Part shown: piece after piece, positions 1 through 64,000 of the stretch
How the letters are laid out: each line of letters begins with the position of its first letter
Position numbering within the stretch: the first letter of the stretch is position 1
Assembly: GCF_018619335.1 (NCBI RefSeq)
Contig: NZ_JAHHDX010000076.1
Span: 577-64,576 of the forward strand
DNA: 64,000 nt
Reading direction: 5' to 3'
Source: Alteromonas sp. ALT199
Lineage (GTDB): Bacteria > Pseudomonadota > Gammaproteobacteria > Enterobacterales > Alteromonadaceae
The notes under the pieces: generated by a model
Seen by the model: the letters and a program-made list of their open reading frames with translations, nothing else
Told to the model about the DNA's origin: nothing
Database searches by the model: none
Position numbers and translations under genes: made by a program

Positions 1-138
1 GAAGGCAAGTGCGGCGAAGGTAAATGTGGCGGCGACAAGAAAGCTGACAAAGAAGGTAAGTGCGGCGAAGGCAAATGTGGCGGAGACAAGAAAGCAAAGG
101 AAGGAAAGTGTGGCGAAGGTAAATGCGGTAGTATGTAA
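1..138 (+). CDS. hvfA: Cys-rich RiPP precursor, HvfA-like (5' end outside window)
   Basis: Open from the window edge to a TAA stop, giving the last 45 residues. They contain six EGKCG motifs in three EGKCGEGKCG pairs separated by short Lys/Asp linkers, ending GSM. This is the repeat seen in HvfA-type precursors, whose cysteines are modified by a DUF692/DUF2063 enzyme pair to copper-binding thiooxazole-type groups (family knowledge). The two matching enzyme genes lie directly downstream, which strongly supports the assignment. The start, signal peptide and total number of motifs lie outside the window. A non-modified metallothionein-like protein is the main alternative. Confidence 0.8.
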   Translation, partial: EGKCGEGKCGGDKKADKEGKCGEGKCGGDKKAKEGKCGEGKCGSM

Positions 139-206
139 TCGCCATTTTAATAACATCGCGTAGCATTAATTTAAATGATGTAAGACTTCGCGGTTAACGC
201 TTAACA

Positions 207-237
207 AAAAATGGCTGTCGAATGATGGCCATTTTTG
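207..237 (+). terminator. Hairpin between precursor and modification genes
   Basis: AAAATGGC and GCCATTTT arms enclose a loop of about 13 nt, and the descending arm ends in a short T run. It lies in the 151-bp gap between the precursor stop and the DUF692 gene. A leaky terminator here would let the precursor be made in excess over its enzymes, a common RiPP arrangement; that role is inferred. Confidence 0.5.
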
Positions 238-289
238 TCAGATGAGCACATAGCAATGTTGCAATCCCAAGCGGTAAAAAGGGGAAGAT

Positions 290-1141
290 ATGAAAAACAT
301 CAATGGCGCAGGTCTGGGGTTTCGTCGGGAAATGCTAAAAGAGCTTTTACCAACGTTGCCATCTGAGGTCGATTTTTGGGAAGTAGCACCTGAAAATTGG
401 ATCCCGCTTGGCGGTAAATATCAAAAACAATTTCAGCAAGCATCTTCGCAGGCTTCCTTTACAACTCATGGTTTATCATTGTCTATAGGAAGTAGCGACA
501 AACTAGATGTTGAGTTTATAAAAACCGTTAAGCAATTCTTAGATACCAACGATATTGCTCTGTACAGCGAGCACTTAAGCTTTTGTTCAGGGAATGGCCA
601 CATGTATGATCTGATGCCAATTCCCTTCACTGAAGAAGCAATCACTCATGTGGTCTCTCGCATCCGTCAAGTTCAAGATATTATCGAAAGACCGCTGGTC
701 TTGGAAAACGTTTCTTATTACATTGCACCAGGCCAAGAAATGGACGAACTTGAATTCACTACAAATATATTGAGGGAATCGGGGTGCCAAATGCTTCTCG
801 ACGTAAACAATGTGTATGTAAACAGCATAAACCACAAATATGATGCAAAAACGTTTATTAACGGCTTACCTTCGGACAAAATCGTCTATGGGCATATTGC
901 CGGTCATTATGACGAAGCTGAGGATTTAAAAGTTGATACACATGGGGCAGATGTAATTGAGCCAGTATGGGAGTTACTGGAGTATGCCTATCTTAGCCAC
1001 GGAGTGTTTCCGACTTTGTTAGAGCGTGATTTTAATATTCCTCCTTTAAGCGAATTGTTAGCTGAAGTTCAGAAGATTAAGCATATTCAATCAAGATGTA
1101 CTGCTTCCCGGTCGTCGGACATCAAAGGAAGTGTCGCGTGA
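290..1141 (+). CDS. hvfB: DUF692 family multinuclear iron oxidase (MNIO), HvfB-like
   Basis: 283 residues, the usual size for the DUF692/MNIO TIM-barrel family. These enzymes hold two or three iron ions and oxidise cysteines in RiPP precursors using a partner protein. Family motifs are visible: GAGLGFRREM at the N terminus, VAPENW (about 32-37), THGLSLSIGS (about 59-68), SEHLSF (about 93-98), LENVSYY (about 138-144), LLDVNNVYVN (about 169-178) and HIAGH (about 202-206). These supply the His, Glu, Asp and Asn metal ligands expected of the family. The ATG start has a GGGGAAG ribosome site just upstream. The stop overlaps the next gene's GTG start (GTGA), so the two are probably translationally coupled. 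Likely substrate: the EGKCG-repeat peptide encoded upstream. Confidence 0.9.
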   Translation: MKNINGAGLGFRREMLKELLPTLPSEVDFWEVAPENWIPLGGKYQKQFQQASSQASFTTHGLSLSIGSSDKLDVEFIKTVKQFLDTNDIALYSEHLSFCSGNGHMYDLMPIPFTEEAITHVVSRIRQVQDIIERPLVLENVSYYIAPGQEMDELEFTTNILRESGCQMLLDVNNVYVNSINHKYDAKTFINGLPSDKIVYGHIAGHYDEAEDLKVDTHGADVIEPVWELLEYAYLSHGVFPTLLERDFNIPPLSELLAEVQKIKHIQSRCTASRSSDIKGSVA

Positions 1142-1902
1142 CTCAGTCATTTCAAACTACGCAAAAAGTATTCGTTAGCGCGATCAAAGATCCGCGAACT
1201 TATCGCGACAGTGACAGTGATAACGCTCGTCGGATGAAGATCTATCAATCACTTTTTTTCAATAATATAGACAATTTTGTTAGCACAGGGTTTCCGGTTT
1301 TACGATCTATTGTATTGAAGTTATATGGTGAGAAAGGATGGGAGAGCATTGTGCGTCAGTTTTTTATTGAGCATGAATGCCGTTCGCCCTATTTTTCCGA
1401 GATCAGTAAAGAGTTTGTAGAATACCTTTCAACAGAGCCGAACCTCGATATCGTTTTACCCGCTTTCACCGCGGAACTAGCTCACTATGAATGGCTAGAG
1501 CTTGATGTCAGTATAAGAAAAAACCAAGAGAATATTGAGTTTTATACTCCAGATCATATTGTTACTGCTATAAGTGTATCGCCGTATGCTTCGTTAGCAG
1601 CGTACCACTACGAAGTTCATTTGATTGGAGAGGATTACATGCCTGAGCATCCCTCACAGGTACAACAATTCTATGTAGTATATAGAGACAGTGATTTTGA
1701 CATACAGTTTGCTCACGTTAATCCTGTCACTGCTATTTTAGTCAATACGCTTGAACAAAGTGACCAGGGAATGAAGATAGAAGAGTTAGCTGAATCTTTG
1801 AGCCAACAACTTCCACAAATACCTTCGAACGCACTAGTAAATGGCATGAATCAAACTCTTACCGAAATGTTACAAAAAGGAATATTGATTCCAATATCCT
1901 AG
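1138..1902 (+). CDS. hvfC: DUF2063 (BufC/HvfC-like) RiPP partner protein
   Basis: 254 residues from a GTG start at 1138, which overlaps the DUF692 stop as GTGA and follows an AAGGAAG ribosome site at 1125-1131. The frame is open further upstream (to 1096), but that extension overlaps hvfB and is not needed. The N-terminal half fits a DUF2063 domain: YRDSDSDNARRMKIYQSLFF, then FVSTGFPVLRSIV. The C-terminal part is the family's second domain. DUF2063 proteins bind the precursor and form a complex with the DUF692 enzyme. No DoxX-like hvfD gene follows; the next 270 bp are non-coding. Confidence 0.87.
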   Translation: MTQSFQTTQKVFVSAIKDPRTYRDSDSDNARRMKIYQSLFFNNIDNFVSTGFPVLRSIVLKLYGEKGWESIVRQFFIEHECRSPYFSEISKEFVEYLSTEPNLDIVLPAFTAELAHYEWLELDVSIRKNQENIEFYTPDHIVTAISVSPYASLAAYHYEVHLIGEDYMPEHPSQVQQFYVVYRDSDFDIQFAHVNPVTAILVNTLEQSDQGMKIEELAESLSQQLPQIPSNALVNGMNQTLTEMLQKGILIPIS

Positions 1903-2173
1903 CATCTGTAAGCCATCTCCACCGTGTTAGATTTAGGCTTTTTAGATCTTCAAAGATTTGTCATATCTAGATAACATATAGATCGCTGGGAAAATGTACA
2001 AGAATAACACTCGGCCCTAACTCACAATCACTATTTACCTGCTTTATATTAAACTTTCGGTAGGATCTGGTCTGAAAGTGAGCGATCGATCACATTATCG
2101 CTGTCAATCATGCCTGCTTTCGATTAACATTTAGCACCATTTTTTTGTTCATAAAATTGTTTAGGTAGTGCAA

Positions 2174-2296
2174 ATGGCTGACAATTCAGATTTCAAAGAA
2201 GTCTATAACAAGTGGTACTTTCTAGCATCGCTAGTAACTTTAATTGCGTTCCCGTTGATGCATATCATCGCCGGCTGGTTCACCTTCTGGTTATAA
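2174..2296 (+). CDS. Small membrane protein, 40 residues
   Basis: ATG to TAA, encoding a short polar N terminus ([15 protein letters not shown]) followed by one hydrophobic helix of about 23 residues ([20 protein letters not shown]) and an aromatic C terminus. The ending lies 22 bp before apt. No strong ribosome site is visible, though AGGTAG sits a few bases upstream. The compact signal-anchor layout and codon-like composition suggest a real small gene. The family is not recognised. The remaining stretch 1903-2173 shows no other gene. Confidence 0.5.
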
Positions 2297-2318
2297 CGCA
2301 GACATTCAAGGCAAAATT

Positions 2319-2855
2319 GTGACTGCAGAATATATTAAATCAGTAGTGAAAACCGTACCTGACTATCCTAAGCCAGGTATTTTATTTAGAGATGTGACCA
2401 GCGTTTTAGAAGATCACAAAGCATTCAGTAGCTGTATCTCGTTACTTGTAGAAAAGTATCAGGGTATGGGTTTTACCAAAATTGCAGGTACTGAAGCGCG
2501 CGGGTTTCTTTTCGGTGCGCCATTGGCCATCGAAATGGGCATTGGTTTTGTTCCAGTGAGAAAACCCAATAAGCTTCCTCGCGAAGTTGTTAGCGAAAGC
2601 TATGAGCTGGAATATGGCATGGATACATTAGAAATCCATAAAGATGCCATAGAGCCGGGCGATAAAGTACTTCTTATTGACGATTTACTTGCAACGGGCG
2701 GTACTATAGGTGCATCAGCGAAGCTAATCCGTTCACTAGGTGGCGAAATAAACCACGCAGGGTTTATTATTAATCTACCCGACTTAGGTGGCGAGCAAAA
2801 ATTGAATCAGCTTGATATTGAAAGCTACTCAATTTGCGAATTTGAAGGCGAATAG
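2319..2855 (+). CDS. apt: Adenine phosphoribosyltransferase
   Basis: 178 residues, close to the usual 180. It makes AMP from adenine and PRPP in purine salvage in the cytosol. Visible motifs: [16 protein letters not shown] near the N terminus, [10 protein letters not shown] (flexible loop region), [11 protein letters not shown], and the PRPP-binding signature [13 protein letters not shown] at about 108-120. It starts with GTG, preceded by AAGG at 2308-2311. dnaX follows after 41 bp, so the two may be co-transcribed, as in Enterobacteria where apt is directly upstream of dnaX. Confidence 0.96.
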
Positions 2856-2896
2856 TCGCTATAAAGCATAACTAGCAAAAGGCGAAATACGTAAGA

Positions 2897-5800
2897 ATGA
2901 GTTATCAGGTACTAGCAAGGAAGTGGCGACCGGGCAAGTTCAGCGAACTTGTAGGTCAGGAACATGTTGTCTCTGCCATTTCAAACGCTTTGGATAACGA
3001 TCGTTTACACCACGCATACCTTTTCACCGGTACGCGTGGTGTAGGTAAAACCACCATTGCGCGTATTTTTTCAAAAAGCCTTAACTGCGAAGAAGGACAA
3101 GGGGCTAACCCTTGCGGTCAGTGTAATACCTGTAAAGAAATAGAGCAGGGTAATTACGTTGATTTGCTAGAGATTGACGCGGCGTCAAGAACCAAGGTCG
3201 AGGATACTCGCGAGCTTCTTGACAACGTGCAATACAAGCCTACTCGTGGACGTTATAAAGTGTACCTTATTGATGAGGTACACATGCTTTCAAAGCACAG
3301 TTTTAATGCGCTGTTGAAAACGTTAGAAGAGCCACCCCCACATGTTAAGTTTTTATTAGCGACCACCGATCCTCAAAAGCTTCCAATAACTATTTTATCT
3401 CGTTGCTTGCAATTCAATTTGAAAGCTATGTCTCGGGAGCAAATAGTTGGACAGCTAAAGCATATTTTAGAGCATGAGCAGCTACCGTTTGAACCACAAG
3501 CGCTTGCGCTTTTAGCCAGAGCTGCCCACGGAAGTATGCGTGATGCGTTAAGCTTAACTGATCAAGCTATTGCTCAGGGTGGAAATCAAGTTCTGGCATC
3601 GGTGGTAACCGACATGCTTGGATTGATGGACAAGAACCAACTGCTTAAAGTGGTTCACGCCGTGGTGAGCAAGAGTCCTGCTGATGTATTGCAATTGGTA
3701 AACGATTTAGCAGAGCAAGCTCCTGATTATGACAATGTTCATAGCGAGCTAGCTAGTCTATTACACCAAATAGCACTGACTCAATGGGTGCCTGAAGCAT
3801 GTAAGCTAGAAACCACTTCGGCTAAAGCGATTTTTCAATTAGCTAAAACCATTCCAGCAGAACAAGTGCAGTTACTCTATCAAATTGCACTTCAAGGTAG
3901 AAAAGACCTACCTTTTGCGGCAGACGGTAAAAGTGCGTTTGAAATGACATTAATGCGTATGATGTCGTTTGCTCCAAATATTCCCATTGAAAACACCTCA
4001 AGTGAAATTGAAAATGGGAGGAGTGAGCATAGTTTACCTGTAGATCATGCTTCTTCCAGTGGTGGCCCGGGAAACGTTGGTAAGCAGGGGGAAGCGCCGT
4101 TAAGCGAAACTTCTGCAACCAAGATGCAGGAGGTGACGCCTTCCAAAGTACAGGTAGAATCTACCTTTGCTCAGTCATTAGCCGGTGCATCACCCACCTC
4201 AGAGCCCCTTGGTGTACCAAATGTAGAACGAGAGCCGCAAGAAGAGCCTCTGCCTGAATCGCAATCGAATCCCCAGCTTGAGCATGAGGTCAAAGAAGAC
4301 CATTCAGCAGACGACGAAAGTGGGCTAGGTGAACCAGAAACTTCGATAATTTCGTCCAATGTAAAAACTGATCAAGCGCCGACTCAAACAACTGGTCTAA
4401 ATACCTACGCTACACTTGATGATAAACCTGCAAAACAGCAGCCTCCTTCACCTGTTGATGAAGTGTTGCCGGTAGAAGGCGCTACACAAAGAACAGAATA
4501 CGCGGAGGCGCAGGCGCAGTCTGAGCCAACGTCGGCTAGCGCGCCTCAAGCTGAACAGTATTATGATGAACCACCGTTAGATGCATATATGGATGATGTG
4601 CCACCTCCATCAGAAGACGATGGACTTTTCGGTGTTGAAGGCTATCACGGTGAAGACTCTCATATTAACGGCGAGTCATTGGCGCACGAGAACGAGACAG
4701 ATTCTGCAAACGGTGTTCAAACAGATGGCAACCCTGTTAATGAAGGAAATGGGGCAGGTACCGATTCTATCAACAGAGAAACGTCATCGTTAACCGCCGA
4801 GGAACAGCTTACTTCTACAGCTGATATGTTAGCGCTTCGTCAAAAGCTTAAACAAAAGAAAGCCCAAGACGCCGATGCTAAAAGCAACAGCGTAGCGAAT
4901 GCTAAGGCGGAAAGTGCGAGTGATATTCAAGCGCGCTTTACCAGAAGTAAAAGCGAAGCTTTAAGTGCTGCACAAACTACAAACACTATTAACAATAGTA
5001 CTGACAATAGTGCGGTGCAAAACGATGCTGGCAACGAGAGCAACAGTGCTGGAGTAGAACCCGCAGAGCCCGGCACCAGCGCTAGACTTGATAACAGCCT
5101 TGAGCTTAACAACAGCCCTGAGCTCGAAAATAGCCCTCAAATGGCTAAAAACGAAAGCATTGAAGGCTACCACAACTCTCTGCATGAAAATGCAAATTCA
5201 AAAACTCCACGAACTGGCGCTCAGGTATTACCTGCCGACACTATGAACGTTAGTGAAGCTGAAGATGGCCAGTCTAGCGTAAGCAGTAAGGACGATTTTG
5301 CTCTTGATGATTTTGAAGAAGATTTACCTTTTTCAAATGACGAAGCAGATACGCAAGTAAGCCAAGTGAAGCCCGTTGATGATATGCCACCTTGGGCTAC
5401 AGATTACGATAATCTACCACCTCAACACTTTGAAAACTCTGGCTTCGTTGAAACGTCTTCTAACAGCCATGCAAACAACAGCAGTGTTCCAAAACAAGTG
5501 GAAGGTGCAGGTGAATGGTCTTTTGCGCGAGATGCTCTAAATTTTGACACGCCGCTCAGCAGTACGTATGACGGGAAGCTAGAAGCCTATCTAAATGATG
5601 GAAGTAAACTAATACATGCAAGTCAAATTGACGAGTGGAGTAACTTGGTTGAACAGATGCCAGTCGCTGGGCTTCTTAAGCAATTAGTGTTGCATGCAGC
5701 ATTTTCTCGAAATGGAAATCAAGTATCCCTTGAAATTGACCATAGTCAGACGCATTTATTAAACGATAGTGCAAAAAAGCAATTAGTTGATGCAATACAT

Positions 5801-5995
5801 CATGGATTGGGTGAAAACGTAGAAATAAATATTACGTTAGGTGAACCATCATCCACACCTTTTGCGTTACAACAAGAGATTCATGCCATGCGTCATGCGC
5901 ATGCACATACGGTAATTAAGACCGACGATACAATTCAAACATTGCTATCGACTTTCGATGCGTCAGTGCTAACCGATTCGGTTAAAGCGCGATAG
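2897..5995 (+). CDS. dnaX: DNA polymerase III tau subunit (and possibly gamma)
   Basis: Clamp-loader ATPase of the replisome. Residues 1-360 are the conserved AAA+ core: Walker [10 protein letters not shown], four-Cys zinc knuckle (C..CGQCNTC), Walker B LIDEVHM and sensor-1 LATTDPQK. Residues about 872-1032 match the C-terminal domain that contacts the alpha polymerase. Between them is about 500 residues of acidic, Ser/Asn/Glu-rich low-complexity linker, making the protein 1032 residues against about 640 in E. coli. The linker has no in-frame stop and is probably disordered. No A-rich slippery site is seen at the E. coli position. A candidate exists much later, at 5773. The gene is followed by ybaB after 38 bp. 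Confidence 0.95.
5773..5802 (+). promoter_or_regulatory. Candidate -1 ribosomal frameshift signal in dnaX
   Basis: The heptamer A AAA AAG sits in the correct phase (codons 959-961). Eight bases later comes a small stem TGATG/CATCA with loop CAATA at 5788-5802. A -1 shift adds three codons and meets TGA at 5788-5790, giving a 964-residue product that lacks about half of the C-terminal domain. The elements match those used by E. coli dnaX, but the stem is only 5 bp, no upstream Shine-Dalgarno stimulator is obvious, and the position is unlike E. coli. Role inferred. Confidence 0.3.
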
Positions 5996-6033
5996 CAAAA
6001 TTATTAACACCAAAACGAAGTGAGACAAAAATT

Positions 6034-6360
6034 ATGTTTAAAGGTGGAATGGGCAATATCATGAAGCAGGCGCAGCAAATGCAAGAGCGCATGCAAAAAG
6101 CACAAGACGACCTAGCAAAAATTGAAGTAACAGGTGAAGCGGGTGCTGGCATGGTTAAAGTAACCATGACGTGCAATCACAACGTACGCCGTGTAGACAT
6201 TGATGAATCATTGATGGACGACGACAAAGACATGGTTGAAGATTTGGTCGCAGCGGCGTTTAACGACGCGGTACGTCGCGTTCAAGAGACTAGCAAAGAA
6301 AAGATGGGTGATGTCACCGGCGGTATGCCACTACCTCCTGGCTTCAAAATGCCGTTTTAA
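6034..6360 (+). CDS. ybaB: YbaB/EbfC nucleoid-associated protein
   Basis: 108 residues. Small dimeric DNA-binding protein of the YbaB/EbfC family, conserved between dnaX and recR in many bacteria. An N-terminal helix rich in Met, Gln and Lys ([19 protein letters not shown]) is followed by the conserved [18 protein letters not shown] strand region and [20 protein letters not shown] helix. The C terminus is Gly/Pro-rich ([13 protein letters not shown]). It sits 38 bp after dnaX and is followed by a strong terminator, so here recR is not in the same simple transcript. Confidence 0.95.
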
Positions 6361-6445
6361 AGTATACAATCAATTGATACCTGCTTGATTTTTTCTTTTG
6401 GTTACTTGCTAAAAGGCAGAATCAAAACGGAAAGTATGTCTATTT

Positions 6446-6478
6446 AAAAAGCTCTGGTAGTTACCAGAGCTTTTTTTT
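6446..6478 (+). terminator. Rho-independent terminator after ybaB
   Basis: Perfect 9-bp stem GCTCTGGTA/TACCAGAGC with a two-base loop, preceded by A5 and followed by T8. It separates dnaX-ybaB from the genes downstream. The remaining 6479-6694 holds no convincing gene. Confidence 0.9.
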
Positions 6479-6694
6479 GAGTGTTGACCTTTCACTAATC
6501 CCTATCAGAGAAATTCTATCGACGTCAGGGCGTATATCGCACTAGAATACACCTCCATTTAAAAATGGTCTTAAATCGAGGGTACTTCGTTATATTATGG
6601 TATCTAAAATCCCCGACCTTACTTTCTAATTTGTCTAAGGCAAAATGGGGAAATCTAAATTCGAGTTTTATTATCCAAATTAGAGGCGTATGTA

Positions 6695-7642
6695 GTGCTA
6701 AGGAAAGGCTTAGTTATCACCACGGTTATTCTGCTGCCCGTAGCTGCCGTATTGTTTTTTATGAGTATCCATGAGCTGTTTAAAATGAAAACAGTGACAG
6801 TTGACCCCAAGCTCAAAGAAATTTCAGGTATTGAATTCGACAAGTTTAAAAGGCTTTGGGCCATAAACGATAGCGGGGATGGGCCTATACTTTATATGCT
6901 AAATAAAGACGGCACAATAGAGAGAGAGGTAACCGTTACTAACGCGAAGAACGTGGATTGGGAAGACATGACGCAAAACAGTTTTGGTCATTTCTTTTTA
7001 GGAGACTTTGGCAATAATGACAATAAACGTCGCTGGTTAACTATCTATAAAATTGAAAATCCTATCGATATTGAAGGTGAAACCACTGAAGCAGAAATAA
7101 TAAAGTTTACTTACCCTGAAATGGGAAAAGGAAAAGTAAAGCCCGAGGATAAAAACTACGATCTAGAAGCGTTTGTTGAATACAAACGAAACCTTTATCT
7201 ATTTACCAAAAATAGAACGAAGCCTTTCGATGGCATTACAAAACTATACAAAGTGGGCGACCATGCAGCAAACTTTGATGCAAAGCTTATTGGTGAATTT
7301 AAAACATGTACCACACTTGAAAAGTTATGCTGGATTACCTCTGCCGCAATAAGCCCTGATAGAACCAAATTAGTGCTTCTTGATTCAACCAGCTTGTGGC
7401 TTTTCGAAAATTTCGAAAGTGATAATTTTTTCAGTGGTGACGTATCGCGAATTGACTTAGGTGTGGTAACACAAAAAGAAGCAGTAACTTTTTATGATAA
7501 TAATACCCTTGTGTTCACCGATGAGGAGTATAAAGGGTTGTTCGGCGGCAACGTGTACGAAGTTAAACTCGACCAAGCAAAGCGTAACGTGATTAAATAC
7601 CGCGAAAGCCCGAAACAACCAGAACAAATACCTAAGCAGTAA
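6695..7642 (+). CDS. Membrane-anchored propeller-like protein, unknown function
   Basis: 315 residues from a GTG start, with TAGAGG 8 bases upstream. An N-terminal hydrophobic segment (about 6-23) preceded by Arg/Lys looks like a signal anchor, placing the rest in the periplasm. The remainder has repeated strand-rich blocks such as [20 protein letters not shown] and [15 protein letters not shown], resembling beta-propeller proteins related to esterase-like phytase or SdiA-regulated families. I cannot name a family with certainty. It ends 5 bp before recR, so recR is probably co-transcribed with it, although recR usually follows ybaB directly. Confidence 0.75.
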
Positions 7643-7647
7643 ATATT

Positions 7648-8247
7648 ATGAAGTTCAGTCCGCTACTCTCAGAATTAATACAAGCATTAACTTGTCTTCC
7701 TGGCGTTGGCAATAAAAGCGCTCAACGTATGGCATTTCATCTTCTAGAGCGAAATCGCACGGGAGCTATAGATTTAAGTAATGTGTTACACAATGCAATG
7801 GAGCATATTCATCATTGTAAGCGTTGCAGAACGTTTACCGAAGATGAGCTATGCGATATTTGCCGTCACCCAGAAAGAGAAACCAGCGGTTTGTTGTGTA
7901 TTGTAGAGAGCCCTCAAGACGTCTTGGCAATAGAACAAACGCTGAGCTACAAAGGTCAGTATTTCGTTCTTATGGGGCATTTGTCGCCAATAGACGGTGT
8001 TGGACCAGAAGAAATAGGTTTAACCGAGCTTGAAGCTCGCCTTGCTGCTGGTGGTATCAATGAAGTTATCCTAGCTACAAACCCCACTGTAGAAGGGGAG
8101 GCCACGGCACATTACATCGCTCAGCTATGCACAAGTCATAACGTCGATGCTTCTCGAATCGCACACGGTGTTCCGGTTGGTGGAGAGCTTGAATATATCG
8201 ATGGTAATACACTTACCCATGCATTTTCAGGTCGCCGCAAACTGTAG
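7648..8247 (+). CDS. recR: Recombination protein RecR
   Basis: 199 residues, the standard length. RecR works with RecF and RecO to load RecA on gapped DNA. Visible features: helix-hairpin-helix [17 protein letters not shown] (about 17-33), four-Cys zinc motif CKRCRTF...LCDIC (about 57-72), Toprim start [16 protein letters not shown] (about 83-98), and the conserved [13 protein letters not shown] (about 145-157) and [14 protein letters not shown] near the C terminus. The start ATG is 5 bp after the upstream membrane protein gene, so translation is probably coupled. Confidence 0.97.
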
Positions 8248-8257
8248 TTTTTATGTT

Positions 8258-8299
8258 TAGCGTTTTGCTTTTATTGGATGTGAAACGCTATGTTTTTTC
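8258..8299 (+). terminator. Probable terminator after recR
   Basis: TAGCGTTT and AAACGCTA arms enclose a 17-nt loop, followed by TGTTTTTT. It lies 10 bp after the recR stop. The long loop makes it weaker than the others here. Confidence 0.6.
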
Positions 8300-8342
8300 T
8301 TAAAAGTCTTTATGCCTGTTTAACGCTATTTTCTTTTTATTG

Positions 8343-8374
8343 CTTGCAAAATAGCCTACATCATCCCGTCTCAT
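8343..8374 (+). promoter_or_regulatory. Sigma-32-type heat-shock promoter for htpG
   Basis: CTTGCAA at 8343-8349 and CCCGTCTCAT at 8365-8374 are separated by 15 bases. This resembles the heat-shock sigma factor consensus CTTGAA - 13-17 - CCCCATNT. It lies about 115 bp upstream of htpG, a classic heat-shock gene. Assigned by pattern and context only. Confidence 0.6.
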
Positions 8375-8487
8375 AAAAAAGTCTGCTCATTACAAATTAA
8401 TTTTCGCTCTAAACGTTGAAAAGTGCGTTCAGTGACCTTACCTGTTAAACATCAAACGTGATCCATTCAACGAGGAGATATTGGATT

Positions 8488-10410
8488 ATGGCTGAAGCAG
8501 CCCACAAAGAAACCCACGGTTTTCAAACAGAAGTAAAACAGCTTCTTCAACTGATGATTCACTCTTTGTATTCAAACAAAGAGATCTTTCTACGCGAGCT
8601 CGTATCAAACGCCGCTGATGCAGCTGACAAACTACGCTTTCGCGCGCTAGAAAATGACAGCCTTTACGAAAACGATGGCGATTTAAATGTAAAGTTGAGC
8701 GTCAATAAAGAAGCTAACACGGTTACAATTACCGATAACGGTATTGGCATGACCCGCGATGAAGTAATCGCAAATTTGGGTACCATCGCAAAGTCTGGCA
8801 CTAAAGACTTCTTTAGTAAGCTTTCTGGCGATAGCGCTAAAGACTCGCAGCTTATTGGTCAGTTTGGCGTAGGCTTCTACTCGGCGTTTATCGTTGCAGA
8901 TAAGGTTACTGTTCGTACCCGCGCTGCTGGCGCAGATGCGTCTACAGGTGTTGAGTGGATTTCAGACGGTGAAGGTGAATTCACTATCGCTGAAATAAGC
9001 AAACCTACTCGCGGTACAGAGATTACGCTTCACCTTCGCGAAGATGAAAAAGAATTCGCTGATACTTGGCGTCTTCGTTCTATCGTCAGCAAATATTCAG
9101 ATCACATCAGCATTCCTGTGCAAATGTGGAAAGATGAGGTGCCCGAGAGTGAGGGCCCTGAAGGCGAGAAAATAGAAGCTCAGCCTGGCGAATGGGAAGT
9201 TGTAAATAAAGCTACTGCACTATGGACTCGTGATAAATCAGATATCTCTGATGAGGAATATAACGAATTCTATAAGCACATTTCTCACGACTTTACTGAT
9301 CCTTTAGCTTGGGCACACAATAAAGTAGAAGGTAAAACCGAGTATACAAGCTTACTTTACATTCCTTCTAAAGCCCCGTTTGACATGTTCAATCGCGATC
9401 AAAGTCACGGTCTTAAACTTTACGTTCAGCGCGTTTTCATCATGGATGACGCAGAGCAGTTTATGCCAACCTACTTGCGCTTTGTGAAAGGTTTGCTAGA
9501 TAGCAACGATCTTCCACTTAACGTGTCTCGTGAAATTCTTCAAGATAACAAGGTTACCCAAGCGCTTCGCCAAGGCTGTACAAAGCGCGTTCTGCAAATG
9601 CTTGAAAAAATGGCGAAGAACGATAGCGAAAAGTATCAGTCGTTCTGGAATGAATTCGGTAATGTTCTAAAAGAAGGACCTGCAGAAGATTTCAGCAACC
9701 GTGAAAAAGTTGCTGGTCTATTGCGCTTCTCATCGACACACGGTGAGTCAGACGCACAAACAGTTTCACTAGCTGATTATATTGAGCGAATGAAAGAAGG
9801 TCAGGATAAGATTTACTACGTAACTGCAGACAGTCTGCAAGCGGCGAAATCTAGCCCACACCTTGAGATTTTCCGTAAGAAGGGAATCGAAGTGCTACTT
9901 ATGGGCGAGCGCATTGACGAATGGTTAATGTCTCATCTAACTGAGTTTAACGAGAAGCAGTTTGTATCGATTGCTAAAGGAAACTTAGATTTAGGCGACT
10001 TAGAAGACGAAGAGTCTAAGAAAGCGCAAGAAGAAGCAGAAAAAGAAGTTGAGGGCGTATTAGAAAGAGCGAAAACAGCACTGGGTGACAAGGTTGTTGA
10101 CGTGAAGTTCACGCACCGTCTAACTGACTCTCCTGCCGTTATCGTTGCCGATGACAACGGCATGACTACGCAAATGATGAAGTTAATGCAAGCTGCGGGA
10201 CAAGCCGTGCCGGACGTGAAGTATCATTTTGAACTTAACCCTGAGCATAGCTTAGTTAAATTGCTTGCCGACACGCAAGATGAAGAGCTATTCAACCAGT
10301 GGGTTGGTGTATTGTTTGACCAAGCCGCACTGTCGGAACAGGGTAGCCTGAAAGATCCATCTACATTTGTTCAGAACTTGAACACTCTATTAATGAAGTT
10401 GGCAAAATAA
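8488..10410 (+). CDS. htpG: Chaperone HtpG (Hsp90)
   Basis: 640 residues from the ATG at 8488, which follows GAGGAG at 8472-8477. A GTG ten codons upstream also opens the frame but would precede the ribosome site. The GHKL ATPase domain at the N terminus shows [26 protein letters not shown] and [11 protein letters not shown]. The middle domain carries the conserved catalytic-loop Arg segment [11 protein letters not shown], and the C-terminal dimerisation domain ends [10 protein letters not shown]. It is monocistronic, between a heat-shock-like promoter and a strong terminator. Confidence 0.97.
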
Positions 10411-10435
10411 GATGTAATTTAATAGGTTTACCTTT

Positions 10436-10463
10436 AAAAACGGGCGTAATGCCCGTTTTTTTG
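10436..10463 (+). terminator. Rho-independent terminator after htpG
   Basis: AAAAACGGGC-GTAAT-GCCCGTTTTT, a near-perfect stem with flanking A and T runs, 25 bp after the htpG stop. The following 10464-10760 contains no gene and presumably the adk promoter. Confidence 0.92.
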
Positions 10464-10745
10464 TTTCTACCACCAACAAAGATCAGTTTGTCTGTTTTAA
10501 TGTGCTATATTTTGGCGGTTAAAAAATTTCAAGTTAATCATTTTAGGCGTTGGGTAATTTAGTCTTGGTAGAACTGAATAGTCAGGCAATACAGTTAAGG
10601 GTATAGGCATAAACTTTCAAATTTGCCTATAAGCTGAACATATATTCGCCATTAGTCTTAAGATTAACTTTACGGTACTCCTTACACTTGTCACTACAGT
10701 GTTGAATGTGTAAAGTGCCCGAAGTAAAAAGTTCAAAAATCATAA

Positions 10746-11405
<660 letters not shown>

Positions 11406-11422
11406 TTGCTAAAAAGGTTTAT

Positions 11423-11449
11423 AAAAGGTCGCTTATGCGGCCTTTTTTG
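11423..11449 (+). terminator. Rho-independent terminator after adk
   Basis: AAAGGTCGC-TTAT-GCGGCCTTT stem (one T-G pair) followed by a T run, about 18 bp after the adk stop. Confidence 0.85.
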
Positions 11450-11554
11450 TTGCTTGTAACTTATCAGCGGATAACGTTTAATGTTACTAAGTAAGTATAC
11501 AATTTATCCGCTAATCGAAATAACGCGCTATAACTATAACATGTGGAGTTGACC

Positions 11555-11950
11555 ATGGTTTTGCCTATCACGGCGTTTTACGCCAGCCTATTGGGTATTT
11601 GTTACCTTTATTTATCGTTTTTAGTAATTGGTGCAAGGCGTCGCCACCAAGTTGGAATAGGCGATGGTGGTCATGAAGATCTCAATCGATTAGCCAGAGC
11701 GCATGGTAATTTTAGCGAATACGTACCCATTACGCTTATTATGATAGCGTGTTTTGAAGCTAATACAGGTCAAGTATGGGCTGTTCACGCTTTAGGTAGC
11801 GCACTACTGTTTGGCCGTGCGTTGCATGCCTATGGACTCGGACGTCATTCAGGCGTGAGTTGGCAGCGCTTCGCGGGTATGATACTAACTTTTCTTGCTA
11901 TGCTATGCGCCTCTATTGGCAACCTTGTGCTTATTCACTTTGGTATGTAA
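11555..11950 (+). CDS. MAPEG family membrane protein (YecN-like)
   Basis: 131 residues with four predicted membrane helices. The MAPEG family includes glutathione transferases and eicosanoid enzymes; bacterial YecN-like members have no firm substrate. Family hallmarks: RRRHQVGIGDGGHEDLNRLA (about 27-46) followed by RAHGNFSEYVP, with the conserved Arg, His, Asn and Glu of the family, and GRALHAYG near residue 90. The ATG at 11555 is chosen because TGGAG lies 6 bases upstream; a GTG four codons earlier is in frame. The gene is flanked by terminators on both sides. Confidence 0.9.
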   Translation: MVLPITAFYASLLGICYLYLSFLVIGARRRHQVGIGDGGHEDLNRLARAHGNFSEYVPITLIMIACFEANTGQVWAVHALGSALLFGRALHAYGLGRHSGVSWQRFAGMILTFLAMLCASIGNLVLIHFGM

Positions 11951-11981
11951 GTTCGATATCTACCGTGGGTTCGTTTATAAC

Positions 11982-12006
11982 AATGCCAGCTAAGCTGGCA
12001 TTTTTT
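11982..12006 (+). terminator. Rho-independent terminator after the MAPEG gene
   Basis: ATGCCAGC-TAA-GCTGGCAT stem followed by a T run, 32 bp after the stop. Confidence 0.9.
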
Positions 12007-12069
12007 ATGGATAGCATTAAATAAACTGAGGTTCGAGTTTTTAATACAAAGCCATAGTTAAAAATACTT

Positions 12070-12133
12070 GGTAATCAGGTAATCAGGTAATCAGGTAATC
12101 AGGTAATCAGGTAATCAGGTACTCAGGTACTCA
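12070..12133 (+). repeat. Eight tandem copies of an 8-bp unit
   Basis: Six perfect copies of GGTAATCA (12070-12117) followed by two copies of the variant GGTACTCA (12118-12133). Because the unit is 8 bp, all three frames cycle through the same codons. TAA recurs on the plus strand and TGA on the minus strand, so the array is non-coding. It ends 113 bp before the bacteriocin-like start codon and about 29 bp upstream of a possible -10 box (TATAGT, 12163-12168). Confidence 0.97.
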
Positions 12134-12246
12134 GAACAGGTCTTTTTTCTAATTTTTACAGATATAGTGTTTTCGTCAACGCATCTACATTTCAAGGAAA
12201 TTAATGTATTGGTAGTGCTTTAACATATTAACTGTAAGGAAAAATC

Positions 12247-12561
12247 ATGGAAAGAGACATAAATTTAAATGGGCACGAGCTTTCACAAGAAGAGCTAGAA
12301 CAGGTCAGCGGAGCATGGATTGCTAATATTATAGGCGCTTTTGCAGGAGCCGTTGGAGGCGTTTATGGCGCGGCTATAGCAGGCGGTGGTGGCGCTAGTT
12401 CTAAATCCCTATGGTCAGCAGGTTTAGTTGGTGCAGGTGCTGGCTTTTTCAATCCGGTGGGTAGCGTTGGGCGTTTAGCTGGTTCTGTAGGTTTAGGGTT
12501 AGGCGGTGGTGCGATAGGTAACGCCGTTGATTCTCAGTATGAGGAAACGACAGACGAGTAA
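12247..12561 (+). CDS. Class II bacteriocin-like peptide with double-glycine-type leader
   Basis: 104 residues. The first 23 fit a leader cleaved by a peptidase-containing ABC exporter: acidic, with ELSQEELEQVSGA and cleavage expected after Gly-Ala. The mature part begins WIANIIGAFAGAVGG and is very rich in Gly and Ala with many GxxxG spacings, typical of membrane-inserting class II bacteriocins or microcins. The tail is acidic. TAAGGA lies about 6 bases before the ATG. A small hydrophobic gene follows, a normal place for an immunity gene. No exporter gene is nearby, so export would rely on one elsewhere. A non-toxic Gly-rich secreted peptide is possible. Confidence 0.72.
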   Translation: MERDINLNGHELSQEELEQVSGAWIANIIGAFAGAVGGVYGAAIAGGGGASSKSLWSAGLVGAGAGFFNPVGSVGRLAGSVGLGLGGGAIGNAVDSQYEETTDE

Positions 12562-12640
12562 TCCTAATAGGAAAACAGAGGTTTACAATGACCGATGCTT
12601 TCTATGCAAGGTCATTACTAGAGAGTGGGGGTAAAGAAGA

Positions 12641-12835
12641 ATGCTAAAAGCTATAATTATTTTAATACTAGTAATTTTCTACACTTTTTTGCTAAAGCGA
12701 AGATTCAACGTAAAGATGATGGATGCTTGGCAAGCCGAAACATTAGGCTCTAAGATACTGGTATACGTGATGATCGCTTTGCCTGTTATTTTTGCATGGC
12801 TTACTACGGTTCTTTTTGAATATCTGTTCTATTAG
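12641..12835 (+). CDS. Small two-helix membrane protein, candidate immunity protein
   Basis: 64 residues with two hydrophobic segments (about 2-17 and 41-63) joined by a basic loop (LLKRRFNVKMMDAW). It lies 79 bp downstream of the bacteriocin-like gene and ends just before a shared terminator. Small polytopic proteins next to class II bacteriocins are usually immunity proteins; the role is inferred from position and shape, as no family is recognised. The ribosome site (AAAGAAG) is weak and close to the ATG. Confidence 0.6.
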   Translation: MLKAIIILILVIFYTFLLKRRFNVKMMDAWQAETLGSKILVYVMIALPVIFAWLTTVLFEYLFY

Positions 12836-12856
12836 GCAGATTCAATAAACGCATAT

Positions 12857-12899
12857 AAAAAAGCGCTCGTGGCAAAATAATGCCAGCGAGCGCTTTTTC
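12857..12899. terminator. Bidirectional terminator between convergent genes
   Basis: AAGCGCTCG/CGAGCGCTT plus an inner GGCA/TGCC pair around AAATAA, with A run on the left and T run on the right. It can end both the bacteriocin cassette (plus) and the TonB-receptor gene (minus). Confidence 0.88.
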
Positions 12900-12912
12900 T
12901 TTTGAGCTACTT

Positions 12913-15507
12913 TTAGAAGCGGTAAGTTAGTTTAGAGTAAACAAAGCGGCCACGAGGATTGTGTACGCTACCTACATAACCATAGAGGTCGCTATCGCCA
13001 TCACCAATAGCAAATGGTGGCTCTTCATCTAGTAGGTTGTTTGAACCAATTACTAAGCGAAGGTTATCGCTATAGTTATAGCCAATCTGCAAGTCTACTA
13101 ACATTTGAGAATCAACGGTTCTTGACGTGTTCTCTTCAAAGTCGAGCACACCGTCGAAGTTAATGTCTGGCGTGTCTTCAAATTCACCTACAAAGCTGAT
13201 GTTTAGGTTGGCATCAAATGCGCCTTTTGACCATGTTGTGCCGAACAACCAGCGGTGCTCTGGGTAACCGTACTCGCCCGTGTATTCTAGACCGTCTTTT
13301 TCAAACTCATTCATGTAAGACCAATCAAGGTTAAAGCGTAAGTTACCGTACTCTTGAAGTTCCATGCTGTAATTAGCACTGAAATCTACACCCGAAGCTT
13401 CTTGTGACGAGACGTTTTGGTAGGTGTTGAAAATTTTCTGAATAACACCTAGCGACTCACCTTGCTGCGGGTCTAAACGAACACAAATTGTACTGTCTTG
13501 ATTATTACACTCTGCGTCGTAAACAAGACCAAACTGCTGTTCGTCAATCTTGTTATCTTGGGTAATGCTCCATACATCAATGCTTAATCCAAGCTCTTGA
13601 ATAGGGGCATAGATAACACCTACGTTCCATGACTCAGATTCTTCCGCACCAAGGTTAGGGTTACCAGCGAACTCAATGTTGTAATCCAGTGATTCACAGT
13701 CTTGACCGGTTGCTTCACAACGGTATCTATCTACAAAAAATACGCTCTTTTGTGATGGACCAAGGCCAACTTGTGCAAGAGATGGAGCTCTAAAACCTTG
13801 CGCCCAAGAGCCACGCACTGTCACTTCGTCGCTCGGTGCCCAACGTAAAGCAATTTTAGGGTTGGTTGTGCTACCAAAGTCGCTATAGTGGTCATAGCGG
13901 CCAGCTAATTGAAGTTCTAGCTCTTCAGCCAAAGGAATTGAAAGCTCTAAATACGCTGCGTATTGGTCGCGTTCTGCTGAAGCTGATACCGACTCTGTAC
14001 CAAAAATTAGACCGCGTTGGAATTGAACGTCTGGTACATCTGAAACTTGTTCTTCACGATATTCAACGCCAGCCGCCATCATGACTACGTCGTCGCCAAA
14101 GTTAAAGGCTTCGCCCGTGATGTGCGCATCTACGCTGGTCATGCGAGATTCACCACGGCGCACTAAACTGGTGGTAATTTCGTCAATAACGCTTTGCGGG
14201 TTAGTTACGCCGCCAAACGGGTTGTAGTTTCCAAGATCGATTTGCTCTTGTAACCAGTCAACGCGAACCCAGCCTTGTGATTGGTCACCGCTTTGCTCTG
14301 AACGGCTGCGACCTTTTTGTACCGACGCTTCCCAGTCGTAATCATTAAATGTACCGCGTAGGCCCGCGACTAAGCGAAGGGTATCAGACTCGATGTCCCA
14401 ACGGCGCGCGCCAGCATCAACAGGGCGATAGCGACCAATTTCGATATCTTGACCGAAAGGATTGTTAGGATGGGTGCCTGGAACGGTTAAACCTGCATCT
14501 TCATCGAGCGGTGTTGCAGCGCCGCCTGCTTCAGACGTATTGTGCTGCATAGCAAGTTCCATAAACGCTGTAGTTTCGTCGCCAATTTTGTAATCAAATT
14601 GACCAATAAAGCCTACGCGCTCAGAGGAAGGAATTACGAGGCCGAAAGGGCCTTAATCAAACAAGCAGCTGCCTGAAGCCGTAGCGCTATCTTCCGGACA
14701 ATCAGGGTCGATTGTTTTAACGCCATCTACATAAAAGTAACCTGGGTAGCCGCGCGATGAACGAAAATCCATGCCGCCATAAGGCGATTGGTTTGCGGTA
14801 CCGTAGCGACCCATTTCATCAGCGCCTAATGTGCTGTTGTTAAAGTAGTCTATGATAACAGTAGCGCTGCTCTTTTCGCTTTGAGAGCCCCATAAGATGC
14901 TTGCAGTGGTTTCATCATAACTTGGGCCAGTAGTGCCACCATAGCCGGCGTTAATCTCAAGACCTTCATAGTCTTTCTTAAGTACAACGTTAACTACACC
15001 TGCTACTGCATCTGAACCATAAATAGCCGATGCGCCGTCTTTTAAGATATCAATGCGCTCAATGGCAGATACTGGGATAGAGTTAATATCAACAAATGAA
15101 TTAGTGATACTTTCTGCAAATGCACTAATTGCCACGCGGCGACCATTAATTAATACCAGTGTCGCGTCAGGTCCCATGCCGCGAAGCGATACTGCGGCTG
15201 CACCGTTTGCGGTCGAGTCTTGGCTGTTGTTACGGGTTGAAAAGGTTCCTGCGCCAGTAGCAGGCATACGTTCAAGTAGTTGTTGAAGGTTTTCATAACC
15301 CATACCTTCAATCATAGTTGCATCAATTGATTGAATAGGAGAGGGGCCTTCCATATCAGTGCGCTTAATACGAGAACCGGTAACTGCAATTCTTTCAAGG
15401 TTGGCTGCTTCTTCGTCAGCTTGCTGTGCATACGCAGGAGATAGAGAGGTTAATCCTGAAAGTGCTAATCCCACTGCAATTGCACTTACTTTACGACCTT
15501 GTTTCAT
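12913..15507 (-). pseudogene. TonB-dependent receptor interrupted by an in-frame TAA
   Basis: Reading through one stop gives 864 residues of a normal outer-membrane receptor. Signal peptide MKQGRKVSAIAVGLALSGL ending AYA; plug domain with IAVTGSRIKR, LLERMPATGAG and VLINGRRVA; long beta-barrel ending in YSKLTYRF with the terminal aromatic Phe. Codon 285 is TAA (14653-14655), in SCLFD-stop-GPFG, and both halves are in the same frame. A Tyr codon (TAT/TAC) there would restore the gene by one substitution. The ATG at 15507 follows AAGGAAAT; the frame is open 16 codons further upstream. N-terminal motif style matches receptors of Alteromonadales with oligosaccharide or peptide ligands, but the ligand is unknown. 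Possible causes: true nonsense mutation or sequence error. Confidence 0.85.
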
Positions 15508-15954
15508 TGTTATTTCCTTATTATCCATTTTACTTGTTGTGTGTTTTCGCAACATAGCTATGTTGCGAAATTATCAATAGCACTCCTAATACTAAAGTTG
15601 CAATAGGGAAAAACACGAAAGATGTGACTCTTGGTTACAAAATGTGTAAACCAACTCTTACTTTAACGCATGCTTTTCGCAAAATATGAATAATTAAGGA
15701 AAGGTAAAGATTGCTTACAAATAGTGGGGTAGCACGTAATTATTCAACTTAAAAACTTGAGTTGATGGATAAAAATAGCGCAAAGGTAGGCGGGTAATTT
15801 GTAATATTTTGAAAGAGATCTAATTAATCTAAATTTTGCAGTAGACACAAAAAGCAGCAACTTTTGTAAATCTGATCACTCTAGTAGTGACGCAAATTTA
15901 AACGTAAGTAAATGTCTCATAGCTATTTTGCAAAAAGACCGTACCTAACCGAGC
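15508..15954. other. Intergenic region, no gene seen
   Basis: 447 bp between the lepB-like gene and the TonB-receptor gene, both on the minus strand. It is A+T-rich, has no open frame of interest and no clear hairpin. It presumably holds the receptor promoter. Confidence 0.6.
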
Positions 15955-16629
15955 TTATTGAAGAGTGGTAAAAACTCTGTCTTTTCTTGGTAAATACATA
16001 TTGTGCGTATCTAGAGAAAACGCCACAGACGTGGCTTTGCCTTGAACCTCTTCAACTGGAATAAATCCATAGTAGCGGGAATCTACACTATTGTTTCTGT
16101 TGTCGCCCATCGCAAGTAAGTGAGCTTTAGGCACGGTAACTACATTAAAACTCTTTGCAGGGCTTGGTATCGGATTAAGTGCAATAGTACGGCTGTGCCC
16201 CAAAATTTCTTCAGAATAAACCTGACTACCTGAGGGGGATAATGCTGCCTTCTCACCGTTTATAAATAGTACATTGTTTTCCAGTTCAACTTTATCGCCC
16301 TCTACGGCAATAACTCGCTTGATGAGCCTTGTATTAGCGGCGGTGCTGTCAATAATCACAATGTCGCCGCGTTTGATATCGCCTGTTTGAGCGATCACTA
16401 CATTGGTAAAGGGGAGTTCTAGCGTGTATGCAGATTTATCGACAACCACTCGATCTCCCACTTTGATGGTTGGCTCCATAGAGCCGGAGGGAACATAGTA
16501 CCAGTCAGCAACACTGCTTCTAAACGAGAAAAGCAAAATAACAAATAAAATAAAAGGCAGGTGGTTTTTTACGCTTTCTTTAATGTTTTTCACAATCGCA
16601 TTCTCGCTGTTCTTATCTTGTAAATTCAT
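15955..16629 (-). CDS. lepB: Signal peptidase I, short single-anchor form
   Basis: 224 residues. It removes signal peptides on the periplasmic side of the inner membrane. One membrane helix (about 24-40) precedes the catalytic Ser in PSGSMEPT (Ser50). The general-base Lys is in RLIKRV (Lys104), and the conserved GDNRNNSVDSRYYGFIP box lies at about 173-189. It is much shorter than E. coli LepB (324 residues, two anchors) and is not beside lepA or rnc, so it is probably a second, specialised peptidase. It stands alone, with no obvious partner gene; the flanking genes are far apart. Confidence 0.9.
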   Translation of the reverse strand: MNLQDKNSENAIVKNIKESVKNHLPFILFVILLFSFRSSVADWYYVPSGSMEPTIKVGDRVVVDKSAYTLELPFTNVVIAQTGDIKRGDIVIIDSTAANTRLIKRVIAVEGDKVELENNVLFINGEKAALSPSGSQVYSEEILGHSRTIALNPIPSPAKSFNVVTVPKAHLLAMGDNRNNSVDSRYYGFIPVEEVQGKATSVAFSLDTHNMYLPRKDRVFTTLQ

Positions 16630-16947
16630 TTAAAGGCTTTTGAAGCTTCCCTTTTCACTGTATATAGAGGTTAATCTAACCTGTTCGTTCAACTTAACGA
16701 TGTGGAAAATGTAACTAACTGTGTCGTTGCACAAAGAGAATTACCTCAAGTTTCATGCTTTCCCACTCAGTGTTTTTATTAAAGGTAATTTAAGAACAAT
16801 TACTTAAAGTTGCTTTTGTGAGCATTGAATAAAAATGTATTAGGTACGATTTATGTAGTTAAAACGCTACGACTAAAGCTAATTTCGTGCACTGCCAGCG
16901 CGCTTGTGGTACTTGTTACATTTTTAGTTAGTAAAGAAATAAGAACG

Positions 16948-19848
16948 ATGCGCGCGAGATTAAATAGAAAACGAATATATGCTGCCGTAGCTGTTACTGC
17001 ATTAATTACAATATCGGTAGGATGCACCTATACCACGGGTTATGCTGATAAAAGCCAGTCAGTTTCTGTTGAGGAAACTAAAGCTGTATCTCAGAGCGCA
17101 TCATCGTTAAACGTAGACTATGAACGCTTTACGTTGAATAACGGGCTTACTGTACTATTACATGTAGACAAGTCAGACCCGGTGGCCGCAGTGGCGTTGA
17201 CAGCCCATGTTGGGTCGGCCCGGGAGAAACAAGGTCGTACCGGTTTTGCCCACCTCTTTGAGCATCTACTTTTCCTAGAATCGGAAAATTTAGGAAAAGG
17301 GGGTTTAGACAAACTCAGTGCTAGAATTGGTGGCTCTGGGGCTAACGGTTCTACCAGTCGTGACAGTACTAATTACTATCAAACGGTCCCCATTGACGCC
17401 TTAGAGAAGATGATTTGGGCTGAAGCCGATAAACTGGGATACTTTATTAACACGGTGACAGAGCCCGTACTCGCAAAAGAAAAGCAGGTAGTAAAAAACG
17501 AAAAACGCCAGAGTGTCGATAATCGCCCGTACGGACATAACCAATACGTGATTGACAAGAACCTCTATCCCGAGGGGCACCCCTATAGCTGGCAAGTTAT
17601 TGGCTCACTTGAAGACTTACAAAGCGCTACACTGTCTGACGTTAAAGAATTTTTTGAAACTTGGTATGTACCTAACAATGTGGTGTTAACCATTGCGGGT
17701 GACATTGATGTAGACCAAACAAAGGCTTGGGTTAAAAAGTACTTTGACGAAATTCCCGCGGGAAACCAAATCCATAAGTTACCGCCACAACCTGCTAAGC
17801 TCAATAAGACGATAAAACGATTCCACGTTGACAATTTCGCCCAAGCGCCACTTTTAACTATGGTATGGCCTACCGTGCCCGAATACCACAAAGACTACTA
17901 TGCGTTGCAAGTGCTTTCTCAATACCTTAGCCAAGGCAAAAATGCGCCACTGAACAAAGTACTTATTGATGAAAAGAAACTTACCAGTAATGTTTACCTT
18001 TACGGGTATGACGCAGAGGTAGCAGGGCAATTACAACTGCAAGTTATGGCGTTTAATGGTGTCGATCTCAATGCAGTTGCTCAAGGTATTGGCGAAGCGT
18101 TATCTAGCTTTGAAAAAGAAGGCATTTCTTCAGAAGAATTGGCACGTATAAAAGCAGGGCAAGAAACGCAATTCTATCAAGGGTTGTCCAGCGTGTTAGG
18201 TAAGGGGTTTCAGCTAGCACAATACGAAATTTTTGCGGGTAGCGCAGATTTCATAAGTCAGGACGTCCAAAAAATTCTAGGGGTTACGCAACAAGACGTA
18301 ATGCGCGTATATAACACCTACTTGAAAAACAAGCCTTACGTCGCTACAAGCTTCGTACCTAAAGGCGGACAAGAGTTGGTGCTCAATGGCTCGACAAAAG
18401 CTAAGGTAGTCGAAGAGCAGATAGTAGCGAACGCCGAAGAAAGCTTTGATGCGTCCGTTGCTAGTGAATATGAACGCACCCCCTCATCTTTTGATCGCAC
18501 GCAAGAGCCTAGTTATGGCGATAGCATAGAAATTACTCCACCAAAAGTTTGGCAAAGCACATTGTCTTCTGGCATTGAAGTGGCGGGTATTTCTAATAGC
18601 GAGGTGCCGTTAGTCGCCTTTGAATTAAAACTCGAAGGTGGGATGTTACTTGATTCAGAAAATAAAACAGGTACAGCCAATTTACTTGCCGAAACTTTGC
18701 TGAAAGGTACAGCTAATAAAACAGCTCTACAGTTAGAGCAAGAAATTGAGCTTTTAGGTGCGTCATTGGAAGCTAGCGCGTCTGAAACTGACTTAACTAT
18801 TAGCGGTACTGTATTATCTAAACACTACGGTAAGTTAATGGAGTTAGTTTCTGAAGTCATCCTTTCCCCCCGTTTTGATGAGGCGGAGTTTGAACTTGCC
18901 AAAGATGATGTGAGAAATCAGATTGAACAAATTAAAGCAAACCCGAACGCTATCGCATCTGTAGAGTTTAAAACGTTGCTTTACGGAAAAGCGCACCCAT
19001 TTGCCCGGACGACACTGGGTAACGTCGAATCGGTTCAAAACATCACCCTTGATGATCTACAGGCGTATTACAAAAGTAATTTTTCACCTGTCGTCGCTAA
19101 GCTGCGTATTGTGGGGGATATCAGTCAACAAGAGGCTGTAGGCACTTTGTCCACGCTCAGCGATAATTGGGAGTCTAAAAAGGTAACACTTCCAACGGTG
19201 TCTGAGCCTACTTTACCTTCAAAGGCTCAGCTGTTTTTCTACGATGTTCCCGGCGCGAAACAGTCAGTGTTGTACTTCGGGCACTCGGCGCTTAACGTTA
19301 ATCATCAGGACGCCTACAAGGTCGGCGTAATGAACTACCGGTTGGGTGGAGGAGGTTTTGCCTCGCAATTTATGCAAGAACTTCGCGAAAATAAAGGCTA
19401 CACCTATGGTATTCGCTCGTCATTTTCTAGCGACCAGTATACCGGCGAATTTACTATTCGAAGCTCAGTTCGTTCCAATGTGACGCTTGAAGCCACGCAG
19501 GCGATTATGGATATATTGGCGTCTTTTGATGATAGTTACTCAACTGAAGATCTTGCTATTACCAAAGGCTTCACGCTTAAGTCTGGCGCGCGCGCATTTG
19601 AAACTCTCGGCGCAAAGTTGAATATGGTGAGCGAAATCAGTGATTTTGGCTTTGCCGATGATTACGTATTAAGGCAAGAGGCAGAAGTGAAAGCGTTGAC
19701 CGTTGAAGAGGTTAAACGCCTCTATCGCGATTATGTGCATCCAGACAAGATGATTTATCTAATTGTTGGGGATAAAGCAACGCAGTTTGAGCGTCTTGAG
19801 GCACTTGGACTAGGTAAACCAGTACTGCTTAATACTTCACAGCAATAA
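16948..19848 (+). CDS. M16 family zinc metallopeptidase, two-domain, exported
   Basis: 966 residues from the ATG at 16948; an in-frame start at 16825 would add 41 residues ahead of the signal peptide. The N terminus is basic then hydrophobic and ends ISVGC, a weak lipobox, so it is exported and perhaps a lipoprotein. The active M16 domain has the inverted zinc motif HLFEH (residues 102-106) and the downstream Glu in VVKNEKRQ. The second M16 half (from about residue 540) lacks HxxEH and keeps the substrate-binding Arg/Tyr segment ENKGYTYGIRSS. This is the periplasmic, pitrilysin-like arrangement of 'insulinase family' proteins in marine bacteria. Exact substrates are unknown. No operon partners. 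Confidence 0.9.
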   Translation: MRARLNRKRIYAAVAVTALITISVGCTYTTGYADKSQSVSVEETKAVSQSASSLNVDYERFTLNNGLTVLLHVDKSDPVAAVALTAHVGSAREKQGRTGFAHLFEHLLFLESENLGKGGLDKLSARIGGSGANGSTSRDSTNYYQTVPIDALEKMIWAEADKLGYFINTVTEPVLAKEKQVVKNEKRQSVDNRPYGHNQYVIDKNLYPEGHPYSWQVIGSLEDLQSATLSDVKEFFETWYVPNNVVLTIAGDIDVDQTKAWVKKYFDEIPAGNQIHKLPPQPAKLNKTIKRFHVDNFAQAPLLTMVWPTVPEYHKDYYALQVLSQYLSQGKNAPLNKVLIDEKKLTSNVYLYGYDAEVAGQLQLQVMAFNGVDLNAVAQGIGEALSSFEKEGISSEELARIKAGQETQFYQGLSSVLGKGFQLAQYEIFAGSADFISQDVQKILGVTQQDVMRVYNTYLKNKPYVATSFVPKGGQELVLNGSTKAKVVEEQIVANAEESFDASVASEYERTPSSFDRTQEPSYGDSIEITPPKVWQSTLSSGIEVAGISNSEVPLVAFELKLEGGMLLDSENKTGTANLLAETLLKGTANKTALQLEQEIELLGASLEASASETDLTISGTVLSKHYGKLMELVSEVILSPRFDEAEFELAKDDVRNQIEQIKANPNAIASVEFKTLLYGKAHPFARTTLGNVESVQNITLDDLQAYYKSNFSPVVAKLRIVGDISQQEAVGTLSTLSDNWESKKVTLPTVSEPTLPSKAQLFFYDVPGAKQSVLYFGHSALNVNHQDAYKVGVMNYRLGGGGFASQFMQELRENKGYTYGIRSSFSSDQYTGEFTIRSSVRSNVTLEATQAIMDILASFDDSYSTEDLAITKGFTLKSGARAFETLGAKLNMVSEISDFGFADDYVLRQEAEVKALTVEEVKRLYRDYVHPDKMIYLIVGDKATQFERLEALGLGKPVLLNTSQQ

Positions 19849-19913
19849 GGGATGGGCGGAAAATAGACTATTTGCCTTACTGGTAATAGCCTGTTGTATA
19901 ACATGTAAAAGAA

Positions 19914-19943
19914 GAGGGCCCGCACAGATCAATGCAGGCCCTT
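19914..19943. terminator. Possible terminator between convergent genes
   Basis: AGGGCC(C)GCA and TGC(A)GGCCCT arms around an 8-nt loop, followed by TTTG. It lies between the M16 peptidase gene and the convergent chemoreceptor gene. The T run is short. Confidence 0.5.
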
Positions 19944-20037
19944 TGTTAGCGTGGTCTTAGAAATCCACTTGTACTTGCCACAGTTCGAAGTCCCTAAAAA
20001 ATAGCAATTCAAGCTGTTGTTATACTCACGCTTGCTG

Positions 20038-22173
20038 CTATTGCGTTTTCAGTTTGGCCAAAAGCTGTTCTAGTTTGCTAACCGCGGTAAAGATGGCTTT
20101 TGAGCTTTCTGCCGATGACTGTGAATTACTTGATACTTCAGTTGTGGCATTGCCTATTACTACCATGTTTCTGTTTAGCTCTTCACTGACTTGGCTCTGC
20201 TCTTCTGCGGCCGCTGCCATCTGAGTCATACGCTCACTTATCTCACCGATTTGAAGTACAGTGGTTTGCATTTTTTCCAGCGCTGACCGTGAAAGCTGTG
20301 CTGCACCTTCCGCTTTCTGGCTGCCAGTGTGAATGGTGTTTACCGTATGATCAACTTCGCTTTGCAACGCTGTAATAACCTTGCCAATCTCACCTACTGA
20401 TTCAGCTGTCTTAGAAGCAAGAGAACGGACTTCGTCCGCCACTACGCTAAATCCTCTGCCATTTTCTCCGGCGCGCGCCGCTTCGATAGCAGCGTTAAGT
20501 GCCAAGAGGTTGGTCTGGTCAGCTATTGCGCCAATAACGTCGAGGATTTTTTTGATATCAGCACTTCGTTGAGAAACCGCTTGGACTGCGTCAGATGCGT
20601 TTTGCATTTCCGTCGATAGAGCTATTACAGAATGTGTTGATTCTGAAATTTCGTTTTCCGTCTGTTTTACGGAACTTGTGGCATTATCCGCATTAGTGGC
20701 TGCGTCAGCAGCGGTCCCCGCTACTTCTTGAGCAGTTTGCGACATTTCCGTAATCGCAGTAACGACACTATCAATTTCGGCCTGTTGAACTTGAATAAGT
20801 GAATTTGTGCTTTGTGCATGGCTTTGCGTTTGTTCACTTTGCGCTATAACATGGGCACACGACTGTTTTGCTTGCTCTAGTAACTCACGTACTCTTTCTT
20901 TAAATAAGTTGAAAGCTTCGCTCAACTGAATAAGTTCCGCGTGGGAATCAACATGAATGTCTTGGGTCAAATCGCCGCCTTGCCCCGCAAGCTCTTCCAT
21001 TCTCTGCGCGACTTGTCGCACTGGCTGAATAATACTCTTTGTGAACGCGAAAACCAGAGCTAGGGCAATAGCGGTACATACTATCGCTACAATTAGTTGA
21101 GTTGTTAATAATGAGGTTACTGACGAAGAGATCATTGCCTCTAGTGAAGTGATCGGTGCCAGCGCATGGGTTTTATCAACGCCAACAATCATTTTCCATT
21201 TTACCTTAGCGACATCAAGCGATATGTCTTGTGAAACATATAACATTCCGTCGCTTTCATAGAGACCTGACCGTGACTCTGCGTCTAGCAGGCGGCTACT
21301 TTTCTCTTTATCGCTAAATATTTCAGAAAATGGACGCGCTAACTTACTTTTCGCGCTCGTTGCTGCAACTACTAAACCATTTTGGCTTACGACATAAACT
21401 TCAGCATTACCGCCGTAAAGTGATGCTTTTAAACTTTCAGCGCGTTTCTGAATAATAGGGAGGTTTAAGTCAGTGCCCACCACACCGCGAAAACGATTAT
21501 TTGCAATCACCGGAACCGTTAGGCTTGTCATCAGCTCGCTGTAGCCTTCGCGGATTTCGTATTTATATGGGTTAGAGACACACGGCGTGAGCGTTTCCTT
21601 ATTACACAAATACCACTCTGCTGCTCTAAAGCCAAACTCATCTAGAGTAGTGTCGTGCTTAAGTGTTGGGTCGGTTATCAAAACTTGCTCTGGCAAATCC
21701 TTAGCGCCGCGAATGAAGTATACTTCAAAGCTTCCCTTGCCGGGTGTCGAATGTGTTCTCCCGCTGATGTTTTCTGCCGCTTTGCCGTCAAACAAATTTG
21801 CTTCGAATTGAGCATACATACTTGATGTAACGTTTGTTGTTAGCACACTCCTAACAAGTTGCTCTGTCTGCTCTCTGCTTAACGACAATTCGTCACTTGT
21901 TTCAATACTAGAGGTTAACTGGGCTGCCAGGGCCGTGGGCAAGTAGTGCGCACTATTAATCAGAGCTTCTGTTTGAGCTGCAAATTGCGCTGCCTTTGCT
22001 GATACTGTCTTTTCTATTTGATCTACAACCTCTGAATTGACGTGCTGATCGATCTTACGCTCTGTACCTTCAAGGAGCACATAGCTTACGCCAATAAACA
22101 CTAGTGCGAGTAAGATAAATAGAATGCCTACAACAGACATGAGTTTAGACGACAAAGAGTAGCTTTTTTTCAT
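20038..22173 (-). CDS. Methyl-accepting chemotaxis protein with a dCache-type sensor
   Basis: 711 residues from the ATG at 22173 ([13 protein letters not shown]); a start 12 codons earlier is also open, but the basic residues just before the helix favour the later one. Two membrane helices (about 14-37 and 355-380) flank a periplasmic double-Cache-like ligand domain containing [20 protein letters not shown] domain follows. The cytoplasmic signalling hairpin contains the invariant tip [17 protein letters not shown]. It lacks a C-terminal CheR-tethering pentapeptide. It signals to CheA/CheW; the ligand is unknown. No other chemotaxis gene is close. Confidence 0.93.
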
Positions 22174-22485
22174 GGATACTAACTTAGCTAGAATGAGTGT
22201 AACCCGCATTGAGCGGAACGTTTGAGTGAGAACTTTAGCGGAAACATCTCTGTTTTAGCTTTCCGCAAAGCACAATTTGATTAAGCGTAGGGGATTTTCG
22301 ATATTTTGCCTGATAATTATACTTATCCCTGTTCCTAAGACACTGATTAAATGTTTTCTCGAAAAGTACACAGGCATTCAAATTTATACTTTTTAGGGTG
22401 GGGATCATGACCGAAATAGGTGACAAAGCACGTAGTTACAATTAGCAATAATATATGTGTTGAATAAAAAGGACGGGACAATTCG

Positions 22486-23331
22486 ATGTCGAATAAAAAG
22501 AGTGAAGCGGATAATCGACGTAAAGATGTAGCACTGAGCCATACGGAAGAAAAAGATGTCAGAAATAATCAGGGCTTAAATTCTGTTTCTTTGTACGCGA
22601 TTGTCCACAGGGAAGGGCTAGAAGAGCTCCAGCGGCCTATGATGTCGCTGTGGTGGTCTGGGGTTGCGGCAGGTATTTGTATTTCTCTCTCTATTTTAGC
22701 TGAGGGCATCCTGCACCACCTTTTTTCTCGTTCTCCCTATCAGTTTGTGATAGAAAATTTAGGTTATACGGTGGGCTTTATAATGGTTATCGTAGGGAGG
22801 CTACAGCTATTTACCGAAAATACGCTGTCAGTTATTTTACCATTGCTAAGTAAGCCATCTCTTTATATGGGAGCGTGCATTGCGCGACTGTGGAGTATCG
22901 TCTTTGTTGCAAACATGGTTGGCACATTTCTAGCGGCGTTTTTCAGCTACGGCCTGCAAGCAGTTCCACCAGAGCTTGTCGAAGGAATGACGGCAATATC
23001 TAAACATTACGCCGAGCTAACACCATCAGACGCTTTTTCTTACGGTATTACGTCTGGGTTTATCATAGCCGCTATCGTATGGATGAAGCCTTCGGTTAAG
23101 CATTCTCAAATATTAATGATCGTTATTTTCACTTACCTTATTGCCATCGGTAACTTCACCCACGTGATAGCTGGTTCAACGGAACTCTTTTTATTGGCTC
23201 TTCAAGGGCACATAAGCCTTAGTGAAACCGCTGGGTTAATAGGCGCAACGCTGATGGGTAATATCGTGGGAGGAACAGGGCTGTTCGCTTTATTGGCCTA
23301 CGGGCAAGTCGTACGAGAGATTGAAGAGTAA
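22486..23331 (+). CDS. Formate/nitrite transporter (FNT) family protein
   Basis: 281 residues. The N-terminal 35 are hydrophilic, then six membrane helices follow. FNT proteins are pentameric anion channels for formate, nitrite or hydrosulfide. Family-like segments: GVAAGICISLSILAEG (first helix), FTENTLSVILPLL (half-helix loop region), GNFTHVIAGSTELF (second half-helix with the conserved His) and ATLMGNIVGGTGLFAL. It most resembles the YfdC-type subgroup rather than FocA or NirC. AAGGAC lies upstream of the ATG. It stands alone, and substrate cannot be assigned from sequence. Confidence 0.88.
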   Translation: MSNKKSEADNRRKDVALSHTEEKDVRNNQGLNSVSLYAIVHREGLEELQRPMMSLWWSGVAAGICISLSILAEGILHHLFSRSPYQFVIENLGYTVGFIMVIVGRLQLFTENTLSVILPLLSKPSLYMGACIARLWSIVFVANMVGTFLAAFFSYGLQAVPPELVEGMTAISKHYAELTPSDAFSYGITSGFIIAAIVWMKPSVKHSQILMIVIFTYLIAIGNFTHVIAGSTELFLLALQGHISLSETAGLIGATLMGNIVGGTGLFALLAYGQVVREIEE

Positions 23332-23479
23332 GTTTGATTTTGGGCAGTGAACGCGCGCGCTGATTCCTCATTGCTATTAGTCTCTTGCTCTACATTTTAC
23401 AGCATCAGCAAGAACGCAATGTGCGTTTAGCCTCTTACACGTAACGTATAACATTAAATGAGAAGGCGTTTAGAAAAAA

Positions 23480-24412
23480 CTAGTCTAGGTTCACAAGCGC
23501 TTCATCATTTTCCATTTGCAGAGCTAACCAGCGACAAAAGAGAGCGATACGCTTTTTACGTGGCGAATTCTTAAGGTATACAAAATGGGATTTCCAACGT
23601 ACCGGGTGAGGTATATTAAACGGAATGACAAGCTGACCTGATTTAACATATTGACCAATCATTACGTCTGATGCCAGCATTACACCTTGACCTGTTAGTG
23701 CTGCGCTCAACGCCAGGTCACTTGAGGAGATCTCTGTTTTTTTTAAGCTTCTGTTTGTAATATCAATATTGCAGTGCTCAAAATAACTTTCCCAATTAGC
23801 TCTGTCTCCGAAAGCTAGGGCAAGTAATCTAGCATTAAGCAAATCAGATGGAGTATTCAACGCAAGCGTTTGTTTGTAACCTGGTGAACAAATTGGAACA
23901 ATTCCATTTTCACCAAACTTTTGTACCTCTAAACCATCCTCCATAATTGACGAAGTCGAAGTACTAAAGCGAATTGCGATATCTATCTTGCCATCGTGCA
24001 GGCTTTCTATTCTATTGGAGGCAAAAGTATTAATATTTATATCTGGATACTGATTAAAGAATTTAAATAAATTTGGTAACAGCCACAGAGCACAAAACGC
24101 CTGTGTAGTACTCACTGTCAAACTTCCTTCTAATGGCTCTTCTTGAACTTTGTTTAAACCGTTTATAACTTCACTAAAGCCATTTTGACAAGCTTCAAAG
24201 AGTACCTGTCCCTGAGAAGTCAGTAGCATCCTTCTTGCGCTTCGTCTGAAAAGTTTAACCTGTAAATTCTGCTCTAATTGACGCATCTGCTGACTAACTG
24301 CAGCTTGCGTAATGCATAGCTCATCAGCAGCCTTACTGTAACTTTCGTGTCTAGCTGCCACTTCAAAGCAGAGCAAATTGTTTAACCACCTTAGTCTTCT
24401 ATCCATAGTCAC
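23480..24412 (-). CDS. LysR family transcriptional regulator, GcvA-like
   Basis: 310 residues. The N-terminal winged helix-turn-helix contains LLCFEVAARHESYSKAADEL followed by CITQAAVSQQMRQLEQNLQ, then the LFRR and LTSQGQ features typical of GcvA/AmpR-type regulators. The effector domain has two Rossmann-like lobes. It is divergent from an 81-residue gene across a 97-bp intergenic region, the usual layout for a LysR protein regulating its neighbour. That target is inferred. Confidence 0.92.
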   Translation of the reverse strand: MTMDRRLRWLNNLLCFEVAARHESYSKAADELCITQAAVSQQMRQLEQNLQVKLFRRSARRMLLTSQGQVLFEACQNGFSEVINGLNKVQEEPLEGSLTVSTTQAFCALWLLPNLFKFFNQYPDININTFASNRIESLHDGKIDIAIRFSTSTSSIMEDGLEVQKFGENGIVPICSPGYKQTLALNTPSDLLNARLLALAFGDRANWESYFEHCNIDITNRSLKKTEISSSDLALSAALTGQGVMLASDVMIGQYVKSGQLVIPFNIPHPVRWKSHFVYLKNSPRKKRIALFCRWLALQMENDEALVNLD

Positions 24413-24509
24413 AATATAAGTTCATCTAATATTAAAAATTAACTTTTATCGTTGGTCATGTAAAGCTCGAAAACAGAAACTAGTCTCAAATACATTCAGT
24501 GAGACTTAT

Positions 24510-24755
24510 ATGAAAAAGCTCCCTAAAATCACGAGAAAAATAGATTCAACTTCGTTGCAAGCCAATAAAATAAAAGGTGTTGTTACTAGTGAAGAAAGCT
24601 ATGGAGTTTTCAGGAATAACGAGGAAGACGTAAAAAAATTATCAAGAATAGCGTGTTTGGAGCAACATGCCGACGTATTTAAGTTGAACAGGAAAAGCTT
24701 ATTATCGGTTATTGGGAATAAGCTCAATTTATCAATGTTAAGTGCATTTAAGTAA
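24510..24755 (+). CDS. Uncharacterised 81-residue basic protein
   Basis: Begins MKKLPKITRKIDSTSLQANK and is rich in Lys, Ser and Leu with no membrane segment or signal peptide. GTGAGA lies about 6-10 bases before the ATG. I do not recognise a family. It is divergent from the LysR gene and is the only gene in that gap, so it may be its target. The 236 bp that follow (24756-24991) show no gene. Confidence 0.55.
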   Translation: MKKLPKITRKIDSTSLQANKIKGVVTSEESYGVFRNNEEDVKKLSRIACLEQHADVFKLNRKSLLSVIGNKLNLSMLSAFK

Positions 24756-24991
24756 TCTAAGTCGCTTACTAACCGAGAAAGAAGCTTAGTAAGTTTATGG
24801 TGAAGGTTTCTAATTGGAATGTGTGAGCTATTTCATTATTGGATATTGGATTTCAAAACAGTAGAATTGAGGAGTTATCGATAATTTTCGTAAATGCCTA
24901 GTTAATAATAGCAGTCATTAGTGAATAAAAAGGTTCAGGCTATTTAGAACGAATTAAAAGGCAAGCGAATCATTCAAGGACGAAAAACACT

Positions 24992-25282
24992 ATGTTGAAT
25001 AAACTCTTACTTATTTTAGTCGTTGCCTTTGGCGTTAAACTTTACCTCGAAAGCAGCAGCCAGCCATACTCAGATAAACAGCCGGATCGAAATCAACTTT
25101 CTACTCAAGAGCGTCTCACTCAACCTGTGCGTGTTTCTTTTAGGTGCGATGGACGACAATATTGCAGTCAAATGGCCTCATATGAAGAAGCAAAGTATTT
25201 TCTGAAAAATTGCCCCAATACGAAAATGGATGGCGATGACGATGGCATTCCATGTGAGAGTCAATTTCGAAGGTTTGACTAA
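24992..25282 (+). CDS. Excalibur calcium-binding domain protein
   Basis: 96 residues. A signal peptide or anchor (about 2-18) precedes a polar linker. The C-terminal Excalibur domain has Cys in FRCDGRQYCSQM, a conserved EEAKYFLKNCP segment and the calcium loop DGDDDGIPCES. Excalibur domains are extracellular and related to the calcium loop of thermonuclease-type proteins. It stands alone, and its role is unknown. The convergent his operon ends downstream. Confidence 0.88.
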   Translation: MLNKLLLILVVAFGVKLYLESSSQPYSDKQPDRNQLSTQERLTQPVRVSFRCDGRQYCSQMASYEEAKYFLKNCPNTKMDGDDDGIPCESQFRRFD

Positions 25283-25302
25283 ATGTTGAGTGGTTAACTG
25301 AC

Positions 25303-25348
25303 AAATAAAAAGACCCTCGATAATTGGTTGATTTAAATATCGAGGGTC
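25303..25348 (-). terminator. Terminator of the his operon
   Basis: An 11-bp stem GACCCTCGATA/TATCGAGGGTC around a 15-nt loop. On the minus strand it is followed by TTTTTATTT. It lies 32 bp past the hisIE stop. Confidence 0.9.
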
Positions 25349-25380
25349 AGAGTACTTTAATATACTGGGGCGTACGCTGG

Positions 25381-25994
25381 TTACTTATGACGCTCGCGAA
25401 GTACATCTAGCGCATCGTTTAGCGACATATCACTGGCCTGAAGAAGAACCGTTAGATGATACAACAAATCAGCGGCTTCGTTTTTAAGCTCTTCCTTGTC
25501 ATGCACAGTAGCAGCTAGTGCTGTTTCCACGCCTTCTTCGCCTACCTTTTGAGCAATGCGCTTAATGCCTTTGTTATAAAGGCTAGCAGTGTAGCTGCTT
25601 TTTGGGTCGGCATCTTTGCGGGCCGCCAACACACGCTCTAAATCTGCAAGAAAGGTAAAGGCTGGCGTGTTGCCGTGAAACCAACAGCTTTCAACGCCTG
25701 TGTGGCATGTCGGGCCGTTAGGGTTAGCTAGTACCAACAGTGAATCCTGGTCGCAATCGCAGGCAACGCTCACTAAATCTAGCGTGTTGCCCGAGGTTTC
25801 ACCTTTGGTCCAAAGACGCTGCTTAGAGCGGCTAAAAAAGGTCACTTTGCCCGTTTCAAGAGTTTTTGCTAGCGCATCTCGGTCCATGTAGCCCTGCATT
25901 AATACTTTGCCCGACAGTGCGTCTTGCACTATGGCAGGTAGCAGGTTGTCCATCTTGTCCCAAGCTAGTTTATTGCTGTTTTCATTAGTAATGA

Positions 25995-25998
<4 letters not shown>
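25381..25998 (-). CDS. hisI: Bifunctional phosphoribosyl-AMP cyclohydrolase / phosphoribosyl-ATP pyrophosphatase
   Basis: 205 residues, the HisIE fusion of gammaproteobacteria, catalysing steps 2 and 3 of histidine synthesis. The N-terminal HisI half has [30 protein letters not shown] and the metal-binding [10 protein letters not shown] and GPTCHTG. The C-terminal HisE half has [13 protein letters not shown] and [14 protein letters not shown]. It starts with GTG at 25998, overlapping the hisF stop (GTGA). It is the last gene of the operon. Confidence 0.96.
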
Positions 25999-28154
<2,156 letters not shown>

Positions 28155-28155
<1 letters not shown>

Positions 28156-29225
28156 TACAGTGCTCCTTTACTGCTTGGTAGCGCGTCACCCTGGCGTGTA
28201 ATAGCTTGACGAAGAGCGCGGCCAAAGACTTTGAACAAGCTTTCTACTTGGTGGTGTGCGTTACCTTCGCTGGTGGAAAGGTGAAGCGACAGTCCCATGC
28301 TTTGTGCAATCGAGTAGAAAAAGTGCGGTACCATTTCTGTAGCCATTTCGCCTACTTGGTCGCGACTAAATTCAGCGTCGAATTTAAGGTGCGGTCGATT
28401 TGAAATGTCCATAATACATTCAGCTCGGCACTCATCCATTGGCAATGCAAAGCCAAAGCGTCCAATTCCACGTTTGTCGCCCAGCGCCTTTTTAAGGGCT
28501 TCGCCGAGTGCAAGCGCCGTATCTTCGATACTATGGTGATCGTCAATGTGCAAGTCGCCGTTGGTCGTAAGAGTTAGCTCAAAACCACCGTGGGTAGCAA
28601 TTTGGTCAAGCATGTGGTCAAAAAAGCCCATGCCGGTTTGAATCGTCGACTTGGCTTGCGAATCAAGGTCAACACGAACGCGAATATCGGTTTCAGAGGT
28701 GGTACGTACAACCTCTGCAATACGTGAAGACGCTAACAAGCTTTTCTGAATGTCATTCCAGTTTAAGCTTTCTCGATTGTACTGGAAGCTGCGAATACCC
28801 ATGTTTTCAGCAAGCTGTACATCGGTAATTCTGTCACCAATCACAAATGAACGAGTGAAGTCTACTTTACCTTTCTGCAAATATTCCTGGACCAAACCAA
28901 GCTTTGGCTTGCGGCACGTACAGTTATCTTCATCGAAATGCGGGCAAATAAGCACATCGTCAAACACTACGCCTTGGCTTTCGAAAATGGCCATCATGGC
29001 ATTGTGTGGCTTGTCGAAGTCTTCTTGAGGGAAGCTGTCTGTGCCCAATCCGTCTTGATTACTTACCATAACGAGTTTAAATCCGGCCGCTTTAAGCTTT
29101 AGCAACACGGGAATAACATTTGGCTCGAAAACCAGTTTTTCTAGACTATCTAGTTGCTTATCAATCGGCGGCTCTTCAACAAGTGTACCGTCGCGGTCGA
29201 TAAATAAAATGGCTTGCTGACTCAT
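28155..29225 (-). CDS. hisB: Bifunctional histidinol-phosphatase / imidazoleglycerol-phosphate dehydratase
   Basis: 356 residues, the enterobacterial-type fusion. The N-terminal HAD phosphatase has [19 protein letters not shown] and the zinc loop [15 protein letters not shown]. The C-terminal dehydratase (from about residue 168) has [32 protein letters not shown] and [14 protein letters not shown], which supply the His/Glu manganese ligands. The start overlaps hisC as ATGA. Confidence 0.97.
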
Positions 29226-30301
29226 GCCGCATCCTCACTATTTTTAAATTCGTTAATCAACTGCATTAAACGCTGATTTTGTTTTTCGGTGCCGATGCTC
29301 ACGCGTAAACAGTTTTGTAAGTTAAGCTGTTTTGATTGGTCGCGAATTAGCATGCCTTGGCTTACCAAGTATTGCATTAGGGCTGGCGCTTTTGCGTAGC
29401 GGAATAAGATAAAGTTTGCTCGCCTGTCGCCAACTAATTCAAAGCCTTCAATTGCTTTTAAGGCTTCAGCTAATGCTTCTTTTTCACGGTTGAGTGTTGC
29501 AACTTGCAGCTCAAGTAACGTTAATGACTCTACCGACAGTGCTTGTGCAGCAATTTGTGCAACCGGTTCTGGAATAGGGTAGGGTGCAATTACTTTTAAC
29601 AGTGCCTGTATGACTGGAGCTTGAGCAAGGGTAAAACCACAGCGAAGCCCAGCCAGCGCAAACGCTTTCGATAGCGTACGAAGTACAACTAGGTTCGGAT
29701 AGTTGTTTATTTCATTTGCCCACGTATTGTCAGCATCAAATTCAATATACGCTTCATCTACCACCACTAAAGCCTTATCAGCAAAGTGATTAAGTACGGT
29801 TTTTATGTCTTCGCGGGCAACCGGTGTACCGGTTGGATTGTTCGGTGCGCAGATAAAAATCACGTTCACGTCTTCTTCAGCGCAAACAGCATTTACATTC
29901 AAGCTGAAATCGTCGTTTAAAGGCACTTTTTTAATGCCCACATCGCAGGTTTCAGCGCTGATGGCATACATACCGTAGGTAGGCGGGCAAATCAGAATTT
30001 TGTCTTTACCCGGCGTACAGAAGGTACGAATAAGCAGTTCAATACCTTCGTCGGCACCACGAGTCACAATAAGCTGTGATTTATCTAGCTCTGCATAGTT
30101 TGCGTAACCGCTTACTACTGCTTCAGGCTGACAAGACGGATACCGGTTAAAGTTACTGCTATCTACGCTGTATTCGTTAGCATAAGGTGATTCGTTGGCA
30201 TTAAGCCAATCTTGACCACCTGAAAACAAACGACGTGCCGATTCGTAAGGCTTTAACGGCACTAAGTTTTCGTTAATCAAGTTATCGATAAGTGCCGACA
30301 T
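29222..30301 (-). CDS. hisC: Histidinol-phosphate aminotransferase
   Basis: 359 residues, fold type I PLP enzyme. The cofactor Lys is in [22 protein letters not shown] near the N terminus, [10 protein letters not shown] and VVDEAYIEF are the usual motifs, and the C-terminal LRVSIGT carries the substrate carboxylate-binding Arg. The start overlaps the hisD stop by one base. Confidence 0.97.
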
Positions 30302-31605
30302 CAGGCGTCTCCTTGCTGAAGTGCCTGCATACGAAGTGCAACGGCCTGCTCGTGGGCGTCTAACCCTTCTGCTGCTGCTAGTGCCATAATAGCAGGGCCT
30401 AAATTGCGCATGCCGTCTTCACTTAGCTCTTGAATGGTGTAGCGACGCATAAAGTCCAACAGACCAAGGCTAGAATAGTTCTTAGCATAGCCATAGGTTG
30501 GCAGTACGTGGTTAGTGCCTGACGCATAATCACCAGCAGACTCTGGCGACCAAGGGCCTAAGAAAATAGAGCCTGCATACTTAATTTTTGGTAGATAATC
30601 GCGGGCATTCTCGATTTGCACGATTAAGTGTTCGGCCGCGTAAGCGTTGCTTGCTTCAATAGCCTGTTCAATTGAATCGGCCAATATATAACGTGCATTT
30701 TCCATAGCCGGGCGCGCAATTTCAGCGCGAGACAGCGTAGCTAGTTGGCGTTCAACCGCCGCTTTTGCTTCTTCGATAAGCGTGGCGCTGTTAGATACTA
30801 AAATAGCCTGCGAGTCTGGACCGTGCTCTGCTTGAGAAAGTAAGTCTGACGCTACAAACTCAGGGTTTGCGAATTCATCGGCTAGAACCAATACCTCTGA
30901 CGGGCCAGCCGGCATATCAATGGCCGCACCATCTGCGCGTTGGCTAACTTGTTGTTTAGCTTCAGTCACAAAACTATTGCCTGGGCCGAAAATTTTATCG
31001 ACTTGCGGGATAGTTTCAGTACCTAGTGCCATGGCTGCAACCGCTTGTGCTCCGCCGCATAAGAAAATATTGTCAATGCCGCATTTTCTTGCCGCATAGG
31101 CAATTTCAGGCGCGATAAGCTGTTCTTTGTTTGGCGGTGTACACAGTAGTTTGTTCTCACAACCTGCCACTAACGCTGGTACACCAAGCATTAGCACAGT
31201 AGAAGGAAGCGGTGCGCTTCCACCCGGAATATAAAGCCCTACAGCATCAAGCGATGTAAAGCGAAGCTCGCATTTAACCCCAGGTGTGGTGGTGAGTGTA
31301 ATATCACTAGGAACTTGGGCTTCGTGGAAGGCTTTAATGTTGTTAAACGCCGTGTCGATAGCGCTTGCTACTTCTGGCGTTACTTTAGCCGCAAGGGCGT
31401 CGATATTTTCTTGCGAGAGCACAAGGTTAGTTAGGTCGGGGCAATCAAACTTACGAGTATAGTCGAGTACTGCCGCATCACCTTCTACTTCAACGCGGGC
31501 GATAATGTCGCCCACGGTTTGCTTTAACTGTTGGCTATTGGCCATAGCCGGGCGGGCTAGCGCCTGTTTTTTCTCATTTGCCGAGAGAGATGACCAAGTA
31601 ATCAT
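30301..31605 (-). CDS. hisD: Histidinol dehydrogenase
   Basis: 434 residues. Oxidises L-histidinol to histidine in two NAD-dependent steps. Visible: LYIPGGSAPLPSTVLMLGVP, IFGPGNSFVTEAKQ, DMPAGPSEVLVLAD, LLSQAEHGPDSQA (zinc ligand Gln/His) and the late GTNHVLPTYGYA. It lies 13 bp after the disrupted hisG. Confidence 0.97.
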   Translation of the reverse strand: MITWSSLSANEKKQALARPAMANSQQLKQTVGDIIARVEVEGDAAVLDYTRKFDCPDLTNLVLSQENIDALAAKVTPEVASAIDTAFNNIKAFHEAQVPSDITLTTTPGVKCELRFTSLDAVGLYIPGGSAPLPSTVLMLGVPALVAGCENKLLCTPPNKEQLIAPEIAYAARKCGIDNIFLCGGAQAVAAMALGTETIPQVDKIFGPGNSFVTEAKQQVSQRADGAAIDMPAGPSEVLVLADEFANPEFVASDLLSQAEHGPDSQAILVSNSATLIEEAKAAVERQLATLSRAEIARPAMENARYILADSIEQAIEASNAYAAEHLIVQIENARDYLPKIKYAGSIFLGPWSPESAGDYASGTNHVLPTYGYAKNYSSLGLLDFMRRYTIQELSEDGMRNLGPAIMALAAAEGLDAHEQAVALRMQALQQGDA

Positions 31606-31618
31606 AATCGTCTGCCTT

Positions 31619-32520
31619 TTAGCCCATCATTTTTTCGATTGGCATTACAAGAATAGAGCTACAACCAAGGGCTTTAAGCTTTTCCATGGTTTCCCAGAAT
31701 AAGGTTTCTGTAGAAACTACGTGGATAGCAACTTGCTCTTCATTTCCAGCTAATGGAAGCACCGTCGGGTTTTCAGCACCTGGAAGTAGGCTTTTAACCT
31801 GCTCTAAATAGGCTTTAGGTGCATGCAGCATGATGTACTTGCTTTCTTTTGCTAGTAATACCCCATCAGCACGAGGCATTAGGCGATTGACCAATGTTAT
31901 TTTCTCGTCGCTAAGTTCGCTGTCGGTACGCTTGATAAGTACTGCCTTACTGCGGAAGATAACATCTTTTTCCACAAGACCATTTGCTTCAAGGGTTGCG
32001 CCTGTTGATACTAGGTCACAAATAGCGTCAGCGACACCAGCTCTAGGTGCTACTTCTACTGAGCCCTGCAGCATTACAGCTTTTGCGTTAATGCCTTGGT
32101 CTTTGAAGTAGCGCTCAAGAAGGTAAGGGTAAGTAGTTGCTACTTTTTTGCCTTCTAAAGACTTAATGCCGTCGTAATCCATTCATTGGGTACGGCAATT
32201 GATAGTCTGCAGCCGCCGTAATCTAAACGACGTAATACTTCATACTCGAACGGTTTACCTGCCGCTTTGCGTTCCAGCATTTTTTCTTCAAGCTCGTTTT
32301 CACCAATGAAGCCAAGGTCACAAACGCCGTCCATAACAAGGCCTGGAATATCGTCGTCACGTACGCGAAGTAAATCGATTGGCTCGTTCGTTGAGTGCGC
32401 AATCAGCAGGCGATCACGAATGTTCAATTTAATGCCGATAGCTTTAAGAAGCGCGATGCTATCATCACTTAAGCGACCTGATTTTTGTACGGCAATTCGA
32501 AGTCTGTTGCTGTTACTCAT
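31619..32520 (-). pseudogene. hisG: ATP phosphoribosyltransferase with a one-base frameshift
   Basis: The first enzyme of the pathway. The first frame (32520 to 32155) encodes [23 protein letters not shown] and [18 protein letters not shown] and then leaves the homologous sequence. A second frame from 32182 continues with [40 protein letters not shown] and [16 protein letters not shown] through the C-terminal regulatory domain. The minus-strand join reads TGGATTACGAC; TGGGATTACGAC would join W-D-Y-D in frame. Adding one base makes 903 nt, i.e. 300 residues, against 299 in E. coli. So one G appears to be missing. It may be real (histidine auxotrophy) or a sequencing error. Confidence 0.9.
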
Positions 32521-32570
32521 TGAAACGTTCCTTACACGTTGTATTTTAACTTTTGATTGCGCCTAAAACG

Positions 32571-32600
32571 AAAAACCCCCGGAAGTTTCCTTCCGAGGGT
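32571..32600 (-). terminator. Attenuator terminator of the his operon
   Basis: On the minus strand ACCCTCGGAAG-GAAA-CTTCCGGGGGT followed by TTTTT. It sits between the His-rich leader peptide and hisG. Upstream, GGAAGG (32641-32646 complement) and CCTTCC (32626-32631) form a competing hairpin; the latter can also pair with the GGAAGG of the terminator arm, giving the classic 1:2 + 3:4 versus 2:3 choice. Confidence 0.9.
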
Positions 32601-32663
32601 CGAGAATTTTTCTATCTGCGCCGTTGGAAGGAAATATAGACCTTCCAGCACGAACCTGAAAGG

Positions 32664-32708
32664 TTATGCTTTGTGATGGTGGTGATGTTTCGCTGCGCAG
32701 TTAATCAT
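32664..32708 (-). CDS. hisL: his operon leader peptide
   Basis: 14 residues, MINCAAKHHHHHKA, with five consecutive His codons. It lies just before the attenuator hairpins and the his structural genes. Ribosome stalling at the His codons when charged His-tRNA is scarce would favour the antiterminator. This is the standard his leader organisation, seen directly in the sequence. Confidence 0.93.
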   Translation of the reverse strand: MINCAAKHHHHHKA

Positions 32709-32744
32709 TTTGGTGAATCTAATTCCTAATTTCGAACGGCTGAA

Positions 32745-32773
32745 ACATTAGCGGTTTGAGCATCGATTTGCAA
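32745..32773 (-). promoter_or_regulatory. Probable sigma-70 promoter of the his operon
   Basis: On the minus strand TTGCAA, 17 bases, TAATGT. The -10 box ends 37 bp before the hisL start codon. Spacing and position fit; the boxes match the consensus imperfectly. Confidence 0.45.
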
Positions 32774-32917
32774 GGCAAAAGTGAACTCTTTTGATACATT
32801 AACTCTAAATTAATATACATATAATAAAACAATTCGTTATGAACTAGTTGTGAACCATAATTTTAAGCACCACTTTGCCGATAAATTATATAACACGTAC
32901 ACATTTTAGGAGGGCGT

Positions 32918-33157
32918 ATGAGCAACGATTTACTGTTTCCCATTTTGCCTCGCAATACCAAAGTGCCGGTGGAACCCGATGAGCGGGTTAAGAAAGTGCA
33001 GAAGACAAAGAAGTCTGAGCATCTCAGTGAAGAAGATCGCGACAACTACCAAGACATAAAACGCACAGAGGTGGTCGATGCATCAATCGAGAGCTCGAAA
33101 GACAAAGAGCGAGAAAGTAACAATGGCGGGCTTAAGCATATCGATATTGATGTTTAG
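32918..33157 (+). CDS. Uncharacterised charged 79-residue protein
   Basis: Starts after a strong TAGGAGGG ribosome site. N terminus MSNDLLFPILPRNTKVPV, then a highly charged Lys/Glu/Asp/Ser-rich body, probably disordered. No signal peptide or membrane segment. Family not recognised. Convergent with the ParA gene 15 bp downstream. Confidence 0.7.
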   Translation: MSNDLLFPILPRNTKVPVEPDERVKKVQKTKKSEHLSEEDRDNYQDIKRTEVVDASIESSKDKERESNNGGLKHIDIDV

Positions 33158-33172
33158 GTAATTCTAGTAGCA

Positions 33173-33946
33173 TTACGCTTTCTCTGCGTTTAGCTCGTCA
33201 AATAACGCCTCGATTTGCCTTGTGACTTTGTGTTTAGGCAAATAGAAGGGCAGCGGCACACGTTTAGAATGAGACTCTTTCACCTTCACCGTAGCACTTA
33301 TATAGCTCTCTAACACTGGCAACCCTTGTTGTTTGAGCGATTGCACTAGTTCTGTAGGCAGCTTTGCTTGACTATTGAATTGATTAACTACAATACCCAA
33401 CAAGCGAAGTTCTGGGTTATGGTCTTCTTTAAGTTCTGTTGCATTCTCAAGTAAGTGCTCGATAGCTTGTGCGGAAAAGTCATCACAATCAAAAGGTACA
33501 CAAAAGCCATCTGCAGCAATAAGTGCCGCTTTTGAATAGAAATTAAAATTCGGTGGCGTATCAATATAGATGTTGTCGAATTCGCCCTTTAACTCTTTTA
33601 ATGCGTCCCTGAGTTTAAAAATTTTGTACCGAGATTCGAGTTCTCGCTCTACGTCAGCTAAGGCTGGTGAGGACGGCATGACGAAGAGGTTTTCAAAAGG
33701 CGTGGGGTGAACGAACTCCTTAGGTTTCTTTGCGGTTCTAAATATTCCCACAACTTGTTTGAACATATCGGCAACAGTAAGGCTTTGTTCACTGACGTTA
33801 AACCCCACGTAGTGAGTGCTATTTCCTTGAGCGTCTAAGTCTACTAATAAGGTCTTGTAACCCAGTTTGGCGCTTTGAGCGGCTAGGTTAGTGCTTATAG
33901 TAGATTTGCCCACGCCGCCTTTTTGGTTAAACACCACGGTAATCAT
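33173..33946 (-). CDS. ParA/Soj-family partition-type ATPase, orphan
   Basis: 257 residues. Deviant Walker A FNQKGGVGKSTISTNLA (about 6-22) with the signature Lys, Walker A' TLLVDLDAQGNSTH, and Walker B NIYIDTPPNF. Such ATPases position DNA or protein cargo on the nucleoid. No parB, parS-like repeat or chemotaxis partner is adjacent, so it may serve some other cargo. It is not the chromosomal parA, which sits near the origin with gid genes. Confidence 0.9.
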   Translation of the reverse strand: MITVVFNQKGGVGKSTISTNLAAQSAKLGYKTLLVDLDAQGNSTHYVGFNVSEQSLTVADMFKQVVGIFRTAKKPKEFVHPTPFENLFVMPSSPALADVERELESRYKIFKLRDALKELKGEFDNIYIDTPPNFNFYSKAALIAADGFCVPFDCDDFSAQAIEHLLENATELKEDHNPELRLLGIVVNQFNSQAKLPTELVQSLKQQGLPVLESYISATVKVKESHSKRVPLPFYLPKHKVTRQIEALFDELNAEKA

Positions 33947-34064
33947 AAAAAATCCCTTTGCTAAACATGTTAAAATATGCCCAATTAAAAGCGTTTATGC
34001 AAAACCTTGTCTAAGGTTTAATGGCAGCCAGACTTGGCAAGCTCGCGGTAAAAAATGCCAGCGA

Positions 34065-34098
34065 AAATAAAAAGGCCTCTTGCATTCAAGAGGCCTTT
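34065..34098 (-). terminator. Terminator after the SYLF lipoprotein gene
   Basis: 12-bp stem AAAGGCCTCTTG/CAAGAGGCCTTT around CATT. On the minus strand it is followed by a T-rich run. It lies 52 bp past the stop at 34150. Confidence 0.9.
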
Positions 34099-34149
34099 GG
34101 TTGTTTGAAGCACTAATCGCTACTGCGATTAGGCATAGCTAGGGCAGAA

Positions 34150-34722
34150 TCAGTTTAGTTCTTTATCTACCCAAAATTTTGTGCCTTTTACAGTGGCCTG
34201 TAAAGTAAGACCGCTTTCAGTCATGGTGTAAACCGTTACATTACCAAGATAACCTTCGCCTTCTGCAGAAGCGCCTTTATTACCTGCTTTTGCCGCTACA
34301 TCTGCATTTCCGCCAACAGTCCAGCCGTTCTCGATAAAATAGTTCATCGCTTTTTGAGTGTGGAAAACCATTACAACTCGGTAATCTTTAGCGCCCAGCC
34401 CTATACCAACACCACCCTCAGCCATATTCATATAGGTTTTTGCGCCGGTAACGTTATTGTTTACTACACCGTAACCAGTGCCCGCAGCAACAAAAAATAC
34501 GTTAATGTTGGCGTTAGTGAAGACGGCGTAGCCCGCCGCGTCCCTGACTTGAGAGCGCGTATCTGGTTTCTCAGAATAAAGACGTGCAAGCGCGTTCTCC
34601 TGCATATCTAAGATCGCTTGTTGCTTTTCAGCAACAGTACCATCTCCCATAGAAGCACAAGCTGTTAAAGCCAAAACGGCAGCCAAAAATACAGACTTAA
34701 TAGCTAACTTACTCATTCTCAT
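34150..34722 (-). CDS. SYLF (Ysc84-type) domain lipoprotein
   Basis: 190 residues. Signal peptide with lipobox ALTAC places it as a lipoprotein anchored through Cys22. The SYLF-like region includes AAGYAVFTNANINVFFVAAG, GYGVVNN, GGVGIGLGAKDYRVVMVF and ends FWVDKEL. Bacterial homologues are abundant in marine and soil bacteria; phosphoinositide binding is known for eukaryotic Ysc84, but the bacterial role is not clear. The ATG follows AAGGAGA at good spacing. It has its own terminator. Confidence 0.88.
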   Translation of the reverse strand: MRMSKLAIKSVFLAAVLALTACASMGDGTVAEKQQAILDMQENALARLYSEKPDTRSQVRDAAGYAVFTNANINVFFVAAGTGYGVVNNNVTGAKTYMNMAEGGVGIGLGAKDYRVVMVFHTQKAMNYFIENGWTVGGNADVAAKAGNKGASAEGEGYLGNVTVYTMTESGLTLQATVKGTKFWVDKELN

Positions 34723-34984
34723 GCAATTCTCCTTAGCATGTAGGTATTTTACAATCTACAACGAAAGACCACTTTCACTGTTTGTAATTCAATAAAAAAC
34801 CGAGTTTAATTTTCTTACATGCTTTCTACGCAAAAAGTGTGCTAATTAGCGCAGCTGTAACATCATTTTTCACCTCCTCTTTTAAAAGGAGGAAAGGAGA
34901 AAACCGCGTTTAACGTGCGAAGCTAAATTATTCCTCAAAAATATCAACCAAACCTTATGTTTTCCATTTTGAAAATTTCATGAA

Positions 34985-35686
34985 TTAGTTGTCTCTGTCA
35001 TATTCGGTATTTAATGGCACTTTTCTTTCATAAAGAACGTTCATTTTTCTATGATCGAAACTTAAGAAAAACAGAGCCTTCAAGTACTGGTTTAATATTG
35101 CTTGTCTAAAAATACCATTTTTAACAAACCGGACGGCGGAAGTGGTACTGGTAGCACCTAGTCTTATGCTCTTGTGCTTTTTCAACATTTTACAAAGTAA
35201 AGTATCTTCAAAAATATCGACTTCCGGTAAGGGAAGCTTTTCTTTTAAAATCATAGCGCGAGCAAAAATGCAGTGATCTAAATAATAGATCTTCTTCTTA
35301 TCTCCTCGAACATTATTGGAATACCAGGAAGTGAACTTTAGTGCAGGGTGTTTTACATCGAATTGATGTGTGAACCCACCCCAAACCACTTCTTCGCTAA
35401 TTTGATTGAGTTGGGCTAACGCATCTTCAGATAAAACACTGCGAGGGTGATGAAGCACAATCCAATCTCCAGTTGCAGCTTCAATACCTAAATTTAGTCT
35501 GGCAGAACGAGATTGCGTGTCGGTTTGAATAAATTTGTCAGCGTATTCTTTCGCGATCTCTGCTGTTCCATCACAACTAAAGGAGTCAACAATAACTAAT
35601 TCTGCCTCTTTAGGAATACTTTTGAGAACTTTTCTAAAGTAAGTGCTTCTCCCTTCATTAAGGGTGGGGATGACGATAGTAATCAT
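34985..35686 (-). CDS. Family 2 glycosyltransferase, TIGR04283-like
   Basis: 233 residues from the ATG at 35686 (MITIVIPTLNEG), the usual start of this fold; an upstream in-frame ATG adds 27 basic, poorly conserved residues. Nucleotide-binding VIPTLNEG and VDSFSCDGT, a WIVLHHPRSVLS segment where a DXD is expected, and a C-terminal FEDTLLCKMLKKH helix resemble the small soluble 'rSAM/selenodomain-associated transferase 2' group (TIGR04283). It has no membrane helix. It is divergent from the glycosyltransferase operon at 35.9 kb and probably works with it. Acceptor unknown. Confidence 0.8.
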   Translation of the reverse strand: MITIVIPTLNEGRSTYFRKVLKSIPKEAELVIVDSFSCDGTAEIAKEYADKFIQTDTQSRSARLNLGIEAATGDWIVLHHPRSVLSEDALAQLNQISEEVVWGGFTHQFDVKHPALKFTSWYSNNVRGDKKKIYYLDHCIFARAMILKEKLPLPEVDIFEDTLLCKMLKKHKSIRLGATSTTSAVRFVKNGIFRQAILNQYLKALFFLSFDHRKMNVLYERKVPLNTEYDRDN

Positions 35687-35895
35687 TGTGTACTTTTTGT
35701 TTTTACGAAAGTGATGGGAAAAGTTTATCTTCCTATTTCGCCTGTATCTTTCACAAAAGTACGGCATTTATAACAAAACTATCATCAAGATAAGGTTATT
35801 TTCTCACTTTAGAGTTTGGCTATTGCCTCGTCAAAAATCCTCAATCAGACTCCATCAAAAGTTATCAACCTCACACTTAAATTTGGGATAATTTG

Positions 35896-36750
35896 ATGAG
35901 TCATAAAAATAAGATAATCAGTAAAAAAGTGGTTTTGTGTATGCTGGGTTCAAGCATATTACTTGGTTTGTTTAGCCATCAATCGTACGCTGGGGCTTGG
36001 GTGGCTGATAAGGGTAAAGGTTACAATAAGCTTTCTTACAACACATATAATGCCGATGAATTTGAGGGCGACAATACTGATTTTGGTGAATTCGATAGTT
36101 CCTCCACGACATTGTATGCAGAATATGGATTAGGCAATAATTTTGGGCTTTTCGGATCGCTTTCATATCAAGATTTAGAGCAGACAGATTCTAGCGACGT
36201 TGCAACAACAGGAAATGGCTTTAGCGATTTAGAGCTTGGTGTGAAATATCAGTGGCAGGCCGAACCATTCGTGCTTACTACTTCTCTTCTTGTAAAGCTT
36301 CCTTATCTCTATGACGAGAATAAGCCTTTACCTACTGGTAATGGTCAAGAAGATGTTGAATTCAAGGTGCTTGTAGGTAAAAGCCTTTATCCATATGGTT
36401 ATCTTGGTGTGGAAGCGGGCTATCGTTATCGCGCAGATGCTCCTTCCGACGAATATAGGTACTTAGTAGAGTACGGCTACTCATTTAATAAAAACGTATA
36501 TGTACGTACCAAATTAGACGGCATTCTAAGTGCAAAAAATGCGGATGACGCACCACTTTCACAGACGGGGAGTCTACTTCTTGTGCCTGAATTCGATTTA
36601 GGTAAGTTAGAAATGACAGTGGGCTACAACTTTGACAGTAACCGCGGCGGCTCACAGTGGGGCCTAGAATTTACCTATACTGACGAAATCTATGGTGACA
36701 ACGCGCTTCAGGGTGAAACTTTTTCTCTAGGAATTACTCGTGTTTTCTAA
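35896..36750 (+). CDS. Outer-membrane beta-barrel protein
   Basis: 284 residues. Signal peptide (cleavage after SYA-G) then alternating strands rich in Tyr, Gly and Asp, ending with ...SLGITRVF, a C-terminal Phe typical of barrel assembly. Repeated strand motifs such as YAEYGLGNNFGLFGSLSYQD and VEAGYRYRADAP resemble transporter/MetA-type porins of gammaproteobacteria. It is the first gene of a six-gene plus-strand operon. The stop overlaps the next start by 11 bp. Confidence 0.75.
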   Translation: MSHKNKIISKKVVLCMLGSSILLGLFSHQSYAGAWVADKGKGYNKLSYNTYNADEFEGDNTDFGEFDSSSTTLYAEYGLGNNFGLFGSLSYQDLEQTDSSDVATTGNGFSDLELGVKYQWQAEPFVLTTSLLVKLPYLYDENKPLPTGNGQEDVEFKVLVGKSLYPYGYLGVEAGYRYRADAPSDEYRYLVEYGYSFNKNVYVRTKLDGILSAKNADDAPLSQTGSLLLVPEFDLGKLEMTVGYNFDSNRGGSQWGLEFTYTDEIYGDNALQGETFSLGITRVF

Positions 36751-38260
36751 TGAACTACCACTTTGGGGAGCGGTAGTTCTCGCTCTCCATTTTCTCCTAC
36801 TTTTTGTACTTTGTGCTTTTGGAACCCATCGGTTGTCTATGGTGCTTCGCTGGTTTAAATATCGCGATGACCAGCCACCTGTGTTGTCAAAATTTACGAC
36901 TCTTCCAAATATTACGGTGCAAATTCCTTTGTATAACGAGCGAATGGTGGCCGTACGTATCGTAGATGCAGTCTGTGGTTTTGACTACCCAAAAGAAAAA
37001 CTCCAAATTCAAATCGTTGATGATTCCACTGATGAAACATTTGATATCGTTTCCCATAGGGTTAAATTCTATCAAGACATGGATGTAAATATTCAACATG
37101 TGACGCGAAATAACCGAGCAGGTTATAAAGCTGGAGCATTAAAAGAAGCAATGGAAAGTGCAACTGGCGAATTCATCGCTATTTTTGACGCAGATTTTAT
37201 CCCAGAGCCCGACTTATTAATGAAAACGGTCGATGTTTTTACAGACAGTCGTGTAGGAATGGTTCAGTACCGCTGGGAGCACTTAAACAAGCACAGTAAC
37301 TTACTAAATGAAACCCAAGCGATGATGCTAGATGCTCATTTTAGTTTAGAGCAAACGGTACGCGCGAACAGTGGGATGCTTTTAAACTTTAACGGTACTG
37401 CGGGAATGTGGAGAACGAAAGCCATTATTGATGCAGGCCATTGGAGTGCAGACACTTTAACTGAAGATCTTGATTTGAGTTATCGAGCGCAGTTAAAAGG
37501 CTGGAAAATGCATTATTTAAACGATGTGGTCTGTTACGGCGAGTTGCCCTCAGATATCAATGCGTTTAAAAGCCAGCAGCATAGATGGGCAAAAGGTGGG
37601 ATTCAGGTAATGCTGAAAATGCTTAAAGATGTATGGAAGGCCCCGCTGAAGCTATCGCAAAAAATTGAGTCTACGTTTCATCTAACTAACAATCTCGCTT
37701 ATCTAATAATGCTTCTTGACACATTGTTCCTGCTTCTTCCAAGTTTGTGGCTGCGAAGCGTTTACCAAACAGACTCCATGTTGTGGTTTGATGTTCCACT
37801 ACTTTTGTTGAGTTCTGGGGGGCACCTCGTTTATTTGGCTTTCGGCCAAATCGCTCTCAAGCGGTCCTACCTAAAAGCGTTTTGTTTTATACCGCTGCTT
37901 ATCGTTATGGGAATACGACTCGCCTTTAACAATGCAAATGCGGCGCTAGAAGCACTGAAAGGATTGGAAAGCGAATTTGTGCGAACGCCCAAAAGCGGCG
38001 AATTAGATACCAATACAAGAGCACCACAAAGCAATATAAATATGAATCAAAAAGATAACCTTTCTGTTGCTTTTTATCGTGCAGTACCGCCTAAAGGCGC
38101 ATTTTTCGAACTGATGTTTGCAGTGATTTATTGCGTAGTTTTTATGTGGGCAATAGGTCAGGAATTATGGCCTCTTTTACCTTTTATAATGCTAATAATT
38201 TTAGGTTTCCTTTATGCCGCAAAGCAAAGTTTTGTCGGCAACCTCAAGCTTTCAAAATAA
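36740..38260 (+). CDS. Cellulose-synthase-like membrane GT2
   Basis: 506 residues. One N-terminal helix, then a cytoplasmic processive GT2 domain with VQIPLYNERMV, DDSTDETFD, DADFIPEPD, TEDLDLSYRA and the QxxRW signature QQHRW. Four more helices follow in the C-terminal half. It resembles CsbB/IcaA/CelA-type polymer or glucomannan synthases. The start is GTG, translationally coupled to the upstream gene. The C-terminal 130 residues are divergent. Likely role: building or priming a surface glycan; nucleotide-sugar donor not assignable. Confidence 0.85.
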   Translation: MFSNELPLWGAVVLALHFLLLFVLCAFGTHRLSMVLRWFKYRDDQPPVLSKFTTLPNITVQIPLYNERMVAVRIVDAVCGFDYPKEKLQIQIVDDSTDETFDIVSHRVKFYQDMDVNIQHVTRNNRAGYKAGALKEAMESATGEFIAIFDADFIPEPDLLMKTVDVFTDSRVGMVQYRWEHLNKHSNLLNETQAMMLDAHFSLEQTVRANSGMLLNFNGTAGMWRTKAIIDAGHWSADTLTEDLDLSYRAQLKGWKMHYLNDVVCYGELPSDINAFKSQQHRWAKGGIQVMLKMLKDVWKAPLKLSQKIESTFHLTNNLAYLIMLLDTLFLLLPSLWLRSVYQTDSMLWFDVPLLLLSSGGHLVYLAFGQIALKRSYLKAFCFIPLLIVMGIRLAFNNANAALEALKGLESEFVRTPKSGELDTNTRAPQSNINMNQKDNLSVAFYRAVPPKGAFFELMFAVIYCVVFMWAIGQELWPLLPFIMLIILGFLYAAKQSFVGNLKLSK

Positions 38261-38286
38261 CTATTTAAAACTTGAGGTTGTAAACA

Positions 38287-39615
38287 ATGACGAAACTGAT
38301 ACTGCCAGCTACCTATTCTCTGTGTCTCATTATAGGAGTAAGTAGCTTTGTCTTCGCTGAGATAGTGTGGACTGAATTTACAGATTTTCACCTTGGAACA
38401 GCGGTAGTTTGGCAGTTCACTGCTATGTTTGTTTGCATGATTGCTGCCTGGCGTTTTGGCCCACGATCTTCAAAAGTGGCGGACTACAAAGCTTTGTTAA
38501 TAATAGCGGTTGTAGTTCGCGTGTTATTAGTGGGGGTTGAACCTTACACGTCTAATGATGTGAGTCGCTACATGTTTGATGGAAAAATAGCGCTTATAGG
38601 TTTAGACCCTTACGTTGTAACACATGATGCCACCGTTTTAGCTGATTTGAAATCTGAGTGGCGACCGCCAGAAGAGCACGCTAAATACCCGACAATCTAT
38701 CCCCCAGCAGCAATTGCTCTGTTTTCTCTGTCTGCGGCATTTGGCAGCGGAAAAGCGGTATACGTTTGGAAAGTACTTTGCTTCTTTGCAAGTGTTACCA
38801 CGCTTTTCGTTATGGTTAGGTTGTTAAGGCGAAGCGGTAAACTTCATCACATAGCTTTAGTCGCACTGTCTCCAATATTGGTATTGGAGGCAGGCATAGG
38901 AGCCCACGTAGATAGCTTCACTACCTTAACCATTGTTCTTGTTTGTTATTTCTATCAGAAAAATAAAAGGGTGGCGGTTGGTATTTTTATTGGACTAGGG
39001 ATGCTGATCAAGCTTATTCCAATTGTGCTTTTGGGACCTCTAGTCCTCTCGTCTAAACGAATTCTATCAGCGGCTAAACTAGTGTTTGCTGCTATTGGAG
39101 TCTGTTGCATAGGTTATGCTACGGCACTCTTTATCGGACTAAAGCCTATTGGCAGTGCCCCTGTTTTCTTTGCTAAATGGCGAAATGCCTCGCCATTATT
39201 TGAGTGGTTAGAGCACACCGCTACTGAGCCTCAATTGCTTGCGTGTTTACTTATCATCACATGCTTCACCCTGGCAGTAGTGGGCGTTAAGTCTCTTAAG
39301 AACAATGGAATAGAGGGCGATTTACACAGTCGAGTCCTGCTGCTTCAAATTGTCATTGCTCTTCCTTTGATTATCAGTCCCGTTATTTTCCCATGGTATT
39401 TAATGCCGCTAGTACCACTCTTTGCATTACGCCCAACTTGGACGTTGGGCAGCTGGTTTCTACTTTTACCTCTTTCATATCTAGTTTTGAATGAATTCGC
39501 ACTTAATGGGATTTGGCAGCCTGTCGGGTGGGTCACTCAAGCGATTGGCATTGGCCTTGTCGCGGGCTTTCTAATTGATGTCTTCTCGTTCAAAAAAACA
39601 CGTCTGGAGAATTAA
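38287..39615 (+). CDS. Polytopic GT-C glycosyltransferase-like membrane protein
   Basis: 442 residues with about 10-11 membrane helices. A conserved periplasmic-loop motif SNDVSRYMFDGKIALIGLDP, an acidic Asp in the first loop, and YPTIYPPAAIALFSL resemble GT87/PIG-M-type mannosyltransferases that use a polyprenyl-phosphate sugar donor. Such a donor could be made by the DPM1-like protein two genes downstream. SD-like GAGGTTG lies 8 bp before the ATG. The next gene starts 4 bp after its stop. Confidence 0.75.
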   Translation: MTKLILPATYSLCLIIGVSSFVFAEIVWTEFTDFHLGTAVVWQFTAMFVCMIAAWRFGPRSSKVADYKALLIIAVVVRVLLVGVEPYTSNDVSRYMFDGKIALIGLDPYVVTHDATVLADLKSEWRPPEEHAKYPTIYPPAAIALFSLSAAFGSGKAVYVWKVLCFFASVTTLFVMVRLLRRSGKLHHIALVALSPILVLEAGIGAHVDSFTTLTIVLVCYFYQKNKRVAVGIFIGLGMLIKLIPIVLLGPLVLSSKRILSAAKLVFAAIGVCCIGYATALFIGLKPIGSAPVFFAKWRNASPLFEWLEHTATEPQLLACLLIITCFTLAVVGVKSLKNNGIEGDLHSRVLLLQIVIALPLIISPVIFPWYLMPLVPLFALRPTWTLGSWFLLLPLSYLVLNEFALNGIWQPVGWVTQAIGIGLVAGFLIDVFSFKKTRLEN

Positions 39616-39619
39616 TACA

Positions 39620-41953
39620 ATGATAAAACTCTACAAAAAGTACCGTGAGTGGCTCCATACACAATGGCCTGATGGTCGCCCTGAACCTCTTCCTCAAATT
39701 GATGAAAACGGAATGACATCCATTCCGGGCATATATGTGGTAGGCGATCTTACTGGTTTACCACTTTTAAAATTCTCAGCAGATACAGGCTCTAAAGCTG
39801 TTCAGCATTTTGCTAAGGATAAAGCGTTTGCAAACAGAAAACGCTCAAGTGGTATAAGGGATGTCATTATTGTAGGTGCAGGAGTCAGTGGCTATTCTGC
39901 AGCCCTCAAAGCGCGAGAACAGGGAATCGATAGCCTTATTATAGAAGCGAATCAACCCTTCTCCACTATAGAAAATTTTCCGAAAGGGAAGCCTATTTAT
40001 AGTTACCCAAAGGACTTTACCCCTAACAGCGAGATCTCATTTACTGAAGAGATAACAACGAAAGAAGCATTACTTGAAAACTTGAAAGCGCAGATTGCGA
40101 AAAGTGGTGTAGAGCTTCAAAAAGGCGAAGTGACCAAAATTGAGAAAGTATCGGCTTGCTTTAAGGTTACGCTTAGTTCGGGCGAGGTACAAAACGCACA
40201 TCGAATCATTGTAGCTATTGGGCGCTCTGGAAACTATAGAAAGCTTTGTGTTGAGGGTGAAGAGCTTGCGCTCAACCGTCTACACGACCCAGCTGACTAC
40301 AAAGACAAAAATGTCGTTGTGGTTGGCGGGGGAGATTCCGCGGTAGAAACAGCGGTAGCGCTGGCAGAGGAAGGGAGTAAGGTTACCTTATCTTACCGTA
40401 AACATACGCTTACGCGCCCAAAGCCGGAAAATCTTGCCCGATTAGAGAATGCTCGTCGAATATATAACCTTCATACCGTACCTGCATCAAACGTTTCCGC
40501 TATAAGCGAAGGTGCGGTAGAGCTTTTCGTACCTGATAGTAACCAAACTAAAAAAATAAAGGCTGATACGGTTTTTTCAATGCTCGGTAGGGAAGCGCCA
40601 CTGGCATTTTTCCGCAACAATAAGATAGCCGTAACCGGCGACAGCACGTTGATAGGCTGGCTCGCGTTTGCCTGCTTCATGCTTTTTGCCATCAGTGTTT
40701 ATGACTGGAAAAACTGGGGTTTTTTGAACGGGATCTGGGAGTTAACTAGTTTTCCAAACAATATGCCTAACGTATTGTCAACATTAGGTGAGTGGTGGCA
40801 AATTCGGTTAGAAGACCGGACCAGTCTTATTAGTACCATTGCCTATTCAATGAAAAGCCGATCCTTCTATTACACCCTTATTTATACAAGTGTCATTGGC
40901 ATTTTTGGTTACATGAGGATTAGGCGAAGAAAAACAGCCTATGTCAAAGTCCAAACGATAACCTTGTTTGGTATTCAGGCTATCCCTCTATTTTTGCTAC
41001 CTGAAGTGTTACTTCCCTACTTAGGATACAACGGCTTTTATTCGTCGGGTTTTGGCGAGTCATTGGCAAACAGCTTGTTTCCAAGTTACATATCGGCCCA
41101 GGAACTATTAGCAGAGCAATGGCCCGAATGGGGGCACCCCAGAGCTTACTGGCATGCTTATGGGTTTATTCTAGCTTGGCCACTTAACGTATATAACGTT
41201 TTCACTCCAACACCAATAGCGGGGTGGCTAATAATAAGTGCAATTCAAACCTTCGTTATAATACCACTGCTTGTTTATAAATGGGGAAAAGGTGCCTACT
41301 GTGGATGGATTTGCTCTTGCGGAGCGTTAGCTGAAACGGTTGGTGATAATCAGCGCCACAAGATGCCTCATGGGCCTTTTTGGAACAAGCTTAATATGCT
41401 TGGACAATTTATTCTTTTAGCTGCCATCATTTTACTCGTCATACGAGTTACTGGTTGGCTAGCACCTGAAACCGTTTTCTCCACTGGTTTTAACCTATTG
41501 CTTGAGGGTAAAAATTCTAATGGTGAATTAGTCAATCCGTTAAGCTGGAAATGGATTGTTGATGTTCTTATAGGCGGTATTTTAGGTGTGGGTTTGTATT
41601 TTAAGTTTTCTGGGCGAACTTGGTGTCGCTTTGCCTGTCCGCTTGCAGCACTAATGCATATTTATGCTCGGTTTTCTAAGTTTCGAATCTTCGCGGAAAA
41701 GAGTAAGTGTATTTCATGTAACCAGTGTACCAGCGTGTGTCATCAGGGGATCGATGTGATGAGCTTTGCCAACAAAGGAAAGCCGATGTCTGACCCTCAA
41801 TGTGTTCGTTGCAGTGCATGTGTAAGTTCATGCCCGACGGGCGTGCTTAGCTTTGGTGAAATTGACAAAAGAACGGGTAAGAAGTTGAAAGAAGACGAAC
41901 TTATCGCAAGTAACGTACGGGCTGCAGATGTGATAAAACAGGTAAAGGTATAG
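39620..41953 (+). CDS. Flavin reductase fused to NosR/NapH-like iron-sulfur membrane protein
   Basis: 777 residues from the ATG at 39620, which follows TGGAGA. The N terminus (about 35-60) has PGIYVVGDLTGLPLLKFSAD, which normally sits at the C-terminal end of thioredoxin-reductase-like flavoproteins. It is followed by a first Rossmann DVIIVGAGVSGYSAA (about 81-96), a YpdA-like IENFPKGKP segment and a second Rossmann NVVVVGGGDSAVETAVAL (about 231-248). Then five or six membrane helices carry CGWICSCG (about 560) and CRFACP (about 669). The tail has two 4Fe-4S motifs, CISCNQCTSVC and CVRCSACVSSC. The order looks circularly permuted. It probably passes electrons from NAD(P)H through flavin and Fe-S clusters across the membrane; the acceptor is unknown. 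Confidence 0.85.
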   Translation: MIKLYKKYREWLHTQWPDGRPEPLPQIDENGMTSIPGIYVVGDLTGLPLLKFSADTGSKAVQHFAKDKAFANRKRSSGIRDVIIVGAGVSGYSAALKAREQGIDSLIIEANQPFSTIENFPKGKPIYSYPKDFTPNSEISFTEEITTKEALLENLKAQIAKSGVELQKGEVTKIEKVSACFKVTLSSGEVQNAHRIIVAIGRSGNYRKLCVEGEELALNRLHDPADYKDKNVVVVGGGDSAVETAVALAEEGSKVTLSYRKHTLTRPKPENLARLENARRIYNLHTVPASNVSAISEGAVELFVPDSNQTKKIKADTVFSMLGREAPLAFFRNNKIAVTGDSTLIGWLAFACFMLFAISVYDWKNWGFLNGIWELTSFPNNMPNVLSTLGEWWQIRLEDRTSLISTIAYSMKSRSFYYTLIYTSVIGIFGYMRIRRRKTAYVKVQTITLFGIQAIPLFLLPEVLLPYLGYNGFYSSGFGESLANSLFPSYISAQELLAEQWPEWGHPRAYWHAYGFILAWPLNVYNVFTPTPIAGWLIISAIQTFVIIPLLVYKWGKGAYCGWICSCGALAETVGDNQRHKMPHGPFWNKLNMLGQFILLAAIILLVIRVTGWLAPETVFSTGFNLLLEGKNSNGELVNPLSWKWIVDVLIGGILGVGLYFKFSGRTWCRFACPLAALMHIYARFSKFRIFAEKSKCISCNQCTSVCHQGIDVMSFANKGKPMSDPQCVRCSACVSSCPTGVLSFGEIDKRTGKKLKEDELIASNVRAADVIKQVKV

Positions 41954-41956
41954 TTC

Positions 41957-42709
41957 ATGTACAAAGAACATCACGTTACAGTCGTCATTCCTGCTTTGAA
42001 TGAAGAAAAGGCAATACCAAGGGTTATTAAGCAGTTGAAAGCACTCAAGTATGAAGGTTTACAGGTGGTCGACAACGTTATCGTATGCGACAACGGCTCC
42101 ACTGACAATACCGCAGCATTGAGCGAAGAATGTGGGGCACATGTTGTTTACCAAGCTAAAAAAGGTTACGGAATAGCCTGCCTTACCGCGATTAGCGCTA
42201 TCAATGATACAGACATTGTTTTATTCGTTGATGCTGATGACTCTTGCTTTATAAAGCAAACGTTCGATTTACTCAATGCTATTTTAGGTGGCGCCGACTT
42301 GGCGATAGGCTCTCGCAGTCTTGGCAATGCAGAAGAAGGGGCATTAACACCACTACAAAAATTCGGTAATGCCTTATCTAGCCGATTGATAAGTACATTG
42401 TGGTCTCATGATATTACTGACTTAGGGCCATTTAGAGCGGTCACTTACGAAAAGCTTCTTTGCCTTGAAATGCAAGATCAGCGATTTGGGTGGACTGTGG
42501 AAATGCAAGTAAAAGCAATTCAGCTAGGGTTGAACGTTCAGGAAGTGCCAGTCGATTCAAAGGTAAGAATAGGGCAATCAAAAATTAGTGGCACGCTAAA
42601 AGGAGCGGTTGGAGCCGGAATAGGTATTTTGTCCATGATTGCCCGATTGCGGTTACAGCAGCGTTCTTTTCTTAAGCGACAGCATCAACAATCAAGTAGC
42701 GTGTTTTAA
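41957..42709 (+). CDS. DPM1-like family 2 glycosyltransferase
   Basis: 250 residues, soluble. VVIPALNEEKAIPRVIKQL at the N terminus, DNGSTDNTA, and the metal-binding DADDSCF resemble polyprenyl-phosphate mannose or glucose synthases (dolichol-phosphate-mannose synthase group). It begins 3 bp after the upstream stop. It may supply lipid-linked sugar to the GT-C enzyme in this operon. No membrane anchor is visible. Confidence 0.85.
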   Translation: MYKEHHVTVVIPALNEEKAIPRVIKQLKALKYEGLQVVDNVIVCDNGSTDNTAALSEECGAHVVYQAKKGYGIACLTAISAINDTDIVLFVDADDSCFIKQTFDLLNAILGGADLAIGSRSLGNAEEGALTPLQKFGNALSSRLISTLWSHDITDLGPFRAVTYEKLLCLEMQDQRFGWTVEMQVKAIQLGLNVQEVPVDSKVRIGQSKISGTLKGAVGAGIGILSMIARLRLQQRSFLKRQHQQSSSVF

Positions 42710-42803
42710 CTTAGGCTACTAACTTACGATATCAATCACCTATCAGCATCGTTGATGCTAAGCAAAATTGACATTAATAAAGCCCATTACTAACGAGATT
42801 ATA

Positions 42804-43496
42804 ATGAATAAAGCATTCTCAAATACGCTTTACCCAACATTGGTTATTTTTTGTAAACGACCGTTACTCGGACAAGGCAAGTCTAGGTTAGCGGCGGGCA
42901 TTGGTAAGCAAGGAGCGCTACTCATTGCTGAAAAGTTAGTTGTTTGTGCCCTAGAAGATGCTGAAAACTGGCCTGGAGCGGTAGTGTTAACTGTGTCAAA
43001 TAAGTGTGATGCGAATTGGGCTGCAGCACAATTTCCCTCATCAGACTTAATACTAACTCAAACAGAGGGAAATTTAGGGCAGCGGATAAATGCAATTGAT
43101 GAAACACTTCGAGAATTAGGCCATGAACGATTAGTGTTCATTGGTACTGATGCCCCTGTTTTAAATACCGCGCACTATGTTGAAGTGATAACAAAGTTAA
43201 ACGTGCACGAGTTCGTATTTAGTCCAGCTGAAGATGGTGGCGTTACTATTATGGCTAACACTAAGCCTTGGCCGTGTTTATCTCATTTACCTTGGAGTAC
43301 AAGCCGTTTAGGACAAGATTTAATGGACTTGGTTGGCGTCGGCTCACCTAATAACATTGCAGTTATACCAACCACTTTCGATATCGACGAACGAAATGAT
43401 TTAGTTAAAGCATCTCGTGTACTTAGCGAAGATATGCGGGAAGGAAGAAGAGCCCTTTGTTCTTCAATCAACGTAACGCTATACCAATCAGTTTAA
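42804..43496 (+). CDS. DUF2064 family protein (TIGR04282-like glycosyltransferase)
   Basis: 230 residues from the ATG at 42804; a TTG at 42768 is in frame but has no advantage. Nucleotide-binding CKRPLLGQGKSRLAAGIG and IGTDAPVLN and PAEDGGVTIM match the DUF2064 family, called 'rSAM/selenodomain-associated transferase 1' or arsenosugar-type transferases. The family often pairs with TIGR04283 proteins, one of which lies at 34985-35686. It is the last gene of the operon, 94 bp after the GT2. Confidence 0.82.
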   Translation: MNKAFSNTLYPTLVIFCKRPLLGQGKSRLAAGIGKQGALLIAEKLVVCALEDAENWPGAVVLTVSNKCDANWAAAQFPSSDLILTQTEGNLGQRINAIDETLRELGHERLVFIGTDAPVLNTAHYVEVITKLNVHEFVFSPAEDGGVTIMANTKPWPCLSHLPWSTSRLGQDLMDLVGVGSPNNIAVIPTTFDIDERNDLVKASRVLSEDMREGRRALCSSINVTLYQSV

Positions 43497-43729
43497 CTAG
43501 AATAATAAATTTCGACCTGCAAGCGATAATGTTTGCAAAAGAACTCTTTCGTAAAACTCTTGTGATACTTTTGGGATACCTTCAATACATACTCGATTTT
43601 GACATTAGGTGAGTTTCATTTAAGTCACATCTAAGAAATTTTGTTTTAACGATTTTGAAATGATTCGAGTTGAGTCTCGGTCTGCATATTCAAATCAAAA
43701 TATAAATTAATAAATAAATCGAGGACATC

Positions 43730-44431
43730 ATGAAAATTCGTAACTCATTCCTAGCAGGGGCTTTGCTAACTTCGTTAAGCAGTGTTTCTCAAGCCGCCGA
43801 CCTAACAATTGAAATACAAAATCTAACGCAAGGTATTTACTACACCCCGTTTCTAGTGGCGGCTCACACCCCAGAAGCTTCATTATTTGAACTGGGTGAA
43901 GCCGCAACTGATGAGCTCACAATGATGGCTGAGGGCGGTGATGTTAGTGGGTTAGTTAGTCTTGTGGATGGCCTCGACGGTAACGTTGCCGAAGTGCAAG
44001 GTGAATTAACTGCTCCAGGAACTACGCGTACATTTATGTTAAGTACTGACGATGCAAATACAGCACTTTCAATAACTGCAATGTTGCTACCTACCAACGA
44101 CGGTTTCGTAGGGCTTGATAACTGGGATATTCCAACCGAAGCGGGCACTTACACAGTATTTCTTAATGCTTACGATGCAGGTACGGAAGCAAATGATGAA
44201 ATACGCGGAAGCGGCGCTGTGGGTGAAGCGGGTATGCCTGTTCCACCACCACTTGACCCGCTGCTAGGAAGTAACGGTACGGGTGTAACGACTGAAGAGG
44301 ATAACGAAACTGTCCATATTCACAGAGGTAACTTAGGTGACTCAATGGAAGACGGTGGTAGCAGTGACGTTAACAGCACTATTCAGCGTTGGTTAAACCC
44401 TGTTGCCAAAGTAACCGTTACCGTGCAGTAG
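43730..44431 (+). CDS. Exported spondin_N domain protein
   Basis: 233 residues. Signal peptide ending SQA-AD, then a spondin_N fold: LTIEIQNLTQGIYYTPFLVAAH and ASLFELGEAATDELTMMAEGGD, with LSTDDANTALSITAMLLPTNDGFVGLDNWDI cut into short blocks rich in Asp and Thr. The domain is a beta-sandwich with a metal site, known from eukaryotic F-spondin and common in marine bacterial secreted proteins; the ligand is unknown. The 3' end has a His motif VHIHRGN and the C terminus KVTVTVQ. Confidence 0.87.
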   Translation: MKIRNSFLAGALLTSLSSVSQAADLTIEIQNLTQGIYYTPFLVAAHTPEASLFELGEAATDELTMMAEGGDVSGLVSLVDGLDGNVAEVQGELTAPGTTRTFMLSTDDANTALSITAMLLPTNDGFVGLDNWDIPTEAGTYTVFLNAYDAGTEANDEIRGSGAVGEAGMPVPPPLDPLLGSNGTGVTTEEDNETVHIHRGNLGDSMEDGGSSDVNSTIQRWLNPVAKVTVTVQ

Positions 44432-44440
44432 GAGATTGTC

Positions 44441-45169
44441 ATGTTATCCAATTTAGGAATCAAAAAGTCAAGACTTGCGCTGGGTATGATATCAGTATTG
44501 GCTCTAGCAGCATGCGGCAGTGATAATGACTCGCCCAGTTCAGATGTAGAGCCAACACCTACGCCAACAGTAACAAGCGTTTACCAAGTGACGGTGACAA
44601 ATTTAACCAATGCTCAACCTTTTTCTCCTGTGGCTGTAATTCTTCACAGTGAAGATAAACTGTGGGAAATCGGTAGCCCCGCTTCCGAGGAATTAGAATA
44701 CGTCTCTGAAGGTGGAGACAATAATTTTGTCCTTGGCTTACCATTTGTTGAAGTTGGTGAGAGTGGTGTGGGCTTGATATTACCGGGCGCATCAGAAAGC
44801 ATCGAAATTGCTATCGACGACAATGATAGTGCATTGATTAGCGTGGCTACCATGCTAGTGAATACTAACGATGCTTTTACTGGCTTAAATGCTGTATCGC
44901 TAGCTGGTTTGGAAGTGGGTGAGTCGATGAGTTTCAGGGCTGGAACATACGATTCAGGTACCGAAGCCAATTCTGAAGCTGCAGGTACTATGCCTGGTCC
45001 AGCAGACCCAGGTGGCGAAGGCTTCAATGCATTAAGAGATGATGTGGATTTCGTTTCAATGCACCCTGGTATTGTTTCACAACAGGATGGTCTATCAACG
45101 TCAGTGTTAACTAAGCAACATGGCTTTGACAACCCTACGGCTAAAATCTCGATTTCTCGAGTAGAGTAG
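44441..45169 (+). CDS. Spondin_N domain lipoprotein
   Basis: 242 residues. Lipobox LALAACGS makes it a lipoprotein anchored at Cys25. After a Pro/Thr linker (PTPTPTVTS) the domain repeats the upstream pattern: YQVTVTNLTNAQPFSPVAV, LWEIGSPASEELEYVSEGG and MLVNTNDAFTGLN. It is a diverged tandem copy of the previous gene, 9 bp downstream and probably co-transcribed. The two-component genes follow after a terminator. Confidence 0.88.
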   Translation: MLSNLGIKKSRLALGMISVLALAACGSDNDSPSSDVEPTPTPTVTSVYQVTVTNLTNAQPFSPVAVILHSEDKLWEIGSPASEELEYVSEGGDNNFVLGLPFVEVGESGVGLILPGASESIEIAIDDNDSALISVATMLVNTNDAFTGLNAVSLAGLEVGESMSFRAGTYDSGTEANSEAAGTMPGPADPGGEGFNALRDDVDFVSMHPGIVSQQDGLSTSVLTKQHGFDNPTAKISISRVE

Positions 45170-45177
45170 CGTTCAAA

Positions 45178-45209
45178 GTAGCAATCAGAGCGCTGATTGC
45201 TACTTTTTT
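45178..45209 (+). terminator. Terminator between spondin genes and response regulator
   Basis: 11-bp perfect stem GTAGCAATCAG/CTGATTGCTAC around AGCG, followed by T6. It ends the spondin transcript 8 bp after its stop. Confidence 0.95.
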
Positions 45210-45222
45210 CCGGTAAAAATAT

Positions 45223-45948
45223 ATGAACTACAAAATTCTAACCGTTGAGGATGAGCCAGATATAGCTGAGCTCATTCGCGTTAATCTAATTGAATTAGGG
45301 GCTGATATTACTATCTGTTCTGACGGCAGGCAGGCGCTTGATGTAGCGCTTACTAATGATTTTGACGTGATTATTCTCGATGTCATGCTTCCCTCTATGA
45401 GCGGGTTAGATATTTGCCGTACTTTAAGACAGCAAAAGCCAGCGCAAGCCATATTAATGCTAACTTCGAAGGACTCAGAGACTGATAGGGTACTCGGCCT
45501 TGAGTTAGGGGCAGATGATTATATGTCAAAGCCCTTCAGCGTAAGAGAGCTTCAGGCGAGGGTGAGAGCACAGCTGCGCAAGGTAGACTTAGTACATCAA
45601 TTGGAAGAAAAGAGTGTAAACGATGATGTGGCGGAACAGATTGCATTTGGCCAATTTACGATAAACGCACAAACTCGAAGTGTAAAAAGAGGGCGAGAAT
45701 TTTTGGAATTAACAGCCACAGAGTTCGATTTGCTTTTTTACATAGCGAAGCGACCTGGGCAAGTATTCACCCGAAATCAGTTGCTTGAGTCGGTTTGGGG
45801 GTATACTCACAGTGGTTATGAGCACACAGTAAACTCGCACATTAATCGCCTACGCGCAAAGATAGAGTTTGACGCGGCCCAACCGAAAATTGTGCAAACC
45901 GTCTGGGGAGTAGGTTATAAATTTAATCCAGAAGGGTTAAATGCATGA
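45223..45948 (+). CDS. OmpR-family response regulator
   Basis: 241 residues. Receiver domain with the acidic pocket VEDEPD (Glu9, Asp10), phosphoacceptor Asp53 in IILDVMLPSMSG, and Lys in MSKPFSVREL. A C-terminal winged helix follows with LTATEFDLLFYIAKRPGQV and VNSHINRLRAKIE. Overlaps the kinase gene by 4 bp (ATGA). Adjacent spondin genes are the obvious candidate target, but no direct repeats were identified. Confidence 0.96.
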   Translation: MNYKILTVEDEPDIAELIRVNLIELGADITICSDGRQALDVALTNDFDVIILDVMLPSMSGLDICRTLRQQKPAQAILMLTSKDSETDRVLGLELGADDYMSKPFSVRELQARVRAQLRKVDLVHQLEEKSVNDDVAEQIAFGQFTINAQTRSVKRGREFLELTATEFDLLFYIAKRPGQVFTRNQLLESVWGYTHSGYEHTVNSHINRLRAKIEFDAAQPKIVQTVWGVGYKFNPEGLNA

Positions 45949-47426
45949 AAACGCGTTTCTATCAGCGACTTTCTTTAGTTACCATCACGGCATTTTTAAT
46001 GATGACTACCGCCTTTGTTTGGTGGTCAAATGATATGCAGACCGTCACGCGCCATCAGGCTGAACAACAGCTGCATTTGGAACTTGCAGAACACCTCGTA
46101 CAAGACAATCCATTGCTTAAAGACGGTGTTTTCGACTATGAAGGCTTGGGTAACCTGTTTCATACCTTGATGATTTTAGGGCCTAGTTTTGAGTTTTATT
46201 ATTTAGATACTGAAGGCAATATTCTTACCTATAGCGCTGAGCCTGGTAAGGTAAAGGCCAGCAAAGTTCCTTTAGAGCCAGTTCATACATTTTTAGAAAA
46301 ATCTCAAGCGCTACCTATTCTCGGCAAAGACCCTAGAAACCCTGCAAAAAACAAAATATTTTCCGCATCCCCCGTGTATAAAGACAGTAATCTACAAGGG
46401 TATTTGTATGTCATTATCGGTGGTGAGCGTTATGATTCTATTGTTGATAAGTTAACTAACAACCGCCTTTTTGCTCAGTACACTCTTATTGGAGTAACAA
46501 CATTAAGTCTCTTTCTTACCATGATGGTAACACTATTCGCATTTTTAACTCGGCCTATCAACCGCCTTACCAGTGCCATGGAAAAAGTAAGAGACTCTAA
46601 TTACGACATGCTTACTTCGGCTAATGAAAAGATGGAATGGAAGCGAGATAGTGTGGATGAAGTTCAGAAGTTGGGATGCGCATTCAATGATATGGTCGAC
46701 CATATTCAAAAGCAGTTCAAAGAGCTACAAAGCATTGATGCAAGGCGTCGCGCTTTGCTTGCGGACTTGTCTCACGACTTGCGCACCCCGCTTGCAAACC
46801 TTCAGGGTTATATTGAAACGTTAGCGATAAACGATGAGAAACTAAGTGCGGAAGAACGCCAAAGGTTTATTCAGATAACTCTCAAAAACTCCCAAAATCT
46901 CAAGCGTTTAATCGATCAAATTTTTGAACTAGCCTATTTAGAAGCTGGCCAAGTAAACGTATCTAATGAACGCTTTCCAATAGGAGAGTTATTACACGAT
47001 ATTGCCGCTAAATTTGCTTTAAAAGCGGCAGAACATAAGATATCCCTCACGGTGGCTCCCGATAATATTGAGACAATTGTATGTACTGACATTGAAAAGT
47101 TAGAGCGAGTACTGACTAACCTAATTGGAAATGCAATTCGGCATACAAAGGCCAACGGAAGTATTGTGTTAGCCGTTCAAAACGATAAAGACGGTATCGT
47201 AGTAGAAGTTGAAGATTCTGGAATTGGTATTGAGCAAAGCGAATTACAATACATATTTGATACTCGATATCAGGCTTCAAATAGTCAAAAAGAAAGAGGA
47301 ATAAACGCTGGGCTTGGACTCGCTATTTGTAAAAAACTCGTGGAAATCAATGGCTCTGTCCTCGATGTTAGAAGCACCCTAGGCAAAGGAACAACCTTCT
47401 TTTTTAAGTTGCAAAAAGCAGCGTAA
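45945..47426 (+). CDS. Sensor histidine kinase
   Basis: 493 residues. N-terminal helix, a periplasmic sensor of about 140 residues with no recognised ligand motif, second helix, HAMP, then the phosphoacceptor His277 in LLADLSHDLRTPLANLQG. The HATPase has N-box NLIGNAIRHTK, DSGIGI and GLGLAICKKLVEINGS. It forms a pair with the response regulator just upstream. Confidence 0.95.
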   Translation: MKTRFYQRLSLVTITAFLMMTTAFVWWSNDMQTVTRHQAEQQLHLELAEHLVQDNPLLKDGVFDYEGLGNLFHTLMILGPSFEFYYLDTEGNILTYSAEPGKVKASKVPLEPVHTFLEKSQALPILGKDPRNPAKNKIFSASPVYKDSNLQGYLYVIIGGERYDSIVDKLTNNRLFAQYTLIGVTTLSLFLTMMVTLFAFLTRPINRLTSAMEKVRDSNYDMLTSANEKMEWKRDSVDEVQKLGCAFNDMVDHIQKQFKELQSIDARRRALLADLSHDLRTPLANLQGYIETLAINDEKLSAEERQRFIQITLKNSQNLKRLIDQIFELAYLEAGQVNVSNERFPIGELLHDIAAKFALKAAEHKISLTVAPDNIETIVCTDIEKLERVLTNLIGNAIRHTKANGSIVLAVQNDKDGIVVEVEDSGIGIEQSELQYIFDTRYQASNSQKERGINAGLGLAICKKLVEINGSVLDVRSTLGKGTTFFFKLQKAA

Positions 47427-47455
47427 CCTAAGTTTTGTCAGTTACGGGAAGTTTG

Positions 47456-47486
47456 AAAGGGCGAGTTCAATTTGAATCGCCTTTTT
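47456..47486 (+). terminator. Probable terminator after the histidine kinase gene
   Basis: AAAGGGCGA and TCGCCTTTTT arms with a 12-nt loop, followed by T5. About 30 bp past the stop. Confidence 0.7.
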
Positions 47487-47565
47487 AAGCAGACTATTCC
47501 ACCAATTTTTCAATTGTTGACAACGTAATCCCGCAAAATTTCGCAACATGAAAACAGTGGGTAAG

Positions 47566-47811
47566 TTACCATTCAATCTCTAACTCTAACGCACCAGGAT
47601 GATCGGTTTGACCCACCATTTCCTCGTAAGGTGTACTTTGCCGTAGCCATACGTGGTCGAAATCTTTTGTATTGAAATGTTCTCTTATTTCATTAAGGCA
47701 GTGAAACGATTTTGGCTGTGACTTATTATCTCTAACTAGAGTTCGATTTGCTCCTACACCAGTAGCGGCTAAATAGTTTCCACCTTCTATAGACTCGATA
47801 TATAAATTCAT
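47566..47811 (-). CDS. DUF6482-like small protein
   Basis: 81 residues from the ATG at 47811, which follows AAGGG; an upstream in-frame start adds 26 poorly conserved residues. MNLYIESIEGGNYLAATG matches the N-terminal signature of small gammaproteobacterial proteins I believe belong to DUF6482. No signal or membrane segment. Function unknown. Confidence 0.65.
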   Translation of the reverse strand: MNLYIESIEGGNYLAATGVGANRTLVRDNKSQPKSFHCLNEIREHFNTKDFDHVWLRQSTPYEEMVGQTDHPGALELEIEW

Positions 47812-47957
47812 AATGTTGCCCTTTTTATTTCGCGGCCTAATAAATTCGCGATTATTAAGTAGATAGTCGAAAACCAAGATGATGATCATTAATTTTATGT
47901 CATATAGACGTTGGGTTAAGGTGCTTATTGCCTAGTTAGAAACCGATTAAATCTCTC

Positions 47958-48440
47958 TTACCACCACCTGTTTGTGCACACCATTACGCCAGCTTGTTTT
48001 AAACTCAAATGTAAACGCTGTTTGTCGTCTGCGTTTAAAAACGCGCCCAGTTCACACTGTTGATAATCGCTTTTTAGCAGTACGCGGGGCAGACGTTGTT
48101 TGCCTAAATCCTCAATGAAATATAGCGAAGTACCTTGTCGAGAAAAAACGAGTAATGCTCCGTTTGAACAGCGAACAGAGATACTTCGGTAAGACACGGC
48201 CACGGATTCCCACTGGTAGGTAGACTTAGATACTAAATGCATAATTAGCGCAAGAAGGCCTACCTCTAAACCTGCAAAAGGCAATATGATCCAAACGCCA
48301 ACCAAAGACCAAGCGATGGCGATACCACTTATAAATAGGGCAAACACCAATATCAGATGTTTGGTTTGTTGCCACGATGCCGAGCGGTTCGGTGTAAGAT
48401 GCAGTTGCACGTTATGCTCAAATGTAGATACTTCAACCAT
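47958..48440 (-). CDS. DUF2244 family membrane protein
   Basis: 160 residues from the ATG at 48440; a start 13 codons earlier is also open. Two central hydrophobic segments (about 28-48 and 50-70) sit between a cytoplasmic-style LHLTPNRSAS region and a beta-rich C-terminal domain. This arrangement matches DUF2244, common in Alteromonadales and often near cytochrome oxidase genes. Here no such gene is adjacent. Function unknown. Confidence 0.75.
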   Translation of the reverse strand: MVEVSTFEHNVQLHLTPNRSASWQQTKHLILVFALFISGIAIAWSLVGVWIILPFAGLEVGLLALIMHLVSKSTYQWESVAVSYRSISVRCSNGALLVFSRQGTSLYFIEDLGKQRLPRVLLKSDYQQCELGAFLNADDKQRLHLSLKQAGVMVCTNRWW

Positions 48441-48592
48441 GCGTTCAATAAATCTTGTATAGGTTAAATGAGTAAGCAAAAGCTTATACGTAGATAGGTA
48501 ACAATAGTTCGAAATTTGTACGCGCGCTAGACAGCAGTCTTGCTCAAAACTTGAGGTTATGGCGTGTGGTTGTCATATTAAGAAGGATAAGT

Positions 48593-49501
48593 GTGTTCTC
48601 TTTTATAAAACAAAGACCGGTTAAGCTGTTTGGGCTTTTTTTAGTGTGCGCATGGTTAAGTATATTGCTGGCTCAGTCATCGCCATTAGCACTTATTGAA
48701 GAGTTCGGGCTCTTTGGTGGATTAGGTGTGATAGGCGCTATATTTGCAAACGCTACAGGCGCTGGTGGCGGTGTTGTGTTTGTTCCATTTTTCAATTATC
48801 TGTCTTTCTCACCTCAAAGTGTAGTCGCCACCAGTTTTGCAATTCAATGCTGTGGTATGACGGCTGGCGCATTAACTTGGGCAACTTACTATAAAAGACA
48901 GCACAAGCACGATGACTACTGGAAAGCGTTGCCGAGCGCACTAATGCTAACCATACCTTCATCAATTTGCGGTATAGGGTTTGCGCAATATTCCTCGCAA
49001 AGTAAGTTACTGCTTGAACATTTATGGGGCGGAGCTAATAACCTACATTTTGCTTTTGGCAGCTTTTCCGTACTTTTGGCGATGGCCATTTTTGCGTCGA
49101 TTCCGCTAATGAAACGCACTCATTTTAAGAATGATTTACAAACAAAAGACTTAGTGTTTTTACCCTTCATTGGTTTTTTGGGCGGAATTATTACTGCCTG
49201 GCTTTCGGTGGGGGTCGGAGAGTTAGTCGCTGTTTACCTCATAATTCGCGGATTTAATGTCACCATGTCTATCGCTATAGCCGTTATTTTATCGGCGTTC
49301 ACCGTGTGGTCTGCATTGCCGTATCACGCTTTTATTGGCGAGTCTGTGATATGGCACGTTGTTCTGTTTGCGGGGGCTGGTGCAATTATTGGGGGAATGA
49401 TTGCGAAATATGTAGTTTTGGCATTTTCTGTTCAGCGTCTAAAACTTTTTTTCGGCATATGGGTACTAATTTTAGGTGTTACAAGTTTACCAATATTTTA
49501 A
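48593..49501 (+). CDS. TauE/SafE family permease
   Basis: 302 residues from the GTG at 48593, which has AGAAGGA 5 bases upstream; a TTG 14 codons earlier is in frame. About eight membrane helices. The family repeat GANATGAGGGVVFVPFF and the second-half ITAWLSVGVGELVAVYLI carry the usual Gly-rich cores. TauE/SafE proteins export sulfite or organosulfonates; the substrate here cannot be told. No pathway genes adjoin it. Confidence 0.85.
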   Translation: MFSFIKQRPVKLFGLFLVCAWLSILLAQSSPLALIEEFGLFGGLGVIGAIFANATGAGGGVVFVPFFNYLSFSPQSVVATSFAIQCCGMTAGALTWATYYKRQHKHDDYWKALPSALMLTIPSSICGIGFAQYSSQSKLLLEHLWGGANNLHFAFGSFSVLLAMAIFASIPLMKRTHFKNDLQTKDLVFLPFIGFLGGIITAWLSVGVGELVAVYLIIRGFNVTMSIAIAVILSAFTVWSALPYHAFIGESVIWHVVLFAGAGAIIGGMIAKYVVLAFSVQRLKLFFGIWVLILGVTSLPIF

Positions 49502-49599
49502 GTGTGTCTATCGCTGTTACTCCAAACGGTAGCGCCTAAAGTGGTGCGTGTGATGCGAGTTCTTCTTTAAAAACGCTAATCTGCAAAAGGAAAGATAAT

Positions 49600-50904
49600 A
49601 TGGATATCAATCCTGTACCTCAGAAACGCTATAACGTACGTCAGCCAGAATGGTCATCTCATGCGGTTATTTATCAAGTTAACACTCGGCAGTTTTCAGA
49701 AGAAAGTAATTTTGAGGGGGTGAGAAAAGGATTAGCGCATATCAAATCGTTGGGAGCGGATATTGTTTGGTTAATGCCTGTGTATCCTATTGGCGAAAAG
49801 AACAGAAAAGGTGAACTTGGTAGCCCCTATGCCGTTAAAGACTACTTGGCCATTAACCCAGAATTTGGTAGCGAAGAAGATTTCAAAGCGCTGGTGGACG
49901 AAGCGCACCGGCTATCTCTCAAAGTCATTATAGACTGGGTGCCCAATCACAGCGCGTGGGATAACCCTTTGGTTGAACAACATCCCGAGTGGTACGCCAA
50001 AGACTACAAGGGGGATTTTCGTCCTTCGCCGTGGTGGGATTGGAGCGATATTATTGAGTTTGATTATGAACACATTGGCCTTCGAAAATACATGATTAAT
50101 GCATTGTGCTACTGGGTTGAAAAGTTTGATATCGATGGGTTTCGTTGTGATGTAGCTGGGTATGTCCCCAACGATTTTTGGCAGCAAGCAGTGCAAACGC
50201 TAAGCGCAATCAGACCAGTCTTCATGTTGGCTGAATGGGAGAATCGAGATCTTCACGAAAATGCGTTCAATATGACCTATGCATGGAGCTGGAATGAAAC
50301 ACTTCATGAGCTCGCTCACGGAAAGTGCTCACTAGATAGATTGCGTAAATATTATTCGTGGAACGAACGCAGCTGGCCTCTCTCAGCTTACAGAATGACC
50401 TTTGTTAGTAATCACGATAAAAATGCTTGGGATGGCACCCAGCGCGAGCAATTTGGCGATGCGCTTGAAGCTTGCATTGCTTTGTCTGTCATCGGTGAGG
50501 GAATGCCGCTTATTCACAACGGACAGGAAGCGGGAGAAACCAAACGGTTAGCATTCTTTGAACGCGATCCAATAGCGTGGCAAGACCATGAAATTGGCGC
50601 CTTGTATCGCAAGCTTATTGCACTTAAAAAATCTAAAGCGGTATTAGGAAACGGAGAGTATGGCGCAAGGATGATTCAGGTCCCAAACTCAAGAATGGAC
50701 AAGGTTTTTAGCTTTTTACGTCATAACGAGCGGGAAAAAGTGTTTGTTGTTATTAACTTTTCAAGCGAGCAGGTAGAAGTAACCTTCGAAGAACCGCTAT
50801 TTCAAGGTGAATACACGCATTGGGACACTGACAAACGGCGAGTATTTAAATCTAACTCCCTCTGTAAACTTGCGCCTTGGCACTTTGAAGTATGGGTGGC
50901 TTGA
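49600..50904 (+). CDS. GH13 alpha-amylase family enzyme, cytoplasmic
   Basis: 434 residues with no signal peptide. (beta/alpha)8 barrel with conserved regions: VIIDWVPNHS, GFRCDVAG (nucleophile Asp), the acid/base in FMLAEWEN and VSNHDKN (third catalytic Asp). A short C-terminal beta domain follows. Such enzymes trim maltodextrin or glycogen. Subfamily cannot be fixed from sequence. AAGGAAAG lies before the ATG. No maltose operon neighbours. Confidence 0.92.
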   Translation: MDINPVPQKRYNVRQPEWSSHAVIYQVNTRQFSEESNFEGVRKGLAHIKSLGADIVWLMPVYPIGEKNRKGELGSPYAVKDYLAINPEFGSEEDFKALVDEAHRLSLKVIIDWVPNHSAWDNPLVEQHPEWYAKDYKGDFRPSPWWDWSDIIEFDYEHIGLRKYMINALCYWVEKFDIDGFRCDVAGYVPNDFWQQAVQTLSAIRPVFMLAEWENRDLHENAFNMTYAWSWNETLHELAHGKCSLDRLRKYYSWNERSWPLSAYRMTFVSNHDKNAWDGTQREQFGDALEACIALSVIGEGMPLIHNGQEAGETKRLAFFERDPIAWQDHEIGALYRKLIALKKSKAVLGNGEYGARMIQVPNSRMDKVFSFLRHNEREKVFVVINFSSEQVEVTFEEPLFQGEYTHWDTDKRRVFKSNSLCKLAPWHFEVWVA

Positions 50905-50989
50905 AGTTTTGATCGTTTAGGGCTGCCTTCGACTACAAAGGGTAGATGAGTGATTTCATCTTTTACTAGGTAAAAATTAAGGACGAACT

Positions 50990-51208
50990 ATGACCGCGAA
51001 TGATTCAACTGAAAAAACAGAAGACCGCTCTTTAAATAATCATGCTGCGCTAAAGACTTCTATTGCCAATGGAGATGTAGAAGAGGTTAAGGCGCGACTC
51101 GAAGGCCATACTTTAAATAAGCTAGAAAAAGGTTACTTGATAGATCTCGCCCGGTTAAGTGGTAACAGTGATATAGAGAAAGTGATTAAATCCACGCCCG
51201 AAAGTTAA
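50990..51208 (+). CDS. Uncharacterised 72-residue protein
   Basis: Starts after TAAGGA. Hydrophilic, with one helix-rich repeat-like unit (ALKTSIANGDVEEVKARLEG) that resembles an ankyrin-type repeat start, then GYLIDLARLSGNSDIEKVIK. It is too short for a full ankyrin domain. Family not recognised. It follows the GH13 gene by 85 bp. Confidence 0.7.
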   Translation: MTANDSTEKTEDRSLNNHAALKTSIANGDVEEVKARLEGHTLNKLEKGYLIDLARLSGNSDIEKVIKSTPES

Positions 51209-51339
51209 AGGCTCATTTGTTGGAAGTCAGTTCCCTTTTACAACAGAAAGGAGCCTTTCTTACTTTGCACATACTCACTTCGAGCTATTTAAATCGGTTT
51301 TGCCGGTGCATATTTTGTTTAAGGCTTTAAACTTCAGAT

Positions 51340-51487
51340 TTAATGGGCTTTTCGAGTTTTAGAGAGGGCGTAGGCAACACCAAAGCCTGAACAGCTTCCC
51401 ACTAAAAGATCTGACAAGGGATGTGCATCACGCTTAGTCCTCGGCTTCCCAATAACTGCAGTGGCAGCTAAGCCCGTCTCTGACGCT
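51340..51487 (-). pseudogene. PAP2-type phosphatase remnant (C-terminal end only)
   Basis: An open minus-strand frame translates to ETGLAATAVIGKPRTKRD followed by AHPLSDLLVGSCSGFGVAYA and a stop. RTKRDAHPLSD fits the third PAP2 phosphatase motif (S)RxxxxxHxxxD exactly apart from the leading Ser, and hydrophobic segments flank it as in real family members. No start codon and no first or second motif are present, and its 5' side runs into the terminator of the EF-hand gene. It is therefore a decayed fragment. The reading frame is the same as that of the EF-hand gene and continues past its stop. Chance similarity remains possible. Confidence 0.5.
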
Positions 51488-51513
51488 AAAAGAGCCGCTA
51501 ATGCGGCTCTTTT
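51488..51513. terminator. Terminator after the EF-hand gene
   Basis: AAAAGAGCCGC/GCGGCTCTTTT stem around TAAT, symmetric so usable on both strands. It lies 13 bp past the minus-strand stop. Confidence 0.9.
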
Positions 51514-51525
51514 CTTACTTCGCTG

Positions 51526-52221
51526 CTATTCTTCCGAGTTATCTTCATGTTGTACTTCGGACGTACGCTGATAACGCTTAAATTCCGTTTGTGTAATTAG
51601 TTCATCGTCATTTAAGTCGATTTTGTCGAAGTCGCGTGTTACGCCACTTCTTGAGGCTTCAGCTTTGGTAAGTTCGCCATCGCTGTTAGCGTCCATCCTC
51701 TCGAATTTGCTACGCGCAATCACCGCTTCATCTGCGATAACCGTCTTATCGTTAACAACCGTATCTTCCGCGACCTTTTCAACGTTTGTTTTTTTTAAGT
51801 TTCCATTGGCTTTCAGATCTGTCTCAGCTCTTAGTTCGTGGGTTAGCCTCTTGTCTTGCGTCGCAGCAACCATTTCATCTATATCGGAATCAACCTTAAC
51901 TGTCGTATTCATCGTACCTTCAGTACCCATGCTTTCTTTCATCGACTTTACCGTAGCGAGCACTTCATCATCGAAATGTTGAGGATGCTTCATAACATGA
52001 GAATTAAACTCTTCAACTGAAAGTTGCATGTCTGAATTAGCATCAATTTTCGAGAAATGCGCATGAATCTCATCGTCGTCAGCTTCTTCGCGTGAGATGT
52101 AGCCATTATCGTCGTTGTCTAAATCGACGAACGTAGTGTCGATTTTTTCCATATTGTCGCCAGCAAATGCACCAGCAGACAGAGCGGCACTAATTAATGT
52201 AGCAATAGTTAACTTTTTCAT
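51526..52221 (-). CDS. Exported four-EF-hand calcium-binding protein
   Basis: 231 residues. Signal peptide ending AFA-G. Four EF-hand loops: DLDNDDNGYISREE (about 33-46), DANSDMQLSVEE (about 60-71), DANSDGELTKAE (about 178-189) and DLNDDELITQTE (about 202-213). Loops one and two are adjacent, loops three and four are adjacent, and a long acidic linker separates the pairs. Periplasmic calcium sensor or buffer; the target is unknown. AAGGAGT precedes the ATG. Confidence 0.92.
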   Translation of the reverse strand: MKKLTIATLISAALSAGAFAGDNMEKIDTTFVDLDNDDNGYISREEADDDEIHAHFSKIDANSDMQLSVEEFNSHVMKHPQHFDDEVLATVKSMKESMGTEGTMNTTVKVDSDIDEMVAATQDKRLTHELRAETDLKANGNLKKTNVEKVAEDTVVNDKTVIADEAVIARSKFERMDANSDGELTKAEASRSGVTRDFDKIDLNDDELITQTEFKRYQRTSEVQHEDNSEE

Positions 52222-52538
52222 ATCTTACTCCTTGGTTTTCGGCCTCCATACTGCTTAAAAACGGAGGAGAGAATTCATAAGGAAATATTCATGGTACATG
52301 CCATTTGTGAAAATGTTATTCAAAACAGTGGTTTGAGGTTCTTGTGGGAGAGCATATGTGAATGTGTATTGCGAGTTCTTTAGGTTATTCTGCAAATGTT
52401 ACTCACTGTTTTTAACAAATTTCGAACAACTGAACGTAAGGAACATTGAAATACCTCAGGTACTATTTTGATTTGAAGTACTATCATTTTTGTAATATCG
52501 ACGTAGAATCCGCGCACCTCAATTTCGAAGTGATATTT

Positions 52539-53459
52539 ATGGACGTTGGTTTCCATCACCTTGAAGAAAAGCGTTTGTTAACGCTCTCTTTTTATATTGC
52601 TGGCGCATTTGTGTTCATTGCGCTTGGTTTTGCCATTTTAACGAGTTCAGGCGCCATTTTATTTGATGCTGCGTACTCGTTAATCGCTTTTGTTATGTCA
52701 ATGCTGACACTGAAAGTCGCTAACTTAGTTCAACGTCCTGATGACGACCGTTTCCATTTTGGTTATACGGCGATTGAACCTGCGCTAAACATGTTTAAGT
52801 CGCTCATTATCATTGCTACGTGCATGTATGCCGTCGCAAGTTCTGTTCAGAGTTTGTTGGCGGGTGGGCAAGCTGCTGAATATGGCATTGGCATGGTCTA
52901 CGGTGTGGTAGCGACCTTAGGCTGCTTTGGTATTTCTCTTTACATGCGCGTGAAGGGAAAGCACTTGTTATCGGACTTGGTGAAAGTTGACTCCCATACT
53001 TGGATGATAGACGGTGTGTTGAGTGCATCCATTTTGTTCGCTTTCATTTTGGCCTTTGCATTAGAGTTCACCGAATATAAAACCTTGTCTCCCTATATTG
53101 ACCCTGTTCTGTTGATCATTCTAGGTTCGGCAATGTTGCCCGTTCCTTTTAAGATTTTACGTGAAAGTCTTAACGAGGTAATTAATAAGGCCCCACCGGA
53201 AGCGATTTCGGCAGTGATTGAAAAGAAATTCAAAAAGACGTTGGCAAACGTACCGTATGAACATGTGGAAGTGCGGATTAGCAAACGGGGTAGGGATGTT
53301 TATCTTTTAGTCCACATTATTGTGGATGATGCATTCTCGATTGCTACAATCAGTGAGTTAGACGAAATTCGATTGAAATGTGAAGCAGAAATGCGCGAGT
53401 GGGACCCTGCAATTATTATGGATATCCTGTTCATAAAAGACCCTGAACTTGCAGAATAG
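52539..53459 (+). CDS. Cation diffusion facilitator (CDF) family transporter
   Basis: 306 residues from the ATG at 52539; the frame is open 31 codons further upstream but that stretch is not family-like. Six membrane helices with the CDF signature (GAILFDAAYSLIAFVMS) and the next acidic cluster DDDRFHFGYTAIEP, then a C-terminal cytoplasmic domain (EHVEVRISKRGRDVYL). In this copy the first metal ligand position reads DAAYS rather than the more usual HxxxD, which may alter specificity. Exports Zn, Fe or Mn; which one is not evident. Confidence 0.87.
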   Translation: MDVGFHHLEEKRLLTLSFYIAGAFVFIALGFAILTSSGAILFDAAYSLIAFVMSMLTLKVANLVQRPDDDRFHFGYTAIEPALNMFKSLIIIATCMYAVASSVQSLLAGGQAAEYGIGMVYGVVATLGCFGISLYMRVKGKHLLSDLVKVDSHTWMIDGVLSASILFAFILAFALEFTEYKTLSPYIDPVLLIILGSAMLPVPFKILRESLNEVINKAPPEAISAVIEKKFKKTLANVPYEHVEVRISKRGRDVYLLVHIIVDDAFSIATISELDEIRLKCEAEMREWDPAIIMDILFIKDPELAE

Positions 53460-53466
53460 TTAATTC

Positions 53467-53496
53467 GAGTAAATGAGGTAATTACCTCATTTACTC
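53467..53496. repeat. Perfect 30-bp palindrome downstream of the CDF gene
   Basis: GAGTAAATGAGGTAA joined directly to TTACCTCATTTACTC with no loop and no mismatch, 7 bp past the CDF stop. There is no T run, so it is not a canonical terminator, although the RNA could form a hairpin. It could equally be a dimeric regulator site for the next gene. Confidence 0.9.
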
Positions 53497-53560
53497 CACA
53501 ACTTAACTGGTAAAATCCTCAAAATTTTCCGATAATCAAATCTTTAAGCTATTCAAAGAT

Positions 53561-53896
53561 GTGATGGAAACGCGACTTCCGCTATACAAAAAGCTGCTAG
53601 TAATGTACCGCATAGAACCTGGGTGTCTTGGGCCGCAAGGTGCTGACTATGTCGAGGAGTTCTGTGTTTTTGCTAAAAAGAAGCTAAAAGACAACAATGG
53701 TCACTGTTTGCGGTGGACCATTAAGCCCCGTTACGACAAAACACTACCTGAGCTTGAATTTCAGATAAAAAATGCCGTACTTTCCCGTGATAATGCGGCT
53801 AAATATATGGATAGTTTTGGTATCGATATCGACGCTTTTGAAGAAGAACTTGAAGAATCACTCGCCGATTTAGTTGACGCTTTTTTTGAACGTTAA
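53561..53896 (+). CDS. Uncharacterised conserved-looking 111-residue protein
   Basis: Begins GTG-ATG; either could be the start. The frame is open upstream to 53507 and translates to plausible protein (FSDNQIFKLFKDV), so the true start may be earlier, but no standard start codon with a ribosome site is there. Compact acidic protein with LRWTIKPRYDKTLPELEF and an acidic C-terminal helix. Family not recognised; lies just before yoaA. Confidence 0.65.
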   Translation: MMETRLPLYKKLLVMYRIEPGCLGPQGADYVEEFCVFAKKKLKDNNGHCLRWTIKPRYDKTLPELEFQIKNAVLSRDNAAKYMDSFGIDIDAFEEELEESLADLVDAFFER

Positions 53897-54033
53897 CTTG
53901 GGCCCTAGCAATATTCGAAAAGCTATATCACTGCGAATACAGTCGTTAAAATGTAAACCTTTAATGGGCATTCTATAGCCTTTTTGGCATAATGCGCGGC
54001 CTAACATAGAAAAGTAATGACAGCGCTTAAACA

Positions 54034-55953
54034 ATGCCCACAATAAACAACGTATTTTCTTCAGATGGCCTCCTTGCCGGTGCTATCAAGGGGTTCGTGC
54101 CTCGCGAAGCTCAAACTGAAATGGCTAAGGCGGTTAAGCGCGCAATCGATACCACAGGCAGTTTAATAGTTGAAGCGGGTACAGGAACTGGAAAAACTTT
54201 TGCCTACCTTGCGCCTGCATTATTGAGCGATGGGAAAGCCATTGTTTCTACCGGTACTAAAAACCTACAAGAACAGCTATTTCACCGGGATTTACCGCTG
54301 GTAAAAAAAGCCTTGGGCAGTAAACGTAAAGCCGCACTGTTAAAAGGGCGCTCGAATTACCTTTGCCTTCATCGCGTAGAACAACACGGTGGTAATTCTA
54401 CCCTTGTTGAAAAAGAGGTGTTGGGCCAGCTTTCAGAGGTGAAACGTTGGTCTACCACCACAAAAACAGGTGATATGGGCGAACTTAAAACCCTTCCTGA
54501 AGATGCCCGTGTTTTGCCACTTGTTACCTCTACAGTGGATAACTGCTTGGGACGAGATTGCCCTGACTACGAAGAGTGCTATTTGGTAAAAGCACGAAGA
54601 AAAGCGCTAGACGCGGATATAATCGTAGTTAATCACCATCTTTTCTTTGCTGATATGGCACTAAAAGACACTGGGTTCGGCGAGCTCATTCCTGAAGCAG
54701 ATGCGATTATTTTTGACGAAGCCCATCAAATTCCTGATATTGCCAGTGACTATTTCGGTGAGTCGCTTTCAACGCGACAAATTCACGACATTGCAAAAGA
54801 TATTACGCTGCTATTTAGAACGGTTCTCAAAGACGCTGGGCAGCTGGATAAAGCGGCTGATAAATGCAGAATGATTGCCTCTGATTTGCGGTTATTGTTC
54901 CCGGATACTGCTGAACGCGGCAACTGGGCCGAGGCGCTAGACCGTGACGACGTTCGCATGCAGGTGGGCAAGCTGGCCGAAGCGCTAGGTGTACTGCATG
55001 AAGTGTGTAAGTTACATATTGGCCGTGATAAAGATTTAGACAACATGTACGAACGTGTTGTGGCTGCAAGAGAACAGTTAGATGCGTTAAGCGACAATAA
55101 GCAAGAAAATGTAAGTTTGTGGTATGAAACTACTCAGCGCCATCTCATTATGCATTTAACGCCCTTATCAATTGCTGCTAAATTCAGACGCTTTATAACA
55201 TCGCCGCCGCGCGGGTGGATTTTTACGTCAGCAACCTTAATGGTGAATGGCGGGTTTGACCACTTTCAACGCCGAATGGGGTTGGAAGATGCAGAAACAT
55301 TAGGGTTGGATAGCCCGTTTAATTATCCAGAGCAGGCCATGTTGTGTGTACCCCGCTATTTACCTGAGCCTAATAGCTACGCTATGCGCGAAACCTTGTT
55401 AGAAACGGCTAAACGGCTGATTAAAGCAAGTCGCGGTAGGTGTTTCTTGCTGTTTACAAGCCACGCAATGCTTAGAGAAATAGCGCAAAAGCTAGAGGAT
55501 GAAATAGATAACCCGTTGCTAGTACAAGGAACAACAACAAAACAGGCGCTGCTTGATGCCTATCTTGCTGATGAAAAAGCTGTACTAATGGGTACGGGAG
55601 CGTTTTGGGAAGGAGTAGACGTGCGAGGTAATGACCTTGTATGTGTGATGATTGATAAGCTGCCCTTTGCCTCTCCTGACGATCCATTGCTGCAAGCGCG
55701 CATGGATGATGTGAAAAAACGAGGCGCTAATCCCTTTGGAGTTATTCAAATTCCTCAGGCTGTTATTACGTTAAAACAAGGGGCAGGACGGCTCATCCGA
55801 GACCCGTCTGACAAGGGCGTATTGGTAATATGCGACAATCGTCTGGTTACGAAACCTTACGCTAAAACCTTTGTCGGTAGCTTGCCAGATATGAAAAGAA
55901 CAAGAAGTTTAGGCGAAGTGGAAAAGTTTCTAGCCGGCATTGATGAAGCCTAA
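54034..55953 (+). CDS. yoaA: ATP-dependent DNA helicase YoaA (DinG family)
   Basis: 639 residues. XPD-like iron-sulfur helicase: Walker A EAGTGTGKTFAYLAP (about 48-62), four cluster cysteines around NYLCLHR and DNCLGRDCPDYEECYL, Walker B AIIFDEAHQ, helicase motif GTGAFWEGVDVRG and QGAGRLIRDPSD near the C terminus. YoaA unwinds damaged DNA with HolC in E. coli. The tsaB gene follows as in E. coli. Confidence 0.95.
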   Translation: MPTINNVFSSDGLLAGAIKGFVPREAQTEMAKAVKRAIDTTGSLIVEAGTGTGKTFAYLAPALLSDGKAIVSTGTKNLQEQLFHRDLPLVKKALGSKRKAALLKGRSNYLCLHRVEQHGGNSTLVEKEVLGQLSEVKRWSTTTKTGDMGELKTLPEDARVLPLVTSTVDNCLGRDCPDYEECYLVKARRKALDADIIVVNHHLFFADMALKDTGFGELIPEADAIIFDEAHQIPDIASDYFGESLSTRQIHDIAKDITLLFRTVLKDAGQLDKAADKCRMIASDLRLLFPDTAERGNWAEALDRDDVRMQVGKLAEALGVLHEVCKLHIGRDKDLDNMYERVVAAREQLDALSDNKQENVSLWYETTQRHLIMHLTPLSIAAKFRRFITSPPRGWIFTSATLMVNGGFDHFQRRMGLEDAETLGLDSPFNYPEQAMLCVPRYLPEPNSYAMRETLLETAKRLIKASRGRCFLLFTSHAMLREIAQKLEDEIDNPLLVQGTTTKQALLDAYLADEKAVLMGTGAFWEGVDVRGNDLVCVMIDKLPFASPDDPLLQARMDDVKKRGANPFGVIQIPQAVITLKQGAGRLIRDPSDKGVLVICDNRLVTKPYAKTFVGSLPDMKRTRSLGEVEKFLAGIDEA

Positions 55954-56030
55954 GTTAAATCACTGAAAAGTGGTTAACGTGTATTGAGCTGTTAACACCA
56001 CTTTCAGTTTATATGAAATAAGAGATAAGC

Positions 56031-56747
56031 ATGAACATTTTAGCTATAGACACGGCTACCGAAGCTTGTTCGGTTGCGCTTCAGTTTAACGACATTGTAA
56101 TTACACGCTTTGAAGTATGCCCTCAGCAGCATAGCCAGCGGCTACTTCCCATGGTAGATGACGTATTAAAAGAAGCGCAGGTAACATTGGGTGATTTAGA
56201 TTTATTGGCTTTTGGTAGAGGTCCAGGCAGCTTTACCGGTGTTCGCATTGCTACAGGTATGATTCAGGGGTTGGCGTTGGGAACGGGATTAAAAGTAGCC
56301 GGCGTAAGCACCCTTGAAGCCATGGCGAATGAAGTGGTGTCTAAAACTGAAAACAAAGACACGTTAATTGCCGTTGCGTCGGACGCGCGTATGAATGAAG
56401 TGTATTTCGCGGTTTACGCACAGTCACATAGTGGCCTTGTACTTTGTGTTGAAGAGCAGGTTTGCCCGCCAGATATTGCCATTGAGAAACTAAACGCCCT
56501 TCGAGATAGCAGTAGTGCGAGTGTTATCGCTGCTGGAACAGGCTGGTCTGCCTATAAAGAGCTTGAACAGTGGAAGTCTGAGGTATGTGGCGAGGTAACG
56601 TCTGAGGTCACCCTTCCAAACGCACAGTATATGCTTAAGCACGCACTAGATGCTTATCAAAAAGGTGAAGTAACTGAAGCTGTGAATGTGGAGCCCGTTT
56701 ATTTACGCGATAAAGTAACATGGAAAAAGTTACCAGGTAGAGAGTAA
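56031..56747 (+). CDS. tsaB: tRNA t6A modification protein TsaB
   Basis: 238 residues. ASKHA-fold partner of TsaD/TsaE that makes threonylcarbamoyladenosine at position 37 of ANN-decoding tRNAs. N terminus MNILAIDTATEACSVAL and FGRGPGSFTGVRIATGM are the family signatures; the late VEPVYLRDKVTWKK is typical. An ATG with AGAGATA upstream. Essential in most bacteria. Followed by a terminator. Confidence 0.96.
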   Translation: MNILAIDTATEACSVALQFNDIVITRFEVCPQQHSQRLLPMVDDVLKEAQVTLGDLDLLAFGRGPGSFTGVRIATGMIQGLALGTGLKVAGVSTLEAMANEVVSKTENKDTLIAVASDARMNEVYFAVYAQSHSGLVLCVEEQVCPPDIAIEKLNALRDSSSASVIAAGTGWSAYKELEQWKSEVCGEVTSEVTLPNAQYMLKHALDAYQKGEVTEAVNVEPVYLRDKVTWKKLPGRE

Positions 56748-56754
56748 CAATTCG

Positions 56755-56817
56755 AAAAAGCGTACCTCATAAATGCGAGCGAGATGGCAAATTTCGCTCT
56801 TGTATGGTACGTTTTTT
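56755..56817 (+). terminator. Probable terminator after tsaB
   Basis: AAAAAGCGTACC and GGTACGTTTTTT pair over a long, structured loop that has its own GAGCGA/TCGCTC stem. T6 follows. Confidence 0.7.
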
Positions 56818-56833
56818 GCCTCACTAAGTTTGT

Positions 56834-57127
56834 ATGATTATCAATAATAATTTCGCGCTACCGTCCTCTGAACCTTCCCCGGGTCGTGTCGCTAAAATTA
56901 ACAAAGACCCTGAACAGCAAAACAAAGGGCAAAATGAATCGTCTGCTAAGGCGATCGTTGTTGCGCCCGACGAACAGGGTACGGATAACGCCAAAGCGTA
57001 CCAACAATTTATCCGTGAAGACGGCAACAGCTATTCTCAAAATGCAATAGCCTCTTACAACAGTTTCGAAAAACAACAACAACGGGATTCTATCCAATCA
57101 ATGTTTGGTGTAGATATCTACGCTTAG
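56834..57127 (+). CDS. Uncharacterised 97-residue protein
   Basis: Hydrophilic, rich in Gln, Asn and Ser, beginning MIINNNFALPSSEPSPGRVA and ending IQSMFGVDIYA. No signal peptide or helix. Small proteins of this type with SMFGVDIYA-like C termini are, I believe, widespread in Alteromonadales, but no family name is known to me. Follows the tsaB terminator. Confidence 0.65.
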   Translation: MIINNNFALPSSEPSPGRVAKINKDPEQQNKGQNESSAKAIVVAPDEQGTDNAKAYQQFIREDGNSYSQNAIASYNSFEKQQQRDSIQSMFGVDIYA

Positions 57128-57477
57128 TGCTTTACGCTCAGCTATTTTCGCATAGATAAATATTTCTAACGAATTGTTAAATTTCGTTCAGTATTCGGAA
57201 CAAACCGCCATTAACATTACTCTAAAATGTGTTTGTTTAAGACTACCGTTCTCATTTATGGGTTGCATTGATTGAACGACAGTGGTTGTCGTTACGTAAT
57301 AATGCTAATGTTTAGTTGCTAGAGTGCGGTTTTTCTTTTTAACTTAAAGAGATACATAAAAGTTTATAAGAGTTTTAAAATGTGCTGCCGCACGTGGATT
57401 CCTTTTAAATCAGCTGCTTTTGCAAAGGAAAACCATACAGGCGCAACATTTTTTCTAGGGTTCAAAGGAGCGCTTTA
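57128..57477. other. Intergenic region upstream of slp, no gene seen
   Basis: 350 bp, A+T-rich. One short inverted repeat AACGACA-GTGGT-TGTCGTT at 57275-57293 might be an operator or hairpin. Near the 3' end a good ribosome site (TTCAAAGGAG) precedes slp. No open frame of interest. Confidence 0.5.
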
Positions 57478-58134
57478 ATGTCTCGTTATTTAGTTTTACT
57501 TACGGTCATGTTATTTACAGGCTGTGCCATAGTTCCAGAAAGTATTGAAGTACCTGAAGGAACGCAATTAGTCAGCTATTCCAAAGCTGTTACGTCAGGT
57601 GCTAATGCTCAAGGCCAAAAAGCGCGGTGGGGCGGTATGATAGTTGGCGTCGAAAACAAGCCGAACAAAACGCTTATTGAACTCGCACACTTTCCTTTGA
57701 ATCATTATGGTAAGCCCTCCACAAATGGCGAAACGGCAGGTCGTTTCAAAGTGCAAATTGATGGCTTTGTAGATCCAATTGTTTTTGAAGAAGGGCGTTC
57801 TGTTACATTTTTAGGCACTCTTTCCACGCCAACTGCTGGCATGGTGGGAGAGCAACCTTATATTTATCCAACGATCATCGCTGAAGACTATCACATGTGG
57901 AGAAAACAAGAGGTTTACGATGTAAACACCTACTTTTTTAACTACCACACCGGCTGGTATTCGCCATTTTACCGCTTTAATGGGCCGTGGATGTATCCTC
58001 ATTTCAATAGAACCCGTGTTATCCGTTATCAAAACGCGCCAAGTAAAGCGAGATTACCATCTCGGAAAACTGGCGCTAGCAACACCAGGACGAAGTCTAC
58101 TGCACAACCTTTGAGAGAAGATAAACAGAAGTAA
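57478..58134 (+). CDS. slp: Slp family outer-membrane lipoprotein
   Basis: 218 residues. Lipobox FTGC at residues 13-16 follows a short hydrophobic signal. The Slp core is visible: ARWGGMIVGVENKPNKTLIE, FPLNHYGKPS, GRFKVQIDGFVDPIVFEEG and YPTIIAEDYHMWRKQ. Slp-type proteins are induced by starvation or acid in E. coli; role unclear. The Arg/Ser-rich tail is longer than usual. It corresponds in position to yeaY in E. coli. Terminator follows. Confidence 0.9.
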   Translation: MSRYLVLLTVMLFTGCAIVPESIEVPEGTQLVSYSKAVTSGANAQGQKARWGGMIVGVENKPNKTLIELAHFPLNHYGKPSTNGETAGRFKVQIDGFVDPIVFEEGRSVTFLGTLSTPTAGMVGEQPYIYPTIIAEDYHMWRKQEVYDVNTYFFNYHTGWYSPFYRFNGPWMYPHFNRTRVIRYQNAPSKARLPSRKTGASNTRTKSTAQPLREDKQK

Positions 58135-58144
58135 GACCATTTAA

Positions 58145-58176
58145 CAAGGCGGCAAATTATTGCCGCCTTGTTTTTT
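58145..58176 (+). terminator. Terminator after slp
   Basis: AAGGCGGCAA/TTGCCGCCTT stem around ATTA, then GTTTTTT. Confidence 0.92.
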
Positions 58177-58229
58177 AGTACAACAAAAAGCGAAAGTGGG
58201 GCGGCAATTGTTTGCCGATAAAGGATGTT

Positions 58230-59069
58230 ATGATTGAAACAGAATTTAATATTGGAACACTACACTTAGCGGCTTTAGATAACGAAGGTGCTGGCAAGGT
58301 CATCATCGGCCTGCATGGGTATCTGGACAATGCGGAAAGCTTGAGGCTTTTGGCGCCTTATTTACAAACACATCGCTTTGTTGCTATTGATCTTGCGGGG
58401 CATGGTCGCTCAAGTCACCGTGCTCAAGGTGCGCATTACAATCAAGCCGATTATCTGCAAGACCTTTATGGCTTAATAGAGTCTCAAGGTTGGGACGATG
58501 TTATTTTACTCGGGCACTCCCTTGGCGGAATATTGGCTAGTCTTTTCGCAGCGTTGTTCCCAGACAAAGTCAGTGCCGTTATTAGCATCGATGCATGTGG
58601 TCCGCTAACTGAAACTGAAGAAACGACTGCATTACAAATGCGAGAGTCCATTGTCAGTCGTCATGCTAAATCGCGTAATAAATTGCGGATTGTCGAGTTA
58701 GAAGATGCTGTTAAAGCAAGATGCAAGATATCTGATATTCCAGAAGAGCACGCTCGCTCAATATTATCAAGAAACTTAACCCAAGATGCAGGCGGTCACT
58801 GTTTTTGGTCAAGCGACCCTAAACTTCGCACAAAATCATCGCTAAGGCTGACAGAAAAGCAGGCAGAATCTCTTATGCGTGCTATTGTATGTCCTGTACT
58901 TTTTATCGGTGCATCTAATAGCTTTAAAAATCTAGAGACGGTCTTTCCACAAAGGAAGGGGTGGTTCTTAAATGCACAATACGAACAATTAGTAGGCGGT
59001 CATCATATTCACATGGAAAATACTGATGATATAGGGCTATTAATTCGCAATTTTGTTGAGCAAATGTAA
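58230..59069 (+). CDS. Alpha/beta-fold hydrolase
   Basis: 279 residues from the ATG at 58230, preceded by AAAGGA; an earlier in-frame TTG (58212) is less likely. Oxyanion HGYLDNAESL, nucleophile Ser in GHSLGG, general-base Asp in the late region and catalytic His in VGGHHIHMEN. No signal peptide, so cytosolic. Substrate unknown. Inserted between slp and fadD, an order that in E. coli has no such gene. Confidence 0.9.
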   Translation: MIETEFNIGTLHLAALDNEGAGKVIIGLHGYLDNAESLRLLAPYLQTHRFVAIDLAGHGRSSHRAQGAHYNQADYLQDLYGLIESQGWDDVILLGHSLGGILASLFAALFPDKVSAVISIDACGPLTETEETTALQMRESIVSRHAKSRNKLRIVELEDAVKARCKISDIPEEHARSILSRNLTQDAGGHCFWSSDPKLRTKSSLRLTEKQAESLMRAIVCPVLFIGASNSFKNLETVFPQRKGWFLNAQYEQLVGGHHIHMENTDDIGLLIRNFVEQM

Positions 59070-59111
59070 ATTGTGCCGTTTATTTTTTTTTACACTTCCT
59101 ATACTATTCGC

Positions 59112-59128
59112 AAGTTATCAGACCAGTT
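59112..59128 (-). promoter_or_regulatory. FadR-like operator upstream of fadD
   Basis: The minus strand reads AACTGGTCTGATAACTT, close to the FadR consensus AACTGGTCNGACCNGTT. It sits 63 bp before the fadD start, just after a TATACT box (59100-59105). Plausible repression of fadD in the absence of fatty acids; FadR itself is not in this window. Confidence 0.5.
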
Positions 59129-59190
59129 ACACGGGCACGCCTTCTAAAGTGCTCATTAAATAGTATAAGAATAAAGTAGAGGAGGTTTTG

Positions 59191-60843
59191 GTGGAAAAAA
59201 CCTGGCTTAAGCATTACGACCCTCGCGTTTCCGCAGAAATTGATGCCGATCGTTACGCATCTGTAGTAGATATTTTCGAGCAGTCGGTTAAGAAATTTAA
59301 AGATAAAGAAGCCTTTATTAACATGGGGCACTCAATTTCGTTTGAAGAGCTAGATACCTTGTCAGCGCAATTTGCTGCTTACTTACAATCTAGCGGACTA
59401 AAGCGCGGCGATGCGGTTGCAATCATGATGCCTAATCTCCTTCAGTACCCTGTAGCCATGTTTGGTGTATTGCGTGCTGGTATGGTTGTAGTGAATGTTA
59501 ACCCTCTTTATACCGCTCGCGAATTAAAGCATCAGTTAAACGATGCCAATGCTAAAGCTATTGTTATTGTTGAGAACTTTGCGTGTACTTTGGAAGAGGT
59601 CATCGCAGATACTAACTTACAAGAAGTCTTTTTGACGGCTTTGGGTGACATGTTACCCGCACCTAAGCGTTGGGTTGTGAATGCGGTTGTTAAGTACGTT
59701 AAAAAGATGGTGCCTTCATTCAATCTACCTGAAACCACTTCATTTATGTCGGCGGTTAAAAAAGGCCAGTCTCTTGAATACAAGCGTCCAAACATAGACA
59801 GTGGCGATTTAGCATTCCTTCAGTACACAGGTGGAACAACTGGTGTATCTAAAGGCGCGATGCTTACTCACCGCAATATGGTTGCAAACTTGGAGCAGGT
59901 TTCAGGTATTTTAGAAACCGTGATTGAAGAAGGTAAAGACTTTGTAGTTACCGCGCTTCCGCTTTACCATATCTTTGCATTACTGGCGAACTGCCTTATG
60001 TTCGTTAAATACGGCTGCCGTAACTTACTTATCACTAATCCGCGTGACATGCCGGCTTTTGTAAACGAACTTAGTAAGTATCCATTTACCATTTTGCCGG
60101 GCGTAAACACTTTGTTTAACGGTCTGCTTAATACGCCTGGATTCAGCGAACTTGATTTCAGCAAGTTTAAGTTTGGTTTAGGCGGTGGTATGGCTGTTCA
60201 GCGCCCTGTTGCAGAAAAATGGGAAAAGGTTACGGGAACAGTACTTCTTGAGGGTTACGGCCTAACAGAATGCTCACCTGTTGTTGCGGTAAACCCACCC
60301 CAGATTGAAGCTTATAAAGGCGCAATCGGTATGCCGGTTCCGTCGACGGATATCAAGCTTCTAGATGATGATGGTAACCCTGTAGAAAAAGGCGAACCTG
60401 GTGAAATATGGGTGAAAGGCCCTCAAGTTATGAAAGGGTATTTAAACCGCCCAGAAGCAACAGAAGAAATCTTGAAAGACGGTTGGTTAGCTACTGGTGA
60501 CATTGCAACGGTAGATGATGAAGGTTACTTCTATATTGTTGACCGTAAAAAGGATATGATCCTAGTTTCAGGTTTCAACGTGTTTCCTAACGAAATTGAA
60601 GAAGTGGCTGCAATGCATGACGATATTGTTGAAGCAGCTGCCGTTGGGGTTCCTCACGAAGTCAGCGGTGAAGTTGTTAAATTATTCGTAGTACGAAATA
60701 ACGACTCACTTACTGAAAAAGACGTTATCGCGCATTGCCGTAATCACTTAACGGGTTACAAAATGCCTAAGCAAGTTGTTTTCAAAGATGACTTACCAAA
60801 AACCAATGTAGGTAAAATACTGCGTCGGGAGCTTCGAGACTAA
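59191..60843 (+). CDS. fadD: Long-chain-fatty-acid CoA ligase
   Basis: 550 residues from a GTG at 59191 that follows AGAGGAGG; a TTG just before would be too close to the ribosome site. Activates fatty acids to acyl-CoA. AMP-binding motif [42 protein letters not shown] and the C-terminal [13 protein letters not shown] (catalytic Lys in the last). N-terminal EKTWLKHYD and [16 protein letters not shown] closely follow E. coli FadD. Monocistronic, with an operator upstream and terminator downstream. Confidence 0.97.
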
Positions 60844-60862
60844 TTTCTTTGAAATAGTTTTT

Positions 60863-60888
60863 GAAAGCCGGCGTAAGCCGGCTTTTTT
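60863..60888 (+). terminator. Terminator after fadD
   Basis: AAAGCCGGC-GTAA-GCCGGCTTTTTT, a perfect stem-loop with T run. Confidence 0.95.
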
Positions 60889-60904
60889 ATTACTGTGCAA
60901 AAAT

Positions 60905-62062
60905 ATGCAATATCAATTAATTACAACATTTGAACAACTCGAAAAAGTGTGCGCTGCAGCACAGCGTCAAGAGGCTGTAGCCTTAGACACCGAATTTGTA
61001 AGGACAAGAACCCTTACTCCGCACTTGGGCCTTATTCAGTTATATGATGGCCATCAACTTGTGCTTATCGACCCGCTCGCTATAGACAATATGCGCCCGT
61101 TTATCGAACTTATGGAAAATACCGAAGTAGTAAAGGTATTGCACTCGTGTTCAGAAGATATAGAGGCGTTTCTTACCGCTTTTAATACTGTGCCAACGCC
61201 TGTATTCGATACGCAGTTGGCGGGTAGTATTTTGGACATGGGCCCCTCACTGGGCTACGCAAAACTGGTAGAGCTACTTTGCGATATCAGTTTGGATAAA
61301 GGTGAATCTCGAACTGACTGGATAGCCAGGCCCCTTCGCGAATCGCAGCTTAGCTATGCAGCAAACGATGTATTGTACTTGCTGCCTTGCTACCAACAGC
61401 TTGCCAGCAAAGTGCAAGAAGCGAATAAAGTGCATTGGATTTATCAAGAAATTGCTTTGCTAGTAGATAAAAAGCGGGCTCAAATGCCCGAAGATTTTGC
61501 GTATTTAAGCATTAAGAACAGCTGGCGATTAAACAGCGAACAACTTACGGTTTTGCAGGCGCTAGCTGCATGGCGATTGAATACGGCGCGCAAAAAAGAC
61601 TTGGCGCTAAACTTTGTTTTCAAAGAAGGCCATTTGTTTGAGGCGGCGCAGCGCCTTATTGATAACAAGTCTGGCCTGTCACGCATTAACGGTGTAAATC
61701 ATCAGTCGGTGCGTCGCTATGGCGATACTATTATTACGCTTATTGAAGAAGCAAGAACGAAATATGCGCAGACGCCAGAAAAGCTTAGGTTACCCGTTGT
61801 ACTGCGGCTTATCGATATAGCTAAATACAAGAAAACCCTTGCGGAACTTAAAGCTATCAGCGATAAAATTGCTAAAGATAACAATGTGAATAGCGACGTT
61901 ATTGCGTCTAAAAAACAGCTTAATCAATTGCTGAAATGGTATTGGTTTCCGGTAGATGAGACTCGCGTACAAGGCTTGATACCTGATGTGTTGTCTACGT
62001 GGCGTGAGCCATTATTCCGCCCTCACATAATCCGCCTATTAGGCGATGCACCATCTCAATAA
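60905..62062 (+). CDS. rnd: Ribonuclease D
   Basis: 385 residues. 3'-to-5' exoribonuclease that trims tRNA precursors. DEDD motifs: VALDTEFVRTRT (Asp28, Glu30), LHSCSEDIEAF with the second Asp, and the third motif LSYAANDVLYLL (Tyr and Asp). HRDC domains follow in the C-terminal half (DFAYLSIKNSWRLNSEQLTV). The order fadD-rnd matches E. coli. Confidence 0.95.
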   Translation: MQYQLITTFEQLEKVCAAAQRQEAVALDTEFVRTRTLTPHLGLIQLYDGHQLVLIDPLAIDNMRPFIELMENTEVVKVLHSCSEDIEAFLTAFNTVPTPVFDTQLAGSILDMGPSLGYAKLVELLCDISLDKGESRTDWIARPLRESQLSYAANDVLYLLPCYQQLASKVQEANKVHWIYQEIALLVDKKRAQMPEDFAYLSIKNSWRLNSEQLTVLQALAAWRLNTARKKDLALNFVFKEGHLFEAAQRLIDNKSGLSRINGVNHQSVRRYGDTIITLIEEARTKYAQTPEKLRLPVVLRLIDIAKYKKTLAELKAISDKIAKDNNVNSDVIASKKQLNQLLKWYWFPVDETRVQGLIPDVLSTWREPLFRPHIIRLLGDAPSQ

Positions 62063-62138
62063 TCTTTAACAAAATAACGTGGGCGTGAAAGTTTGAAATT
62101 CTCACGCCAACATCAATTACAAAGCGGGTGAAACGTTT

Positions 62139-62435
62139 ATGTTATGTGCAGTTTATAAAACGCGAAAAAAAGAAGGTATGTTTTTATATGTGCCAAAAAA
62201 AGATCACTTTGAAGACGTGCCAGAGCCGTTGATGGTAAAATTTGGTCGCCCAGAATTGGTGACTATTATTTCTTTAGATAAACGGGAAAAACTGGGAATG
62301 GTCGATAAACAAAAGCTTATCGATGAACTTACTGAAAAAGGTTTTTACCTGCAAATGCCACCTAAAGAAGACAACCTGCTGGAGCAACACCGCGAATCGC
62401 TTGGTTTGTCTAAAACGCCAGATAAAAAGTTTTAA
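62139..62435 (+). CDS. ycgL: YcgL domain protein
   Basis: 98 residues. [20 protein letters not shown] with the phrase [19 protein letters not shown] match the YcgL family (DUF709), a small conserved protein of unknown function in gammaproteobacteria. A member of the ycgL/ycgM/ycgN gene group, here close to a YcgM-like FAH gene. The next ATG lies 6 bp past its stop. Confidence 0.92.
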
Positions 62436-62441
62436 AAATTT

Positions 62442-63524
62442 ATGTTATTAAAGGTAATAAATCGTTTAGTTAACCGAGTTACTATCAACAAAAAGTGTAG
62501 TAACCATACATCACTTTTTCAAACGTTAAATATCGCCGTACTTTTATCTATTATTACTTTAAGCTTTTCACTTACTGTTCATGCTGAAAGTCAACCTAAC
62601 GCTCACAAAGAACTAAACGAGGAAGGGTTTAAGCGTTATGTCGCTCAATTGAAAAAGGAAGCGGCTGAAAAAGGCATAGATAAAACTAAGCTAGAGCAGG
62701 CGTTCGCTGATATCACCTTTAGACCCACCGTTGTCAAATCTGATAAAAGTCAGCCAGAGAAAAAGATAACCTTAGATGACTATCTAGCAACGCGAGTACC
62801 TGACTGGAAAGTAAAGCAAGCGGTTGAACAGTACAATGAACATAAGGTATTGCTTGAAGATATTGCTCAACAATACGGGGTTCAGGCTCGCTTCATCGTT
62901 GCGCTGTGGGGTAATGAATCTAATTTTGGTAAAATTCAGGGCAATTTTAGCGTGCTGTCAGCGCTGGCATCGTTGGCGTATGAAGGACGTAGAGAGAAGT
63001 TGTTTAAAGACAATTTTTTTGCGGCACTTAGAATACTCAATGAAGGCCACATCGACGTAGAGGCGTTTAAAGGCTCATGGGCCGGTGCGATGGGGCAAAC
63101 ACAGTTTATGCCCATATCCTTTCTAAATTATGCGGTAGACTACGATGGCGACGGTAGAAAGGACATTTGGGGAACCAAGGCAGACGTATTTGCGTCAATC
63201 GCCAACTATCTATCATCTGAAGGGTGGGATAGTAAAGGAACGTGGGGACGCCAAGTAACACTAACCAAACCGGTACCTTTTTCAGGGTTAGCCAAATCTA
63301 ATATGAAACCGTTGGCATTTTGGCAGGAGAACGGCGTTAAACGTTATAACGGAAGTGAACTCCCTAATGCAAAAATTAGTGCGTCGCTCATTATGCCCGA
63401 TGGTGAGCAAGGTCGAATTTACTTGGTTTATAACAATTTTCACACGCTGATGAAATGGAACCGATCGTCATATTTTGGTGTGTCGGTTGGGTATTTGTCA
63501 GAGCGAATAAAACGAGGTTACTAA
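62442..63524 (+). CDS. MltB-like lytic murein transglycosylase
   Basis: 360 residues. A long N terminus with a signal peptide about residues 26-48 ending VHA-E. The SLT_2 domain holds the catalytic Glu in ALWGNESNFGKIQG, AGAMGQTQFMPISFLNYAVD and DYDGDGRKDIW, then GWDSKGTWGRQV. It cleaves peptidoglycan with 1,6-anhydro formation in the periplasm. It lacks a C-terminal PG-binding extension. Its stop overlaps the next ATG by one base. Confidence 0.93.
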   Translation: MLLKVINRLVNRVTINKKCSNHTSLFQTLNIAVLLSIITLSFSLTVHAESQPNAHKELNEEGFKRYVAQLKKEAAEKGIDKTKLEQAFADITFRPTVVKSDKSQPEKKITLDDYLATRVPDWKVKQAVEQYNEHKVLLEDIAQQYGVQARFIVALWGNESNFGKIQGNFSVLSALASLAYEGRREKLFKDNFFAALRILNEGHIDVEAFKGSWAGAMGQTQFMPISFLNYAVDYDGDGRKDIWGTKADVFASIANYLSSEGWDSKGTWGRQVTLTKPVPFSGLAKSNMKPLAFWQENGVKRYNGSELPNAKISASLIMPDGEQGRIYLVYNNFHTLMKWNRSSYFGVSVGYLSERIKRGY

Positions 63525-64000
63525 TGGCTTATCGTCACATCGATTCTCAAAGTAATGAAATATCACTACCCGTTAGTAAAGTAGTATGTATAGGTAGAAA
63601 CTACCTTGACCACATTCAAGAAATGAATTCTACCGTGTCTGAAGCACCGTTGCTGTTTATGAAGCCAAAGGCAGCGCTGTGTCATATGCATGAGCACCTT
63701 GGCATACCTACTGATAAAGGCGATTGTCACAACGAACTTGAAGTGTCGGTACTGCTTAAGTCACCACTTAAAAATGCCAGTGATGATGAGGTCAAAGACG
63801 CTATTTGGGGTATTGGACTGGGGCTCGATTTGACCCTTCGCGAAGTTCAGGCTGCGCTTAAAAAGCAGGGGCAGCCATGGGAAAGAGCTAAATCTTTTGA
63901 TAACAGTGCACCGCTGTCTGGCTTTGTGCCGCTTAGCAAAGTAAACAATATAGACGACCTGCGTTTCAACTTAACCATAAACGACGAGGTAAGGCAGCAG
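63524..64000 (+). CDS. Fumarylacetoacetate hydrolase family protein, 3' end outside window
   Basis: 159 residues visible from ATG 63524. VVCIGRNYLDHIQEMNS and LFMKPKAALCH, then NELEVSVLLKS, GIGLGLDLTLREVQ and KGQPWERAKSFDNS-like AKSFDNSAPLSGFVP, are the FAH-fold hallmarks with the metal-binding Glu residues. Members like YcgM are acylpyruvate or oxaloacetate hydrolases. Translationally coupled to the transglycosylase gene. Confidence 0.92.
   Translation, partial: MAYRHIDSQSNEISLPVSKVVCIGRNYLDHIQEMNSTVSEAPLLFMKPKAALCHMHEHLGIPTDKGDCHNELEVSVLLKSPLKNASDDEVKDAIWGIGLGLDLTLREVQAALKKQGQPWERAKSFDNSAPLSGFVPLSKVNNIDDLRFNLTINDEVRQQ

Follow-up and report, generated by a model that had tools for sequence, protein, structure and literature searches.

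The hvf locus

The window, a 64,000-nucleotide stretch of the Alteromonas sp. ALT199 genome, begins within hvfA and continues through hvfB and hvfC in that order (positions 1 to 1902; Table 1). The initial annotation had proposed an HvfABC-type pathway here, based on a visible precursor end with six EGKCG motifs and an MNIO gene followed by a DUF2063 gene with a coupled stop and start. We found the motifs in frame as described, and the hvfB stop and the hvfC start share the letters GTGA, a 4-nucleotide (nt) overlap at positions 1138 to 1141. The HvfB and HvfC profile search that it had suggested placed both proteins above their NCBIfam equivalog cutoffs, and the identification is further backed by the gene order, the signal peptide-like start and leader motif of the precursor, and the retention of catalytic residues. 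Judged by sequence, the locus is a further member of the published oxazolin/Buf_EGKCG/captophorin family. Such clusters are described as yielding 5-thiooxazole copper-binding peptides, named oxazolin and captophorins (PMC13419390, PMC12668002), and about 2,000 EGKCG precursors are reported to have been collected so far (PMC12452194). Since a three-gene form of such clusters has already been published from marine Microbulbifer, the locus itself is ordinary.

Table 1. Positions of the hvf genes and repeat region in the window, with the evidence for each
Feature	Position	Strand	Evidence
hvfA 3' end, EGKCG-repeat RiPP precursor	1..138	+	In-frame ORF end; NF050137 (HvfA-family domain) 72.2 bits versus cutoff of 19.5 on 1-135
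Six EGKCG motifs in three doublets, 51- and 48-nt units	1..129	+	TRF period of 51; codon comparison
hvfB, MNIO (DUF692) peptide maturase, 283 amino acids, ATG start	290..1141	+	NF003818 431.5 bits versus 360; PF05114 341.2 versus 25
hvfC, DUF2063/RRE partner, 254 amino acids, GTG start	1138..1902	+	NF050145 261.1 bits versus 142; PF09836 and PF22106

The precursor

We read the 576 further positions of the same contig that lie 5' of the window and located the precursor start there: MKQIKKSAVATALGAVVIGSLASTVAVADVNPFGMQALESGYSQFAAEGKCGEG is followed by a run of N of about 98 codons, which interrupts the gene, and then by the window. The lengths of N runs can be estimates, and a comparable gap in another locus (L162) breaks the reading frame. 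Seven EGKCG motifs are visible in this hvfA. The N terminus upstream of the window, MKQIKKSAVATALGAVVIGSLASTVAVA, looks by eye like a signal peptide, so the start and a probable export signal, for which the initial annotation had proposed to read upstream, are both present. The visible precursor end passed the HvfA-family domain model NF050137 (Table 1) but fell short of the HvfA equivalog model NF050188 (cutoff of 95), which gave 37.3 bits for the visible part and 57.2 bits for a complete relative. We therefore count the protein as an HvfA family member in a broad sense but not as the equivalog found in Haemophilus; a precursor of an unrelated family lacking a signal peptide, the case that had been held against the pathway, was not what we found.

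All 52 same-genus loci have an ORF for a KCG-repeat precursor upstream of hvfB. The 50 of these precursors that are free of gaps have 100 to 192 amino acids and carry 4 to 16 EGKCG motifs. Among 50 distinct precursors, the leader pattern F-x2-5-L-x1-3-GY occurs in every one, and an AxA-like site precedes N(P/L)F in 48. Of the 502 motif-to-motif spacings listed, 447 were 5, 11, or 12 residues, which corresponds to units of 16 to 17 residues. Six motifs in the window had been thought to exceed the four assigned to Haemophilus HvfA, and a different stoichiometry had been suggested. That count was mistaken, as Haemophilus HvfA is described with three doublets and thus also has six (PMC13419390), and the stoichiometry argument goes with it. 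With six motifs in Haemophilus and 4 to 16 in same-genus relatives, the six in the window are not unusual.

A degenerate codon pattern for EGKCG occurred seven times in the 4.63-Mb genome, each time in hvfA and on one strand, and the reversed pattern did not occur. Comparison of all pairs of the six units in the window gave 34 synonymous and 0 nonsynonymous codon differences. Because the pattern is confined to hvfA and the differences are exclusively synonymous, the repeats are not a chance occurrence; the same 34-to-0 ratio argues that selection acts on the amino acids and that the repeats are no artifact of recent copying.

The maturation enzyme and its distribution

The best named matches to this HvfB include A. 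portus, A. marina, and A. abrolhosensis, at 89 to 90% identity. A methanobactin pathway was considered and rejected, as the MbnB model gave 36.5 bits against a cutoff of 325. Among 121 distinct HvfB sequences (this one included; sequences shorter than 200 amino acids were dropped), H60, H95, E139, D171, N173, N174, H202, H206, D216, H218, E245, and D247 were invariant, and R12 was kept in 120. We mapped the positions of the iron ligands, base, and substrate contacts through an alignment with the H. somni homologue 3BWW, in which the stretch from the GHIAGH motif to the DTHG motif is about 23 residues longer than in HvfB here, and through the motifs and residues named in PMC13419390 and PMC12668002. 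By this alignment and these motifs, the invariant residues fall on the positions published for iron binding, the catalytic base, and substrate contact. The active site of the DUF692 enzyme, the loss of which had been raised as an objection to the pathway, is intact.

An HvfB-family match was present in 113 of 146 genomes (this one included), 86 of them above the cutoff. Of the 58 other genomes of the genus, 52 had a match and 6 had none; one match (G022) was cut by a contig end and left out, so that the same-genus set used throughout holds 52 loci (51 others and this one). A second set of 80 named loci was reduced to 70 for promoter counts by excluding 10 in which no precursor was found. In eight of these 10, the hvfB start lies less than 400 nt from the contig end, and one (L095) has full flanks, yet no precursor was found there. 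Many draft contigs end 1 to 2 kb upstream of hvfA, and upstream flanks are therefore often short. The named and other locus sets overlap in genomes and were not summed.

DoxX

The initial annotation had noted that the cluster lacks a DoxX gene downstream and had supposed the gene to be upstream or missing. Its absence from the cluster held up, since an HMM search found no doxX in this hvf locus, but neither supposed whereabouts did: the genome encodes an unlinked hvf-type DoxX of 203 amino acids elsewhere. There are two DoxX genes in this genome, both on contigs other than the hvf contig. The 203-amino-acid protein has 54 to 55% identity over 192 residues to the hvf-linked DoxX proteins on Moraxella and Acinetobacter plasmids, and the second, a short paralogue, has 33% over about 105 residues to that of a Moraxellaceae plasmid. 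In complete relatives such as G010, G018, G023, G027, and G041, hundreds of kilobases separate the long doxX from hvfB. The HMM, seeded with 21 of 32 proteins in an imperfect alignment, later recovered 40 of 40 doxX genes; it placed doxX in the flanks of 2 of 162 hvfB loci (L118 and L121), both distant gammaproteobacterial loci, and in one genome (G118) doxX lies about 0.8 kb from its hvfB. The DoxX of the gonococcal cluster has 149 amino acids, and neither DoxX of this genome resembles it well, so at least two DoxX types accompany such clusters.

A conserved element upstream of hvfA

Alignment of the regions upstream of hvfA revealed a sharply conserved element, TGAAAT-N17-GGTCT. We scored the ten core letters of TGAAA(T/G)-N17-GGTCT at a spacer of 17, allowing at most one mismatch. 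By this measure, all 52 same-genus loci have the element in front of hvfA (43 exact copies and 9 with one mismatch), as do 64 of the 70 named loci, 57 of them exactly; at the same tolerance, other spacers reach at most 10 of 52 and 11 of 70, respectively (N12). In this genome, the element lies upstream of the window. The six named exceptions include L118, L119, and L121, which are distant loci, and L107, in which the spacer is 16. Shuffled upstream regions contained exact sites at 0.1 to 0.3% and sites with one mismatch allowed at 0.5 to 1.5%. The element is nonpalindromic, and its 17-nt spacer is fixed in length and variable in sequence.

Unlinked genes that share the element

We searched this genome for TGAAAT-N16-18-GGTCT and found 18 sites versus 5 for the reversed control. 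These sites precede hvfA, msrP, a glutathione reductase-like gene (gor), a gene for a TonB receptor, and a Spondin_N gene; after filtering, five of the remainder lie before other or very short ORFs, five inside ORFs, and three without a gene behind them. Four other genomes had 22 exact sites versus 7 for the reversed control (9 versus 3 in G010, 7 versus 0 in G092, 4 versus 3 in G106, and 2 versus 1 in G063). Behind these 22 sites were hvfA in all four genomes, msrP in two, genes for peroxiredoxin-like proteins in two (one named by eye), and one each of a TonB receptor gene, doxX, gor, a DsbC-like gene, and a response regulator gene (the last two by eye); nine sites had no gene or a gene of no known kind behind them or lay inside an ORF.

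We then scored orthologues on the matched strand, taking the best 30 loci per search for msrP, gor, the Spondin_N gene, and, before exclusions, the TonB receptor gene. In front of msrP, the site at spacer 17 was exact in 24 of the best 30 loci and no more than one mismatch away in 29, and other spacers gave 0 to 6 of 30 (6 at N12). The identity of MsrP was confirmed by NF003767 (482.6 bits; cutoff of 207). For the TonB receptor gene, from which two dissimilar loci (L419 and L420, 31 to 32% identity) had been removed, 25 of 28 were exact and 28 of 28 had at most one mismatch, with 0 to 2 at other spacers. The glutathione reductase gene carried the element less often (12 of the best 30 exact and 15 with at most one mismatch; other spacers, 0 to 2). 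The long doxX, scored over genus, family, and order loci, had 4 of 43 exact sites and 25 of 43 with at most one mismatch (other spacers, 0 to 3); its typical variant has GTTCT for GGTCT, mostly 59 to 75 nt before the start codon, and the copy in this genome has an hvfA-type site with one mismatch. None of 28 loci of the short doxX paralogue had a site, after 3 of 31 were dropped by length and other filters. Across orthologues the spacer sequences differ and the cores stay.

These counts are not independent trials, since the orthologue sets include this genome and G010, in which the genes had been picked, and since the genomes are related to one another. In the same-genus genomes without hvfB, the msrP site was present in all five scanned of the six (2 exact, 3 with one mismatch), which indicates that the regulon is independent of hvf. 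The Spondin_N gene in the window was rejected as a member: its site here is exact, but only 1 of 30 loci had one. By eye, an msrQ-like gene lies behind msrP in this genome. A TVP38-like gene was likewise seen behind the TonB receptor gene in two genomes.

The signature suggests that the copper peptide belongs to an envelope-redox regulon of ECF sigma type. By its shape, a nonpalindromic pair of cores with a fixed 17-nt spacer, the element looks like an ECF sigma promoter, the general ECF promoter consensus being the yardstick for this comparison. None of the 15 Sigma70_r2 genes in this genome had a credible site upstream; one (L230) has a site with one mismatch, but it overlies the gene's own start codon. 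Comparison of 10 of these 15 sigma ORFs with the sigma factors of the Acinetobacter cluster and of gonococci gave only generic ECF similarity, and an HMM built from 10 of this genome's sigma factors, which recovered the Acinetobacter one as a positive control, gave no ECF match within the flanks of hvf.

The absence of a credible site from all 15 sigma genes would also fit a site for some other regulator, or for a housekeeping sigma factor such as RpoE, with no dedicated regulon. The way the element came to light leans in the same direction, as it was found by inspecting hvfA upstream regions, and msrP, gor, and the TonB receptor gene were picked in this genome and G010 for carrying it. We nevertheless consider this reading unlikely, at roughly one chance in four in our estimation of the weight of the following points: the element is nonpalindromic, with a spacer that is constant in length and not in sequence, orthologues carry it in genomes that were not used for picking, and the rpoE-like gene (L225, named by eye) has no element upstream.

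Published relatives point toward ECF control as well. A four-gene DoxX/COG3220/DUF2063 cluster of H. influenzae, which we take to be hvf, is described as HOCl induced solely when the ECF factor RpoE2 is present (PMC7907618), Neisseria SigE as running a homologous cluster together with msrAB (PMC2893595), and Caulobacter SigF as running homologous clusters together with a YedY gene (PMC3511200); in these accounts each ECF-controlled homologue stands alongside a methionine sulfoxide reductase or YedY gene. A few EGKCG clusters are reported to hold oxidored_molybd or ferric-reductase genes (PMC12452194), which we take to be msrP and msrQ and thus the same partnership through physical linkage. An oxidant inducer is not general, because the homologous Microbulbifer proteins are reported as undetected with or without added copper (PMC12538549) and the meningococcal SigE system as unresponsive to H2O2, diamide, singlet oxygen, and SDS-EDTA (PMC2893595). 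Our literature searches, with most subscription journals outside their range, found nothing combining TGAAAT/GGTCT elements with a sigma factor and nothing joining MNIO, copper, and Alteromonas.

Model for the pathway

Starting from the gene identities, active-site residues, repeat anatomy, and shared promoter signature, all read from the DNA, we propose a three-gene captophorin (oxazolin-type) pathway under a shared ECF-type promoter, to which we give a probability of about 75%. In this model, hvfA would encode a precursor that is exported by the Sec route and combines a conserved leader with numerous cysteines in EGKCG repeats. HvfC would bind the leader, and the iron enzyme HvfB, with HvfC, would convert every Lys-Cys oxidatively into a 5-thiooxazole. 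Once exported, the peptide would sequester Cu(I) in the periplasm. The 5-thiooxazole chemistry and the copper binding are carried over by analogy from characterized relatives, and the modification, leader binding, periplasmic location, sigma factor type, and inducing stress are predictions of the model. The hvf operon would be transcribed from an ECF-type TGAAA(T/G)-N17-GGTCT promoter common to the unlinked msrP, TonB receptor, and long-type doxX genes and, in part, the glutathione reductase gene. Given this shared promoter, the peptide is most likely made within an envelope oxidative/metal-stress response, with an unlinked sigma factor presumably in control.

The co-regulated TonB-dependent receptor could be taken to mean that the peptide is instead a chalkophore, released from the cell and re-imported in its copper-loaded form. 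The promoter stands in front of the receptor gene in 28 of 28 loci, and the receptor is similar, below the cutoff, to haem and siderophore receptor models. We regard this as improbable, more so than the other-regulator reading: no exporter or protease was seen by eye among the flanking ORFs read, the precursor is long and of Sec type, the other genes sharing the promoter encode redox enzymes, and published relatives are tied to stress by excess metal or by HOCl (PMC12668002, PMC7907618). It is very improbable that the cluster is of the bufferin (Buf1/Buf2) type, even though the MNIOs of both groups are reported to share one similarity cluster (PMC12452194) and HvfB scores 262.6 bits on the bufferin maturase model, as this score is below the BufB cutoff of 310 whereas the HvfB cutoff was passed, and the precursor carries EGKCG repeats but matches no Pfam family, DUF2282 included. 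Equally remote is a role for HvfC as a DNA-binding regulator instead of a modification partner, an old annotation that survives in the Pfam text on DUF2063 as putative DNA-binding, since the equivalog model passed is that of the HvfC RiPP maturation protein and published work describes HvfC as the partner required by HvfB (PMC13419390).

We consider it slightly better than an even bet that Alteromonadales possess a scattered captophorin system, linked by one promoter and switched on by one ECF-type sigma factor, composed of hvfABC, an unlinked hvf-type DoxX, msrP with the msrQ-like gene, the TonB receptor with the TVP38-like gene, and, in some clades, glutathione reductase. If so, the copper peptide would belong to the response to envelope oxidants (e.g., reactive chlorine), and this could account for the lack of induction of the homologous marine Microbulbifer genes by copper alone. 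What is new is the promoter signature that ties the hvf operon to unlinked envelope-redox genes. A promoter common to methionine sulfoxide reductase and other envelope redox genes leads to a concrete hypothesis on the timing of peptide production, and it provides reporters as well as possible partners (the unlinked DoxX and the TonB receptor).

Comparison with known systems

One of the closest parallels is oxazolin from hvfABCX of nontypeable Haemophilus influenzae (PMC13419390), described, like the system here, with a Sec-type precursor, an MNIO, and a DUF2063 protein and with EGKCGEGKCG doublets. DoxX is linked there and unlinked here, and the three doublets of Haemophilus HvfA contrast with the variable numbers in the genus Alteromonas. 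The shared promoter parallels the HOCl-induced control in H. influenzae.

The bulbicupramide cluster mmrABC of marine Microbulbifer (PMC12538549), so named for its copper-binding peptide, also has three genes, two-Cys cassettes, no protease nearby, and a genus-wide distribution in the published account. Its main text mentions no DoxX, and the cluster here has none. The Microbulbifer precursors are given 5 to 8 Cys, no shared promoter is mentioned in the sections consulted, and the authors, who detected no expression, are hesitant over a copper-protective role. In the Buf_EGKCG/oxazolin type 1 group (PMC12452194), oxidored_molybd genes are reported inside some clusters; here, msrP is tied to hvf by the promoter alone.

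ECF control is described in two further systems. The Neisseria gonophorin cluster (PMC12668002, PMC2893595) also combines an EGKCG precursor, an MNIO, and a DUF2063 protein, but unlike the cluster here it contains the 149-amino-acid DoxX and an ECF sigma factor with a small anti-sigma factor, and its promoter, GTMAGBWTT-N12-13-CGTCTAAH (PMC2893595), differs from TGAAA(T/G)-N17-GGTCT. The Caulobacter SigF regulon (PMC3511200) likewise places MNIO clusters and a YedY gene under one ECF sigma factor; there, unlike here, the precursors are DUF2282 bufferins, the promoter is GTAACC-N16-CGAA, and the stress is that of heavy metal (chromium).

Conservation around the hvf cassette

The 40-aa open reading frame (ORF) that lies beside hvfC gave a tblastn match at all 52 same-genus loci, this one included, and at 53 of the 80 loci with an hvfB match in named organisms. 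A search of its product against NCBIfam returned no match. An rRNA operon lies about 3 kb or less upstream of the hvf cassette in three of the five same-genus loci checked (L143, L137, and L168), and this proximity may be why many draft contigs end upstream of the cassette. At one related locus (L141, genome G025), hvfB matched in two pieces with an internal TAG stop and is likely a decayed copy.

Other features of the window

Features located in the window
Feature	Position	Strand	Remarks
40-aa ORF	2174-2296		predicted membrane peptide; between hvfC and apt
8-nt repeat array	12070-12134		unit GGTAATCA, 8 copies
104-aa ORF	12247-12561		double-glycine-like leader ELSQEELEQVSGA
Histidine operon leader	32571-32688	minus	Rfam RF00514; 64.3 bits versus gathering score of 49
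hvfA promoter signature	43656-43683		exact copy; precedes Spondin_N gene
Spondin_N gene, then related gene	43730-45169

The promoter-like signature found upstream of hvfA, TGAAA(T/G)-N17-GGTCT, preceded the Spondin_N gene at 1 of 30 loci, solely the one in this window. Profile searches of Pfam and NCBIfam with the 104-aa ORF product gave no match; judged by eye, its sequence appears bacteriocin-like. The repeat array sits approximately 110 bp 5′ of this ORF, and altered copy number of the GGTAATCA unit could tune its expression.
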